From: a virus
Direction: 5' to 3' (one strand)
Length of the DNA stretch: 51,637 nucleotides
IMG/VR virus record: IMGVR_UViG_3300027759_000123
Coordinates: 1 to 51,637 of that record
Shown here: piece by piece, positions 1-51,637 of the stretch
How the letters are laid out: each line of letters starts with the position of its first letter
Position numbering within the stretch: position 1 is the stretch's first letter
The notes under the pieces: model-generated
Told to the model about the DNA's origin: nothing
Database searches by the model: none
What the model saw: the letters and a program-made list of their open reading frames with translations, nothing else
Made by a program: the position numbers and the translations under genes

Positions 1-954
1 ACGAGCATATTGCTCGTTGGTTAATCCAAATTTCTTTGCCAAGCCCACCTGCGTCTTAGAAAGAACTACTTTTTTAGGAGCAGTACTCCTTTTAGCTGGC
101 GCGACCACCGTGCTTGGTTTTGTACGTTGAGGTCTTTCATCCTCATCGTTAGTTGAAGCTCCACCAAATTCTTCTGGGAATCGGCGTTGCACTTCTTTAT
201 CTATCGCTGCATAGTACTCATCTGTACCAATGTAGCCTCGACCATATTTGGACTCTAAATCCTCGTGGACACCTTCAGCATATCTGCGCATAGATCGTTT
301 ATTTTGATCAACGAACCATGGGTTTTTTGACACCCATGACGCAACTTTCGGGTCCATTTGAGGGTTTTGAGACCTCTGTGGTGTGATTTGTACATCATTT
401 TCTTCATTTTGTACAGTAGGTTTGAAATTTTTTGCTTTATCTAACTTAAGCTGAGCACGGATCATTTCCTGCTGAGCTTCTAAAAGCTTGTCAGAATCAC
501 CTGAATCGTAGGCTTCTTTGTAGTTGCGGCTAGCCTTATCGACTTCCATCTCAGCGGAGTTCTGATATGTAGAAATAAGCTCTTTTTCGCCTGATTGCAG
601 GACGTTTTTAAGCTTACGGTTCTCGTCAAGGATACGCTGTGCAACGGCTAAAGACTCTTGTTGCTCACGTATTGCAGCCTCTTTCTCCCTACGCTCGTCG
701 TGCCAAGCCTTCTTGTATTGCTTAAATTTAAGCTTTACGTTATGGGAGTAATCCTCAGAGTCGTCAGCCTTCTCTAAGTCTTCTTTAATACTGTTTGGAA
801 GGGGTTCTACGAACCGGTCTTCAGGGGGAGTATCGTCTTTTACGTCGATATTAATATCTACGTCATCGCCCTCAACAGAGATATCAAAGGTATCTTCGGG
901 TTTACCCTTATCTTCTTCATCGGGGAACTTATAGCTATCGCTAAATTTAGGCAT
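1..954 (-). CDS. Capsid scaffolding/assembly-like protein (partial, C-terminus outside window)
   Basis: An open frame runs from an ATG at 954 through 318 codons to the left edge without a stop. The first ~70 residues are very acidic (many D/E, starting MPKFSDSYKFPDEEDKG). A long charged helical stretch (about residues 85-190, rich in K/E/R/Q) looks like coiled coil. A 'DPKVASWVSKNPWF' segment follows near residue 200, then a basic, Pro/Thr-rich linker. Acidic head plus coiled coil plus basic tail, next to the portal gene, fits a podovirus scaffolding protein that guides procapsid assembly. It lies 9 bases downstream of the co-chaperonin gene in the same operon. Function is inferred from composition and position; a minor structural protein is the alternative. 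Confidence 0.6.
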   Translation of the reverse strand, partial: MPKFSDSYKFPDEEDKGKPEDTFDISVEGDDVDINIDVKDDTPPEDRFVEPLPNSIKEDLEKADDSEDYSHNVKLKFKQYKKAWHDERREKEAAIREQQESLAVAQRILDENRKLKNVLQSGEKELISTYQNSAEMEVDKASRNYKEAYDSGDSDKLLEAQQEMIRAQLKLDKAKNFKPTVQNEENDVQITPQRSQNPQMDPKVASWVSKNPWFVDQNKRSMRRYAEGVHEDLESKYGRGYIGTDEYYAAIDKEVQRRFPEEFGGASTNDEDERPQRTKPSTVVAPAKRSTAPKKVVLSKTQVGLAKKFGLTNEQYAR

Positions 955-963
955 GTGCGCTCC

Positions 964-1383
964 TTATTTGCGTTTTATGCCGCGTGGATCGTCAACAATA
1001 CCTTCTACAGTATCGTCGTTGATGATGCGGAACTCTCTACCGTGGATGACCAGTCGTGAACCAGCGTAGGGCCGGACCAAAACAAAGTCGCCTTGTTTAC
1101 ACCAAGGTCCCGTTGGGAACTTTGTTGTATCTTTGTAACAGTCTGGGCCAAGCTCAACGACAAACAAGACCGTTGTGAGGGTCTCTTCGTTGCGCATGGT
1201 TTCGTCTGCTTTCACCAAACCAATTTCGCTCTCTTCAAACTGCTTCTCCGCCTCAGGAATTGCGCAAAGAATGCGGTAGCCTGATGGTTTTGGTAGCTGT
1301 TTAGCTTTCTCCTCTGCTTTCTTGTACATCAAGGCCGATAGATCGACTGCTTGACTTAAATCCAACGTTGGTGTTTCACTCAT
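964..1383 (-). CDS. groES: GroES-like co-chaperonin (Cpn10 fold)
   Basis: This 139-residue protein follows the Cpn10 pattern: an N-terminal 'GYRILCAIPEAE' strand like the GroES start, a loop where the mobile loop would be (about residues 50-70), a central 'VLFVVELGPDCYKD' strand, then 'CKQGDFVLVRP' matching the conserved VKxGDxVlf segment, and a C-terminal 'FRIINDDTVEGIV' like the GroES 'vlimsesdIlaiv' end. It is longer than bacterial GroES (~97 residues) because of an extra ~35-residue N-terminus. T4 gp31-type phage co-chaperonins work with host GroEL to fold the capsid protein, and the location between scaffold and portal fits that. No GroEL is visible. An AUG preceded by GGAG supports the start. 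Confidence 0.75.
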   Translation of the reverse strand: MSETPTLDLSQAVDLSALMYKKAEEKAKQLPKPSGYRILCAIPEAEKQFEESEIGLVKADETMRNEETLTTVLFVVELGPDCYKDTTKFPTGPWCKQGDFVLVRPYAGSRLVIHGREFRIINDDTVEGIVDDPRGIKRK

Positions 1384-1576
1384 CCGAGTTCTCCATGTTT
1401 TTTGTCAGGTCTGCAATGTTTCTGCGAGCTGTGAGTAGACCTGTGATAACCCCACATTTATTGCAGTACTCCTCGTAAGACTTAGCAGATTTGGCTCCTA
1501 AGTCTTCCTCGATTTGTTTGATGTTTGCATCAATTTGCTGGATTAAAAGATCCAGCGCTTTTTTAGTTTGGTACAT
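1376..1576 (-). CDS. Small conserved-looking protein of unknown function
   Basis: A 66-residue, mostly helical protein with heptad-like spacing (LDLLIQQIDANIKQIEEDL) and two cysteines (CNKC). It is translationally coupled on both sides: its start overlaps the portal stop by one base, and its stop overlaps the co-chaperonin start by 8 bases. I do not recognise a family. Tight coupling between portal and co-chaperonin suggests a role in head assembly, but nothing in the sequence proves it. Confidence 0.6.
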   Translation of the reverse strand: MYQTKKALDLLIQQIDANIKQIEEDLGAKSAKSYEEYCNKCGVITGLLTARRNIADLTKNMENSDE

Positions 1577-4098
1577 CAGCTATCCTTTTTAGGTTTTTGC
1601 TGTTGTTTAGCCCTATGTTCAGTCTGCATCTGGGCAATTTCTCTTTGATTAGCTAACATCAACTGATGCTTCTGCATGTCCATACCTGTTGAGAAGCCAG
1701 CCTGCTCATGCGTGTGATCTCGCTGCTGTTTATCAGCTTGCGCCTTCATCGCAATCTTTACACCTTCAGTCTCCTGCTGCGCATTGATCCGCTCACGCTC
1801 AATTTGTAACTGAGCCTGTTTGAGCATGACATCTGCCTGATCTTTAGCCGCCTTGCGTTGCTGCTCTTGGGCTTTAAGCTGGAGTTCTTGCTGCTGCAAC
1901 TGGATGAGCGGGTCTTCCTGCATCTGCTTGTTTTTCTGCTGTTGAGCTTCTTGCTGATGTTGTTGCAGAATCTGCTGGGCTGCTTGCGCCGCCATCTGAG
2001 ACACCTGAACCTCCATCTCTGGGGACATTTCAACTTCATCTGCATCTTCGTTGTATGGTGGCAACGTTTGACCCATAGCTTGCTCGATCTGCTTGCGCAT
2101 CTCCATACCCAAGTGCTCAGCAACGTGTGCCGAACCCACAGCCATAAGCTGCTGCGCCAATTGAGGACTTTGACTTAACATCTGCTGGATATGAGGATCT
2201 TGAGCCATAGCCATGTGAACCGCAATGTGGGCTTTATGGTCTTGGTAGATAAACGCTTTAACAGGCTTGTTGTTAAGCATGTTCTGGTTCTCTGTAACCG
2301 GATCACGAGGCTTCATATCGTCATGGATTGGCACAAGTTTCTGATAATTCTTGATACCTAGCACATCTAACATCTGACGGTGCAAGAGTGGCAAGTCATA
2401 CAACTGAGGAGCTGTCTGCGCAAGCTGGAGAGCCGCCTGATACTGAACAACTTTCTGAGCCATCGTCGCAGCGTTGGGATCACTCACTGGGATAATATCG
2501 ACCATGTCATAGTCAGACTGCTTAGCACGGCGACCACCCTCAATTGGCTCGTAGCTGTACTCTTCTGGAGTGTAGTCACGGATGATTACTTTCAAGAGTT
2601 TGAACTCTTGCTTCATCGAATAGTGGATGCGAGCCTGAACAGCCGACATAGTCTTAAGCTGACGCTCAAGGATAGCCAGAGTTGTGCCTACAGGAGCCTG
2701 CGCCGACATATCTGATGTTTGCAGCTCAACAGCGCCGGCAAACTTGCGGCCTTCATCAATAATCTGATTCAAGAGCGCTGCCAAAACCTGTGATGGCTCC
2801 TTGTATGGCAGAGGCATGATGTTGTCACGCATCGTGCCGCTAGGAACGTCTACATCACGGAACTCGCCCGGGGAGATTGGGGTGTCGTCGCCTTTGGTGC
2901 GAAGTCCTCTAGTCTTAAAACCACCGGGGAGGTTAGATAGAGTTCCAGCATCAACCAACTGGCGAAGAATAGAAGTACCAGATTTAGCAAAAGAACCAAT
3001 AAGGTGGACAAGGCCAAAATTATAAAAACCGAACCCGGGAATATAACCGTAGTGGACGAAGTGCGTGCGTTTTTGGCAGAGTTCGTCGTCTGGTTCCCAG
3101 TTGCGGCGGATCGCAAGTATATTCGTCGTACCCTTCTCAATCGTGACGATGTATGGGAGTGCGATGCCCGTCTCTTTGCCGTCGTCTTTGTGTTCATAGC
3201 CTTTTAGGTCAAGATCGACCTGCATCTCCAAAAGTTTGAACCGATCATCTTGCGTAGCACGGAAGCCCATCTTCTCCGCAATACGCTTTTCTACTTCGTC
3301 CATTGTTTGAGTAGGCTCACCCAAGTCAATGTCACGATAGAAACCCTCATGCTGCAGTCGCTTAAGATCATTTTTATTCTTGCGCATCACGTGCGTGATA
3401 CGTTCTGCATCAGCAAGGCTTGAAGCACCGTAAGGCACGACTACATCTTCCGCTGGCGCATACATAGATACTTGACGCCCTAAGGATGGGTCGTAGTACA
3501 CCTTCTTAAACGCGTTACCAGCAAGGCCCAAGCCCCAGAGCATGCGCTCATGCTCAGGTCTGTACTCTTTCATCACGTCAGTAAGCTGATAGTTCATGTC
3601 TTCTTGAACTCGCTCCGCCGCGTCTTTCTTGTCAGGGGTTTCTTTGCCAATAATCTTTGTCTTGACAGGCCCCATTGCAGGGAATGTCTCCATCATGGTC
3701 TCAGCTTGGAACTTCACAACCGCTTCAGTCAAAAGCGGGTGATACACACCACAAGCGCCGGGCCAAGGTTCTGTTCTTTCTTCAATCTTCAAGCCTAAGA
3801 GTTCTAGACCATCTACATAAGTCTGTACCCAATCTTTACGGGCAGACACATCAGACTCGTAATCTCCAATTAACTCGGTAGCAAGTGAGGCAAGAACATC
3901 TTCAGGGATGTCTTCAGCTAAGTTTTTACTAAACTCATCATCGCCCTCTGTTGGTTCAATCTCAATCTCTACATCCCCCGCTTTAATGCGCACTGCCTCA
4001 GGGTCTTCAATCTCGATCTCAATTGGCTCTTCTGTTGCACCCAACTGATCCAGTCCTTGGGGAGCCTCGTACAGAGCTTTGTCCATATTTGTCGCCAT
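1576..4098 (-). CDS. Portal protein (P22-like podovirus type)
   Basis: The 840-residue size is typical of P22-like portals, which form the dodecameric DNA channel at the capsid vertex. The N-terminal ~75 residues are acidic. The core includes 'KDWVQTYVDGLELLGL', 'GLGLAGNAFKKVYYDP', a long 'HFVHYGYIPGFGFYNFGL' stretch and 'LLNQIIDEGRKFAGAVE', segments seen in phage portal/head-tail connector proteins. The last ~150 residues are a Gln/Lys/Glu-rich coiled coil (many Q runs), like the long helical barrel of P22 gp1. A good Shine-Dalgarno (AAGGA, 6-base spacing) precedes the ATG at 4098. It lies 9 bases downstream of the large terminase, the classical order. Low-complexity tails can attract false matches to unrelated coiled-coil proteins. 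Confidence 0.85.
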   Translation of the reverse strand: MATNMDKALYEAPQGLDQLGATEEPIEIEIEDPEAVRIKAGDVEIEIEPTEGDDEFSKNLAEDIPEDVLASLATELIGDYESDVSARKDWVQTYVDGLELLGLKIEERTEPWPGACGVYHPLLTEAVVKFQAETMMETFPAMGPVKTKIIGKETPDKKDAAERVQEDMNYQLTDVMKEYRPEHERMLWGLGLAGNAFKKVYYDPSLGRQVSMYAPAEDVVVPYGASSLADAERITHVMRKNKNDLKRLQHEGFYRDIDLGEPTQTMDEVEKRIAEKMGFRATQDDRFKLLEMQVDLDLKGYEHKDDGKETGIALPYIVTIEKGTTNILAIRRNWEPDDELCQKRTHFVHYGYIPGFGFYNFGLVHLIGSFAKSGTSILRQLVDAGTLSNLPGGFKTRGLRTKGDDTPISPGEFRDVDVPSGTMRDNIMPLPYKEPSQVLAALLNQIIDEGRKFAGAVELQTSDMSAQAPVGTTLAILERQLKTMSAVQARIHYSMKQEFKLLKVIIRDYTPEEYSYEPIEGGRRAKQSDYDMVDIIPVSDPNAATMAQKVVQYQAALQLAQTAPQLYDLPLLHRQMLDVLGIKNYQKLVPIHDDMKPRDPVTENQNMLNNKPVKAFIYQDHKAHIAVHMAMAQDPHIQQMLSQSPQLAQQLMAVGSAHVAEHLGMEMRKQIEQAMGQTLPPYNEDADEVEMSPEMEVQVSQMAAQAAQQILQQHQQEAQQQKNKQMQEDPLIQLQQQELQLKAQEQQRKAAKDQADVMLKQAQLQIERERINAQQETEGVKIAMKAQADKQQRDHTHEQAGFSTGMDMQKHQLMLANQREIAQMQTEHRAKQQQKPKKDS

Positions 4099-4107
4099 GA
4101 TGTATCC

Positions 4108-5625
4108 TTAGTAGTACGCAGCTTTTTTGCGATACTGTTTTAAAAAATTATCTTCCGGCTCGTCTGTCGGAAGTCGTAAAAACCCACCCTGTCGGAATCT
4201 TAACAGCGCAAGCGTCGTTGAGTCCACTAAGTCGTCGTTGGTGCCGGCTGGAAAGTCGTTGCACTCTTCTATTACTTCCTTAGCCCACCGGTGGTCTGGG
4301 GCGTACACAATGCCAGATGCAAACAAGTCAGACACTGCGTTCACACGCGCTATTTTGTCTTGTCCTTTGCCCGGAGTAAACTCCCCTACAGGCACACCCA
4401 TGCGTCTGAACTCCTGATACAGAGCCGATCCGTTGGATTTCTTCTCCACCATGAACGCATCTGGCTGCCACTCCTTGTATTCTTCTAGCACCAGCTTTTT
4501 AAGCTCTGGGTACTCCATCCTTTTCTTGATTGCATTGAGCAAGATGATGGAAAAGTTCTGTGTTTCCTCGTTATAAAACACACCCCACGTCGTCAAAGCG
4601 TTATAGTCAGCCCTATTGGTAGCTTCTTGCGCAGCATCGAGCGACATAATGATGAACTCGCATTCGGGAGGGTCTTCTTTTTCCCAAATTTTCCACCATT
4701 CCCTCTTAATCAGCGCTCCTTCTACAGAAGTAGGCTGCTGCATGTACTGTGCATTCCAATAGCGGATGTCCAAAGCTGCTTTTTTAGATAAAAGCTCCTC
4801 AACATCCCAAAATTCTGGCCAAAGTGCCGTGCCATCATCCTTAATTGCGGGGAATTCAACCACTTCCCACGGATCTACGTCTTCATTTCGTTCAGTTTGC
4901 TGAACAATCATGCCCGTCAGGTCCAATTTAGACCAGCGAGTCATCACAATGATGATTGCACCACCAGGCATAAGCCGCTGCAAAGGGCCAGACTGAAACC
5001 ACTCCCAAGCAGGAAGAAAAACATCGGGCCTTCCGGTCTTAGCTTCTTGCTCAGAGTGCGGATCATCGATAATAAACAAATCTGCGCCACGCCCAGCCAA
5101 AGCCCCGCCGACACCAATAGCAAAATATTCACCATTGAAGTTTGTTCCCCATCTTGATGCAGATTTAGAGTCAGACTGAAGCTCTACTTGCGGAAATATT
5201 CCCTTATAAGCGTCCGATCCAACGAGGTTACGCACACGCCGGCCAAAGTTAACAGCCAGATCTGCCGTGTGAGACCCCATGATAATCTTTTTCTGAGGAT
5301 ACTTACCGAGAAACCACGCTGGTGCAAGATAGGATATGAGTTCAGACTTACCATGTCGTGGAGCAATATTAACAATGACGCGTTTTTTCTTACCCGCAGC
5401 AATATCTTCAAAGATTTGAATAAGTTTAAGATGGTGAGGTCCGACTTTATAGCCGGGATAGACGTGGTTGATGAAGTCAAGGAAACTCTCCTTACCTAAA
5501 CTCTGAGTCATCTGTGCATCGTACTGCTTTAACAGTTCAAGCGTACGTCTTTTTTGTTTGTCGGGCATCCCCGGCAATGCTTGTCGCAGCTTAAATAATG
5601 CTTCAGGCGTCAGTTTTTGACTCAT
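4108..5625 (-). CDS. terL: Terminase large subunit (ATPase and nuclease)
   Basis: A 505-residue DNA-packaging motor. The ATPase domain has a Walker A-like 'APRHGKS' (88-94), Walker B 'LFIIDDPH' (183-190) and a coupling motif 'MTRW' (228-231). The nuclease domain has the expected acidic residues in 'IIMSLDAA' (D330), 'FMVEKKSNG' (E394) and 'NDDLVDS' (D464/D465/D468). All key residues are present, so the protein should be active. The start overlaps the preceding gene by 23 bases and has no clear Shine-Dalgarno of its own, which suggests translational coupling. The portal follows after 9 bases. Confidence 0.95.
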   Translation of the reverse strand: MSQKLTPEALFKLRQALPGMPDKQKRRTLELLKQYDAQMTQSLGKESFLDFINHVYPGYKVGPHHLKLIQIFEDIAAGKKKRVIVNIAPRHGKSELISYLAPAWFLGKYPQKKIIMGSHTADLAVNFGRRVRNLVGSDAYKGIFPQVELQSDSKSASRWGTNFNGEYFAIGVGGALAGRGADLFIIDDPHSEQEAKTGRPDVFLPAWEWFQSGPLQRLMPGGAIIIVMTRWSKLDLTGMIVQQTERNEDVDPWEVVEFPAIKDDGTALWPEFWDVEELLSKKAALDIRYWNAQYMQQPTSVEGALIKREWWKIWEKEDPPECEFIIMSLDAAQEATNRADYNALTTWGVFYNEETQNFSIILLNAIKKRMEYPELKKLVLEEYKEWQPDAFMVEKKSNGSALYQEFRRMGVPVGEFTPGKGQDKIARVNAVSDLFASGIVYAPDHRWAKEVIEECNDFPAGTNDDLVDSTTLALLRFRQGGFLRLPTDEPEDNFLKQYRKKAAYY

Positions 5626-6175
5626 GCTTTAATACTTCGCGTGCTTCAACATCAATGACCTTACCTTCAAGGCTTTGTAAGGTATCCAAAAGTTCTTTTT
5701 CTACCTCTTCGGCAGATAAAATTTTGTGTGTAATTTCTGTACGTTTCTTAAACGCGTCTACACCATCAATCTCACCTAAGTTTCTTATGGCAGTAAGGCG
5801 TGCTTTAGGGTCGCGTGTGTGTTCTATTTCATGCACAAGCTTATTAACTACGTACAGTTTAAAGTCTGATAGTTCTTCAACAATAGATACGTTCATCTGA
5901 GCAACCATACCTGCAAGAAACGCTAATGTTTCGTTGGGGTACTTGGCAAACTCAGGTCTAAATTTAGGGTCAGACGCCATTTGACGAGCTAGTTCTGTAG
6001 CTTGTGTTGCGTTATCTTTGGTAGGGGATATCTGCTGACCTGTAAGGTCAGACATTAACTTAATGACATTGGCCCGCATTTGCAATTCTTCAGCGGGCGA
6101 CAAGTCCGGGAACGCCTCTTTAGCGTTCTGTGGCAGAGGAATGTTCTCCTCAATATGCGGTACTAATTCATCCAT
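5603..6175 (-). CDS. Probable terminase small subunit
   Basis: A 190-residue helical protein, first gene of the leftward packaging operon and overlapping the large terminase by 23 bases, which is the usual place for the small terminase that recognises phage DNA. The middle (about residues 45-135) is a helical bundle containing 'PEFAKYPNETLAFLAGM' and 'KLVHEIEHTRDPKARLTAIR'. The C-terminus is charged. I cannot see a clear HTH. The assignment rests on position, size and helical composition. The start ATG at 6175 has AAGGAG upstream, but that site sits inside a perfect inverted repeat (6181-6194). Confidence 0.6.
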   Translation of the reverse strand: MDELVPHIEENIPLPQNAKEAFPDLSPAEELQMRANVIKLMSDLTGQQISPTKDNATQATELARQMASDPKFRPEFAKYPNETLAFLAGMVAQMNVSIVEELSDFKLYVVNKLVHEIEHTRDPKARLTAIRNLGEIDGVDAFKKRTEITHKILSAEEVEKELLDTLQSLEGKVIDVEAREVLKHESKTDA

Positions 6176-6180
6176 GTCAG

Positions 6181-6194
6181 CGAAGGCTCCTTCG
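6181..6194 (-). promoter_or_regulatory. Inverted repeat covering the ribosome site of the packaging operon
   Basis: CGAAGG-CT-CCTTCG is a perfect 6-bp inverted repeat immediately upstream of the ATG at 6175. On the minus strand the AAGGAG ribosome site lies inside it, so an RNA hairpin, or a protein bound there, could limit translation of the first packaging gene. The two-base gap is too small for a stable RNA loop unless the inner pairs open, so a DNA operator is equally possible. Confidence 0.4.
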
Positions 6195-6485
6195 ACAGTT
6201 TGGGCAAATGTAACACATAAATATATCTTTGTGCAAGGGGGAGGTTAGGAATCCTACCCGGGGGGTGTTTTGAATTACACACTGTGCAGAGGTTTGTGCA
6301 ATTTGTGCAGGGGGTGGGGTGACAGAAAAGGGATCGAAATGGCAATAAGTACTTCCTGCCGAAACGTACCTAAATGGCTGGGAAGCCGCATGGATGTTAG
6401 GTTCTAGTGAATTACACGGAACAGTCGATTCGAGGTTTACTTTACATAAAATATATTTTTGGAGTGACCGGCATGCGTAATTGGA

Positions 6486-6501
6486 GGGGGGTGGGTTTGG
6501 G
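6486..6501 (+). other. Potential G-quadruplex 1
   Basis: A run of six G, then T, three G, TTT, three G gives four G3 tracts with short loops on the plus strand. It lies in the divergent control region, where it could affect transcription or replication. Only the sequence pattern supports it. Confidence 0.45.
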
Positions 6502-6568
6502 AAAAATGTGTAGTTATTTGTGCTTGTTAGGGGGTATGGGGTATGCGGGGGGACCCATTCAGGGTCTT

Positions 6569-6588
6569 GGGGGGTGGGGGGATGGGGG
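6569..6588 (+). other. Potential G-quadruplex 2
   Basis: Runs of six, six and five G separated by T and AT provide at least four G3 tracts with 0-2-base loops. The last G-run can instead pair with CCCCC at 6592-6596 as a hairpin, so the two structures would compete. It lies about 100 bases upstream of the first early gene. Confidence 0.5.
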
Positions 6589-6684
6589 TCTCCCCCTGCC
6601 AAACTTTACATTTACCCCCATTCCACGCTAATCTGACCCTAATGCAACACGGTAGAGGTTGCAGATCTCTTGAAAGGAGACTGT

Positions 6685-6846
6685 ATGTACACAGTAAATG
6701 TACGATGGGGTGAGCTTACTAAGACTCACAAGGCTTGGACACTTAGCGGTGCTAAGCAATGGTTGTATGCATATCCTAACAAGGATGTGTTTGCAAAGGT
6801 GACCAACGTATTTGGTCAGACAGTAGCAGTTCGCTACAAGCGGTAA
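6685..6846 (+). CDS. Small early protein, unknown (53 aa)
   Basis: ATG at 6685 follows AAAGGAGA (6-base spacing) and gives a 53-residue protein ending YKR. It contains 'WTLSGAKQWLYAYPNKDVFAKVTNVFGQTVAVRYKR', which reads as a helix followed by two beta strands, with a basic C-terminus (predicted net positive). It is the first gene of the rightward arm, where phages often encode small host-takeover proteins. I do not recognise a family. The strong ribosome site and the hairpin right after the stop support it as real. Confidence 0.6.
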   Translation: MYTVNVRWGELTKTHKAWTLSGAKQWLYAYPNKDVFAKVTNVFGQTVAVRYKR

Positions 6847-6849
6847 CAC

Positions 6850-6867
6850 GAGGGGCTTCGGCCCCTC
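6850..6867 (+). terminator. GC-rich UUCG hairpin after first early gene (weak or no terminator)
   Basis: GAGGGGC-TTCG-GCCCCTC is a perfect 7-bp stem with a TTCG tetraloop 3 bases after the stop of the 53-aa gene. It is followed by TCCTAAGG rather than a T-run, so it more likely protects or punctuates the mRNA than fully terminates. The ribosome site of the next gene follows directly. Confidence 0.5.
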
Positions 6868-6884
6868 TCCTAAGGAGAGACAAC

Positions 6885-7115
6885 ATGAAAACATTAGGTG
6901 AACTTCTGCGTGACAAGATCAACGCATCGATTGAGAAGCGCCAGCAACTTGAGCATGACTTCTGGGCAACTTGGTCAAGTGTGTATGCAGTGCGACCTGC
7001 ATGGATTGACATCTCAGGATGGTCTGATGCCAAGCTAATTGAAGAGACTAAAGCAATGGAAGATCCAAGCTGGGACGTCTCTCACATGCTCAACAGATAC
7101 GAACAACTTAACTAA
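6885..7115 (+). CDS. Small early protein, unknown (76 aa)
   Basis: ATG at 6885 follows AAGGAGAGACAAC. The 76-residue product has an amphipathic N-terminal helix (KTLGELLRDKINASIEKRQQLEH) and several tryptophans (W27, W30, W40, W46, W64). No known motif. It sits in a string of four short genes with similar strong ribosome sites ending at the terminator at 7492, which suggests an early transcript of small host-directed proteins; that role is inference only. Confidence 0.6.
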   Translation: MKTLGELLRDKINASIEKRQQLEHDFWATWSSVYAVRPAWIDISGWSDAKLIEETKAMEDPSWDVSHMLNRYEQLN

Positions 7116-7124
7116 GGAGAGACT

Positions 7125-7286
7125 ATGTATCACGGTTTAGCTTTGGTGATCAGTACGATCACATTCGCCCTGTCAGTTGCAATGCTCGTGCCGCAAGGCA
7201 TGTGGCTTTGGATAGCAGGTCTGGTAGTTAGTACGGCAATGATCACATTGATCTTGCCTGAGATCAAACACAAGAACGACGAATGA
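7125..7286 (+). CDS. Two-TM small membrane protein (53 aa)
   Basis: ATG at 7125 follows AAGGAGAGACT. The 53-residue protein is almost entirely two hydrophobic segments, about residues 4-22 and 26-45, with a basic/acidic tail (EIKHKNDE). That is the size and topology of small phage membrane proteins (holin-like, superinfection-exclusion or channel-modulating). The holin proper appears to lie in the late lysis cassette, so an early membrane role is more likely. The stop overlaps the next start (ATGA at 7283). Confidence 0.6.
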   Translation: MYHGLALVISTITFALSVAMLVPQGMWLWIAGLVVSTAMITLILPEIKHKNDE

Positions 7287-7489
7287 CAGTCGGTCAATCT
7301 AACATCTGGCGGATGCATGTCCGCAAGGCGTTAGTGGAGGCGCTCAAGGAGCGCCGTCCATTTAGCCAACTGACATACGAAGCTGAGAAGCGTCACCGCG
7401 AACTCACGCAAGTAATAAGGGCAACCTTCTGCGCCAAGCTTGACGATGCAGACTACTGCAGACTGCCAGTCAACTACTTCAAGCGTTAA
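7283..7489 (+). CDS. Small early protein, unknown (68 aa)
   Basis: The start overlaps the upstream stop as ATGA, so it is coupled to the two-TM gene. The 68-residue basic product is mostly helical (VRKALVEALKERRPFSQLTYEAEKRHRELTQV) with two cysteines near the C-terminus. No family recognised. It closes the first early transcript just before the terminator at 7492. Confidence 0.55.
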   Translation: MTVGQSNIWRMHVRKALVEALKERRPFSQLTYEAEKRHRELTQVIRATFCAKLDDADYCRLPVNYFKR

Positions 7490-7491
7490 CC

Positions 7492-7518
7492 AAGGGGACT
7501 TCGGTCCCCTTTTCTTTT
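7492..7518 (+). terminator. Rho-independent terminator
   Basis: AAGGGGAC-TTCG-GTCCCCTT forms a perfect 8-bp stem with a UUCG loop, followed by TTCTTTT. It lies 3 bases after the stop of the 68-aa gene and ends the first early operon. Confidence 0.85.
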
Positions 7519-7561
7519 GCCCTCATGTTGCGCCACGCAGTAGTGCTAGTGCGCGAGTGAT

Positions 7562-7648
7562 ACCAGTTATTTTCCGTCGCGCGTATGAGTGCGTGCGAGG
7601 CGACAAGGTCGCTAGATAGAGTCCCACCCCCTCGTGAAACTTTACTTA
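7562..7648 (+). promoter_or_regulatory. Leader repeat A (two stem-loops upstream of paralog 1)
   Basis: This ~87-base segment aligns closely with leader B (8457-8544) and partly with leader C (9293-9372). In order it has ACCAGTTATTTT; a GC-rich stem (7578-7583 with 7590-7595, G-U pairs included); a GCGAC/GTCGC stem (7600-7612); ATAGAGTCCCAC; a weak CAC/GTG stem (7625-7636); and ACTTTACTTA. It starts 44 bases after a terminator and ends 89 bases before the gene start. It is probably a transcribed leader or compound promoter. No sigma70 pair is obvious. Confidence 0.6.
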
Positions 7649-7737
7649 AGACCCTCCACTAGGGTATTGTTATCCCACTGAGTCAGCAATTCTGCTACTT
7701 GGTATTTCTCAATCGTTCATTTTATGGAGATTTGAAC

Positions 7738-8394
7738 ATGGCAAAATCAGCCGCAAAAGCCGTGGAATCCGCCACGCAAGGTTCTTTCACTTCTTTGAAA
7801 GACTCAGCCTTCCAACAAGCCGGTGCGCACCAGACCTTGGAGTCAGTCGCCCGCTTTGCTCTTACTCAGATTAAAGACTTCCCTAAAGAAGTCCCAGTCG
7901 AAGCTAAAGACCAACTGTATGAAGGTTATCGCATGAAGTTTAATGCGCTTCAGCCCGCTATTATGTATGCGGTTATCAACGATCACTACATTCGTGCCAC
8001 GCCTGAGCATATCAAGGCTGACAATGTAGAGAAGGTTGAAATTGGTATTCCATACGCTTACAGTTATTCCGCTCAGGAATTCGGTAAGTTGGCGAACACC
8101 AACCCCGCTCTCCACGCTCTTGTTAAAGAGATCAGGGAGAAGACTTCTACCTATTGCTCGAATCGACTGGGTGACTTGAAAAGAGCCGCCACGAAGATTC
8201 TGAATGAGGGTAAAGAGCGGAATCGTGGAGTCAATAAAGACTTTGCTGAATTTGTGGAAGCGTGGTTTAAAGATACCGCCCCTGACCGCCTAGTATCTGC
8301 GAAGAATCGTGGAGACAAGTCGGCTGACGACAAGCGGTTTGCTGAAGCTAAAGTCGCCTTCATGGTGAAGTGGAAACACTCCGAAGCTAAGTAA
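7738..8394 (+). CDS. Paralog 1 of a tandem duplicated phage protein family, unknown function
   Basis: ATG at 7738, behind TGGAGA, gives 218 residues. An upstream ATG at 7699 in the same frame lacks a ribosome site. The central ~120 residues ('LYEGYRM', 'YAVINDHYIRATPEHIK', 'VEKVEIGIPYAYSYS', 'QEFGKLANTNPALHAL', 'YCSNRLGDLKRA') are strongly similar to the next gene (8623-9228). The ends differ: an Ala/Lys-rich start and a basic helical C-terminus. The gene has its own leader and strong terminator, so it is probably highly and separately expressed. Abundant expression and a basic, soluble character would suit a DNA-binding or host-modifying protein, but no known domain is visible. Confidence 0.75.
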   Translation: MAKSAAKAVESATQGSFTSLKDSAFQQAGAHQTLESVARFALTQIKDFPKEVPVEAKDQLYEGYRMKFNALQPAIMYAVINDHYIRATPEHIKADNVEKVEIGIPYAYSYSAQEFGKLANTNPALHALVKEIREKTSTYCSNRLGDLKRAATKILNEGKERNRGVNKDFAEFVEAWFKDTAPDRLVSAKNRGDKSADDKRFAEAKVAFMVKWKHSEAK

Positions 8395-8406
8395 TTAGCT
8401 GACCGA

Positions 8407-8440
8407 CCCCGCAGATCGAAAGGTCTGCGGGGTTTTTTTT
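8407..8440 (+). terminator. Rho-independent terminator
   Basis: CCCCGCAGA pairs perfectly with TCTGCGGGG, extended by inner pairs to a GAAA tetraloop, and is followed by eight T. It lies 12 bases after paralog 1. This is among the strongest terminators in the window. Confidence 0.95.
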
Positions 8441-8445
8441 CGCCC

Positions 8446-8544
8446 GCTATTTTGAAACCAGTTATTTTCTGTCGCGCGCGGGAGTGCGTGCGTGGCGTGC
8501 GAAACCCTTAAATAGTGTCCCATCCCCCCGTGGAACTTTACTTA
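8446..8544 (+). promoter_or_regulatory. Leader repeat B (two stem-loops upstream of paralog 2)
   Basis: Second copy of the leader. It begins with a 22-base stretch (8446-8467) also found exactly at 19496-19517. Then come a GC-rich stem (8473-8479 with 8484-8490, loop GGGA), AAATAGTGTCCCA, a short CCAT/GTGG stem (8520-8533) and ACTTTACTTA. Compared with leader A the arms differ in sequence but still pair, which supports RNA structure. The gene start follows 78 bases later. Confidence 0.6.
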
Positions 8545-8622
8545 ACACCCCACATCTGTCAATATACATCATCGCTTAGCAGACAACTAGGCGATGTTTC
8601 ATTAACTCTATCGGAGGACATT

Positions 8623-9228
8623 ATGTCTACCATTACATCGTTGAAGGACTTGGGCTATAAACAAGCTCAAACAGGGGACAACTTAGACAACCAAGCAGAG
8701 TATGCCTTAGTGCATATTGCAGGGTTTCCAGAGGACACCCCAAGCGAAGCAAGGGAAATGCTTTATGAGGGTTATCGGTTGCGTCACAGCGAGAGGTATC
8801 CTGCCAAGGTCTATGCTGTGGTCAATGACCATTACATTCTTGCAACACCCGAGCATGTCAAAAATGCAAAGGTTGAAAAAATTGAGGTAGGTGTGGCTTA
8901 TGCCTTCGCTTACTCTAGCCAAGAATTTGGCAAGCTCAAGAACACTAACCCTGCATTGCATGGCATCATCAAGGTGATACGTGATGATGTGGCAGATTAC
9001 TGTTCTAACCGATTGGGTGACCTTAGACGTGCCTGCAAGAAAATACTTGCAAAACGCAACGGCAACACCACAACACGCACCACATTGGATTTTGCACAAT
9101 CAATGCTCAAAGCATTTGAAGCCCAAGAAAAATCTGTAAAGGTGAAACAGGCAAAGGGTGACACAACGGCGAACAGCGCCAAGTTCGCCCTTGCCGTAAA
9201 ATCCTTTTGGATGACATACAACAAATGA
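8623..9228 (+). CDS. Paralog 2 of the tandem duplicated phage protein family, unknown function
   Basis: ATG at 8623 follows CGGAGGAC and gives 201 residues. The core ('LYEGYRLRHSERYPAKVYAV', 'NDHYILATPEHVK', 'VEKIEVGVAYAFAYSS', 'QEFGKLKNTNPALHGI', 'YCSNRLGDLRRA') is colinear with paralog 1 at roughly half identity by eye; the N-terminal ~25 residues and C-terminal ~60 have diverged. Codon choice also differs (more A-rich), so the duplication is old or one copy was acquired separately. It has its own leader (B) and terminator (9242). Function unknown; no catalytic motif is seen. Confidence 0.75.
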   Translation: MSTITSLKDLGYKQAQTGDNLDNQAEYALVHIAGFPEDTPSEAREMLYEGYRLRHSERYPAKVYAVVNDHYILATPEHVKNAKVEKIEVGVAYAFAYSSQEFGKLKNTNPALHGIIKVIRDDVADYCSNRLGDLRRACKKILAKRNGNTTTRTTLDFAQSMLKAFEAQEKSVKVKQAKGDTTANSAKFALAVKSFWMTYNK

Positions 9229-9241
9229 TGTTGTGACCCGT

Positions 9242-9275
9242 GCCCCTGATCAGAAATGATCAGGGGCTTTTTTTT
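9242..9275 (+). terminator. Rho-independent terminator
   Basis: GCCCCTGATCA pairs perfectly with TGATCAGGGGC around a GAAA tetraloop and is followed by eight T. It lies 13 bases after paralog 2 and matches the style of the terminator after paralog 1. Confidence 0.95.
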
Positions 9276-9285
9276 CGCCTGTGCT

Positions 9286-9372
9286 TTTTGAAACCAGTTA
9301 TTTTTCGACGCGCGCGAGAGGGCGCGCAATGCGTGAACAAGGAGCTTAATTAGCGTCCCACGCATGCGTGGA
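9286..9372 (+). promoter_or_regulatory. Leader repeat C (orphan copy, no gene directly downstream)
   Basis: Third copy. It has TTTTGAAACCAGTTATTTTT, a perfect GCGCGC/GCGCGC stem (9310-9315 with 9322-9327), AATTAGCGTCCCAC and a perfect 14-base palindrome CCACGCATGCGTGG (9358-9371). Unlike copies A and B it is followed by over 600 bases without a gene, including the origin-like region. It could drive a non-coding or origin-priming transcript, or mark a lost third paralog. Confidence 0.55.
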
Positions 9373-9466
9373 ATTTGCTTTGCATCGCCTACCGTTCTCA
9401 GAACTGATAGAGCTGAAAATGTGGTTGCGTCATTTACCGTTTTCTTAAATGACAGGATTGGAGTTT

Positions 9467-9805
9467 TGTTCTATTTTTTCTAGAACAAAGTACTACGTAG
9501 TGTATTGAAATAGAACAGAAAAAGTGAGTATCCATGCGGGTTGCGAGCATTCTGTTCTAATGTTCTACGGTTTTGGCAGTGTATACCCTTTTTTGAGAAA
9601 AACTGAGAGAGCAAAGGCTTCTCAGCCAATGCAAAGAAAAATCGAAAAAAGAGGAGCATATACCCTTTTTTCGTAGAACATTAGAACATCTATATATTTA
9701 TTAAATAATTAATTAATAAAAACAACAACTTAGCTAACTTTGACCCCCCATTTCTTGTTCTATAAGCATAGTTTCAAAAGTAGAACAAACCAGAACATTA
9801 GAACA
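9467..9805. other. Candidate replication origin: cluster of TAGAACA/TGTTCTA heptamers with AT-rich core
   Basis: Within 340 bases there are ten exact copies of one heptamer: TGTTCTA at 9467, 9553, 9561 and 9756; TAGAACA at 9481, 9511, 9674, 9682, 9781 and 9799; plus a one-mismatch copy at 9791. Two doublets form a 17-bp perfect inverted repeat (9553-9569 with 9672-9688). Between and beside them are a 13-base direct repeat ending in six T (9582-9594, 9659-9671), a 10-bp palindrome (9492-9501) and a very AT-rich stretch (9689-9725). Iterons plus an AT-rich unwinding zone, in a gene-free gap before the replication genes, is the classical pattern of an origin. A multi-site repressor operator is the alternative. 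Confidence 0.6.
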
Positions 9806-9868
9806 AGATTCAGCGCCCCTCCCCACTGCCTCCAACTGCCGCCATAGATTACTTTTTTTATTAACAGC

Positions 9869-9897
9869 TTGACTCAAAGGTAAAGTTATGTTATACT
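9869..9897 (+). promoter_or_regulatory. Sigma70 promoter P1
   Basis: TTGACT, a 17-base spacer and TATACT: four or five of six matches in each box at ideal spacing. It is nearly identical to the promoter at 11740-11768, including the spacer. TTGAC and the partial GTAAA half-site overlap the -35 and could bind a regulator. It drives the genes from 10009. Confidence 0.85.
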
Positions 9898-9904
9898 GGA
9901 GTCT

Positions 9905-9958
9905 GGGTCGGGAAGTATGCAGTAAGCGACCCTAAATAGCATCCCACGCACCCGTGGG
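9905..9958 (+). promoter_or_regulatory. Tandem leader hairpins (element copy 4)
   Basis: Starting about 8 bases after the -10 box, GGGTCG (9905-9910) pairs with CGACCC (9927-9932). After CTAAATAGCAT, CCCACG (9943-9948) pairs with CGTGGG (9953-9958) around a CACC loop. Both hairpins would form at the very 5' end of the transcript. TTTTGTTTCAACCAA follows, as in copy 6. The gene starts at 10009. Confidence 0.65.
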
Positions 9959-10008
9959 TTTTGTTTCAACCAATCGGTGTCCTTTGCAGGAACCACAAGG
10001 AGATGGAA

Positions 10009-10344
10009 ATGATAGTATCGTTTATGACAGCATTACCTGTTAAGCAATTAGAGAAAGCCACAGGTAGCGATTGGATGAAGGCTATGCCTCGTTCAGTCCG
10101 CAAGACTTTGCGTCTTACTAAGTCCCGTCAACCCAATGTCAATACCCACGATGGCGTGGATGACTATTTGGCAGTTGATTGCCGCATCGACACATACCAC
10201 ACACAGAACCTTGAGTTCCTTGATCGTGAGTATGGCTTCGATGAGTTCGGTGACATCGACGACGAGCATGAAGGCTTGACCATCACCGAGTCTATGTCCG
10301 AGGTCGAGTCGTTCCAGTACTTGACTGGCTACGACATTCTCTAA
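10009..10344 (+). CDS. Unknown acidic protein (111 aa)
   Basis: The AAGGAG at 9999-10004 best serves the ATG at 10009; an in-frame ATG two codons earlier overlaps the ribosome site. The protein is basic at the front ('PRSVRKTLRLTKSRQP') and very acidic at the back (about residues 60-105, many D/E). It is the first gene after promoter P1. No family recognised. A basic/acidic split can occur in DNA mimics or small chaperones, but nothing here allows a function. Confidence 0.6.
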   Translation: MIVSFMTALPVKQLEKATGSDWMKAMPRSVRKTLRLTKSRQPNVNTHDGVDDYLAVDCRIDTYHTQNLEFLDREYGFDEFGDIDDEHEGLTITESMSEVESFQYLTGYDIL

Positions 10345-10362
10345 TCACATTTGCAACTAAGC

Positions 10363-10380
10363 ACCCACGGCAACGTGGGT
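10363..10380 (+). promoter_or_regulatory. Leader hairpin (element copy 5)
   Basis: ACCCACG-GCAA-CGTGGGT: perfect 7-bp stem with a GNRA tetraloop, between the stop at 10344 and the ribosome site of the gene at 10400. No T-run follows, so it is unlikely to terminate. Same arms as the other copies, but without the AAATAG prefix. Confidence 0.6.
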
Positions 10381-10399
10381 CATCAATCAGGAGATCATT

Positions 10400-10648
10400 A
10401 TGGGAAAAGTTAAGGTTCAGTACGCACCGCTCGACTTCGCGCCTGAGCAGGAACAACAACAGGAGAAGGCAGTACGCAGTATGTTTCTGCTGTTGTGCAA
10501 CGGCAAACCCTTGGCGTTGTATGACCATCGGGACACTGCCGACTACGAGATGCACATCTGCATACAAGGCGACATGCACGAGGGTACAGAGAACAAGTAC
10601 CGCATCAAGACCATGGGCGTAGTCACCCACTCATACGAGGAGAACTAA
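10400..10648 (+). CDS. Unknown protein (82 aa)
   Basis: ATG at 10400 behind CAGGAGATCATT. The 82-residue product has a Glu/Gln-rich helix (PEQEQQQEKAV) followed by beta-like segments ('SMFLLLCNGKPLALYDHRDT', 'YEMHICIQGD', 'YRIKTMGVVTHSY'). I do not recognise it. It is the second gene of the P1 operon, 2 bases before the next start. Confidence 0.55.
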   Translation: MGKVKVQYAPLDFAPEQEQQQEKAVRSMFLLLCNGKPLALYDHRDTADYEMHICIQGDMHEGTENKYRIKTMGVVTHSYEEN

Positions 10649-10650
10649 TC

Positions 10651-10887
10651 ATGCACTGGAACTATCGCATCGTAAACACAAAGACAGAGAACGGTGGTGA
10701 AGATTGGTTCTGTCTCCAAGAAGTTTATTACAACAAGGACAACACCCCTTACGCCTACTGTAACCCAAGCACAGGCTCAGAGACCATGGAGTCCCTCAAG
10801 GATGTATGGCACATGATCAATGAGGCAATCACTTTGCCTCCATTGCAGGAAGAAGACTTTGTGAAGTATCAGGAGGATGAAGAATGA
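10651..10887 (+). CDS. Small 'HWNYRI' family phage protein, unknown function
   Basis: The 78-residue product starts MHWNYRIVNTK and continues with a 'CLQEVYYNKDNTPYAYC' strand pair and a C-terminal helix ending in acidic residues. The 'WNYR...EVYYD..G' layout resembles a family of short proteins common in phages and bacteria with no known activity. The start follows two bases after the upstream stop, and the stop overlaps the next start (ATGA). Confidence 0.6.
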   Translation: MHWNYRIVNTKTENGGEDWFCLQEVYYNKDNTPYAYCNPSTGSETMESLKDVWHMINEAITLPPLQEEDFVKYQEDEE

Positions 10888-11081
10888 CCCCCGAGGAGTT
10901 TCATTTGTCTTTGGAGAAAGATGAGGTGTTGCGACAGGCGTACGAGGCATTGATCACCATATCTCGTGTCTTGCGTAGAGCCGAGGGGACTATGCGTAGT
11001 CCCGCCAAATACATAGCGTCAGCACAAGACAAGGCACAGATAGCTATGACTGCCATAACAGAAGTATTGGAGAAACCATGA
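10884..11081 (+). CDS. Unknown helical protein (65 aa)
   Basis: Coupled by an ATGA overlap at both ends (10884-10887 and 11078-11081). The 65-residue protein is nearly all alpha-helical ('EEFHLSLEKDEVLRQAYEAL', 'DKAQIAMTAITEVLEKP'). No motif. Coupling suggests equimolar synthesis with its neighbours. Confidence 0.55.
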   Translation: MTPEEFHLSLEKDEVLRQAYEALITISRVLRRAEGTMRSPAKYIASAQDKAQIAMTAITEVLEKP

Positions 11082-11290
11082 AAAGCTACAAACCCCATTG
11101 CCGTAACTGCGATGAACAGTACTCCACGGAACGGTGGAAGCTTGGTTACAAGCATTGCATGCCATGTGGGGAGAAACTCTCGCATGACGCAGTGCGCACC
11201 GTTGTGCCTATGCACAAGAGCAACTACATGATGATCACCGACATGGCTGATCTCAAGGGTATCAACAACAAGGGTGGGTTACACCGCTGA
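11078..11290 (+). CDS. Small zinc-ribbon-like protein (70 aa)
   Basis: Two CxxC pairs, 'CRNC' (residues 8-11) and 'CMPC' (27-30), 15 residues apart, with basic residues between them, form a typical zinc ribbon. The C-terminal half is a short tail. Such ribbons in phage early genes bind nucleic acid or host RNA polymerase; which applies here is unknown. Confidence 0.6.
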   Translation: MKSYKPHCRNCDEQYSTERWKLGYKHCMPCGEKLSHDAVRTVVPMHKSNYMMITDMADLKGINNKGGLHR

Positions 11291-11315
11291 TATGTGGAGA
11301 AAGAAGGAGATTCAA

Positions 11316-11717
11316 ATGGGATATAGATCAGATGTGGCGTACACGATTCGGTTCACCGATGACCACGACACCAACAACGAGCAATCGTTCTACACATTCT
11401 TATTGGAGGCAAAGGCTAACCCCAACTGCCAGATAGCGTTATCAGAGGTGGAGATCGACCATAAGAAACAGATGTTCACCTTTAGTGCGCATGACGTGAA
11501 GTGGTACGACAGTTACCCCGATGTGGCTAGCCATGAGACGTTGGTACACCTAGCGGAAGATTGGTCTTGTCAAGTGAGTGAGGGGAAACTTCATTGCAAG
11601 ATAGGTGTTGTGTTCCTGCGTGTAGGGGAAGACTCAAACGACATAGAGGAACGAACCGCTGGAGACTATGGTTACCACTGGATACAGATCGAGAGAAAAA
11701 TTCATACAGACTGGTAA
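11316..11717 (+). CDS. 'MGYRSDVAY' phage family protein, unknown function
   Basis: ATG at 11316 behind AAGGAGATTCAA gives 133 residues beginning MGYRSDVAYTIRF, an opening shared by a widespread plasmid/phage protein family of unknown role. Alternating strands and helices ('MFTFSAHDVKWYDSYPDV', 'HCKIGVVFLRVGED', 'YHWIQIERKI') suggest a compact alpha/beta fold. An upstream in-frame start at 11274 overlaps the previous gene and has no ribosome site. Confidence 0.6.
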   Translation: MGYRSDVAYTIRFTDDHDTNNEQSFYTFLLEAKANPNCQIALSEVEIDHKKQMFTFSAHDVKWYDSYPDVASHETLVHLAEDWSCQVSEGKLHCKIGVVFLRVGEDSNDIEERTAGDYGYHWIQIERKIHTDW

Positions 11718-11739
11718 TAAAAAAACTTGAGTAAACCCC

Positions 11740-11768
11740 TTGACTCAAAGGTCAAGTTGTGTTATACT
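11740..11768 (+). promoter_or_regulatory. Sigma70 promoter P2 with operator-like inverted repeat
   Basis: TTGACT, 17 bases, TATACT, matching P1 almost base for base across box and spacer. CTTGAC-TCAAAG-GTCAAG is a perfect 6-bp inverted repeat overlapping the -35, so a dimeric regulator could control this promoter. It precedes the DUF3150/AAA/VWA genes. Confidence 0.85.
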
Positions 11769-11775
11769 TATAGCT

Positions 11776-11829
11776 AGTGGGGAGAGCAGACTGACAGCCC
11801 CACTGTTTAGAGACCCACGTATCAGTGGG
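11776..11829 (+). promoter_or_regulatory. Tandem leader hairpins (element copy 6)
   Basis: AGTGGGG (11776-11782) pairs with CCCCACT (11798-11804), then CCCAC (11814-11818) with GTGGG (11825-11829). The first hairpin begins about 8 bases after the -10 box, as in copy 4. The hairpin sequences differ from copy 4, but the two-hairpin layout is the same. Confidence 0.65.
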
Positions 11830-11856
11830 ATTTGTTTTCAACCAAAGGAGAGAGTT

Positions 11857-12771
11857 ATGGAATTACATAAACCCGATCACCTCATCAGCCTTGCCTCATC
11901 AGCAGTCCTCGTGAGCGTGGATGTCAATGTATGGTCAGCGACGAAGCAAGACCGAGTCATCAGCAATGAAGTTACTGCATCAAAGAATGCAGACAAGAGC
12001 GCGGGGCGCTACGTCAAGAACCTTTTGGCAGATCACCCACGTCACAAGGCGATCGTCAACTATCGTCAGACTATCTATAACTGGGTCAAGCGCAGGACTT
12101 ATAGATGGAACAACTCGCAGGACTTGTTGCCGTCTGTGGATATGCCCAAGTTCAAGCAAGAGTATCACGGTCATCAGGCGGCATTCAATACGTTGCTTGG
12201 CGACTTCATCCTTGCCTACGATAGCATTGTCTCGGACATGGCGTTCAAGCAAGGCGATATGTTCGACCGCAATGACTACCCCGCTAAAGAGCAACTGGTA
12301 TCTAAGTTTGGCGTCCAACTCTTTGTGTCGGAAGTTCCCATGTCGGATTTCAGATGTGGCATAGCGTCAGACATCGCAGAGGATTTATTTGCCACATACA
12401 GTCAACAGGCTCAGGAAATAGTGTCTCACGTGATGGTGGAACAGCAATCAAGGTTCATCGAAGTTATGAAATCGATCAGCCATTGCTGTGGCGTTGACGA
12501 TGTTGGCATTGACGACAACACAGGAGAAACTAGAACGAAGAAACGTAAAATCTACGACACGACCATATTGAAAGCCAAAGAGATGTGCGATACATTCAAG
12601 GGCTTCAATCTAAGCGGTGATCCCCAGCTCGAAGAAGCGCGGGCATCATTGGAGAGAGCATTGAGTGGTGTAACGGCAGAGGACATTCGTGAGTCCGATG
12701 CGGTGCGTCACGCAGTGAAGGAGGACATTGACGACATCCTCGGTAAATTTAGTTCGTTCAAGTGCGTGTGA
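11857..12771 (+). CDS. DUF3150-like protein, partner of the AAA/VWA module
   Basis: ATG at 11857 behind AAAGGAGAGAGTT gives 304 residues; an earlier in-frame start would lie in the promoter. The protein is mostly helical: 'LVSVDVNVWSATKQDR' near the start, a central 'QRLF'-like region ('FKQEYHGHQAAFNTLL', 'VSKFGVQLFVSEVPM'), and a C-terminal acidic helix. The opening strand and the position just before a MoxR-like ATPase match DUF3150 proteins that accompany such ATPases in phages and bacteria. No enzymatic motif is seen; it may be a substrate adaptor. Confidence 0.6.
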   Translation: MELHKPDHLISLASSAVLVSVDVNVWSATKQDRVISNEVTASKNADKSAGRYVKNLLADHPRHKAIVNYRQTIYNWVKRRTYRWNNSQDLLPSVDMPKFKQEYHGHQAAFNTLLGDFILAYDSIVSDMAFKQGDMFDRNDYPAKEQLVSKFGVQLFVSEVPMSDFRCGIASDIAEDLFATYSQQAQEIVSHVMVEQQSRFIEVMKSISHCCGVDDVGIDDNTGETRTKKRKIYDTTILKAKEMCDTFKGFNLSGDPQLEEARASLERALSGVTAEDIRESDAVRHAVKEDIDDILGKFSSFKCV

Positions 12772-12825
12772 AAAGCGGCAAGAAGTACATTATCAGTTCA
12801 ACCTCAGTAAAGAAAGTAATCAATC

Positions 12826-13968
12826 ATGGCAAAAGTACAAACAGTCGAAACAGTTTCAATCAACGAACTGCGCAGAATCATTCCCCTAATAGCTTCAGAG
12901 ATCACGCCTGTCATACAGTCCGAACCTGGCTGTGGCAAGACCTCCCTGTTAGCTATGATGGCAGAAGATAGTGGTGACAAGTGGCGCAGTCCTGCCGATG
13001 GCGTCAACATCGAAGGCGACAAGTACGACTACATCTACATCGACTGCCCTGTCAAAGATATGTCAGACATTGGCATGACTATCCCCAACCATGCGACTCA
13101 GACACTTGAGTATTATGTGTCCTCGCTCTTCAACTTGAATAGTCCAAAGCCTAAGCGTATCCTAGCTGACGAGTTCATGAAGTCACCTAAGCTTCTGCAA
13201 GTTATCTTCACTAGGTTGTTTCTTGAGCGAATGGTAGGTGACAAGCCACTGCCCAGTGGGTCACAAATCTTTGCAACATCGAACAATGCGGGTGATGGCG
13301 TGGGTGACTCCATGCTTGCTCACGCAGGTAATCGTGTTTGCATCATGCGCATGGCAAAGCCAAGTGTTAACGAGTGGCTCGAGTGGGCAGGTCAGACAGT
13401 GACAGTCGGTGACAAGGTACAGGCTCGTGTGTCACGTGTGATTCGTGCGGCAGTTGCCATGTTCCCTCGTTGCTTGGCGTCGTACACCACAGGCGATCAG
13501 AACGATAACCCATACATCTTCAAACCATCTATGAGTTCCTTATCGTTTGTGTCTCCTCGCTCGTTGGCAAAGGCGAATGTGATCGTGAACAATCGTGATG
13601 CGATCGGTGAGAACGGCACGAAGGTAGCACTAGCGGGTACTGTCGGTGCATCATTTGCGGCAGACATGGCGGCATTCATATCAATGGAGAAATCATTGAT
13701 CGATGTGAAGGACATCGTCAAGTCTCCCGAGAGCATACCCATGCCCACTGACATCAGTGCGCAGTTGATGATCATGTTTCAAGCAGTAGATGTATTGGAG
13801 ACACAAGATCAGTTGACTAAGTTCATGATGTTCGTTGAGCGTATTCCCTCATCCGAGGTACAAGGCGTGTTCTTCACAATGATGATGCGCAATACCAAGT
13901 CCATTCGCTTGGCTCGCAACAATGCCAAGATTGCTGAGTGGGCGAAGAACAATCACGAGTTGTTCTAA
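12826..13968 (+). CDS. MoxR/CobS-like AAA+ ATPase
   Basis: The 380-residue protein has Walker A 'EPGCGKTS' (33-40), Walker B 'RILADEF' (111-117), a sensor-1-like 'ATSNN' (150-154), and an 'AGNRVC' segment (about 167-172) whose Arg could be the finger. MoxR/CobS ATPases drive metal insertion or protein remodelling with a VWA partner, and a VWA gene follows 320 bases later. The start has only a weak ribosome site (AAAGAAAG). The C-terminal third is helical without a named domain. Confidence 0.85.
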   Translation: MAKVQTVETVSINELRRIIPLIASEITPVIQSEPGCGKTSLLAMMAEDSGDKWRSPADGVNIEGDKYDYIYIDCPVKDMSDIGMTIPNHATQTLEYYVSSLFNLNSPKPKRILADEFMKSPKLLQVIFTRLFLERMVGDKPLPSGSQIFATSNNAGDGVGDSMLAHAGNRVCIMRMAKPSVNEWLEWAGQTVTVGDKVQARVSRVIRAAVAMFPRCLASYTTGDQNDNPYIFKPSMSSLSFVSPRSLAKANVIVNNRDAIGENGTKVALAGTVGASFAADMAAFISMEKSLIDVKDIVKSPESIPMPTDISAQLMIMFQAVDVLETQDQLTKFMMFVERIPSSEVQGVFFTMMMRNTKSIRLARNNAKIAEWAKNNHELF

Positions 13969-13976
13969 AACTTCAT

Positions 13977-13992
13977 CCCACGATGCCGTGGG
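13977..13992 (+). promoter_or_regulatory. Leader hairpin (element copy 7)
   Basis: CCCACG-ATGC-CGTGGG, a 6-bp perfect stem 9 bases after the ATPase stop, followed by TCTTTATTTTCAGG and the ribosome site of the next gene. The T-rich stretch is interrupted, so termination would be partial at most. Confidence 0.6.
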
Positions 13993-14013
13993 TCTTTATT
14001 TTCAGGAGGTTCT

Positions 14014-14199
14014 ATGACATTCAGTATGGCTGAGATGTTTCTATTAGTGTGGGCGGTTGTAGCCACGTTGGGCTATGGCTATCTGCATGGAGAGTTACGC
14101 AAGCATCGTGAGGTGACTTGCGACTTGTTGGTCAAGATTGCCAAGGGCAAGATCAAAGTGATCGAGACCGATGAGTTCATTGAGTTCAAGGAGGTGTGA
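14014..14199 (+). CDS. Small single-TM membrane protein (61 aa)
   Basis: ATG at 14014 behind CAGGAGGTTCT, a near-perfect ribosome site. Residues ~5-25 (AEMFLLVWAVVATLGYGYLHG) are hydrophobic; the rest is charged and would face the cytoplasm. It lies between the AAA and VWA genes, so a membrane anchor for that module is possible but unproven. Confidence 0.6.
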   Translation: MTFSMAEMFLLVWAVVATLGYGYLHGELRKHREVTCDLLVKIAKGKIKVIETDEFIEFKEV

Positions 14200-14288
14200 T
14201 GTTAACTAGATATGAGAAGTTCGAGAGAGTAGTGTTGCTGTTAGCAATGATTGTTTTAATGTTAGATCTTTTATATTGGAGACCATGA
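14199..14288 (+). CDS. Micro-membrane protein (29 aa), tentative
   Basis: ATG at 14199 overlaps the upstream stop by one base (TGATG) behind AAGGAGG. The 29-residue product is a short basic head (MLTRYEKFERV) plus a single hydrophobic helix (VLLLAMIVLMLDLLYW). The stop overlaps the next start. Its length and lack of known homologs keep confidence low, but coupling on both sides and the ribosome site favour translation. Confidence 0.4.
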   Translation: MLTRYEKFERVVLLLAMIVLMLDLLYWRP

Positions 14289-15568
14289 TGAGCAAGCAAG
14301 AAACCCGAATCAAGCGTGGACACATCACGCTTATGAAGCACCCACAGACTGCCCTGTACTCAGGCGTAATGCTGATGGGTATCTCTGCCGTTGAGGAGAA
14401 TGTATCTACTGCATACACCGATGGTGTCAACAAGAAGTATGGTCGCAAGTTCTTGGAGAGTATCACTAGCGAAGCCAAGGTGCGTGGTCTCATCCTCCAT
14501 GAGAATCTTCACGTAGCTTTGAAGCAAGTCGTGTTCGGTCGCCCCATGTTCTTGGAGAATCCCAAGATGGCTAACCTAGCCGCTGACTTTGTTGTCAATG
14601 ACATCATTACCTGTATTGATGGGACAGTTGCGGGTACGCACGAGCGTCTAGTCGAGTTGCCTGATGGTGCTGTGTACGATGCGATGTTCCACGATTGGTC
14701 TATGCGTGAGGTATACAACTATCTCAAGAAGCATTGCAAAGGTGGCAAGGGCGGGGGCGGTAAGGGTAAGGGTCAAGGTAATCCCCCACCATCGGGTGGG
14801 ACACAATCTAACGACGATGAAGATGGTGATGGTGATACGGTAACAGTCAACGGCAAGACCTATGACATCTCTCAGTCAGACGAGCATGATTTTATCGGTA
14901 AGGAGTTGTCACCCGAGCAAGCCAAAGAAATCTTAGATGAGATCGACAAAGCATTGCGTGAAGGCGGGATGCTTGCAGGTCGCATGGGTGCAAAGATTCC
15001 TAGAGTCATCTCCGACTTGTTAGAACCCAAGATCGACTGGCGTGATGCGTTGCGTGAGTTTGTGTCTGCGTCAACCAAGGGTAACGATGAGTTCACATGG
15101 CGTCGCATGAACAAGCGTCAGATGGCTAATGACATCTACTTGCCAAGCGTGATCAACGAGAGCATTGGCGAGATCATCGTAGCCATTGACACATCAGGCT
15201 CGATAGGCGGGGCAGAGATAACCGAGTTTGCTACCGAACTGGTTTCAATTTGCGAGGTCTGTCAGCCCGAAGCGGTGCGTGTTCTTTGGTGGGATACCGA
15301 GGTGCATGGCGAACAAATCTTTCGGGACAACTACAACGACATTGCGAAGTTGCTCAAACCACTAGGCGGTGGCGGAACTCACGTCTCATGCGTCAGTGAC
15401 TACGTAGTTAAGAACAAACTTAAAGCCGAGTGTGTTCTCGTGTTCACTGACGGGTATGTAGAGAACGACATCAACTGGAAGATTACTGACCCAACTCTGT
15501 GGATGGTTACGCAGCGCCGTGACTTTGAACCGCCCATGGGTAAGAAAGTAATGTTCGGTGACGATTAA
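14288..15568 (+). CDS. VWA-domain protein with metallopeptidase-like N-terminus (DUF2201 type)
   Basis: The start is taken at 14288 because GGAG sits 6 bases before it; ATG at 14285 is too close. Of 426 residues, the N-terminal part carries 'GLILHENLHVAL' (H71, E72, H75), the HExxH-like signature of the DUF2201 putative metallopeptidase domain. A Gly/Lys-rich then acidic linker follows (about 150-200). The C-terminal VWA-like domain has the MIDAS 'DTSGS' (D301, S303, S305) and 'VFTDGYVE'. Such proteins pair with MoxR/CobS ATPases in metal-chelatase-like or remodelling complexes, fitting the neighbour at 12826. Confidence 0.8.
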   Translation: MSKQETRIKRGHITLMKHPQTALYSGVMLMGISAVEENVSTAYTDGVNKKYGRKFLESITSEAKVRGLILHENLHVALKQVVFGRPMFLENPKMANLAADFVVNDIITCIDGTVAGTHERLVELPDGAVYDAMFHDWSMREVYNYLKKHCKGGKGGGGKGKGQGNPPPSGGTQSNDDEDGDGDTVTVNGKTYDISQSDEHDFIGKELSPEQAKEILDEIDKALREGGMLAGRMGAKIPRVISDLLEPKIDWRDALREFVSASTKGNDEFTWRRMNKRQMANDIYLPSVINESIGEIIVAIDTSGSIGGAEITEFATELVSICEVCQPEAVRVLWWDTEVHGEQIFRDNYNDIAKLLKPLGGGGTHVSCVSDYVVKNKLKAECVLVFTDGYVENDINWKITDPTLWMVTQRRDFEPPMGKKVMFGDD

Positions 15569-15572
15569 TCAG

Positions 15573-15809
15573 ATGTGGCTAGATGTTACTGCAACATCCT
15601 ACGCCATAGCTAAGACGAAAGGACAAGAGAAATTGAAATACCGCTATGTAGATGAGATAGCTAAAGAACTCTTGGAACATCACCCGAACTCTGCGCATCT
15701 GTATGCGTTGGAGAAACTTAACACGATTGGGCAATTACAACCCGATCTATGGCGACAAGTGTTAGTTGAATTAGACAAACTTCAAGGAGAGAAAGAATGC
15801 AAGAAATAA
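15573..15809 (+). CDS. Unknown protein (78 aa)
   Basis: ATG at 15573 gives 78 residues; a GTG at 15558 overlapping the upstream stop would add five, and neither has a clear ribosome site. The product is helical with 'YRYVDEIAKELLEHHPNSAHLY' and a basic end. It directly follows the VWA gene and overlaps the next gene, so it belongs to the same transcript. No family recognised. Confidence 0.5.
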   Translation: MWLDVTATSYAIAKTKGQEKLKYRYVDEIAKELLEHHPNSAHLYALEKLNTIGQLQPDLWRQVLVELDKLQGEKECKK

Positions 15810-15943
15810 CGACTGAACAAATCCGTCAATGGATTGGACAAGACTCAACCATTTGGTTGGACTTACTCTGCGAGATAGTTAACGGAGAGTACACAGCAGA
15901 AGAAATGCGTAAAGACATTATCAACTCAGACTTAGGAGAGTAA
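15797..15943 (+). CDS. Small acidic protein (48 aa)
   Basis: ATG at 15797 lies inside the end of the previous gene behind AAGGAGAGAAAGA, a good site. The 48-residue acidic helical product (with 'WIGQDSTIWLDLLCEIVNGEY') resembles no family I know. The stop is 2 bases before the next start, with that gene's ribosome site inside its own last codons. Confidence 0.5.
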   Translation: MQEITTEQIRQWIGQDSTIWLDLLCEIVNGEYTAEEMRKDIINSDLGE

Positions 15944-15945
15944 CA

Positions 15946-16983
15946 ATGCAAGGACTAAATTACGTAAGGCTCAATGGCATCGCAAATAGTGTCCCACCCT
16001 ATCGTGGGTCTACAAATAGATTTCCTGTTGGTAACCGCAGACAGAACAACAAATACTTTCTTGTGCGAGAGGAGGACGGACAGCGCGTGTTCGACATCGT
16101 GCATGGTCAGCATTGGAAGCACGTTCCTCTGACGAAACAAGAGCACGATCATCTTGCCAAACAAGGCTCGACCAAACTGCGTAAGTTTCAAGAAGGCGGT
16201 GGGACATGGTCGTACTACACCTACGAGGTAACACCAAACATTGTTGGCGTTGTGCGACCTGACAATACGTTCGAGTTCACTGGCAGAAGTTATGGGCAGG
16301 GCGACCGAGGTATCTTGTCTAGCTATGGGCATGGATACTTATCTACTGAGTCACGCAGGGGTGGGATGATATGGATGGGGGCGCAGGGAGGGAAACTCAG
16401 GAATGACAAAACACGAGGCGCAATACCGATCTACAAAGGCTTGCGTGTCGATTGCGAGACTATGCAACCAACCAAACCAATCACAGTCATCGGTAGGAAG
16501 GTTGACCGCAAGGTGGGCAAGACATTGCTTGCTAAGTATGCAGACTTCTACATGACTACCGAGGTGATGACCAAGGCGATGAACTACGATGTATTTGTTA
16601 AGACCATGGTTGAAGTGGTGAACGAACACTTGGGTGAGATTAACTCTAATACAGACTGGTCGGTGTTTACAGGCAAGGCTGACACCTTAGTTGATAGCGC
16701 ACCACTTGATGCGGCAATGCTTTACATCTATGCGTGGGATGTCGGCAATATGCGTTGGAATGTACGGAGGTTTATGGATACACAGTACTCAAATTACAGC
16801 GCGCACGAGGACGAGCCACACACAATGTTCTTGAATCTCAAGCGCAGACTGAATAAGCAGATATACAAACAGAATGATGAGGTGTTCAAGAAAGTTGAAT
16901 ACACCAACTGCGAGATGTTCCCGCCTAGCGAGTGGGGATACACAGTCATGGTTGATGGAGTGGAGGTAGAGCAGTATGACTAA
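15946..16983 (+). CDS. Unknown protein (345 aa)
   Basis: ATG at 15946 behind TTAGGAGAGTAACA. The 345-residue protein has an aromatic, Gly-rich N-terminal half ('NNKYFLVREEDGQRVFDIVHG', 'GRSYGQGDRGILSSYGHGYL') that looks beta-rich and a helical C-terminal half ('VFVKTMVEVVNEHLGEI', 'LDAAMLYIYAWDVGNM'). I recognise no domain. Unusually, leader element copy 8 (15985-16008) lies inside its first 25 codons, in frame. Replication-arm location suggests a DNA-related or host-directed role, unproven. Confidence 0.65.
   Translation: MQGLNYVRLNGIANSVPPYRGSTNRFPVGNRRQNNKYFLVREEDGQRVFDIVHGQHWKHVPLTKQEHDHLAKQGSTKLRKFQEGGGTWSYYTYEVTPNIVGVVRPDNTFEFTGRSYGQGDRGILSSYGHGYLSTESRRGGMIWMGAQGGKLRNDKTRGAIPIYKGLRVDCETMQPTKPITVIGRKVDRKVGKTLLAKYADFYMTTEVMTKAMNYDVFVKTMVEVVNEHLGEINSNTDWSVFTGKADTLVDSAPLDAAMLYIYAWDVGNMRWNVRRFMDTQYSNYSAHEDEPHTMFLNLKRRLNKQIYKQNDEVFKKVEYTNCEMFPPSEWGYTVMVDGVEVEQYD
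15985..16008 (+). promoter_or_regulatory. Hairpin element copy 8, inside a coding region
   Basis: AAATAGTGTCCCAC followed by CCTATC and GTGGG forms the same prefix and 5-bp stem as the leader copies, but here it encodes residues about 14-21 of the gene starting at 15946. Downstream bases (TCTACAAATAG) do not match the TTTGTTTTCAACC tail of copies 4 and 6. Confidence 0.5.
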
Positions 16984-17158
16984 TGTTATTGAAGTGGAGG
17001 TGAAGGATGTGTATGGGGTAACGAAGTACTACCCCATATGCGAGAAGGCACAACTGTTTGCAGACATAGCAGGGACTAAGACTCTAACAGTACAAGTGAT
17101 AAAGAAGATCGAGGCGTTGGGATACTCGATCAAAGCGTCACGAACAGTAACTTTTTAA
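16976..17158 (+). CDS. Unknown small protein (60 aa)
   Basis: Overlaps the upstream gene by 8 bases and has GGAGGTAGAG upstream of its ATG. The 60-residue product has the pattern 'VKDVYGVTKYYPICEKAQLFADIAGTKTLT...IKKIEALGYSI', similar to short phage proteins of unknown role. An alpha/beta fold is likely. Confidence 0.55.
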   Translation: MTNVIEVEVKDVYGVTKYYPICEKAQLFADIAGTKTLTVQVIKKIEALGYSIKASRTVTF

Positions 17159-17168
17159 GGAGAGAGAA

Positions 17169-18134
17169 ATGATGAGTAGATATTATCTTGATGGATTTGG
17201 TTCTGAAGATGAGTTGAATGAGTTGCTTGCCTCAGATGTACTCCCACTGGTGCGTGAGTTGCAATTCAAGTACAACTTGAAAGTCATGGGGAAAGTAATG
17301 AATGTGGGCTACCCACAATCAGATAAAGATTCTTACATGATGTGCTACCCCAATGGGCTGGCTGTTTGTAAGGTATGGACTACAAAGGTAGGTGGTGCTA
17401 ACAACAATCAACTAGAGTTTTGTTTCCGTACACCACACTACGCCAAGTCTCGTGGGTCAGATCAAAATGATAGAGAGACTATCCGTAGTACAAAACTTTC
17501 TTCATTGATGGCTGTACTAAAACGCCAGGAAGTTGTGCGTGATAAAAAACTAATCATGGATAGCAAAGTCAAACAAGTAAAGCTAGGTGTCTCTACTCTA
17601 CGTAGAGCGATGGGTACTAGCGATAAGCAAAACTCTTTTACGCCTGATGAAATTCATGTGATGTTAGCAACCTTACTAGGGGAAAATACCAATGGTCTTT
17701 CTGTACCATTAGACCTAAATAAATGTAAAAATACACTTGACATTTACAAAGAAGCTGATAGGATACGAGATATAAAGAGAGAAGAATCCAAGCGGTTCTT
17801 TAAGAATCCTTTCTATCTCATTGGCATAGACGACTACAAACACTTACTCATAGGCAAATTCAAGATGACTGTATTGCATAGTGATACGAGCAAGATGGAG
17901 TACGAGATCATTGAAGACTTCAAGCGAGTCAGAACGATCGAAGAGTATCCCGAGCTAGTCCCATTGATGACAATGATGAAAGTCTCTTATGAAACTAAGG
18001 AATGTCGTAGGCTTGGTGTATTGAACTTTCCCATCATGGATGGCTATGACGAGGGGCTTGACGCGACTTTCTTTTATGGCAGTCAACCTACGAACTATGA
18101 GCAAGCGTGGATGGCTACCCCATGCCCCACTTGA
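17169..18134 (+). CDS. Unknown protein (321 aa)
   Basis: ATG at 17169 behind AAGGAGAGAGAA; a second ATG follows at once. The 321-residue protein has a Met/Tyr-rich N-terminal beta region ('MMCYPNGLAVCKVWTTKVGG'), a basic middle and an acidic C-terminal half. Codon use here (AT-richer) differs from adjacent genes, hinting at separate acquisition. No family recognised. It overlaps the next gene. Confidence 0.6.
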   Translation: MMSRYYLDGFGSEDELNELLASDVLPLVRELQFKYNLKVMGKVMNVGYPQSDKDSYMMCYPNGLAVCKVWTTKVGGANNNQLEFCFRTPHYAKSRGSDQNDRETIRSTKLSSLMAVLKRQEVVRDKKLIMDSKVKQVKLGVSTLRRAMGTSDKQNSFTPDEIHVMLATLLGENTNGLSVPLDLNKCKNTLDIYKEADRIRDIKREESKRFFKNPFYLIGIDDYKHLLIGKFKMTVLHSDTSKMEYEIIEDFKRVRTIEEYPELVPLMTMMKVSYETKECRRLGVLNFPIMDGYDEGLDATFFYGSQPTNYEQAWMATPCPT

Positions 18135-18478
18135 TTGGGGGACTGAGTCCTGTGGTTCATCCCAAGAATTGGGATTTGATTCGTTTGCCTGTGCGTAAGG
18201 TAGACGAGCAGTACATCGTGTATGTGGCTGATGGGTTTCATCGCATATACACCGATGACACTTTGCCTGATGTGTTGAAGTCTAAGTTTGCAATGATTAA
18301 TGCTAATGGAGAAAAGTTCTTGCCTGATTCAAAAATACTTAGACTGACACTCTACACAAACACACACGCCCCCGAACTCGACGAAGTTGGGTGGAGGGCA
18401 AGCGCAACCTACTACTGTCTAGTCGTAGATCGATTAACTTTAGAGTCACTGAAGGGTGGGATACAAAATGACGCCTGA
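18122..18478 (+). CDS. Unknown protein (118 aa)
   Basis: Start uncertain: ATG at 18122 (used here) or GTG at 18107, five residues longer; both overlap the upstream gene and neither has a clear ribosome site. The product is beta-rich ('WDLIRLPVRKVDEQYIVYVADGF', 'ATYYCLVVDRLTLESL'). No known domain. The end overlaps the VRR-NUC gene. Confidence 0.5.
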   Translation: MPHLIGGLSPVVHPKNWDLIRLPVRKVDEQYIVYVADGFHRIYTDDTLPDVLKSKFAMINANGEKFLPDSKILRLTLYTNTHAPELDEVGWRASATYYCLVVDRLTLESLKGGIQNDA

Positions 18479-18752
18479 GGGTACAGTCAAGAAGAAGATC
18501 AAAGATATTCTTAACACAAAGGGGGCTTACTACACCATGCCAATCGGTACTGGCTATGGTGCGGCAGGTGTCCCTGACTTTGTGATTTGTTACAGAGGGA
18601 GGTTCATTGGGGTAGAGGCGAAAGCAAACGGCAACAAGCCTACTGCCCTACAAGAGAAACATATGTCTGCCATTCGTGGACAGGGTGGGTTCACCCTTGT
18701 CATTGATGAAACAAACATTGATGCGCTAACGCGTCTATTGGAACAGTTATGA
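18468..18752 (+). CDS. VRR-NUC domain nuclease (phage-type stand-alone)
   Basis: ATG at 18468 (a GTG at 18456 would add four residues). The 94-residue protein has the whole VRR-NUC core: 'GVPDFVI' (P36, D37), 'FIGVEAKA' (E50, K52) and a conserved 'LQEKH' with Q62. These PD-(D/E)xK residues are intact. Stand-alone VRR-NUC proteins in phages resolve or cleave branched DNA; this one is in the middle of the replication cluster. Confidence 0.85.
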   Translation: MTPEGTVKKKIKDILNTKGAYYTMPIGTGYGAAGVPDFVICYRGRFIGVEAKANGNKPTALQEKHMSAIRGQGGFTLVIDETNIDALTRLLEQL

Positions 18753-18955
18753 ATGAAGAAGATCGTAGCAATCTGCGTGACCTACACGCTGGCTTTGCGT
18801 TACTTGGTTTAATTATGAAGGGGGGCTTATCAGACCGATTGACCGAAACCGCATACGAGATTGCAGATGCTATGCAAGAAGCACGAGACCAACACAGTGT
18901 TGGAATCGTATCTGTTAAACGCCAAACCAAAAAGGAGAAGGCAAATGAAAGCTAA
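18749..18955 (+). CDS. Unknown small protein (68 aa)
   Basis: Coupled to the nuclease by an ATGA overlap at 18749. The 68-residue protein is helical in its first half and basic at its end (VKRQTKKEKANES). It overlaps the next start by 11 bases. No family recognised. Confidence 0.5.
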   Translation: MNEEDRSNLRDLHAGFALLGLIMKGGLSDRLTETAYEIADAMQEARDQHSVGIVSVKRQTKKEKANES

Positions 18956-19418
18956 GAAAGTAAACAAGATTGATTTAGTGCGCAACCTACTGAGCGCTAA
19001 TCCTAAAATCAAAACTGCAGAGGTGATGGAGAAGCTGAGAGTTTCTAAGACATACGCGTATGTCCTGATGTCCAAGGCGAGGAAACTTAACAAAGAACAG
19101 TCTGCGCCCAAAGGTAAGCTACTCTATCGCCTAACAGGTACACAAGCGGTAATGGCGCAGAAGATGGGTATTCCTATTGAGGACTACGCTATGGCTGAAG
19201 GCGAGGTCGTGGGTATTGCACCTGACCCAGTGAATCATCCGAAGCACTACACCGCAGGTGGCATCGAGACCATCGACTTTATCGAGGCAAAGAAGCTTGG
19301 GTATAACTTGGGTAATGTCGTCAAATACATTACTAGGGCAGGTCACAAGGGCAATCAGTTAGAAGACTTGCGCAAGGCGCAGTGGTATCTGACCCGTGAA
19401 ATCAACTCAATGAAGTAA
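18945..19418 (+). CDS. DUF3310 (T7 gp1.7-type) protein with N-terminal HTH-like region
   Basis: ATG at 18945 behind AAAGGAGAAGGCAA gives 157 residues. The C-terminal ~60 residues match DUF3310: 'DPVNHPKHYTAGGIETIDFI', 'LGNVVKYITRAGHKG' and 'LEDLRKAQWYL'. T7 gp1.7, in this family, is a nucleotide kinase for dGMP/dTMP. The N-terminal ~50 residues ('IKTAEVMEKLRVSKTYAYVLMSKARK') look like a winged-helix DNA-binding module, which many DUF3310 proteins lack, so this may be a fusion that links regulation to nucleotide metabolism. A terminator follows. Confidence 0.75.
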   Translation: MKAKKVNKIDLVRNLLSANPKIKTAEVMEKLRVSKTYAYVLMSKARKLNKEQSAPKGKLLYRLTGTQAVMAQKMGIPIEDYAMAEGEVVGIAPDPVNHPKHYTAGGIETIDFIEAKKLGYNLGNVVKYITRAGHKGNQLEDLRKAQWYLTREINSMK

Positions 19419-19424
19419 ACCCTT

Positions 19425-19451
19425 AGGGCATGGTTCGCCATGCCCTTTTTT
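19425..19451 (+). terminator. Rho-independent terminator
   Basis: AGGGCATGG-TTCG-CCATGCCCT is a perfect 9-bp stem with a UUCG loop, followed by TTTTTT. It ends the transcript that carries the VWA to DUF3310 genes. Confidence 0.9.
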
Positions 19452-19469
19452 GTAGCTATACCTTTTCTT

Positions 19470-19517
19470 AGATAGCCTCCCATGACCCAGTGGGACGCTA
19501 TTTTGAAACCAGTTATT
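19470..19517 (+). promoter_or_regulatory. Leader element copy 9 (hairpin plus repeat D)
   Basis: AGATAGCCTCCCA with CCCA/TGGG stem arms (19479-19494), then repeat D (19496-19517), a 22-base exact match to 8446-8467 that includes TTTTGAAACCAGTTATT. Here the hairpin precedes the repeat, the reverse of leaders A-C. It sits between the terminator at 19425 and the gene at 19530, so a promoter is expected here. Confidence 0.6.
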
Positions 19518-19529
19518 AAAGAGACATAG

Positions 19530-19718
19530 ATGCCGAGACCAAAACCCCCTGCGCCTCTCATTGGAAGGCAGGTGCGTATGACTGACAAGCAGTGGCTAAT
19601 CCTCAACCAACTTGGTGGTGCTGAGTGGTTGCGTACATTGCTAGAGAAGAAAGCGCCATTCCCTGCGTCGTACTACAAGAAACTTTTAGAGAAGCAAAAT
19701 GAAACTGATAACGATTGA
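19530..19718 (+). CDS. Small unknown protein before DNA polymerase (62 aa)
   Basis: ATG at 19530 behind AAAGAGACATAG, a weak ribosome site. The 62-residue basic protein reads 'VRMTDKQWLILNQLGGAEWLRTLLEKK', a pattern of short phage/bacterial proteins that resemble ribbon-helix-helix DNA-binding units. It overlaps the DNA polymerase by 20 bases, so it may couple or regulate it. Confidence 0.55.
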   Translation: MPRPKPPAPLIGRQVRMTDKQWLILNQLGGAEWLRTLLEKKAPFPASYYKKLLEKQNETDND

Positions 19719-21573
19719 CTTTGAGACCTACTACGATAGCAAGATCAAGCTAGGCTTCAAGCACCAGACCACTGAGGAATACATACGCGATAAGCGTTTT
19801 GAAGTTATCGGTGTGGGCGTGAAGGTAGATGATGAACCAACTGTCTGGGTATCAGGTGGTAAGGATAAGATAAAAGAATATCTAACGTCGCTAGACTGGG
19901 GCAGCAGCCCGCTTCTGTGCCACAACACCTTGTTCGATGGAGCAATTCTTAGCTGGCACTACGGCATCACGCCCACGTTCATGCTCGACACGTTGTGTAT
20001 GGCGAGAGCAATTCATGGCGTTGAGGCAGGTGGCTCGCTCAAGGCGTTGGCTGACCGCTACGAGATTGGCGCGAAGGGCGAGGAAGTGATTGCCGCTGAA
20101 GGCAAGGCGCGGCTCGACTTCAACAAAGAAGAACTTGCGCGATACGGAGAGTACTGCAAGAACGACGTTGACCTGACTCTCAAACTGTTCAAGATACTGT
20201 ACAAAACATTCCCCCATGACGAACTAGAGTTGATCGACATGACCCTGCGGATGTTCACGCACCCTGTGTTCCTTGTTGATGATGCGCTACTGCAAGAGCG
20301 CTATGACGAACTCAAAGAAGAGAAGCAGTTGTTGCTCGAAGGCTTGATGGAGAAACTCAAGTGCGAAACTGCCGAGGCTGTACGGAAAAAGCTAGCCAGT
20401 AACAAACAGTTTGCTGAATTGTTAGTCGAGCGCGGGGTTGAGGCTCCGATGAAAGAAAGTAAAACCACAGGAAAACAAACTTATGCACTGGCTAAAAACG
20501 ATGAGGGCTTTCTTAAACTCACTGAGCATGACGACCCCTTCATACAACAACTCTGCTCAGTCAGACTTGGAACTAAGTCCACAATCGAAGAGTCAAGGAT
20601 TGAGAGATTCATTGATGTTGGGAAAAGAAATAAAGGCAGGTTACCCATACCTCTTAAATACTACGGAGCACATACAGGTCGTTGGGCAGGCTCAGACAAG
20701 GTCAACTTCCAAAACCTTCCTAGCCGAGACAAGAAGAAAAAGGCTCTCAAGAACGCGGTGGTTGCGCCCGATGACCACATCGTTATCAACTGCGACTCGT
20801 CTCAAATCGAGGCGCGTGTCCTCGTCTGGTTGGCAGGGCAGGATGATGTGGTCGAGCAGTTTCGCAGGGGAGAGGATGTCTATTCGCTCTTCGCAACCAA
20901 GATATATGATCGTCCGATAACCAAGGCTAACCCAGTAGAACGCTTCGTGGGTAAGACCTGCATCTTGGGTCTAGGCTACGGGACTGGTAAATTAAAACTT
21001 CAGCACACGCTTAAGACAACCCCACCCGGCGCGATCGTTACGGAGGCCGAGGCTGAAGAGTTTGTTAAAACATACCGCGACACCAACGACAAGGTGATTG
21101 ATCTATGGGGAGAAGGCGATGCCGTGATCAAAGACCTAGCCAACTGGGATGACAAGATCAAGCCCTACTATTATGGCAAACATAAGTGCCTCAAGATCAC
21201 AAAAGAAGGCGTGGGCTTGCCTAATGGGTTGATGATCCGATACCCCGATCTAAAACTCAACACTGAAGAATCTAAATCTAAATACGAATACAAGTCACGC
21301 AAAGGCCCAGTGTCACTGTGGGGTGGGTCGCTAGTTGAGAACGTAGTTCAAGCCTTGGCGCGAATCATCGTGGGGGAGCAGATGATCAAGATTAACGAGC
21401 GTTGGCGGGTTGCCTTGACTGTCCATGATGCGGCAGTGATCGTGGTTCCTGAGGAGGAGAAGGATGAGGCGCTTGCATATATCATCGAGTGCATGTCTAC
21501 GCCACCCAAGTGGGCTAGGGGTTTACCCGTGACTTGCGAAGCAAAGTTTGCACAGACCTACGGAGAATGTTAA
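19699..21573 (+). CDS. DNA polymerase I (family A) with proofreading exonuclease
   Basis: A 624-residue phage replicative polymerase. The exonuclease has 'IDFETYYD' (D7, E9), 'CHNTLFD' (D80) and Exo III 'YCKND' (Y152, D156). The polymerase motifs are A with 'NCDSSQIEARV' (D366), B with R415/K419/Y427 in 'RFVGKTCILGLGYG', and C 'VHDAAVI' (H576, D577). All catalytic residues are intact. There is no 5'-3' exonuclease. Position K+4 of motif B, equal to E. coli Phe762, is Leu423. The start lies within the previous gene, with weak ribosome signals (AGAAGCAAA). Confidence 0.95.
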   Translation: MKLITIDFETYYDSKIKLGFKHQTTEEYIRDKRFEVIGVGVKVDDEPTVWVSGGKDKIKEYLTSLDWGSSPLLCHNTLFDGAILSWHYGITPTFMLDTLCMARAIHGVEAGGSLKALADRYEIGAKGEEVIAAEGKARLDFNKEELARYGEYCKNDVDLTLKLFKILYKTFPHDELELIDMTLRMFTHPVFLVDDALLQERYDELKEEKQLLLEGLMEKLKCETAEAVRKKLASNKQFAELLVERGVEAPMKESKTTGKQTYALAKNDEGFLKLTEHDDPFIQQLCSVRLGTKSTIEESRIERFIDVGKRNKGRLPIPLKYYGAHTGRWAGSDKVNFQNLPSRDKKKKALKNAVVAPDDHIVINCDSSQIEARVLVWLAGQDDVVEQFRRGEDVYSLFATKIYDRPITKANPVERFVGKTCILGLGYGTGKLKLQHTLKTTPPGAIVTEAEAEEFVKTYRDTNDKVIDLWGEGDAVIKDLANWDDKIKPYYYGKHKCLKITKEGVGLPNGLMIRYPDLKLNTEESKSKYEYKSRKGPVSLWGGSLVENVVQALARIIVGEQMIKINERWRVALTVHDAAVIVVPEEEKDEALAYIIECMSTPPKWARGLPVTCEAKFAQTYGEC

Positions 21574-21574
21574 T

Positions 21575-21679
21575 ATGTCAAATACAACTTGGCCTTTCCC
21601 GCCATTCCCCAACCCCAAGGACAAGGGCAACAAAGTGCCTAAGTTCAATCCTGACAACTTTGAGGACGCACCGATATGA
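21575..21679 (+). CDS. Proline-rich micro-protein (34 aa), tentative
   Basis: ATG at 21575 lies one base after the polymerase stop, behind CGGAGAATGTTAAT. The 34 residues are Pro/Phe/Asn-rich ('WPFPPFPNPKDKG'), and the stop overlaps the next start (ATGA at 21676). Likely a short linear-motif partner of the polymerase or nuclease, if translated. Confidence 0.45.
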   Translation: MSNTTWPFPPFPNPKDKGNKVPKFNPDNFEDAPI

Positions 21680-22329
21680 GTTTCACATGGTCTTTCTCGT
21701 CCTACAAGCAGTACGTTAACTGCCCCAAGCAGTACCAAGAAATCAAGGTACTTAAGCGCTTCTACATTAAGCCGACCGCGCAGATGACCTACGGCAATGA
21801 GGTACACAAGGCTTGTGAAGACTACGTTGGCGAAGGCAAACCCCTTGCCAAGAACTATTTACAGTTCAAACCTGTGCTTGACACGCTCATGGAGATTGAA
21901 GGAACTCGATACCCCGAGCAGAGGATGGCGCTTGATGCAGAAGGTAAGGCATGTGAGTACGGCAAGGGCTACTGGGTGCGGGGCGTCGTGGACTTGATGA
22001 TCATCGATGGGGACACCGCATTCATCATTGACTACAAGACGGGGAATAACAAGTATCCTGAGCCAAAACAGTTAAAGCTGATGGCGCTCATGGCGTTTGC
22101 CCACTACCCACAGATTGAACGAATCAAAGCAGGTTTACTCTTCGTAGTGCATAACAGTTTCATGACTGAAGAATATTCTAGAGAAGACATACCCAAGCTT
22201 TGGGATGCTTTTTATTCTGACTTGGGTAGAATGGACGCATCGTATGCAAACGACGTTTGGAACCCCAATCCATCACCCCTCTGCGGCTGGTGTCCTGTGA
22301 ACACTTGCCCCCATCACAAGGAAAGATAA
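21676..22329 (+). CDS. RecB/Cas4-like PD-(D/E)xK nuclease with probable Fe-S cluster
   Basis: The 217-residue protein opens 'FTWSFSSYKQYVNCPKQY', the usual beginning of Cas4/AddB-type nucleases, and has H44 ('YGNEVHKACED'), D106 ('RGVVDLMI') and D119/K121 ('IIDYKTG'), the full active site. C16 plus C203, C206 and C211 ('CGWCPVNTC') reproduce the one-plus-three cysteine pattern of Cas4/AddB Fe-S clusters. In a phage replication cluster such a 5'-3' or 3'-5' ssDNA nuclease would process ends for recombination. It is not near any CRISPR array. Confidence 0.85.
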   Translation: MSFTWSFSSYKQYVNCPKQYQEIKVLKRFYIKPTAQMTYGNEVHKACEDYVGEGKPLAKNYLQFKPVLDTLMEIEGTRYPEQRMALDAEGKACEYGKGYWVRGVVDLMIIDGDTAFIIDYKTGNNKYPEPKQLKLMALMAFAHYPQIERIKAGLLFVVHNSFMTEEYSREDIPKLWDAFYSDLGRMDASYANDVWNPNPSPLCGWCPVNTCPHHKER

Positions 22330-22640
22330 TGGCTTACGTTAATAAACCTAGACCTTACAAAAAAGAATATCAGCAAGAGAAAGCCCGTGGTGAACACGAG
22401 CGTCGCATGGAGCGTCAACGTGGGCGTCGTTCAATCGATAAGACAGGCGCAGATGCTAACGGCAATGGTAAGGCTGATAAGCGTGAAGGTAAGGATGTAG
22501 CCCACGTTAAAGCCCTCGATAAGGGTGGCTCTAACAAGGATGGTCTGCGTATCCAAAGCGCGGCAAAGAATCGTTCGTTCAAGCGTGACTCCCAAGGAAA
22601 CTTGGTATCAGAGACTAGTAAGAAAGAACGTAAGAAGTAA
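22329..22640 (+). CDS. HNH-like basic phage protein
   Basis: ATG at 22329 overlaps the previous stop by one base. The 103-residue, very basic product has 'KDVAHVKALDKGGSNKDGLRIQSAAKNRSFKRD', similar to the core of HNH nucleases that use AHxxxxxxGGSN...NR. The second half of the HNH metal site is incomplete, since only one conserved His (VAH) and N are seen. It may be a nicking nuclease or a structural relative. Confidence 0.6.
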   Translation: MAYVNKPRPYKKEYQQEKARGEHERRMERQRGRRSIDKTGADANGNGKADKREGKDVAHVKALDKGGSNKDGLRIQSAAKNRSFKRDSQGNLVSETSKKERKK

Positions 22641-22662
22641 TCTCTACTGTTAGGCATGAGTG

Positions 22663-22710
22663 AGTAGGCTGGAGGGGTTGTTGTTACTGCAGTTGCCTAC
22701 CCCTTTTTAT
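22663..22710 (+). terminator. Possible terminator after HNH-like gene
   Basis: GTAGGC (22664-22669) pairs with GCCTAC near 22695, and GGGGT with ACCCC, followed by TTTTTAT. The loop is long (~25 bases), so efficiency is uncertain. It lies 23 bases after the HNH-like stop. Confidence 0.4.
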
Positions 22711-22816
22711 AACCTTGTCAGTCAAGCGGTGTTAGATCTCCCTCTCCTTTCGTACACGACAGGCTTGACCGACTTGCCCCCGTAAGGGGCTACGTTTTAA
22801 CACAGTAAGGAATAGT
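22711..22816 (+). promoter_or_regulatory. Leader of the helicase operon with two inverted repeats
   Basis: An 11-base inverted repeat (22717-22727 with 22763-22773; one mismatch) and a GCCCC/GGGGC hairpin (about 22776-22790) followed by TACGTTTT lie before the helicase start. They may be operator or attenuator structures. No clear sigma70 promoter is seen. Confidence 0.4.
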
Positions 22817-24373
22817 ATGAATGTAGTACAGGACACAATCGTCCACATGGTAATTCCGTCTAGCGAGTTGCAATTTCTCGTGGGACATATAGACCGATGC
22901 GAGGTGCTAAAAGATGATGGCACAACGGCAGAGGTAGCGGTGTATTGGGGTGTGGCTGAGATGCAACGCCTTGTACGCCTCTATGGAGATGCTCCTAACC
23001 CAATGCTCAAAGAGTACGAGTGGCCCGGAATGTATCAGCCGTTCGCTCATCAAAAAGTTACAGCATCGTTCCTCTCCCTGCGTGACCGCTGTTTCTGTTT
23101 CAATGAAGCTGGCACAGGCAAGACCTCCTCAGTCATTTGGGCGGCAGATTACCTGATGCAGTTGGGGATAGTCAAACGAGTTCTAGTCGTCTGTCCCTTG
23201 TCCATCATGTACTCGGCATGGCAAGCAGATATCTTCAAGACCGCCATGCACAGAACAGTCGGTGTTGCTTACGGAGACGCATCCAAGCGTAAGAAGATCA
23301 TTAACGGAGAGTACGAATTTGTCATCATCAACTTCGATGGTGTAGGAATAGTTCAAGAAGATATTAGTAAAGTAGGGTTTGACCTAATTGTTATTGATGA
23401 AGCCAACGCATATAAAACAGTATCTACAAAACGTTGGAAGACCTTGGCTAAATTGATCACCCCTTCGACCCGCCTCTGGATGATGACAGGCACACCTGCC
23501 TCGCAGTCTCCACTGGATGCGTTTGGCTTGGCAAAGCTAGTCAACCCCGCTGGCGTACCTAAGTACTTCACAGCTTGGCGGGATCGCGTGATGCAACCTA
23601 TCAGCAAGTTCAAGTGGATACCTCGCGCTATTGCACAGCAAGAGGTGTTTGGTGCTTTGCAACCCGCGATCCGCTTCGAGAAGGCAGACTGCCTTGACTT
23701 GCCTGAGTTGGTGTACCAGACCCGTGAAGTGCCACTGACGGCCCAGGTGAATAGATATTATCGTGAGTTAAAGAACCAACTGCTGATAGAAGCAGCGGGT
23801 GAGCAGATTAGTGCTGTTAACGCGGCAGCCAAGCTGAGTAAGTTGTTGCAGTTGTCGGGAGGAGCAATCTATACCGATGACAAGGAGGTGGTGGAGTTTG
23901 ACGTGTCACCACGCCTGAATGCACTGATGGAGGTGTTAGATGAGACACAGCACAAGGTGATTGTGTTTGTCCCGTTCCGACACACCATCGTATTAGTCGC
24001 ACGTCATTTAAGTTCACAAGGAGTAGCCAATGAAGTTATCAACGGAGATGTACCTGCAAGGGAGCGGTCTGAGATCATCAACCGATTCCAAACACAAACA
24101 GATCCAAGAGTTTTAGTTATTCAACCGCAGTCTGCATCGCATGGCGTCACGCTAACTGCCGCAGACACAGTCGTGTTTTGGTCTCCCGTTATGAGCGTGG
24201 AAACCTATCTGCAATGCGTTGCCCGTATCGACCGAGTCGGTCAGAAGAACAGCATGACAGTTGTTCACCTGCAAGGTTCTGAGGCTGAGCGCAAGGTCTA
24301 TCAGATGTTGCAAGGCAAGGTGGATTCGCACGAAAGATTGGTTGATCTGTACAAAGAGGAGTTAGGGATATGA
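22817..24373 (+). CDS. SF2 (SNF2/DEAD-like) helicase
   Basis: The 518-residue protein has Walker A 'EAGTGKTS' (97-104), motif Ia region 'VLVVCPLSI', motif II 'IDEAN' (193-197), motif III 'MMTGTPASQSP', and in the second domain 'VLVIQPQSASHGVTL' and motif VI 'QCVARIDRVGQKN'. This is an SNF2-like double RecA fold, common in phage replication arms where it may remodel forks or displace proteins. ATG at 22817 follows AAGGAATAGT. The stop overlaps the next gene (ATGA). Confidence 0.9.
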   Translation: MNVVQDTIVHMVIPSSELQFLVGHIDRCEVLKDDGTTAEVAVYWGVAEMQRLVRLYGDAPNPMLKEYEWPGMYQPFAHQKVTASFLSLRDRCFCFNEAGTGKTSSVIWAADYLMQLGIVKRVLVVCPLSIMYSAWQADIFKTAMHRTVGVAYGDASKRKKIINGEYEFVIINFDGVGIVQEDISKVGFDLIVIDEANAYKTVSTKRWKTLAKLITPSTRLWMMTGTPASQSPLDAFGLAKLVNPAGVPKYFTAWRDRVMQPISKFKWIPRAIAQQEVFGALQPAIRFEKADCLDLPELVYQTREVPLTAQVNRYYRELKNQLLIEAAGEQISAVNAAAKLSKLLQLSGGAIYTDDKEVVEFDVSPRLNALMEVLDETQHKVIVFVPFRHTIVLVARHLSSQGVANEVINGDVPARERSEIINRFQTQTDPRVLVIQPQSASHGVTLTAADTVVFWSPVMSVETYLQCVARIDRVGQKNSMTVVHLQGSEAERKVYQMLQGKVDSHERLVDLYKEELGI

Positions 24374-24780
24374 GTGAAACTACTGAGTTAAATCTCGATG
24401 AATTAGTAAAAATATACTTGACAATAAGAAATGAGCGTGAGAAACTCAAGTCTGGTTGGGAAGTAAAAGATGGTGAGTTAGAGCAGGAGATGAAACTGCT
24501 AGAGCAATCCATGCTAACAGTCTGCAACGATACAAACGCAAGCAGTATCCGCACAGAAAGTGGCACAGTGATTCGGTCTCTCAAGGAACGATTCACTACA
24601 AATGACTGGGACAACTTCAAGAAGTTTGTTCTAGACAACGAGGCGATTGACTTGCTGGAACGTCGTATCCATCAGGGCAATTTCAAGGAGTTCATGGCTG
24701 AGCACAAAGACGATGGTCTGCCGCCCGGTGTGAATGTGATGAGGGAGTTCACGATTGTCGTGCGCAAACCCTCTAATTAA
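24370..24780 (+). CDS. Conserved phage replication-arm protein, unknown (136 aa)
   Basis: Coupled to the helicase by an ATGA overlap. It has an N-terminal coiled-coil hairpin (about residues 10-55: 'IYLTIRNEREKLKSGWEVK', 'EQEMKLLEQSML') and a C-terminal domain with 'LLERRIHQGNFKEFMAE' and 'PPGVNVMREFTIVVRK'. The hairpin resembles Gam-type nuclease inhibitors, but the similarity is only in layout. Sits with helicase and candidate ssDNA-binding genes, so a DNA-processing partner is likely. Confidence 0.55.
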   Translation: MSETTELNLDELVKIYLTIRNEREKLKSGWEVKDGELEQEMKLLEQSMLTVCNDTNASSIRTESGTVIRSLKERFTTNDWDNFKKFVLDNEAIDLLERRIHQGNFKEFMAEHKDDGLPPGVNVMREFTIVVRKPSN

Positions 24781-24807
24781 GTTCAATTTAGTAACAGGAA
24801 AATTATC

Positions 24808-25665
24808 ATGAGTAATGATCTCGCAACAATGTTCAGCGGTGCAATGACCCCTATCGCTGGTTTAGATGAAGATACACTTGCCGTAGCAGGTGGCGCTCGT
24901 CAAGGTAGCAAACGCATCTCCATCAAGGGTGGTGTGTTCCGCAAGTATTCTGGTGGTAAAGAAATCGGCGCTATCGAAGACCGCCACATGGAAGTTATCT
25001 TTGTCAAGATGGCTCACAAAGCATCCCGCATGTTCTACGATGCAACGTACCAAGAAGGTCAAAAGGTCAGCCCAGTATGCTGGTCTACTGACTCTGAGAA
25101 GCCTGACGCAGATGTCAAGACTCCCTGCGCTTCCACATGCCTAGACTGCTCTAAGTCTGTCAAAGGTTCTGGTCAGGGCGGTACAGGTACAGCTTGCCGC
25201 TTGTCATGGCGCACAGCCGTGGTCTTGCCTAAAGATCCATCAGGTGACGTGATGCAGTTGGTGCTTCCCGCTACCTCTGCCTTTGGTAAGGAAGACAATG
25301 GTCGCTTTCCGTTTCGTCCATACATTCAACATTTGGCGTCACACAATGTTAGCGCTGGCCGGGTGATCACTAAGATGGCCTTCGATACAAAATCTCCTAC
25401 GCCAAAGGTTATCTTCTCACCAGCTGGTAAGGTTCCCGATGAAGATTTGCATATCATTGCAAGCCAAGCCAAGAGTCCTGCCGCTGAAGCCGCTGTCAAG
25501 ATGAACGTCTTCCAAGCGGATAGCACAGGCGAAGTTGAAGTGCCTAGCCACCGCAACGAAATCGTTGAGGACGAAGCGCCTCCCGTCAAGGTTGAGTCTA
25601 AGAAAGCCGCCACAACTGAAGAGAAAGACATCTCAGACGTGGTGAAGAAGTGGTCTAAGAAATAA
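24808..25665 (+). CDS. Cysteine-rich candidate ssDNA-binding protein
   Basis: ATG at 24808 with a weak ribosome site (CAGGAAAATTATC). The 285-residue protein has a beta-rich core ('RISIKGGVFRKYSGG', 'HMEVIFVKMAH', 'VMQLVLPATSAFG') that could be an OB fold, a cysteine cluster C91-C107-C111-C114-C130 like a zinc ribbon, and a flexible charged tail. T4 gp32 also joins an OB fold, a zinc subdomain and a mobile tail. The position between helicase and primase supports an SSB role, but the tail is not strongly acidic and no SSB motif is proven. Confidence 0.5.
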   Translation: MSNDLATMFSGAMTPIAGLDEDTLAVAGGARQGSKRISIKGGVFRKYSGGKEIGAIEDRHMEVIFVKMAHKASRMFYDATYQEGQKVSPVCWSTDSEKPDADVKTPCASTCLDCSKSVKGSGQGGTGTACRLSWRTAVVLPKDPSGDVMQLVLPATSAFGKEDNGRFPFRPYIQHLASHNVSAGRVITKMAFDTKSPTPKVIFSPAGKVPDEDLHIIASQAKSPAAEAAVKMNVFQADSTGEVEVPSHRNEIVEDEAPPVKVESKKAATTEEKDISDVVKKWSKK

Positions 25666-25674
25666 GGAATAGGA

Positions 25675-25989
25675 ATGTCACGGACATACAGCGAAGCTTT
25701 TTTGATTGAGTTGCACAAGGCCAATCCCAACAGGGCTGGCATTGCATTAGCACTTGCTTGCGTGAAGGCAAACCTCCCTGCAAAGTATGTAGCTAGTGCG
25801 CTGGAAGTAACTCGCATGACGGTATTCAGTTGGTTCCGTGGCAAACCTTTGCGCCACAACAACCTTATTAAGGTTGAGACACTGACTGACCTGATTGAGA
25901 GTGACACCGCCAAAGGTATTCTTCCAGCAAAGAATACCGCGTTGGCTAAAAACTACCTTGAAGATATGGTCGGGAGAAAATTTGACTAA
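25675..25989 (+). CDS. HTH-type DNA-binding protein (104 aa)
   Basis: ATG at 25675 after AAGGAATAGGA. Residues ~22-60 ('GIALALACVKANLPAKYVASALEVTRMTVFSWFRGKPL') fit a helix-turn-helix, with 'VASALEVTRMTVFSWFRG' as the recognition unit. It is alone between the candidate SSB and the primase-helicase and may regulate this operon. The specific XRE-like family is uncertain. Confidence 0.6.
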   Translation: MSRTYSEAFLIELHKANPNRAGIALALACVKANLPAKYVASALEVTRMTVFSWFRGKPLRHNNLIKVETLTDLIESDTAKGILPAKNTALAKNYLEDMVGRKFD

Positions 25990-26066
25990 ATAAAAATCGG
26001 GGGGAAAGCTGCTTTAAACTTTTTGAAAGCTTGTGGACGAGCGGTTAGTACCCCCACCCATTTACC

Positions 26067-26090
26067 GAGCGGGCATAGTTCCGCTCTTTT
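26067..26090 (+). terminator. Hairpin with T-run before primase-helicase
   Basis: GAGCGG-GCATAGTT-CCGCTC followed by TTTT, 16 bases before the primase-helicase ATG. A short stem suggests partial termination or attenuation between the HTH gene and the primase. An alternative pairing with CGAGCGG upstream (26038-26044) could open it. Confidence 0.5.
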
Positions 26091-26105
26091 CAACTCTGGC
26101 GAGAC

Positions 26106-28955
26106 ATGTTAAAACAATTCTACGAGAAAGCATTGCCTACGCAGGGTGTCTATTGCATAACAAGCATTGGGACTGACAAAAAGGTTTCCAATAAATTTGC
26201 CGAGACACTTGATGGCGTATTTGAACAAATTGAGAAGTTCAAATCAAAACAGCTGAACACATTCGTTGCACTAGGGACGTTCGACGGATACAGCAGGAAA
26301 GCAGATGACTGCCTCTTCATGCGATCATTCTTCATTGACTTAGATGTCGGTGCAGATAAAGACTATCAATCAAAGGGCGACGCACACACGGCGCTCTACA
26401 AACTAGTTGGGGAGACTGGGCTACCTGACCCAGTGGTGATTGACTCAGGTGGCGGGGTTCACGCCTACTGGATCATGGATGAGGACATCCCCAAAGATAT
26501 CTGGAAGCCAGCCGCAGAGATATTTAAAACTATCTGTCTTGAACACATTGCAATTGATCCAGTGGTTACAGCAGATGCCGCCCGTATCATGCGCGCACCT
26601 GAGACGTTTAATCACAAGTTTGATCCACCAGAGCCAACATCAGTTGTCAGCGATGAGATTCATGTCTATAGCTGGATGGAGTTCAAATCATTTTTGTACG
26701 GTGATCTAGACGAGATCATACAAAGTCCACGATCACAAGAGTCAGAAGATATTCTTGGAAGTATTACCAAAGGTATTGATGAAGACACCAAAGCAATTCT
26801 AAAACTAGACAACTTTGCAAAATCATTTGAGGTACTGGCGCAAAAGAGTGTTGATGATGAAGGTGGTTGCGAACAAATTAAATACTCGCTGTTCAACGCT
26901 AAAACTCTTGATAACCCGATGTGGCATGCAGTCATATCCATAGCCAAGTTTTGTGATGATGGCGCTACCGCAATTCACGATATATCTAAAGAATACCCAG
27001 GATACACATATGAAGAAACAGAAAAAGTTGCAGCTCGCGCTCCGGCTCCAAGAACCTGCGAGTGGTTCATCGATAACTACCCAAGCCGTTGCGAGGGATG
27101 CCAGCACAGAGGAAGGATCACAAGTCCAATTGTGTTGGGTAAGCAATTCAAACCAGCCCCTACGCCAAATAAAGAGGACGCAGTTTGGGAAGTCCCGAAT
27201 ACCCAAAAAGTTCCTGATTTCCCAGACTACCTCTACCCCTACGTCCGAGGAGTAAACGGAGGCATATACTTTGTTCCCCCCGCCAAAGTTGACAAGAAGG
27301 GCGCTAAGCATCAGGATGATCCAATCCTCATTCTATCGAGCGACCTCTACCCACTGACACGCATGATCAGCCCACATGATGGCGAGTGCTTGCAGATGCG
27401 CTATGAGTTACCCCACGACGGATTCCGTGACTTCTTGCTTCCAATGAAGAGCGTCTATGCCAAGGAAGCATTCAAAGCGATCACGACCAGCAACGGCGTA
27501 TTGTTTGCATCAGTAAATGACCAACACCTTATGAACTACATCATCAAATGGGGGCAGTACCTCCAGACAACTGACAAGGCGCTACAGATGCGCATGCAGA
27601 TGGGATGGACAGAAGAACGCACATCTGATAACGATAACTGGGACAAACGCAGTTTCGTTATTGGCAAGAAAGAGTACACGCTATCAGGTGAAGTTCTTGA
27701 TGCGCCATCATCTCCGTGGGTTCGTGGGTTGTCTAGGCATCTCACACAAGCTGGCACGTTTGCGCGTTGGCGTGAGTCGATGGACTATTTAAACAAGCCA
27801 GAGTTTGAACTGCATGCCTTTGCTTCTATGTGCGGGTTTGGTTCTCCGCTGATGCCATATACGTCAACTTCAGGCGTGACTGTGAGCCTTACTGGGCGCT
27901 CTGGCAATGCCAAGACGGGCGCTATGTATGCGGGGCTAAGCATCTTTGGGCATCCTAAAGACTTGAGCATTGTGAGGGCTACCGACAACGGCTTGACTGG
28001 TCGTTACCTTGGTTTGCACAGCATTTTGTTTGGGCTTGATGAAGTCGGCGACAAGGATCCTAAAGAGTTGGGCAAGTTGATCCACGACATATCAAACGGC
28101 AAAGCCAAGGTTCGCATGCAAGGTTCAGTCAACGCTGAACGTGAGTACGAGATGTCTGCGTCGCTAATTGCTATGCTAACTAACAACCACTCTGTCTACG
28201 GTAAGCTTGACTCTCTGAAGGCTAGCCCCGATGGTGAAGCGGCTCGTGTGATTGAGTTCTTAATCCATAGACCCGAACTGCTCAATAAAGAGGGCAGGCT
28301 TGGTAAATACATCTTTGACGCATTTCGCTTTAACTACGGACATGCAGGCCCGATGTACATCAAAGAAGTTCTGCGTGGCGGTGACAACTATGTGCTAGAC
28401 CACATAGCCAAATGGGATGAGAGGTTTGAGAAAGACTTTGGCATCTACGCTGAGTATCGTTTCTATCAAAACTTGATTGGCGCGGCATTTGGTGGTGGCT
28501 CCATTGCCAACGAACATAACGTCACGGGCTACGAACTTGAACGCATTTATCATCGTACTGTGTTGGCAATGATTGAGATCAGGGACAATGTTGTGAAGGT
28601 TAACCGCACAGACTACCCCTCTTTGCTTGGCGACTTCATCAACAAGAACATGGGCAACATACTTGTGCTTAAAGATGGCAAGGTCACGATGGAACCCAGG
28701 GGCCAGCTAGTAGGGCGCATCGTCAGTGAAGAAGGTCTCTTGCAAGTGTCTAAGACTGAGTTCAAGAAGTTTTTGTCAGAGCGGCAAGTCAGCTTACGTG
28801 AGTTTGAGTTTGATATGCGGGAGAAGAAGATTCTCGTAGACGATAAGAAGGGACGCCTTACTACCGGATGGAAGTCAGCAATCAGCGTTGATCCTGCATA
28901 TCTCTATTGGTTCAAGACTGAGATTCCAAGCGAACTGTTTGATGAATCCAAGTGA
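26106..28955 (+). CDS. Primase-helicase (AEP/PrimPol-like N-terminus, SF3-like helicase C-terminus)
   Basis: The 949-residue protein has an N-terminal primase-polymerase-like part: 'FFIDLDVG' (D78, D80) and 'SGGGVHAYW' (H119) match the DxD and sxH motifs of archaeo-eukaryotic primases. Next is a Cys region ('CEWFIDNYPSRCEGC', ~ residues 318-332) that may bind zinc. The C-terminal ATPase has Walker A-like 'GRSGNAKTG' (~597-605) and Walker B 'ILFGLDEVGD' (~640), as in D5/DUF927-type helicases. This enzyme would prime and unwind at the origin. ATG at 26106 behind GGCGAG. Confidence 0.85.
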   Translation: MLKQFYEKALPTQGVYCITSIGTDKKVSNKFAETLDGVFEQIEKFKSKQLNTFVALGTFDGYSRKADDCLFMRSFFIDLDVGADKDYQSKGDAHTALYKLVGETGLPDPVVIDSGGGVHAYWIMDEDIPKDIWKPAAEIFKTICLEHIAIDPVVTADAARIMRAPETFNHKFDPPEPTSVVSDEIHVYSWMEFKSFLYGDLDEIIQSPRSQESEDILGSITKGIDEDTKAILKLDNFAKSFEVLAQKSVDDEGGCEQIKYSLFNAKTLDNPMWHAVISIAKFCDDGATAIHDISKEYPGYTYEETEKVAARAPAPRTCEWFIDNYPSRCEGCQHRGRITSPIVLGKQFKPAPTPNKEDAVWEVPNTQKVPDFPDYLYPYVRGVNGGIYFVPPAKVDKKGAKHQDDPILILSSDLYPLTRMISPHDGECLQMRYELPHDGFRDFLLPMKSVYAKEAFKAITTSNGVLFASVNDQHLMNYIIKWGQYLQTTDKALQMRMQMGWTEERTSDNDNWDKRSFVIGKKEYTLSGEVLDAPSSPWVRGLSRHLTQAGTFARWRESMDYLNKPEFELHAFASMCGFGSPLMPYTSTSGVTVSLTGRSGNAKTGAMYAGLSIFGHPKDLSIVRATDNGLTGRYLGLHSILFGLDEVGDKDPKELGKLIHDISNGKAKVRMQGSVNAEREYEMSASLIAMLTNNHSVYGKLDSLKASPDGEAARVIEFLIHRPELLNKEGRLGKYIFDAFRFNYGHAGPMYIKEVLRGGDNYVLDHIAKWDERFEKDFGIYAEYRFYQNLIGAAFGGGSIANEHNVTGYELERIYHRTVLAMIEIRDNVVKVNRTDYPSLLGDFINKNMGNILVLKDGKVTMEPRGQLVGRIVSEEGLLQVSKTEFKKFLSERQVSLREFEFDMREKKILVDDKKGRLTTGWKSAISVDPAYLYWFKTEIPSELFDESK

Positions 28956-29148
28956 TATCAAAGAGCCAGAATGGATCTTTCCATTTGATGTGATGGAGGT
29001 GGGGGAGAGTTTCTTCATCCCCACCTTGCGCCCTGCCGAGATAATCTACGCCTTAGAGAGTGGAGCCAAGCGCGCCGAGGTGAGAGTCAAGTGCTATGTC
29101 ACGCACAAAGACGATCACCTTGGAGTCCGCGCTTGGCGCATTCGTTAA
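28942..29148 (+). CDS. Small protein at end of early arm (68 aa)
   Basis: ATG at 28942 lies in the end of the primase gene (14-base overlap). The 68-residue product ('FPFDVMEVGESFFIPT', 'HLGVRAWRIR') resembles short phage proteins of unknown role. Its TAA stop overlaps the stop of the convergent 2377-aa gene within TTAA. Confidence 0.55.
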   Translation: MNPSDIKEPEWIFPFDVMEVGESFFIPTLRPAEIIYALESGAKRAEVRVKCYVTHKDDHLGVRAWRIR

Positions 29149-32100
29149 GGCTCCATGCCCATCGCGTTGAACTGCATGACCATCTGATGCTTGAGCATGT
29201 TCTGCTCAAGAGTAATTATCTTCAAAACTTGGTCACGTTGTTTAGGAGACAGCCCCTTCATGTTACGGAATTCAGTAGCCTTCTGTCGCAGTGCATTTAA
29301 CTCACCTTGTTTTGACCGATATACGTCAACAATGTTTTGATGCAGTGGGTGTTTGGCTACGTATCCAGCGTAGACAACGGGGTCATCCTGTTTCATACTG
29401 ACAAGGCGCTTGTCGATCTCTTTAATCTTCTCTTCAATTTTGCCGTACTCGCGTGAGTCAACGTTGGTCTTAGCGCCAAAAAACGAACCAAACAATGGGA
29501 TGTCGTTCTTAGGATTGAACTCTCGTTCACCTTTATCCAAACTTGCCCAGTTGTAAGTAAGCTCGCCAAGTTTAGAGATACCATCTAAGTAGCTATTGGC
29601 AAAGAAATAAATTGTATTAGGGCTAATATCACCGGGAATACCAAGTAAACCTTCGCCTTGGGTTTTTCTAAACCACCACTTTGCCACATCTTTATAGATT
29701 TCAGGAATACGATCACTGCCAGTAAACGCATCACCCATACGACGTTGAGCCGCGCTGTTAATTGCCTGACCAATACCATTTTTATTAGAAATAAACTCAA
29801 CAACAGGGCGCAGCACAGTTGGAGCAATAGAGTCAACAAGCCAATGCAAAAATGAATCTGTAATTGGAATTTTAGACATTGGCAAAGGCAAGAACGAGTC
29901 AGGCAAGATAGTACCGACAATGTTACCTAGGCCTTCTTTAACAGATGTATTGCCGTGAATCATGCCACCAAGCTGCGCGCCAATAGCGGCAAAAGAACCC
30001 AAGCCAAAGCCCCAAGGACTTTGGAATACAACATCTTTACCAAGCCCAAGGCTTTGCGATACTTCGTTTGAAAGGTGAAAACGCGCAGAGCGAGTCCACT
30101 GTTCCATGTTATCAGTCTTGGTGTTGTTACGTTTCCATTCATCATCGGGTGCGCCCAACATAGAAAGCATATACATAGAGTAGCCAACGCCCATTAATGC
30201 GCCAACCATAATCTGCGCATTACGGCGTTCAATTTGAAAGTTCTTAATATATTTATCTTTAGCTACTGGATCGTTTGCAATCTGAGGAGGCATGTCATTT
30301 ATTTCAGACTTCTCAGACGTAAAGGCTGGCATTACAGCCTCCACTGCACGAACAGCGCCAGTAGCAGATGGGCGAATAAACATATAAGCTGAACCCAGCC
30401 CACGTCCAAGTTCGCCAACCTTTTCAAAGTTAGCAAGATTTTTAACCCACGCTGCGGCTTCCGTTGCTGCGGCGCGTTCTGCTGAAGACATCTGACCCTG
30501 TGGCCCTTTTTTATCTGACAATCCGTCAGCAATATGCCTCTTCAATGCTTCTTCTTTATACAAGCTATATGCAGCAGTGCGGCCTGTAAATTCAAACATG
30601 TTGTTCCAACAGTCAATTAATCTAGTTAGATCTTCTAGGTTAGTGATGATCCGTGAACGACCAATAGTATTTTTACTAAGCTGTTCAAGATTTGACTTTA
30701 AAGAAAAGCCTTGCAGGTATGTTGTCTTACCACCAAAGCGAAGGTATTCAAGCATGTCTGCTACAAACGGATCTTTAGCTGCGGCATCAAGAAGCATCTT
30801 CTTACTTGCGGCGTCGCCCTTTTCTTCAAGCAACGCAACTGTCATTGCTTTACCAAGACCATTCTTAACTATTTGGACACTGATGGAATTAAGGTACTGC
30901 AAAGATTTAAGAGGGCCAAGCTGGCGACTAGCACCAATATTAAATGTGTTGGTCAACGTATCGCGCACAAAGTTAAGAGGCGCAAAGTTGTAGTTGTAGC
31001 GCGTGTGCATTGCACCAAAGAACCCTGTCACCGTATTGGCAAAGTCAAGCATTGGGCTTGCGTCACGGAACGAGTAACGCAGCGCATTTAGAATCTTTGG
31101 TTCACTAATACGAATAATGTCAATAGAGCCATCAGCGTTGTAATGGAAAATGTTTGCGCCACCCTTGAACTGATTCATGTCAACTGTGTTGCGCTCTTCA
31201 AACTTAATTGTCTTAACAATCTTACCGGGGATAGAACCATCATCGACCGCATTCTTAATTGCCTGCGTATAGTTGCGACGGCCCGCGCGCCCTGCTGATC
31301 TGTATGCGTCGTTAATTAGTTGCAAGATAGGATTATCTGAAGTCTTAAAACGACCATCTGCCGCATGCTCTTGTTCTTGTAGCTCTTTACCACTACGTTC
31401 TGGGTCAATCAAATCATCTGTAATTGAATGTTTAGAGATACCCTTAAATGGCATGTAGTGCTGGTAGTCATACATGCCAACAATGTTAGACACAGGGGTT
31501 GACCAATAGTTACCAATCTTGTTGAGTTCAGCCGTAGCATCGCTCAGTACTTTAGTACCAGCAAGAATCTTCTCAATAGCGTTGCGCTCTTCTTGGCTCT
31601 TAGCCATGTACTCAGCCATACGCTTGTCTACAGTAGCCTGCTCAATACCTAACACGTTATAGATAGGCGCATCTTTATTTATGTCGATGCCTTTGTGTGT
31701 TGAGCCGGGCTTAGCAAAACGCTCACGCATCTTCTCACTGATACGTGGACTATCGCCTAATGGGTCAGCGTGGTTGGTAGCAAGAGAAGTTAATTCTTGC
31801 CACAAGGCTTGCTTTTGTGATTTAGTTAATTCAACTTTGTGAATCAATCCAGCTTTGCCAGTACGTTGGTCACCAAGGATGGCGATGCGTCGTTCAGCCG
31901 CGCTGATAGGCTTGCCGGTATGAGTCAAATTTTGGGCAGTGCTCAAAGGCACGGAGGTAACCCACTTAGCGTTACGACGTTCTGGCTCATGGAACATCTC
32001 AGAGATTTTGTGAAACTCTTCTAATGCCTTCTCAGTTTTTTGACCAGTCAGCTGGATCCATTCTTGGAACGACGCACGCACATTGTCTAGGGGTTCTTGC

Positions 32101-35100
32101 AAATAGTCTGTTAAGAACTGACGTGCTTCACCCGTAGCCAGATCGCCTTGCTCGTCAAAGTTATTAAACTTGCCTGACATGTCGCGTTTAATCTTATCTG
32201 CTTTAGCCAGTTTGTTATGCAGACTGCGTGAGGCGTAGCTTTTATCTTGGACTTTGCGGGCAATATTTCTCCAACCTTCACGGGTCGTAAACATACGGAA
32301 AAGAGCACTGCGATGGTTAGTTGGATTTTCTTTTTCGCTTAATTTGTATGCCGCATCCGCATCATACAGACCAGACTCACGGAACTCTTCTGCTGTCTTA
32401 GGCGTTTTAGCAGGAGCAGCAGCTTTCTTAGCTGGCAGCACTGGGAGATAGATTGGCTCAGTTGGCTTAGAAATAATATCGTCAAACGCCGCTGCAATCT
32501 CCATTACAAAATCAGGCTGTACTGCCCTGCTCAGTTTGCCACTCTTTGTTAAATAGATATCGCGCAGTTTGAGGACGCCTGCAATCGCTAATTTAAATTT
32601 GGACCACTGAGATTTATTTTCAGGAAGATTTGTCTTAGTAGTTTCCGTACCAAACAAGCGGCTTTCTAGTCGGCTAACGTCGGCTTCGCCGTGCAAGTCT
32701 TGCTGTAGCTGTTCGCTGGTCAATGCGTAGGACACAAACTCAAACAGATTTTTGTACGCTTCTTTGTAGTCTTCAGCAAGTGAGCCACGAGTCTCATTCA
32801 TGATTCGTTCTAACTGACGGATAGCATTTAACTGCAACTGAGACAAAGAGCCTTTGTTGCCATACAAGTACTCGTTGATGACCTTGACCGTACCAGCGTG
32901 AACAATCTCATGCAGGATAGTAGTGCTGCTTAGACCTTCTCTGGTCACATAGATAACATCTTTTACTGGGTCATACTGCGCCAAGTCACCTTGGATTTGC
33001 GCTGCTTCAACAATCTCAATCTTTGTGTTTAAATTTAAACTAGAGAGCGCTCCAGCCACCATCTTCATAACTCGTTTAGTGGGCGTTGCATTAGTACCCA
33101 ACTTAACGTCGCGCATGTACTCTAAAACGCCACGCAAGTTACCATCCATGACCATCTTAATGACGTGGGTAGGTAAGGTATTACCGGACCCTTTAGTGCG
33201 ATCAATAGCTTCACGATTTACACGGTCACGCTCTTGCTGTTCTTCAGACTCGCGGCGTACTTTTTCTTGGCGATCAATAGTGTTTTGTTTTTCGCGCTTC
33301 TCGCCTTCAGACAACAAGCTGTCATCTTTATTAATTTGAGAGGCAAGTTTTGCAAAACTCACAGTTTGTTGCGCGCCAGCCAAAGTAGGCATGCCTTGCA
33401 AGAAAATGTCTTTTTGATCTTGGGTTAGCTTAGACCAAGCTGGAAATTCAACGCCAAAGATCTTGCTGTAATCACCACGGCCTTCTTCATAGTGATTGAC
33501 GGCTCGACGTTTTTCAACAGTAAGTTCCTCTTTGTGACTACCACCTGTTTTTTGCAAGTATGCTTGCAGCGCGGCGGCGGCTTTTTGATGCTCACGTTTG
33601 CTACTGCCAAACGTTCTCTTGCCGTCCTCTAACGGTCCAGCCGAGATGTTACCGAAGTAAACGTCTTTGTAGTCGGCAGCAAATTTCTTTGAGTACTCAG
33701 GCAATTCACGCTGCGCAGGGCCGTGCTCTTGCAATGCATCTTCGGCTTCATTTAAAACTTTAAACGCCGCATCTTCTTCTGGCCCTGCTTCCGCTTGGTT
33801 GTATTCTTTAAGAGCAGCTTCATACGCAGTAGTAAGTTCATTGCGTTTCTCGTTAGCGGCTTTGACTTGCGGATTAATTTCTTTCCGCATCTCGTTGTAG
33901 AGTTGCTGATCTTCTGCGCTAATGTCGTAATCAGGAATAGTTCTAGGCTTGCCTTTTTCGTCCGTCAACGATTCTTTGTACGCTTGAACACGCTCTTGTG
34001 CTTGCACTATGCCAGACTTCTCTTCGCCTTCCACTGCATACGGGAGTTCACCTTCATCCAAGAAATCTTTTTTAATATCTCGTTTAGCGGACAGCGTACC
34101 TGTGACGCCTAGTTTAGTAAGAAACCTATTAAGCTGGCTTTTTTGTTCGGAAGCATCTTTGCCTTTAGCTTCAATTTTTGCAATTTCAGTTTGACGACGT
34201 TTAACTTCCGTCTGCATATCAGGAGACAGATCGGCAAGAGTCTTAGGCGTTACTGTTGTTCCGGCTGCTGATGCCGTTTGTCCTTGCGGCGCTGTTTGCT
34301 GGGCTTGAGAGGTCGTAGTGCCACTTGTGGTTCCTTGTTGACGTTGATCTAATTCTGTTTTTACGAGTCCGTATTCGGCATCGCTAAGATTAATATTATT
34401 GAGTTCAATGTTAAGCTGCTCATTTGTTAGAGCACGCACTGCGCCAGGCGTAACAGACCCACGAGTTAATGTAGGAAACTTATTTGAAGTTCCTTGAGTT
34501 AAAAATTTAATATACTCGCCAACTTCATTTTTTAAATTTGGGGCGTCATACAAGCTAATAATTTCGTATGGAGTTTCCCCTTCTTCAAGCCTTTTTTTAA
34601 TTTGCATTTGCGCTATTGAGCTTAATGAAGTGGGCTGCTGCTTTGCTCCATCCAAATCTGGCCTAACATCTGTTCCAGTAGATACCATTCCACGGGATTC
34701 AGATCCAATAGCTCCTGCGGCGGTCTGGCTTTGGTCGGCGAGTGTAGCCACTCCAGGGCCTGCTCCACCTGCTTGTGTGTCAATTCTTGTAGCATCAGGT
34801 GCTCCTTGTTCTGCAAGATGCGTTCTAACCGCCGCCACTGCGCGGCCTAAATAACCGTCTCCTTTTTCGGGAGGAGTAATACCCAGCTTATTCATCAGCT
34901 TATTTACTTGCATTGTGTTTGGCTTTTGAGTGCCAGCGTCCAATGCCTGTACGTAATTAGCTGCGTCTTCAACAGTATCTAGCGCAACGCCTGTTGTTTT
35001 AGCTTTTTTAGTTTTAGTTTCAGCAGCAGGGGGAATACTAGTAACGTCCGGTGCTATGACTCCACCAACAAGAGGAGTGCCCGTTGCATCCGATGCTGGC

Positions 35101-36278
35101 ATGACCAGATCAGCGCTTTCTTTATCAAAACCTACGCCAGCACGTTGCGCTTCTTCTTTAGCAGTTGTGAACCCACCAGCAATGTTGGTTCCTTGAATAG
35201 CATCTTCAGCCAGTTCACGTTTAGCTTTAGCGGCTTCACGCATTCCGGTAACCTTACCCATGCCAAGACCCGCCATACCTTCCAAGGTAGCTTGACCGTA
35301 GACACCCTGCATAGTTGGAACATCGAAGCCCATGCGCTGAAGCGCAATGTTTTGGGCGGCTTGTTCTTGGCCTCCCTCAAGACCTTCTTGGATAAACTCT
35401 TTACCACCTGTGATAGCGCCGTGTTTCAGTACACCACGTTCTGCGGCAAGTGCAGTTTCTTTTGCAGTAGTTGCTTTGATTGCAGCTTTAGTAGCTTCTT
35501 TAGTTGCAACGCCTTTAGCAATTTGACGAGCAATTGCAGGTTCAACACCAGACGAAGCGCCCCAAGTACCAAGGGCAGCGCCAAGCGCAATTTGATCTGC
35601 ATTATCCCCGCCATACTCTTGCGCTTTAACGGCAAGAGCTTCAATCTGCTTGGGGCTTAGATTAGTACGTTCTTTAAGAACTTCTTTGGTTACATCATAA
35701 ATAGAACCTTTGATTGTTCCAGCGCCCATCAGCGCGCCAACAGTACCTGTGACAGCCAAACCAGCAAGGGTTGGAATACCAGCCAACGTAGCCGCCATAC
35801 CAGCGGCAATAGCAGGAGCAGTAGTACCCAGAGCACTTGCCAACATATCAACGGGGGCAACGGAGAACGCTTTAACGCCAGCCGCTACTTGCTCAGCAAC
35901 GCCTTTGTCTTCCGCTTCTTTCATGATGCGGGCAATCTCTTTACTGTCCTTTTTAGACTGCGCGCTATACAAGTCTGCAATATAGTTTTCTACACCACGT
36001 AAGTTTTGCCCCACACTGTTGTCCGCACCAAATGCGTCAGCGATCATTCTGACACCAGTTACAACACCAGCGCCGGTTTTTAAGGGAAGGTCAGCGGTCT
36101 GGCGGAGAAGCGGGAACATCTCCTTATCATCAGTCGGCGTGGCTACTGGAGCCACAGGTTTAGGCGCTTCTTTCTTAGCTTCTTGTTTGGCTGGAGGGTC
36201 AAACTGATCAAAGAAGTTTCCAGATGACTCTTTTTCTTTTTCACTGACAGTATCAAACTGGTCAAAAAAATTAGCCAT
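29145..36278 (-). CDS. Giant polyvalent/internal virion protein (2377 aa)
   Basis: The N-terminus has two copies of NFFDQFD (3-9, 21-27), then a hydrophobic Gly/Ala-rich stretch (~131-190) able to enter membranes. Long charged coiled-coil segments follow. 'LHEIVHAG' (H1123, E1124, H1127) is a metallopeptidase-type HExxH. The C-terminal part (~1755-1775) has 'NFAPLNFVRDTLTN', typical of large polyvalent-protein associated domains in phages. Such giants are probably ejected with the DNA into the host (T7 gp16-like role). No lysozyme motif seen. Starts 1 base after the upstream stop, with AGGAAAA. Confidence 0.75.
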   Translation of the reverse strand: MANFFDQFDTVSEKEKESSGNFFDQFDPPAKQEAKKEAPKPVAPVATPTDDKEMFPLLRQTADLPLKTGAGVVTGVRMIADAFGADNSVGQNLRGVENYIADLYSAQSKKDSKEIARIMKEAEDKGVAEQVAAGVKAFSVAPVDMLASALGTTAPAIAAGMAATLAGIPTLAGLAVTGTVGALMGAGTIKGSIYDVTKEVLKERTNLSPKQIEALAVKAQEYGGDNADQIALGAALGTWGASSGVEPAIARQIAKGVATKEATKAAIKATTAKETALAAERGVLKHGAITGGKEFIQEGLEGGQEQAAQNIALQRMGFDVPTMQGVYGQATLEGMAGLGMGKVTGMREAAKAKRELAEDAIQGTNIAGGFTTAKEEAQRAGVGFDKESADLVMPASDATGTPLVGGVIAPDVTSIPPAAETKTKKAKTTGVALDTVEDAANYVQALDAGTQKPNTMQVNKLMNKLGITPPEKGDGYLGRAVAAVRTHLAEQGAPDATRIDTQAGGAGPGVATLADQSQTAAGAIGSESRGMVSTGTDVRPDLDGAKQQPTSLSSIAQMQIKKRLEEGETPYEIISLYDAPNLKNEVGEYIKFLTQGTSNKFPTLTRGSVTPGAVRALTNEQLNIELNNINLSDAEYGLVKTELDQRQQGTTSGTTTSQAQQTAPQGQTASAAGTTVTPKTLADLSPDMQTEVKRRQTEIAKIEAKGKDASEQKSQLNRFLTKLGVTGTLSAKRDIKKDFLDEGELPYAVEGEEKSGIVQAQERVQAYKESLTDEKGKPRTIPDYDISAEDQQLYNEMRKEINPQVKAANEKRNELTTAYEAALKEYNQAEAGPEEDAAFKVLNEAEDALQEHGPAQRELPEYSKKFAADYKDVYFGNISAGPLEDGKRTFGSSKREHQKAAAALQAYLQKTGGSHKEELTVEKRRAVNHYEEGRGDYSKIFGVEFPAWSKLTQDQKDIFLQGMPTLAGAQQTVSFAKLASQINKDDSLLSEGEKREKQNTIDRQEKVRRESEEQQERDRVNREAIDRTKGSGNTLPTHVIKMVMDGNLRGVLEYMRDVKLGTNATPTKRVMKMVAGALSSLNLNTKIEIVEAAQIQGDLAQYDPVKDVIYVTREGLSSTTILHEIVHAGTVKVINEYLYGNKGSLSQLQLNAIRQLERIMNETRGSLAEDYKEAYKNLFEFVSYALTSEQLQQDLHGEADVSRLESRLFGTETTKTNLPENKSQWSKFKLAIAGVLKLRDIYLTKSGKLSRAVQPDFVMEIAAAFDDIISKPTEPIYLPVLPAKKAAAPAKTPKTAEEFRESGLYDADAAYKLSEKENPTNHRSALFRMFTTREGWRNIARKVQDKSYASRSLHNKLAKADKIKRDMSGKFNNFDEQGDLATGEARQFLTDYLQEPLDNVRASFQEWIQLTGQKTEKALEEFHKISEMFHEPERRNAKWVTSVPLSTAQNLTHTGKPISAAERRIAILGDQRTGKAGLIHKVELTKSQKQALWQELTSLATNHADPLGDSPRISEKMRERFAKPGSTHKGIDINKDAPIYNVLGIEQATVDKRMAEYMAKSQEERNAIEKILAGTKVLSDATAELNKIGNYWSTPVSNIVGMYDYQHYMPFKGISKHSITDDLIDPERSGKELQEQEHAADGRFKTSDNPILQLINDAYRSAGRAGRRNYTQAIKNAVDDGSIPGKIVKTIKFEERNTVDMNQFKGGANIFHYNADGSIDIIRISEPKILNALRYSFRDASPMLDFANTVTGFFGAMHTRYNYNFAPLNFVRDTLTNTFNIGASRQLGPLKSLQYLNSISVQIVKNGLGKAMTVALLEEKGDAASKKMLLDAAAKDPFVADMLEYLRFGGKTTYLQGFSLKSNLEQLSKNTIGRSRIITNLEDLTRLIDCWNNMFEFTGRTAAYSLYKEEALKRHIADGLSDKKGPQGQMSSAERAAATEAAAWVKNLANFEKVGELGRGLGSAYMFIRPSATGAVRAVEAVMPAFTSEKSEINDMPPQIANDPVAKDKYIKNFQIERRNAQIMVGALMGVGYSMYMLSMLGAPDDEWKRNNTKTDNMEQWTRSARFHLSNEVSQSLGLGKDVVFQSPWGFGLGSFAAIGAQLGGMIHGNTSVKEGLGNIVGTILPDSFLPLPMSKIPITDSFLHWLVDSIAPTVLRPVVEFISNKNGIGQAINSAAQRRMGDAFTGSDRIPEIYKDVAKWWFRKTQGEGLLGIPGDISPNTIYFFANSYLDGISKLGELTYNWASLDKGEREFNPKNDIPLFGSFFGAKTNVDSREYGKIEEKIKEIDKRLVSMKQDDPVVYAGYVAKHPLHQNIVDVYRSKQGELNALRQKATEFRNMKGLSPKQRDQVLKIITLEQNMLKHQMVMQFNAMGMEP

Positions 36279-36279
36279 C

Positions 36280-39200
36280 TTATTTTCCTAGATATTCATT
36301 TGCCGCACCGGGTCCAAATTTAGCATCAAATGCCGCTTTCTGTGTAGGATTAGCCTTTAAAGCTGCAATATGAGCAGCTGTTGGGGCAGAGAATTCACCT
36401 GAAACTGGACCACCTGTTGGAGCAGGGCTACCAGCACCGCCAGTATAATCTTTAGTCGCGTCTTCGGGACGAATACGAACACGTTTATAGGCCAACTCAG
36501 TATCCCGAGCAGCTTGTTCTTTCTGTTTGTTCCAGACTTCTTGCTGCGCTGCAACACGAGCTTCAGCTGCTTCCATAGCAGGACGTAATGGAGCAGGCAC
36601 TTTAGAAGAATCAAAGTTACCTTTTTCATCAGTAGCAGTCATTCTAGCCGTCTTAATATCGTCAAGATCTTTCTTATATTGGCCACCGCTTGCCTGATCT
36701 GTAATCTTATTGATAACGCGCATTTCATTCTGCGCAGCAACTGAATAAGCATTAAAGCGTTTGTTGTCATCTGCCGTTTCACGATTAGCTACACGATCCA
36801 AATGCGCGGTCTGTGAGCGCAGTTGCTCAGATTTAAAGTGCATATCAGCAGTGTATTTAGAAGCTTCAAGCGCACGCTCATTAGTTTCTTTATGAGTCTG
36901 ATAATCAATTAGCTTGCCTTGCAACGCCTTCATGTCTTCAGCGGCTTTAAGCTTAACAGCCATAGCGTTATCAATTTCACCACGCTTCTCAAGACGTGTA
37001 GCGTTATCCAGATCAGCAATGGATTTGTCAATATCGCGGCGTATTTTCTTTTGTTCTTTTTCGTCAGAAATAATATCAGGCACAGATTCTTTTAACGCGT
37101 TCATGCCAGCAACAAGAACAGGGCCGGGGGTTGAACCCCATTTAGCAAAAAACGAAGCCATGCGTAGATTTCTAGTACGTTCATTTTCAGCAGTTAAATT
37201 AGCTTTCTCTGCCATCAAACCAGCACGTTGCTCTTGTTGGCCAGCCGCCGCATCCGCTACACCTTCAGCGGCATATGCTGCTTTCTTCTCAGCCATGATG
37301 TCAGCAAGAGATTGGTTTTGGCGACGCTCTGTATCAGCAAACTGAGCTTTCATAAAGTCAGGAATTGCGGCAGCTTGAACCGCACGCCCAGCTTGGGGTG
37401 CGTAAGGCACTTGCGTTGTTGGTTGAGTAGTTGCGCCCATGATACCGCCCGTAGTTGGGGCAGGTTGATCAAGACGCTCTTGCATATTGATCTTGGCTTC
37501 GTCTTCGCCACCTTCTTCATTAGCACCGCCACCTGTTTTAAAGGCAATGATGCCGCCACCACGCATGGCAGGCATCTGAGGTTGAGCAGCTTGATACTGC
37601 ACGTTTGCGGCATCTGCACCTTGTGGTTTGCTCATCTGACGTTCACGCAAAATACGTTGCGCCATTTTGCGAATAGAAGGGCTAGTAGACTCTTTAGCTT
37701 GTGCCGCCAAACCTTTTTCGTCCATGTTCTCAAGTTGATCTTCTACTTCACCACCCATGTCGTAAGACATGATGCCGCCCTTTGCGTATTTAAACTCACT
37801 AGGCAAGCCGCCCGCAGCGCCGCCGGGTTTCATGGCGTTATAAATAGACGCACCTGAACCAATCGTTCCAATTGCTTGAGATGCCGCGCTAGGGGCTGCA
37901 GCATACTGGTTAGTCGTAGACGCTTGCATTGGTAGACCACGAAGCATGTTAGACATAGTGCCCAACTGCATGAGTGGGTACTGCTGTGCGTTAGCGTAGT
38001 CTTGAACAGCTTGATTAAGGATGGACTGATCGTAGGCCATCTTCTTATCGCCCATAGCCATCTGATTGTTATAGAGAGCTTGTTGCGCAGCTTGGCTTTG
38101 ATTGGCAATATTTGCCACGTTAGCGCCAGCTTGATTAGCCAAACCGTAACCAGCTTGAGCGCCAGTCACACCTTGGAGTCCAACTTGCGCGCCTTGCATA
38201 CCTTGGGCTGTGCCAGCCAACTGACGATCAACACCTTGCAGACCGGTTTGAGCGCCTTGAATACCTGTTTGAGCGCCTTGAATACCTGTTTGATATGCTT
38301 GATTAGCTGCATTAACTCCAGCTAAACCTGCTTGGGTTCCTTGAATACCTGTTTGAGCGCCTTGCATACCAAGACCATACATAGCGCCAGCTTGACCCAC
38401 ACCAGACAACGCACCTTGTTGACCTTGCAATGCTGTACCAAGACCCGACAGACCCAATTGACCACCTTGCAGTGCAGTGCCTAAACCTTGTTGAGCGCCA
38501 GTCAAACCTTGAAGGCCAAGATTTGCGCCGTATTGCTGAGCCTGTTGTGCTTGCTGAAAAGCGGCTTGTTGACCTTGCGCTGTATTTTGATTCATTATTG
38601 TGGCAAGATTACGCTCACGTTCAGCGCGCATAATTGCATCGCGCCCACCTCCAAACGCGCCAGCTTTAGCTGCTTCAGCTTGTTGCTGTGTTCCAGCAAT
38701 TTTAGATTGGCGTCGCGCTTCTTCGTTTTGTACGTCTACTACATTTTGCATGTAGGGAGACATGTACGCTTTCATAGCGTTAGGGTCAGTAGCTTGAGTG
38801 GCGTAATTCTGTCCGGCGGCAGCGGCTTGAGCCGCATACTTTTGAGCTTGAGCGCCGATTTGATTTCCGGTATCTTGGGCGCGTAATGCCATCTGCCCAA
38901 TATCAGCAGAACCTTGTCCATAATCTAAAGCTCTATTAGCTAACTGAGCAGCTTGAGCGCCGTAACCAGCTCCAGTATCACCGTAACCTGCGCCTTTAGC
39001 ACCATAGGCTAACGCTGGATCAGCTAACCCCGCAGCTTGTGATCCAAAACCAGCGCCTTGAGCACCATATCCAGCGCCCATCTCACCGTACTTTTGGCCA
39101 CCAGCAATACCAAGACCTTGGCCCATTAACCCAGACTGTTGGCCTTGCGCGCCGTAACCATACGCTTTATCAGCAGATGCCATTGCACCTTGACCGGCTT

Positions 39201-39648
39201 GCTGCGCCATTTGAGATCCAACGTTAAAGTTGGGGTCTTGCCTCATGCCATACATGTTCATGTAGGCTTGCTGCTGCATGTCGTTTATCTTAGCAATCCC
39301 TTTAGAAGGATCGTAAGAGAGTTGTTCACCCGTTTTAGGGTCGTATGTTCCGCCGTATGCTTGATAAGGTTTAAATGAATCTAGCGTTGTACCAGCTTCA
39401 GTAGCCGCTGTTAGTTGATTTCCTTGGTCATCATATGTAGCCGGTTTGGCTGCAACATCTGTTGTATTAAACAACTGCTTTTGAGTTGCGCCCAGCATGT
39501 TCTCAACATACCCTTTTGCGTACTCAGGGATGTTTGTGTTTTGAACAGTTGATGTTGTTTGAGTTGGGCCGCCGCCACCTCCGCCACCCATAAATAAATT
39601 ACGAGTGCCGTCGCTGTTATAGCCATTAAATTTGCTTGGGACGATCAT
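36280..39648 (-). CDS. Gly/Ala/Gln-rich repeat virion protein (1122 aa)
   Basis: After a GGGGGGG patch at ~21-27 the protein has a first repeat zone (~150-290; GYGAQGAG-type octads) and a second (~375-515; GAQTGIQG-type heptads), both Gly/Ala/Gln-rich. Then come 'KGGIMSYDMGG' (~620) and 'GGGIIAFKTGG' (~693), a motif seen in many environmental phage structural proteins. The C-terminal ~300 residues are coiled coil. It is likely an internal or injection protein. It overlaps the GNAT-like stop by 4 bases. Confidence 0.65.
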   Translation of the reverse strand: MIVPSKFNGYNSDGTRNLFMGGGGGGGPTQTTSTVQNTNIPEYAKGYVENMLGATQKQLFNTTDVAAKPATYDDQGNQLTAATEAGTTLDSFKPYQAYGGTYDPKTGEQLSYDPSKGIAKINDMQQQAYMNMYGMRQDPNFNVGSQMAQQAGQGAMASADKAYGYGAQGQQSGLMGQGLGIAGGQKYGEMGAGYGAQGAGFGSQAAGLADPALAYGAKGAGYGDTGAGYGAQAAQLANRALDYGQGSADIGQMALRAQDTGNQIGAQAQKYAAQAAAAGQNYATQATDPNAMKAYMSPYMQNVVDVQNEEARRQSKIAGTQQQAEAAKAGAFGGGRDAIMRAERERNLATIMNQNTAQGQQAAFQQAQQAQQYGANLGLQGLTGAQQGLGTALQGGQLGLSGLGTALQGQQGALSGVGQAGAMYGLGMQGAQTGIQGTQAGLAGVNAANQAYQTGIQGAQTGIQGAQTGLQGVDRQLAGTAQGMQGAQVGLQGVTGAQAGYGLANQAGANVANIANQSQAAQQALYNNQMAMGDKKMAYDQSILNQAVQDYANAQQYPLMQLGTMSNMLRGLPMQASTTNQYAAAPSAASQAIGTIGSGASIYNAMKPGGAAGGLPSEFKYAKGGIMSYDMGGEVEDQLENMDEKGLAAQAKESTSPSIRKMAQRILRERQMSKPQGADAANVQYQAAQPQMPAMRGGGIIAFKTGGGANEEGGEDEAKINMQERLDQPAPTTGGIMGATTQPTTQVPYAPQAGRAVQAAAIPDFMKAQFADTERRQNQSLADIMAEKKAAYAAEGVADAAAGQQEQRAGLMAEKANLTAENERTRNLRMASFFAKWGSTPGPVLVAGMNALKESVPDIISDEKEQKKIRRDIDKSIADLDNATRLEKRGEIDNAMAVKLKAAEDMKALQGKLIDYQTHKETNERALEASKYTADMHFKSEQLRSQTAHLDRVANRETADDNKRFNAYSVAAQNEMRVINKITDQASGGQYKKDLDDIKTARMTATDEKGNFDSSKVPAPLRPAMEAAEARVAAQQEVWNKQKEQAARDTELAYKRVRIRPEDATKDYTGGAGSPAPTGGPVSGEFSAPTAAHIAALKANPTQKAAFDAKFGPGAANEYLGK

Positions 39649-40052
39649 AATTTAATCCTCATTACTTGGTGGGTAACTTCTAACCCAAATTTCTCATACA
39701 TATTAACCAAAGAACCTCTAGCCCATATTTGCGCTTTTGTGGCCCCATGGAGTTTCATCCATTTGTACATCTCTTGAATAACATGTGGGCGCATAATTCC
39801 TTTGCCACCCATCAAATTACCGTGTCCAATTCTTTCACGCGGGTAGTCAATAAAATCTACCGCCGCCGCGCCTGTTATACCTTCTTCCGGCTCATCCCAC
39901 ACTACCAAATAAGTTTTTCCTGTGCGCACTGCATATTCAACTTGTTCAATAGTTATTTCACTAGGGTCAAGGTCAATTGCTTTTTGCAAAAGAGGGGCAA
40001 CAACAGGCCATACTTGTGGTAGTTCATTAGGGCTGATTTGGTAAAAAGGCAT
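39645..40052 (-). CDS. GNAT-like protein in virion module
   Basis: The 135-residue protein has the GNAT layout: 'YLVVWDEPEEGITGAAAVDFI' (strand beta3-4), 'IQEMYKWMKLHGATKAQIWA' (helix alpha3 and strand) and 'MYEKFGLEVTHQVMRIKL' (terminal YEK-GF motif). The acetyl-CoA pyrophosphate loop (Q/RxxGxG/A) is weak ('RERIGHGNLMG'). T7-type virion assembly protein gp13 has a similar fold and position. Either acts on a virion protein or is a scaffold-like relative. No strong ribosome site; coupled to the upstream gene by a 2-base gap. Confidence 0.6.
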   Translation of the reverse strand: MPFYQISPNELPQVWPVVAPLLQKAIDLDPSEITIEQVEYAVRTGKTYLVVWDEPEEGITGAAAVDFIDYPRERIGHGNLMGGKGIMRPHVIQEMYKWMKLHGATKAQIWARGSLVNMYEKFGLEVTHQVMRIKL

Positions 40053-40054
40053 GT

Positions 40055-41521
40055 TTATTTAGGCATGTATTTTTGTGGTTTGATGTTCTTGCCCTGTTTA
40101 GGGTTGCCAGTACGCGCCTTGCGTACCTTGTCCATCATGCCATGAAGTTGTTTAGCACCAGCATCGGTTGAGCCGTTACCCAAATGTGATACCACATCAG
40201 CGGGAACAACAAACTCACCATCAGCAAGCCGAGCAGGTTGGCGTCCGTTAATAGTTGCAGGAATGTTGTCTGACATTCCATCACCGGGGCCTTTAAGCAG
40301 TCTAGGGTTTCCACCAGCAGCATAACCACCAAGACTAGAGTGCATGATTCCGCCATGCGCAGCTTCAACGTCACCGCTATCTTTACTCTTAGAGCTTGTA
40401 GGCATATTTAATTTGCCCATCGGTGTAGGACGTTTAGCGGCAGGGGGAGAAACGTAAGCGCGTTGGTTAACTTTGGCTTGGCGAATTTGTGCGGCAGTCA
40501 ACGCATCTTGATAGCGGGTATCAGGGTCTTGGTCGTAGTAGATACCTACATCGCGTGACGCTGCAGGAGCCGCTTGTTGTTGACCACCAAGCATCTTTTG
40601 ATATTGTGCAATAGAGTCAGAAAGGCTACCACCTGACGCATAACTAGGAACTTCAGGAGCCATACCGCCTTCGTCGTAGCCAACTGGAATATTGTTTCCA
40701 ATTTGGGGCATAGCGCCCATGATGCCACCGCCCTCTGCATAACGAGGTCTGTATTGATAATCCAACGGATTAACAGTGCGCCCTTGGAAGTTTTCAGCTA
40801 ATTTATATTTAGATAGAGGCCCGCTATAAGGCGCGTTGTTAAACGTAGCGCCAGAAGGATTCAAAAGACCTAAAGCATTAGCACCCATGTATGCGCCTGT
40901 CATTGCCATAAATGGGTTTTCTTTAGCAAATTTTGCGGCTGTGTTAAAACCGTTTTCAAGCGCAGAAGGAGGTTGTAAAACTGAAGTCATTTGGGGGGCA
41001 GTTAAACTACTTTCTAGGCTAGAGCCAAGACGTAAGCTTTGACTAGCGTTAGGAGCATTTAGTTGATACTGTGTAGGTAAAGGTCCTTGACCGGGGGCTA
41101 CAGTAGCGGAGGGATTAAAAAAGTTAGGGCTAGCGCCTTGAGGGCCAGAAGTAACGCCTTCAAAACCCGATACTGGTTGAAAGCCAGACACAGGAGAAGT
41201 AACCGCACTAGTGATACCGGGGTTAGCCAACTGCATAGCCGCGTTTTGTTGAGCCGCAACTTGAGCCGCGTTAATACCAGCACCGCCAGCACCTGCACCA
41301 CCAGCCGCAGCGTCAGCAGCCATACCGGCTTGAGTAATGCCTGCACTTTCAGCACCAGCAGCGCCAAGACCAGACATTTCCGCAGCGCCAAGTAAAGAAG
41401 GAGCAAGAGCACTTGCAGCTTCAGCAGCCGCAAGATCGGTCATAGCGGCTTCAGCCCCAAAAACCTCTGCCCCAAACATTTCAGGGGCAACTTCCATAAA
41501 CGCAATTTCAAAAAACGGCAT
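40055..41521 (-). CDS. Ala/Gly-rich structural protein with conserved C-terminus (488 aa)
   Basis: The N-terminal ~170 residues are nearly all Ala/Gly/Gln/Pro. A 'YAEGGGIMGAMPQIGNN' / 'GYDEGG' motif (~ residues 260-280) precedes a C-terminal part with 'GPGDGMSDNIPATINGR', 'LADGEFVVPADVVSHLG' and 'LHGMMDKVRKARTG', highly typical of environmental phage virion proteins. A tail- or internal virion role is likely. It overlaps the cupin gene by 14 bases. Confidence 0.65.
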   Translation of the reverse strand: MPFFEIAFMEVAPEMFGAEVFGAEAAMTDLAAAEAASALAPSLLGAAEMSGLGAAGAESAGITQAGMAADAAAGGAGAGGAGINAAQVAAQQNAAMQLANPGITSAVTSPVSGFQPVSGFEGVTSGPQGASPNFFNPSATVAPGQGPLPTQYQLNAPNASQSLRLGSSLESSLTAPQMTSVLQPPSALENGFNTAAKFAKENPFMAMTGAYMGANALGLLNPSGATFNNAPYSGPLSKYKLAENFQGRTVNPLDYQYRPRYAEGGGIMGAMPQIGNNIPVGYDEGGMAPEVPSYASGGSLSDSIAQYQKMLGGQQQAAPAASRDVGIYYDQDPDTRYQDALTAAQIRQAKVNQRAYVSPPAAKRPTPMGKLNMPTSSKSKDSGDVEAAHGGIMHSSLGGYAAGGNPRLLKGPGDGMSDNIPATINGRQPARLADGEFVVPADVVSHLGNGSTDAGAKQLHGMMDKVRKARTGNPKQGKNIKPQKYMPK

Positions 41522-41873
41522 GATTTACCTCTTTAATTTCTGGCGACTCAAGTCCTGTGCCGCGTAAGTTATGTAGACAACACAGAGCAACATCGTCTGT
41601 TAATGCACGGAACGCATGCTTTTTTCCTGCGGAAATTTTAATCATCGATGGGGCACTAAATTCCCCAAACCATTCACCGTCTTGCCAAGCTTCAACTGTT
41701 CCACGTGAAACCAACGTAATATGATCATGAGTATGAACATGTTGAGATATGACTGTCTTAGCCTTTGGAATAGAATAAGCGCGGACCCAGATGTCATCTG
41801 CTTCGGCAAACTCAACATACTCAAGCTTTACAGGCTTGTAGTTAGGGTTTTCACTAATAGCATCAATGTCCAT
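41508..41873 (-). CDS. Cupin-domain protein
   Basis: The 121-residue protein has cupin motif 1 with 'QHVHTHDH' (H45, H47, H49 or H51) and E61, and motif 2 with H86 ('KKHAFRAL'), enough for metal binding. It lies between structural genes. Phage cupins are rare and may be a small virion enzyme or metal-binding spike part. The end 'ISAGKKHAF' to 'LCCLHN' supports the barrel. Function otherwise unknown. Confidence 0.75.
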   Translation of the reverse strand: MDIDAISENPNYKPVKLEYVEFAEADDIWVRAYSIPKAKTVISQHVHTHDHITLVSRGTVEAWQDGEWFGEFSAPSMIKISAGKKHAFRALTDDVALCCLHNLRGTGLESPEIKEVNHAVF

Positions 41874-41902
41874 GTGTTTGCTCTAGGTTATTAATGTCGA
41901 TA

Positions 41903-42298
41903 TTATGGAGTAACTGTACCAACTGCGCCAGTGCTTGTTACGCCTGTTAGGCTACGAGTTATTGTGCCTCCAACAGGCCCAACACTGCCAACTGCCCCTG
42001 TACCTTGAACTCCAGTCAGTTTAATAGGAACTTTAATACGTAACACATTAGTCCCAGTCTGCAAAGTGCCGCCTTGTGTGTCTCGATATACATCTCCAAA
42101 ACGCAAACTATCGTAGTCTGCGTCGGTTGGTAAGGTCCCTAAATCTAAATTTAACCGTGCTAAATTAAGTTGTTGAACTGCATTGATTTGGTTAAAAAAC
42201 AACCTCAGTACGTTGGTGTACTGATTCATAAAAGTTTGCTCATACTGCGTAGGGGCAGCGGGTACGTTAGGCGCATTCTGGTTCTGAAGCATGCCCAT
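41903..42298 (-). CDS. Small structural protein with Gly/Thr/Val repeats (131 aa)
   Basis: The N-terminus ('QYEQTFMNQYTNVLRLFFNQINAV') is helical and matches short virion proteins next to gp10-like genes. The C-terminal ~40 residues are repeats of LTGVQGTGAVG and LTGVTSTGAVG type with beta character. It starts 3 bases from the gp10-like stop. A head-tail joining or fibre-anchor role is likely. Confidence 0.55.
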   Translation of the reverse strand: MGMLQNQNAPNVPAAPTQYEQTFMNQYTNVLRLFFNQINAVQQLNLARLNLDLGTLPTDADYDSLRFGDVYRDTQGGTLQTGTNVLRIKVPIKLTGVQGTGAVGSVGPVGGTITRSLTGVTSTGAVGTVTP

Positions 42299-42301
42299 GG
42301 G

Positions 42302-44401
42302 TTATCTCCTACCGTCTTGACGAATGTCAATACGAGGAGCACCTAACTGCCACGTTGTACCTAGTTCGGTAGATGCTATCTTAAATATCATCTGTCTACC
42401 CCTAGCGCGGGTGTAAATTTGCCCTGTAAATTGTTCAGTAATAACATACGAGGAACTCTTAACAACTGAAGCGGAAGCAGTGCTACTAACGCCAGAGCCT
42501 GAGTTTTGCAGTGGGTACAAAGTCATAGTAACTTTAGGCGTTGCGCTACTAGAAGAACCAGAAAACGTCAAGTCAGGCAAAATGCGCCACACAAAACCAA
42601 AATTATGACCATCTCCAATATCAAACTCGGATGAAGAGATGTTAGCTTCAATAGGTACAGGTGTATCAGTTTCGGCATCATCAACTCCATCCTCATGTTG
42701 AACAATCTTGCCGTTGTTAGTGGCCGCAATAGGGTATGGCAAAAGGCCAGAGTCTAACCAAGCAGAACGACCCATGTTACCGTAATACCATACGTTTTCT
42801 ATATAGTTAAAGACTACATAGCGATCAATAGCAGTGCTATTAGCAGAACAATAGAACCACCAAACTTCATTAAAGCCTTCGTTAGTGCTAGCATAAACTT
42901 GTTCTGGCTGTTGAATATTAAAGTCTTGGAACACATAACGACGTAGATCACAGTTAAGTGTTTGTACTCGGCCATCATATTTGTAGAATTTATCTACACC
43001 CATCCAATAAATAACGCCTGACGCAACAACAGCGGCGTTAGGGCCAGTAATAGACAAGTTATCGCCAAGAAGTTGAGAACCCCACACAAACGGGGGGCCA
43101 AGATACTGCAAAGAATACAACGCCGTATCAGTAAAAACTACAATTTCTTGTCTAGTTTGAACAGCAGTAATAATTTGAGAGCCATGAGATAACGTAACAC
43201 TACCAGCTTGATTAGTAATAGCCGGTGTCCATGTGTACGGATCTTCTTGATCAGACCAACGAATTAACATTGGATTTAAAACAGTACTACCATAGTCATT
43301 AGTGCCAAACACAAGCACAAAACGCGACGCATCAGAGACAATCATGTAGTCTTGATAAAGCGGCGTACTTGCATCACCTAAAGTTGTAAGGCTGATACCG
43401 CGCTGAGAAATACGTTGAATGCCTGATTGACCACCAGAAGTTGTAATAGGCGCTCCGCCAACAGTCAAAGATACTTGAAAAGTATTGGTTGAAGAATTAA
43501 CAACATAATAGACCGTGCCAACAGACAAGCCAGTAGGCAGTGAGCCTGTAGATGTAAAAGTGATGGGCGTACCATTAGGGATTGAAAAATCAATGGGCAT
43601 TGTAATGACGCCCGGCGCTGCAATAGTAATAGTAACTTGTACTGGAGCATACCCAGAGTCAGCAAACCAGTAATAGATTCCTTTACCACGAGGACCATAG
43701 AGCAAATTTTGCCCAAAGTTTTGTTGGTTCCAAATTTGTAATGAGGTAGCTGTAGATTGTCCTACGCCCCACGTCCCAAGGCCCCAGCCGCCAGCGCCCC
43801 AACCAGTTAACGGAACTTGATATTCAGGTCCGGTATTTAATTCATATTGAGTAACAACCGTACCTCCCCCGGGGGAGCCAGAAGCATCCGTAGCATTAGC
43901 GGTAGCAGATGCTGTAATTTTGTAGTTGTCTTTGTCTACAACCGTAACTTGAAAAGTATTTGCAAGAACCGCAGCAGTAATGTTACCGCCAAGAGACGTA
44001 ATACCCGACCCACTATATGTGACAAAATCGTTAGTTAAACAACCGTGGTCTGCGTCATACACTGCAATAACAGCCGAACCGTTTGTGGCAGTAAAAGGAT
44101 TAGTTAAAGTTACAGTGCTACGGATAGGAGTGATGTCGTAATAGGTGTTGCCATTAAGGATGTAAAACTTTAAATTAGTTCCGACGCCAACTAAATTTTC
44201 TCCAGCCAGCGTTACCCAGTTCCATAAAGATCGGCAGATACCTAAGAACATAGTTGAAGCGTACTGTGTCCAACCGCCGATTTTCTCTGGATTGCCTTGA
44301 CGGAAACGGATTTTGTCGCACTCATACCAACCACCCTCGGTGGTATAGCGGGTATTCTCCCGGTTGACGCCCGGCTTAAACAGAATTTTTTGTAATGGCA
44401 T
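42302..44401 (-). CDS. P22 gp10-like tail/packaged-DNA stabilisation protein
   Basis: The 699-residue protein starts MPLQKILFKPGVNRE and has beta-propeller-like stretches ('LVVGVGTNLKFYILNGN', 'FVLVFGTNDYGSTVLNPML', 'DQEDPYTWTP', 'EIVVFTDTALYSLQYLGPP', 'YVFQDFNIQQPEQVYA', 'FNEVWWFYC', 'VVFNYIENVWYYGNM'), the same order as gp10-type hub proteins that plug the portal. Insertions (~100-190, ~240-300) have immunoglobulin-like Thr/Gly/Val patterns. Family membership is judged from this order. Confidence 0.7.
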   Translation of the reverse strand: MPLQKILFKPGVNRENTRYTTEGGWYECDKIRFRQGNPEKIGGWTQYASTMFLGICRSLWNWVTLAGENLVGVGTNLKFYILNGNTYYDITPIRSTVTLTNPFTATNGSAVIAVYDADHGCLTNDFVTYSGSGITSLGGNITAAVLANTFQVTVVDKDNYKITASATANATDASGSPGGGTVVTQYELNTGPEYQVPLTGWGAGGWGLGTWGVGQSTATSLQIWNQQNFGQNLLYGPRGKGIYYWFADSGYAPVQVTITIAAPGVITMPIDFSIPNGTPITFTSTGSLPTGLSVGTVYYVVNSSTNTFQVSLTVGGAPITTSGGQSGIQRISQRGISLTTLGDASTPLYQDYMIVSDASRFVLVFGTNDYGSTVLNPMLIRWSDQEDPYTWTPAITNQAGSVTLSHGSQIITAVQTRQEIVVFTDTALYSLQYLGPPFVWGSQLLGDNLSITGPNAAVVASGVIYWMGVDKFYKYDGRVQTLNCDLRRYVFQDFNIQQPEQVYASTNEGFNEVWWFYCSANSTAIDRYVVFNYIENVWYYGNMGRSAWLDSGLLPYPIAATNNGKIVQHEDGVDDAETDTPVPIEANISSSEFDIGDGHNFGFVWRILPDLTFSGSSSSATPKVTMTLYPLQNSGSGVSSTASASVVKSSSYVITEQFTGQIYTRARGRQMIFKIASTELGTTWQLGAPRIDIRQDGRR

Positions 44402-44431
44402 GGCTTATTTTCCCATCAATTAGGAATCGCA

Positions 44432-44860
44432 TCAAGCATACAGCCGCGTACCGGTTTTGTCGATGATTAACGCCTGTTTTCTTGGCGCAGTTGTTGGTGT
44501 GTTTGGGATGCTCACATGCGTCCATCGATCAAACTCACGAATCACTTGGTCAAATGGCAAGCCAGACGCAATGATTGTTTTAACGACTTCATCAGGGGTT
44601 ACGCTAGGAACCCGAATGTCAGCAGCGCAGCCGATACGGTGCTGAGAAGTATCTTTTGAACCCACCGCATCATTGACTTGTTTACTACGAAAAGCTGAAT
44701 TAACCATAATTGGTCGTCCGCCCAAGGCAGTTTTGACTTCCTCAAGGAAGGCTGCAAGTCGTTTAATGTTTTCAAGTTCGGCCTCATTTGGTTCATTGTC
44801 AAACTGGCGATGGTCGGTATGGGTCAACTCTTCAAGTGTAAAGTGTTCAGTCAAATTCAT
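44432..44860 (-). CDS. M15-type endolysin (D-Ala-D-Ala carboxypeptidase-like)
   Basis: The 142-residue protein has the M15_3 zinc site: 'SAFRSKQVN', 'QHRIGCAAD' (H74, D81) and 'RWTHVS' (H115). It would cut the peptide cross-links of the cell wall during lysis. It has no signal peptide, so it needs a holin, which is the neighbouring gene. Starts inside the holin gene stop (ATGA). Confidence 0.9.
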   Translation of the reverse strand: MNLTEHFTLEELTHTDHRQFDNEPNEAELENIKRLAAFLEEVKTALGGRPIMVNSAFRSKQVNDAVGSKDTSQHRIGCAADIRVPSVTPDEVVKTIIASGLPFDQVIREFDRWTHVSIPNTPTTAPRKQALIIDKTGTRLYA

Positions 44861-45264
44861 TTTTTTACCCTATCGGCAATTTTTTCCATAGTGCGGCCAC
44901 CAAAATAAAAACTCATAACTAACATACCCCACTGACCTAGTAGTTCTACGTATGCGCCACGAGTCTCATACTCGAAGATAGAAGCAATGGCAAAACCAGA
45001 ATAGGCCACTAGCAAGAAGATCAACGTCATAGGACGGATGTTTTTAGACAGCCATGAATCACTGGTCATATCCGCTTCAGTGCGGCGGGTGACGTTTTCT
45101 TGCTCAATCTCATATAGTTTAGTTTCATTAGCCAACTTAGTTAACTCACCATCCTGAGCCATCTTAGCCAGCTCAAGTTGTGCTCTGGCTTTGGCCTCTG
45201 GGTCAGGAATTAATTTATCGATGAGTTTGCCACCAACTTGTAGCAGTGCGTCTAGTCCTAGCAT
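44857..45264 (-). CDS. Holin, GTA 3TM-type
   Basis: The 135-residue protein has 'IPDPEAKARAQLELAKMAQDGELTKLA' helix, a basic 'SWLSKNIRP' and hydrophobic segments ('MTLIFLLVAYSGFAIAS', 'LLGQWGMLVMSFYFGG'), as in the GTA_holin_3TM family. It lies directly before the endolysin in transcription order, overlapping its start. The third membrane segment is weak. Confidence 0.8.
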   Translation of the reverse strand: MLGLDALLQVGGKLIDKLIPDPEAKARAQLELAKMAQDGELTKLANETKLYEIEQENVTRRTEADMTSDSWLSKNIRPMTLIFLLVAYSGFAIASIFEYETRGAYVELLGQWGMLVMSFYFGGRTMEKIADRVKK

Positions 45265-45539
45265 TTTGGCTCCTTTTTATCTTCATTCTGCATGAGTTTG
45301 ATACCAGACAGGAACCCAATCATGCCGCCTATAAGAGTAGAAAACGCGGGTGAAATCATCTTGAAGATTTCGGCGTTGTCCACTTCCTTTGCCCACAAAC
45401 CAAGCATAAAGCTGATTACCATTGCCAAGACGGAAATGCACAGGGTTGTGCTTACCATGAGCGTAACCCACAGGGTCAGTTTGTCTTTGGTGTCCATCGA
45501 CACTTTCTTCACTGGTCTGGGTGTCGGTTTTCTGGTCAT
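45258..45539 (-). CDS. Two-TM lysis-cassette membrane protein
   Basis: The 93-residue protein has a basic head, a hydrophobic helix (~25-50, 'LWVTLMVSTTLCISVLAMVI') and a second one (~66-82). It overlaps the holin start by 7 bases. It could be an antiholin or second holin. An internal ATG (residue 15, MDTKDKL) is a possible alternate start, as in dual-start holins, though ribosome signals are not clear. Confidence 0.6.
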   Translation of the reverse strand: MTRKPTPRPVKKVSMDTKDKLTLWVTLMVSTTLCISVLAMVISFMLGLWAKEVDNAEIFKMISPAFSTLIGGMIGFLSGIKLMQNEDKKEPKC

Positions 45540-45772
45540 ACATAAATATCCAGCTTACGGTTTTGGAATATCTCCATACGGATGCGCTCTTGCGTTACCT
45601 TTTTACAGTAAATCTCAAAACCTATGTCTTGCAATTGAGTTTGCTTTTTCTTGGCAAGCTCAAGAACCTTGTTAACTTCTTCTTGTTTTTCCAGCTTCTT
45701 CTGGGCAAGATCGTGCATGTCTGGATACCCTGACGCTTGAACAGTTGGGAATAATCTGATTGTCTCGATCAT
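45536..45772 (-). CDS. Helical protein in lysis cassette (78 aa)
   Basis: Overlaps both neighbours by 4 bases (ATGA type). The 78-residue charged protein has a coiled coil (~20-50, 'AQKKLEKQEEVNKVLELAKKKQTQLQ'). No TM or lipobox, so it is not an obvious spanin. It may be a cytoplasmic partner of the lysis genes. Confidence 0.5.
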   Translation of the reverse strand: MIETIRLFPTVQASGYPDMHDLAQKKLEKQEEVNKVLELAKKKQTQLQDIGFEIYCKKVTQERIRMEIFQNRKLDIYV

Positions 45773-46056
45773 TTCTTTTCACGCTCAAGTGCATCTTTGT
45801 ATCCATGTATAACTAATTCTCTAATCTTTGTCGAGTCTGCCGTCCCCGCCCACTCGGACAGGTTGTTCCACATCACTATGTAATCCGTTGTTTTGCAGTA
45901 GGGCGCATTTCTGTCTAGCCACGCTACCATCTCTTTGTGACGCAGTGTCGGGTCGTGTTGGGTGTAACCGATTCCATAGAACTCCCGAACGTAACACCCG
46001 TTCTTGGCTACGGCTCCCACCAGCCCCAACAGCAGTAACAGAAGGAGCCAGCGCAT
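45769..46056 (-). CDS. Secreted/membrane-anchored lysis-cassette protein (95 aa)
   Basis: A very hydrophobic N-terminus (MRWLLLLLLLGLVGAVAKNGC) is a signal peptide or anchor; the rest is hydrophilic and contains two Cys (C21, C54) that could form a disulphide in the periplasm. No clear lipobox. Location next to holin/endolysin suggests a spanin-like or lysis-related role, unproven. Confidence 0.55.
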   Translation of the reverse strand: MRWLLLLLLLGLVGAVAKNGCYVREFYGIGYTQHDPTLRHKEMVAWLDRNAPYCKTTDYIVMWNNLSEWAGTADSTKIRELVIHGYKDALEREKK

Positions 46057-46065
46057 TACGCATGA

Positions 46066-46407
46066 TTAGGCGTTAAGAGCGTCTAAACGACCCCATGCCC
46101 AGTCTGTAGCGGCTGAAGGATCAAAAGGAATGGTGGCATTTGGATCGCCGGGGTTCGCTGGATCGCGCTGTGTCCAGCTTCCGCTAACTGATGTCAAATA
46201 CGCCAACAGGTCAGCTTTAGTTGGGATGACTTCAAAGTCACCAGTAGCGTCATTGTTTGTAATGCCAACCTGAACTAAGTCCCGAGGCCAAGGGGTTGCA
46301 GGGTCAGCAACACCGTAAACACCACCCACACCATCTTCGCCAAGGTAAAGGAAGTCAGGGATTGTGCCTTGTGCTGTCAGGCGGTATTTCATCATTTGAC
46401 GTGCCAT
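46066..46407 (-). CDS. Unknown late protein (113 aa)
   Basis: ATG at 46407 with AAGGAG upstream; a longer in-frame start would overlap the glycosyltransferase and lacks a site. The product has 'DFLYLGEDGVGGVYGVADPATPWPRDLVQVGI' and 'DWAWGRLDALNA', suggesting a beta-rich virion or tail-tip protein. No family recognised. Confidence 0.5.
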   Translation of the reverse strand: MARQMMKYRLTAQGTIPDFLYLGEDGVGGVYGVADPATPWPRDLVQVGITNNDATGDFEVIPTKADLLAYLTSVSGSWTQRDPANPGDPNATIPFDPSAATDWAWGRLDALNA

Positions 46408-46408
46408 G

Positions 46409-47116
46409 TCATGCTCCTTGTGAGTATTGCCCACTGAAAAGATACGAACCAAAATGCCCAAGTTCACACCAAGGTGCGGCCCAGACAGTGCCACCGTGTT
46501 CGCGGTAAAGGTGGCAGAAATTAAAGTCTTCTGAAAGCAACTTGCCATCAGTCACGCCAACAGGAAAAAAGTCATAGACTTCCTCGCCATCAGGGATGGA
46601 CTGACCACCATTTGTATAAACGGCAGAGTGTGGCTTAAGTGTCTCAAAAACCTCACGGTTAATCAACATAAATCCTGTGCCAGCGTGTTTGACTTGAAAC
46701 GGCGCTTCTGGATGAACCATCTTGTGGCCTTCCAGCGGATTGATGTTAAAAATGCCTGTCAGCTTGTGCAGTTCTTTGTGGTTTAGCACAGCGCCCTGCT
46801 TAACTCGTTGCCAGTTGATGCCCTTCATGGGAACGCACCCAGCAATGATGCCTTTGTCCGCCTGAAGCATTTTGACAATATCCACTGGACGAAACTTCTG
46901 GTCAGCGTCAATAAACAGCAGGTGGCTTGCATCGGTCTGCAAGAAGTGGTGGGCAACCGTGTTACGGGCGCGTTGAATCAAAGACTCATTACCCAAGAAA
47001 ACGCAAGTCATCTTGTGGCCGTTGCGTTCCATGTCGCTTTGCAACTGAAGCAGGGACTGTGTGTACTCAGAACAGCACATCCCACCATACATTGGAGTAC
47101 CAATGACCAAGTGCAT
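46409..47116 (-). CDS. GT-A-type glycosyltransferase
   Basis: The 235-residue protein has a GT-A start ('HLVIGTPMYGGMCCSEYTQSL'), 'RARNTVAHHFLQ' and a DxD at 'LFIDADQKF' (D70, D72) for the nucleotide-sugar and metal. 'HAGTGFMLINREVFE' and 'SEDFNFCHLYREHGG' (ED motif) are typical of phage and bacterial family-2-like transferases. It may glycosylate virion or host surface targets. It starts one base inside the upstream stop. Confidence 0.8.
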   Translation of the reverse strand: MHLVIGTPMYGGMCCSEYTQSLLQLQSDMERNGHKMTCVFLGNESLIQRARNTVAHHFLQTDASHLLFIDADQKFRPVDIVKMLQADKGIIAGCVPMKGINWQRVKQGAVLNHKELHKLTGIFNINPLEGHKMVHPEAPFQVKHAGTGFMLINREVFETLKPHSAVYTNGGQSIPDGEEVYDFFPVGVTDGKLLSEDFNFCHLYREHGGTVWAAPWCELGHFGSYLFSGQYSQGA

Positions 47117-47985
47117 TATTTGCTCTCCAACAACTGAGTGTTGGTCAAAGACTGTCGATCCAAAACCACAAAGCCACGGTTAGCGGCAAACTTTTCGGCG
47201 CAGTCTTGGAACTTGTCGGCGCAGGCTTCTAGCCACTGAACGGTCATCTCGTGCGTTGGCGGGATGCCGTTGGAGATCATTTCATTTTCCATAGTCAGGT
47301 AAGCAAACACCTCGGCTTGCGCTTGAGCGGCGTTGATACCCAAGTCAAACAAGTAGATCATGTTGCCTTCGTCAATTACACCACCACGGGCACGGGCAGC
47401 GTTCAAGCCTTGCTTCATGCAGGTCATGACGTGGTAACGCTTCTCTTCTAACTCGTAGTCTTCCTCGGTGATCTCGGTCTTGCCAATCTTTGCCAAGATA
47501 TTGTCATACTGGTTGATAAAGAAGTTCAGCTTACGCACTGCGCCTTCCATATAATTCTGCGTGTTCACAGCATTTGACTTGGCTTCAAAGATTTCAAGCT
47601 CAAGAATCTCACGGTCAAACGGATCAGTGGTTTCGGCAAGCTTTGATTCTTTGCGGCGACGCTCAACGTCAGCCTTCATCATTTTAATGTGGTTCTCTTG
47701 CAACGCATTTTTGGTCTGCTCAATCTCGGCCAGCGATTGATAAATGGAACGCAAGGGTGTCAGTGTGGTCACATCAAGTGTGACGTTCATAAACTGGGAA
47801 TGACCCTTGTAGAAGTTTGACGCCCCTTTGAGGACGGCTGGCAGTTTAGCGTCAATGTTTTGCAACATGACGTTGTACTCTGGCTTGGTTGTAGTCAGAG
47901 CGGTTGAGATGTTTTGCAGTGCTAGATCGTTCAAGTTTTGTCCTTGGTTGGTTGTGGGAAAGTTATTGTGTGCCACCGTTGACAT
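47116..47985 (-). CDS. Unknown helical late protein (289 aa)
   Basis: ATG at 47985 is preferred; a GTG at 47997 would add 4 residues. The protein is nearly all helix ('IEQTKNALQENHIKMMKADVE', 'DREILELEIFEAKSNAV', 'YELEEKRYHVMTCMKQGL'). It overlaps the propeller-like protein by 23 bases. Either a tail-fibre assembly protein or a scaffold-like virion component; no domain recognised. Confidence 0.5.
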   Translation of the reverse strand: MSTVAHNNFPTTNQGQNLNDLALQNISTALTTTKPEYNVMLQNIDAKLPAVLKGASNFYKGHSQFMNVTLDVTTLTPLRSIYQSLAEIEQTKNALQENHIKMMKADVERRRKESKLAETTDPFDREILELEIFEAKSNAVNTQNYMEGAVRKLNFFINQYDNILAKIGKTEITEEDYELEEKRYHVMTCMKQGLNAARARGGVIDEGNMIYLFDLGINAAQAQAEVFAYLTMENEMISNGIPPTHEMTVQWLEACADKFQDCAEKFAANRGFVVLDRQSLTNTQLLESK

Positions 47986-49006
47986 TTGAGGCCGCACCTA
48001 TTTTGCCGTAGGCAGACGATGTTAATTGCCCCCATGAAGTGGCATTGCCCGTAGTTGCAATAGTTACATACTCTATAAGGTTGGATGGATTACCAGCAGT
48101 ATTTTCTCCACTGGCAAAAAACCCATATATTGATGAAGATAGTCCAACAGGCGCATATTCTCCTGTTGATAAATTACCAAAAGTTGTAGAATTACCTGTA
48201 GTAGCTATAGTAATATATTGAATTAAACTTTGTTTAGTATAAGACGATGGCCCACTATCCCCACCAGCAAATAGTGCGCGAGTAGAATTTGAACAACCTC
48301 CACCATATCGAGTAGCTGTTGCTAGTGATCCAAAATTTGAAGCGTTACCAGTGGACGCAATGGTAATATAGTTTATTGTTCCAAATGCGTTACCACCACT
48401 GGCTATACCTGTTGCCATCACTCCACGAGTTGGCGAAGAAGCTCCCGCAATACCATACACAGTAGCTGTAAGAAGTCCAAAACTTGTTGCGTTTCCAGTT
48501 GAAGCAATAGTTATGTAATCAATAACACTTTGAGATGCGCCGTTAGCTCCTCCAGCAAATATACCTCTTGTACTACTATTACACGACGCGCCAGCAGAAC
48601 GATTAACAGTTAATTGGCCAAAAGTTGCTGTGCTTCCAGTTGAAGCAAAAGTAGCATACGACAAACTATTTGAATATGTGGTGTTATTTATAAACCCCAA
48701 TGCAATTACAAATCTAGTTGATGATCCGCAAGCATAAGATTCTTGGGCAATGGTAGATATTGTGCCAAATGTGGTTGAATTTCCTGTTGTAGTTAAATTT
48801 ACACTTAAAACAGTAGTGGTACTATTTATCCCCGCCAACAAACCAACTTGAAATATGTTGCCAGCAATAGGCCACAAACCTTGCTTTTGCCAAAAGGCCA
48901 CTTGATCCAGCGTCCAAACACCGGGAGCCGCGCCGTCTTGATACGGCCCAGTAGGGGCAACAGCTACGGGTCTGATGATCCCTGCATTCCATGAAGATGT
49001 TGCCAT
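47963..49006 (-). CDS. Six-repeat propeller-like tail protein 3
   Basis: The 347-residue protein starts 'MATSSWNAGIIRPVAVAPTG' with 'GVWTLDQVAFWQKQGLWP', a tail-protein N-module. Six ~45-residue repeats follow, each with a strand pattern like 'IDYITIASTGNATSFG' and a loop like 'STRGIFAGG'. The final repeat ends 'VNGGTQ'. Kelch-type GG dipeptides and six repeats fit a six-bladed beta-propeller. Probably a receptor-binding or decorating tail protein. Overlap with the neighbour suggests coupled synthesis. Confidence 0.7.
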   Translation of the reverse strand: MATSSWNAGIIRPVAVAPTGPYQDGAAPGVWTLDQVAFWQKQGLWPIAGNIFQVGLLAGINSTTTVLSVNLTTTGNSTTFGTISTIAQESYACGSSTRFVIALGFINNTTYSNSLSYATFASTGSTATFGQLTVNRSAGASCNSSTRGIFAGGANGASQSVIDYITIASTGNATSFGLLTATVYGIAGASSPTRGVMATGIASGGNAFGTINYITIASTGNASNFGSLATATRYGGGCSNSTRALFAGGDSGPSSYTKQSLIQYITIATTGNSTTFGNLSTGEYAPVGLSSSIYGFFASGENTAGNPSNLIEYVTIATTGNATSWGQLTSSAYGKIGAASNVNGGTQ

Positions 49007-50019
49007 TATTGAAGCCCTCCGTTGGCGCTAGAATTAGCCGCCAAGTTTCTATTTCCATCCAACAAATTTCCCCAACTTGTAGCGTTACCTGTTGAAGCAA
49101 TCGTAATGTACTGAATAACACTTGATCGCCCTGTACTGCTATCACCGCCAGCAAAAATACCTGTTGTAGTTGAAGAACAAGCAGAAAGGCCGCCATAAAA
49201 AGAACCTATTAGTTGCCCAAAACTTGTTGCATTTCCTGTGGAAGCTATAGTTACATAATCAATTACATTAGATGTAGTAGTTGTATATCCAGCATTAAAC
49301 ACGCCTCTGGTACTAGTAGATAAAGCAGAGTTTATTGCTTGCCTTGCTACAGTCAACTGACCAAAAGTAGTAGCGTTGCCTGTTGATGCAATTGTGATGT
49401 AGTCAACAACATTAGAATTTGCGCCTGTATATCCAGCCCCAAACAAGCCACGAGTTGATGAAGAACAAGCGCCAGCACCATAACGAGCAACAGTTAATTG
49501 ACCAAAATTAGTGCCGTTCCCAGTAGTAGCAATCGTTATGTATTCAATTAAGTTTGAGGTTGTACCAGATGTATATGGGGGAGTTGTAAATATAGTTCCC
49601 GTGGCAAACACACCTCGAGTTGAACTGTTGCATCCTGTTACACGAATTGATCTATTGACCAACGATCCAAAAGATGTTGCAGTCCCACCAGTGCTAAACA
49701 ACACATAATCAATTGTATTTGTGCCAGCATTAACAAGCGAGTCTGATCCACCAGCATACACTGCATTAACTGATGAAGCGCACGAACCAAGGTTTTCTGC
49801 GTTGCGAGTTAAAGTTCCAAAATCTGTTGTGTTACCTGTAGTGGTAATCAGCATTCGTTGAATAGTGTTTATTGATTGGCCGCTATCCAATCCATTACCG
49901 CCAGCAAACAATGCAATAGCAGGAGCGCTAGGCCAATTTCCCGCGCCTTTGGCTTGGTACTGAGCAGGGAGTGTCCATACACCTGAATAGCTTGGCATTA
50001 TTGAGTACCCCCGTGGCAA
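49006..50019 (-). CDS. Six-repeat propeller-like tail protein 2
   Basis: The 337-residue protein begins with 'YSGVWTLPAQYQAKGAGNWP', then six repeats ('ITTTGNTTDFG', 'FSTGGTATSFG', 'IATTGNGTNFG', 'IASTGNATTFG', 'IASTGNATSFG', 'IASTGNATSWG'). Its start overlaps the stop of the next gene upstream by 22 bases. It is a paralog of the genes at 47963 and 49998. Repeats differ mainly in loops, as in receptor-binding proteins under selection. Confidence 0.7.
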   Translation of the reverse strand: MPRGYSIMPSYSGVWTLPAQYQAKGAGNWPSAPAIALFAGGNGLDSGQSINTIQRMLITTTGNTTDFGTLTRNAENLGSCASSVNAVYAGGSDSLVNAGTNTIDYVLFSTGGTATSFGSLVNRSIRVTGCNSSTRGVFATGTIFTTPPYTSGTTSNLIEYITIATTGNGTNFGQLTVARYGAGACSSSTRGLFGAGYTGANSNVVDYITIASTGNATTFGQLTVARQAINSALSTSTRGVFNAGYTTTTSNVIDYVTIASTGNATSFGQLIGSFYGGLSACSSTTTGIFAGGDSSTGRSSVIQYITIASTGNATSWGNLLDGNRNLAANSSANGGLQ

Positions 50020-51203
50020 CTAGATGTAGACGTTAATCTTGAAGAGGCAACAGTTAATTGTCCAAAACTTGTAGCATTTCCAGCGCTTGCAATAGTAACG
50101 TATGCGATTGTATTTTGAACTACGCCAGATATTGTTCCACCACCAAACAAACCTCTTGTTTCAGAAGAACAAGCCGCTAAACCCCGTACGGATGTAGTTA
50201 AATCTCCAAAGTCGGTTGCGTTACCTGTTGACGCAATAGTTATGTAATCAATAATATTGACATTAGCTGAGTTAATACCACCGCCAAATAACCCCCTTGT
50301 GGAAGATGAACATCCTGCAACTTGTGCTCTTGGCGCAGTCAATTGCCCAAATGTAGTAGCGTTTCCTGTGGTTGCTATGGTTACATAATCAATAGTGTTG
50401 ACAGAATAGTTTGGCGCACCACCACCTGAATCACCCCCCGCCCATACTCCACGAGTTGGCGAATCACAAGCCGCAAGGAAATATCTGGCAACAGTTAATT
50501 GACCAAAACTTGCGGCATTACCTGTAGTCGCAATTGTCACATATTGAATGGCGTTAGTGTAATCGGCTTGAAAGCCACCACCAAAAAGCCCTCGGGTGTT
50601 GTTCGAACATCCTGCTAAGGCATCCGTGTTTGTAGTCAATGTTCCAAAACTTGTAGCGTTACCTGTAGTACCGATAGCAACATAACTAATAACATTTACA
50701 CCTTCACCACCAGCAAAAAGACTTCGTGTAGATGAGCCGCAAGCACCCAATTGTTTTATAGCGGCTGTCAAAATACCAAAACTTGTTGCATTGCCCGTTG
50801 TTGTAATTGTTACGTACCCAATTTGATTTAAAGCCGCGCCAGCATCTGTCGAACCACCAGCAAATAAACCTCTTTGTAATTGAGCAGGAGTCACACTTCC
50901 TGTAGAGGCGCTGTACGCAGAAGGGCCGTAAGTATTTGTTGCCCATACAGCAAATGTATAGGCTGTACCATTTGACAATCCAGACACTGTTATAGGAGAG
51001 GATGCCGCAGTACCCACAACCCCACCGGGTGTAGATAACGCTGAGTATGCAGAAATAGCCGAACCACCCACATTAGTTGGTGCTGTAAAAGTTACAGACG
51101 CAGAAGCATCACCTGCCGTAGCCGTCCCAATGGTCGGCGCATTAGGATTGTTCAGCGGATCAAAAAAAGCTGAGATAAACCCAGCAGGAGGACGTAGTGG
51201 CAT
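49998..51203 (-). CDS. FN3 plus six-repeat propeller-like tail protein 1
   Basis: The 401-residue protein has an N-terminal fibronectin type III domain (~25-110: 'APTIGTATAGDASASVTFTA', 'PITVSGLSNGTAYTFAVWA') and then six repeats ('ITTTGNATSFG', 'IGTTGNATSFG', 'IATTGNAASFG', 'IATTGNATTFG', 'IASTGNATDFG', 'IASAGNATSFG'), ending 'CHGGTQ'. FN3 domains are common in phage tail adhesins. First of three tandem paralogs. Confidence 0.75.
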   Translation of the reverse strand: MPLRPPAGFISAFFDPLNNPNAPTIGTATAGDASASVTFTAPTNVGGSAISAYSALSTPGGVVGTAASSPITVSGLSNGTAYTFAVWATNTYGPSAYSASTGSVTPAQLQRGLFAGGSTDAGAALNQIGYVTITTTGNATSFGILTAAIKQLGACGSSTRSLFAGGEGVNVISYVAIGTTGNATSFGTLTTNTDALAGCSNNTRGLFGGGFQADYTNAIQYVTIATTGNAASFGQLTVARYFLAACDSPTRGVWAGGDSGGGAPNYSVNTIDYVTIATTGNATTFGQLTAPRAQVAGCSSSTRGLFGGGINSANVNIIDYITIASTGNATDFGDLTTSVRGLAACSSETRGLFGGGTISGVVQNTIAYVTIASAGNATSFGQLTVASSRLTSTSSCHGGTQ

Positions 51204-51215
51204 GATGCCCCCCTA

Positions 51216-51599
51216 TCAGGTGATAGCTTCGTATGAGACTGTAAATGTCAACTTACTGGCTGTGCTGCTTGTAGCCCACAATGTGCTTGGCTGACCCGTC
51301 ACGCTGGTGTCTAACAAATACAACGCTGTAGTCTTATCAAGCAAAATCAATGTGGCATCGGCTGGCACAGAGATTGTGGAGCCAAGTGCGCGGTAAGTTG
51401 AACCGTCAGCCAAGCGCAACTCAACAGTTGCGTCGTACGCCGCAGAACCGTCAATGTTGGCAACCATGATCTGGTTGATCTTAAACGCGGTGCCAGAAGA
51501 AGGCGCAGCAACAAGCGCATTACGTGACGTATCAGCAGGTGTGATAGACAGTGTGTTTGGTGTAATTGTTGTTACAGCAACAATATTTGGTGCGGCCAT
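51216..51599 (-). CDS. Beta-rich structural protein (127 aa)
   Basis: ATG at 51599 behind AAAGGAGTTCTC. The 127-residue protein is rich in Thr/Ala/Val ('NIVAVTTITPNTLSI', 'QIMVANIDGSAAYDATVELRL', 'TISVPADATLILLDKT') with a jelly-roll-like strand pattern, typical of short phage tail/decoration proteins found before adhesins. The right window edge lies 38 bases upstream. Confidence 0.55.
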   Translation of the reverse strand: MAAPNIVAVTTITPNTLSITPADTSRNALVAAPSSGTAFKINQIMVANIDGSAAYDATVELRLADGSTYRALGSTISVPADATLILLDKTTALYLLDTSVTGQPSTLWATSSTASKLTFTVSYEAIT

Positions 51600-51637
51600 G
51601 AGAACTCCTTTAGATAGAGAATATTAAAGCAAAAGCA

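Follow-up and report, generated by a model that had tools for sequence, protein, structure and literature searches.

For most environmental phages the replication origins are unknown, and the window analysed here (the whole stretch of 51,637 b, an IMG/VR virus record without end repeats) raises the question of whether such an origin can be recognized in a cluster of TAGAACA heptamers, and which protein would act on it. The cluster had originally been predicted to be a candidate replication origin bound by a primase-helicase.

Results

The heptamer cluster and its surroundings

The window derives from a tailed phage. To the left of the cluster it encodes a portal protein and a large terminase, and to the right a DNA polymerase I, a RecB-like exonuclease, an SNF2-like helicase and a PrimPol-DUF927 protein. 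The cluster lies in a non-coding gap between the gene end at 9228 and an operon start near 9990. It comprises ten exact heptamers, and the following elements were located in and around it:

9242–9267, plus strand: terminator-like hairpin, separating the gap from the leftward gene
9467–9517: left outer TAGAACA heptamers (9467 minus, 9481 plus, 9511 plus)
9553–9567, minus strand: inner left doublet, TAGAACA twice with an 8-b step (9553, 9561); a spacing of 8–9 b is also seen in relatives with other words
9568–9673: core between the inner doublets, containing both copies of TATACCCTTTTTT
9674–9688, plus strand: inner right doublet (9674, 9682), inverted relative to the left doublet
9689–9732: AT-rich tract, proposed unwinding element, ending in AACAACAACTTA (9721–9732); found right of the doublet in relatives too
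9756–9805: right outer array (9756 minus, 9781 plus, 9791 plus [CAGAACA, one mismatch], 9799 plus)
9869–9897, plus strand: sigma-70-like promoter TTGACT-17-TATACT of the rightward operon
Sequences: TAGAACA doublet, TAGAACATTAGAACA; contrast sequence, TGGAACATTGGAACA

The original prediction described the anatomy of this gap correctly. All ten heptamers were recovered in both orientations, the location is gene-free, and the 17-bp inverted repeat (9553–9569/9672–9688, exact) and the 13-base direct repeat TATACCCTTTTTT (9582–9594 and 9659–9671) were both located exactly. In the predicted AT-rich zone, the AT content over 50 b rises to 0.88, the highest in the window, for 50-mers that start at 9676–9691, immediately to the right of the inner right doublet. 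The AT tract is flanked by the right doublet and the right array, and the left array mirrors them. An eleventh site, CAGAACA at 9791–9797, deviates by one mismatch and forms with the heptamer at 9799 a third doublet, again with an 8-b step.

When we counted non-simple 7-mers, the window reached a maximum of 10 copies per 345 b versus 3–4 in each of 200 dinucleotide shuffles. In the whole window TAGAACA occurs 15 times (7.3 expected from shuffles), and the five copies outside the cluster are near chance and not grouped. The heptamer forms no other cluster in the window, in agreement with the original observation. Cumulative GC skew, which had been suggested as a check, was calculated and proved uninformative; its minimum (5776) and maximum (29009) track gene orientation. 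A DNA similarity search of the gap against named phages gave no match, and no RNA family scored above the gathering threshold in the gap.

Two similar elements (TAGCRTCCCACGCA..CGTGG) were observed at 9351–9385 and 9937–9970. They resemble terminator or regulator hairpins, and the second sits just downstream of the promoter-like site. The genes at 7699–8394 and 8515–9228, which adjoin the cluster, are paralogues of each other; their family occurs in most relatives, where it is often duplicated, and neither of them matched any entry in Pfam, PHROG or PDB. To the right, an AAA ATPase (phrog_1297, 12826–13968) and a DUF2201 metallopeptidase/VWA-like protein (14276–15568) form a conserved pair; the latter carries an HNH endonuclease label from PHROG, not from Pfam.

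Conservation of the cluster in relatives

Loci of relatives were collected via the ATPase, metallopeptidase and PrimPol proteins and were scanned by an unbiased search for clustered 7-mers. Forty-two loci extend at least 6 kb beyond the ATPase gene on its upstream side. A repeated word was found at the same place in 41 of them, always 2.0–4.5 kb upstream of this gene. At least seven copies were present in 30 of the 42 loci and at least five in 36, and five more loci carried four copies at 3.1–3.5 kb. Only one locus (L133) lacked a cluster at this position. Outside these clusters, 3.73 Mb of relatives' sequence contained no second cluster of at least seven copies except in phage KPP25, and this exception turned out to be the KPP25 counterpart of the cluster, which simple repeats had masked. 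No clear clusters were detected in Rhizobium phage RHph_TM3_14A and Pseudomonas phage Rollin.

The expectation that the same cluster recurs in related phages was borne out for its architecture and not for its letters. Exact TAGAACA is absent in many relatives, where a different heptamer takes its place in an unchanged layout. The words of the different lineages include TAGAACA, TGGAACA, TTGAACA, CAGAACA, CGGAACA, TGGAATT, GTGAACT, CCGCACA, TGACACA, GYTTGCA and others. Constant, in contrast, is the layout: an inner doublet on the minus strand, a core of about 100–130 b, an inner doublet on the plus strand, outer arrays and an AT tract. This tract lies right of the right doublet and often ends in ACTTA. 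The doublets keep steps of 8–9 b whatever the word; the equal 8-base spacing in the window had originally been taken to suggest a bound protein. As the layout is kept while the letters drift, the sites presumably matter through a protein that changes along with them, and what is conserved appears to be the layout and a coevolving binder rather than the letters.

Two further observations concern individual elements. The AACAACAACTTA motif after the AT tract and a core block (within 9568–9673) resembling CTTNTTTTTCGCAGTGCAA recur in distant relatives, and they are possibly a primer start or a second protein site. In two related phages (L286, L287), the main cluster upstream of the ATPase gene consists of GCGGACACGGCGAGCA units in 18-b steps (L286, 2223–2455). 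This tandem array is the sole array found there, and we rejected it as an instance of the same cluster, for it is a different kind of repeat.

The PrimPol-DUF927 protein as proposed initiator

The original prediction had guessed at the primase-helicase as the binder. The corresponding gene lies 16 kb from the cluster:

26106–28955, plus strand: proposed initiator, PrimPol – DUF927 helicase – C-terminal winged helix, 949 aa
28614–28952, plus strand: C-terminal domain (residues 837–949), proposed iteron-binding winged helix
28899–28901, plus strand: codon of Tyr932, the residue that tracks the TAGAACA/TGGAACA switch

In profile searches the 949-aa protein matched SCCmec Cch (8e-19) and a SaPI protein (5e-14). 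Its predicted model (mean pLDDT 85.5) gave fold matches to 5dgk (5e-21), 8tch, the SaPIbov1 initiator (9e-17), and the PrimPol of phage S-2L (3e-7), so that over the helicase module it resembles Cch and SaPIbov1 Rep in both sequence and fold. The model of the C-terminal domain resembles Cch and TcpK, with weak fold matches (E 0.007 and 0.08). In SaPI Rep it is the C-terminal domain that recognizes the iterons (PMC7581432).

Relatives of this protein (40–46% identity) were also seen on three contigs of metagenome-assembled genomes labelled Alphaproteobacteria, Legionella and Flavobacteriaceae (L396, L397 and L398), which are probably binned phage contigs. We did not adopt a host assignment from these mutually contradictory labels.

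Covariation of residue 932 with the repeated word

We compared 19 TAGAACA genomes with 15 TGGAACA genomes over 949 columns of the protein. Here, residue 932 was the sole column that fully separated the two groups: Tyr was present in 19/19 TAGAACA genomes and in 0/15 TGGAACA genomes, which carry His, Asn, Arg, Ser, Trp or Met. In the model this residue falls in the final strand of the predicted wing, and the neighbouring residue 931 ranks third among all columns. On a tree made without the C-terminal domain the word switches at least 3–4 times, and residue 932 goes along in 3/3 independent pairs. The sign test on these independent switches alone is not significant (p 0.25), and with only 3–4 switches it cannot become so. 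Among about 3,870 columns of 13 control proteins that were sampled adequately, none separated the groups perfectly. Such columns were seen in two poorly sampled controls, one in 17169 (9 versus 9 genomes) and two in 24370 (15 versus 5 genomes). No column of either paralogue adjoining the cluster follows the motif.

In a further set of genomes we determined residue 932 first and retrieved the clusters only afterwards; five of these genomes yielded a word. Four carry Asn932 and form a clade with CAGAACA, one of them having CGGAACA as well; the fifth carries Ser932 and has GAGAACA. Neither Tyr932 nor TAGAACA occurs among these five genomes, which is consistent with the relation. Tyr932 was also found in two TGGAATT genomes. 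A simple code in which Tyr932 reads the A at position 2 is ruled out by the CAGAACA and GAGAACA genomes that lack Tyr, and the relation of residue 932 to the word is no universal one-residue-one-base code.

Taken together, homology and the covariation of residue 932 point to the PrimPol-DUF927 protein as the best candidate binder, in agreement with the original guess, and the repeats and this protein appear to change together in evolution.

Discussion

The gap combines clustered short non-coding repeats with an adjacent AT-rich region, two features of iteron-type origins. We consider it quite likely that the cluster is the iteron-type replication origin of the phage and that its heptamers are bound by the winged helix of the PrimPol-DUF927 protein. 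The original assignment as a candidate origin is well supported, although not proven: judged from sequence, the position and layout of the cluster are shared throughout a large family of phages. According to the mechanism we propose, the C-terminal winged helix of the initiator would bind the heptamers, and the two oppositely oriented arrays would load two helicase rings that face each other around the core. The AT-rich tract beside the right doublet would melt, the same protein would unwind the DNA and prime synthesis with its PrimPol domain, and forks would depart in both directions.

According to the main rival, the heptamers serve a phage transcription regulator as operators from which it governs the rightward early operon. 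Repeated operators are possible for phage regulators, and the cluster does lie upstream of a promoter-like site and an operon. However, no heptamer overlaps this promoter, the last one being located 64 b upstream of the −35 box, and the five copies in the rest of the window are near chance rather than scattered operator sites. Moreover, operators would account for neither the AT tract nor the inverted doublets, and the covariation points to the initiator, whereas no small regulator candidate covaries. We therefore regard an operator function as quite unlikely. Covariation also bears on the idea that another phage protein binds the sites and loads the helicase in the manner of lambda O. The paralogue pair (7699–8394, 8515–9228) would be an example of such a protein, since it adjoins the cluster and most relatives encode members of its family, which has no match among known families. 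Yet it is the C-terminus of the PrimPol-DUF927 protein, and neither of the paralogues, that contains a motif-following column, and homologues of this protein bind their own iterons, which makes a separate binder unlikely.

Partition (centromere-like) and packaging sites are likewise clustered repeats, but a function of this kind seems highly improbable. No ParA/ParB family was recognized among the scanned proteins, the terminase gene belongs to a different operon about 4 kb away, and both the AT-rich element and the connection with the initiator are in keeping with replication.

If the origin reading is correct, the constant layout with its drifting word makes the origin of a phage family findable by computer and names its initiator. 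The dozen repeat words, many of them paired with the initiator sequence of their own genome, provide material for studying how such helicases read DNA. More tentatively, these phages may represent a large tailed-phage family with a PICI-like bipartite origin, in which the word switches repeatedly together with the beta-wing of the initiator. They would then form a natural series of mutually incompatible origin–initiator pairs, for which satellites or co-infecting relatives might have selected.

Comparison with known systems

In lambda-type origins the iterons are located inside the initiator gene O, whereas the cluster described here occupies a gene-free gap with the proposed initiator 16 kb away. 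TcpK, which acts on the oriT of pCW3 (PDB 5vfx), shares a similar winged-helix fold and binds tandem 9-nt boxes via its beta-wing (PMC6137059), but it is an accessory protein of conjugation and not an initiator, so that the likeness (E 0.08) is one of fold only.

Closer in layout is Kochitakasuvirus KPP25 (L231 1220–1895, record 26219–26894), in which a gene-free gap before a rightward operon contains repeated TCGTAACA and inverted doublets 8–9 b apart around a core. Its PrimPol, however, is of the NrS-1/DUF5906 kind and the AT-rich part lies inside the core. In KPP25-like Pseudomonas phages, copies of the unit TCGTAACACGCTGGAGCC are also present at several genomic sites outside this gap, and because of this recurrence KPP25 is weaker evidence.

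Cch of SCCmec (Cch/Cch2; PDB 5dgk; PMC7581432) is the best structural and profile match of the proposed initiator, and the C-terminal domain of Cch2 binds direct repeats (PMC7581432). For SCCmec, replication in vivo is unproven and there are three iterons only.

The alpha protein of satellite phage P4 binds iterons. Like the initiator proposed here, to which we likened it by description, it is a fused primase–helicase initiator (PMC7145576). P4 has a second site, crr, and no second cluster equivalent to it was found here.

In PICI origins, two iteron sets flank an AT-rich region, and this two-array plan has been held to be unique to PICIs (PMC6092414). Judging from layout and homology, the phage family described here is a further case of the plan, with a homologous initiator. 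The SaPI/PICI systems with Rep (SaPIbov1 Rep, PDB 8tch; PMC7581432, PMC6092414) have in common with it two sets of iterons next to or surrounding an AT-rich region and a DUF927-kind initiator helicase with a C-terminal DNA-binding domain. In contrast, the PICI origin lies directly 3' of the rep gene, whereas here the proposed origin precedes the early operon, and PICIs are phage satellites, whereas the family described here consists of tailed phages of 60–66 kb, with relatives' records reaching 60–67 kb. In addition, here the primase is fused to the initiator, and the inverted inner doublets around a conserved core are characteristic. The proposed origin falls outside a strict definition of PICI origins, because the initiator gene lies at a distance of 16 kb and the phage has its own terminase and portal. 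By analogy, it would nevertheless work like the SaPI/PICI and P4 origins, and, together with the homology of the initiators, the very similar layout would connect full-sized phages with phage satellites.
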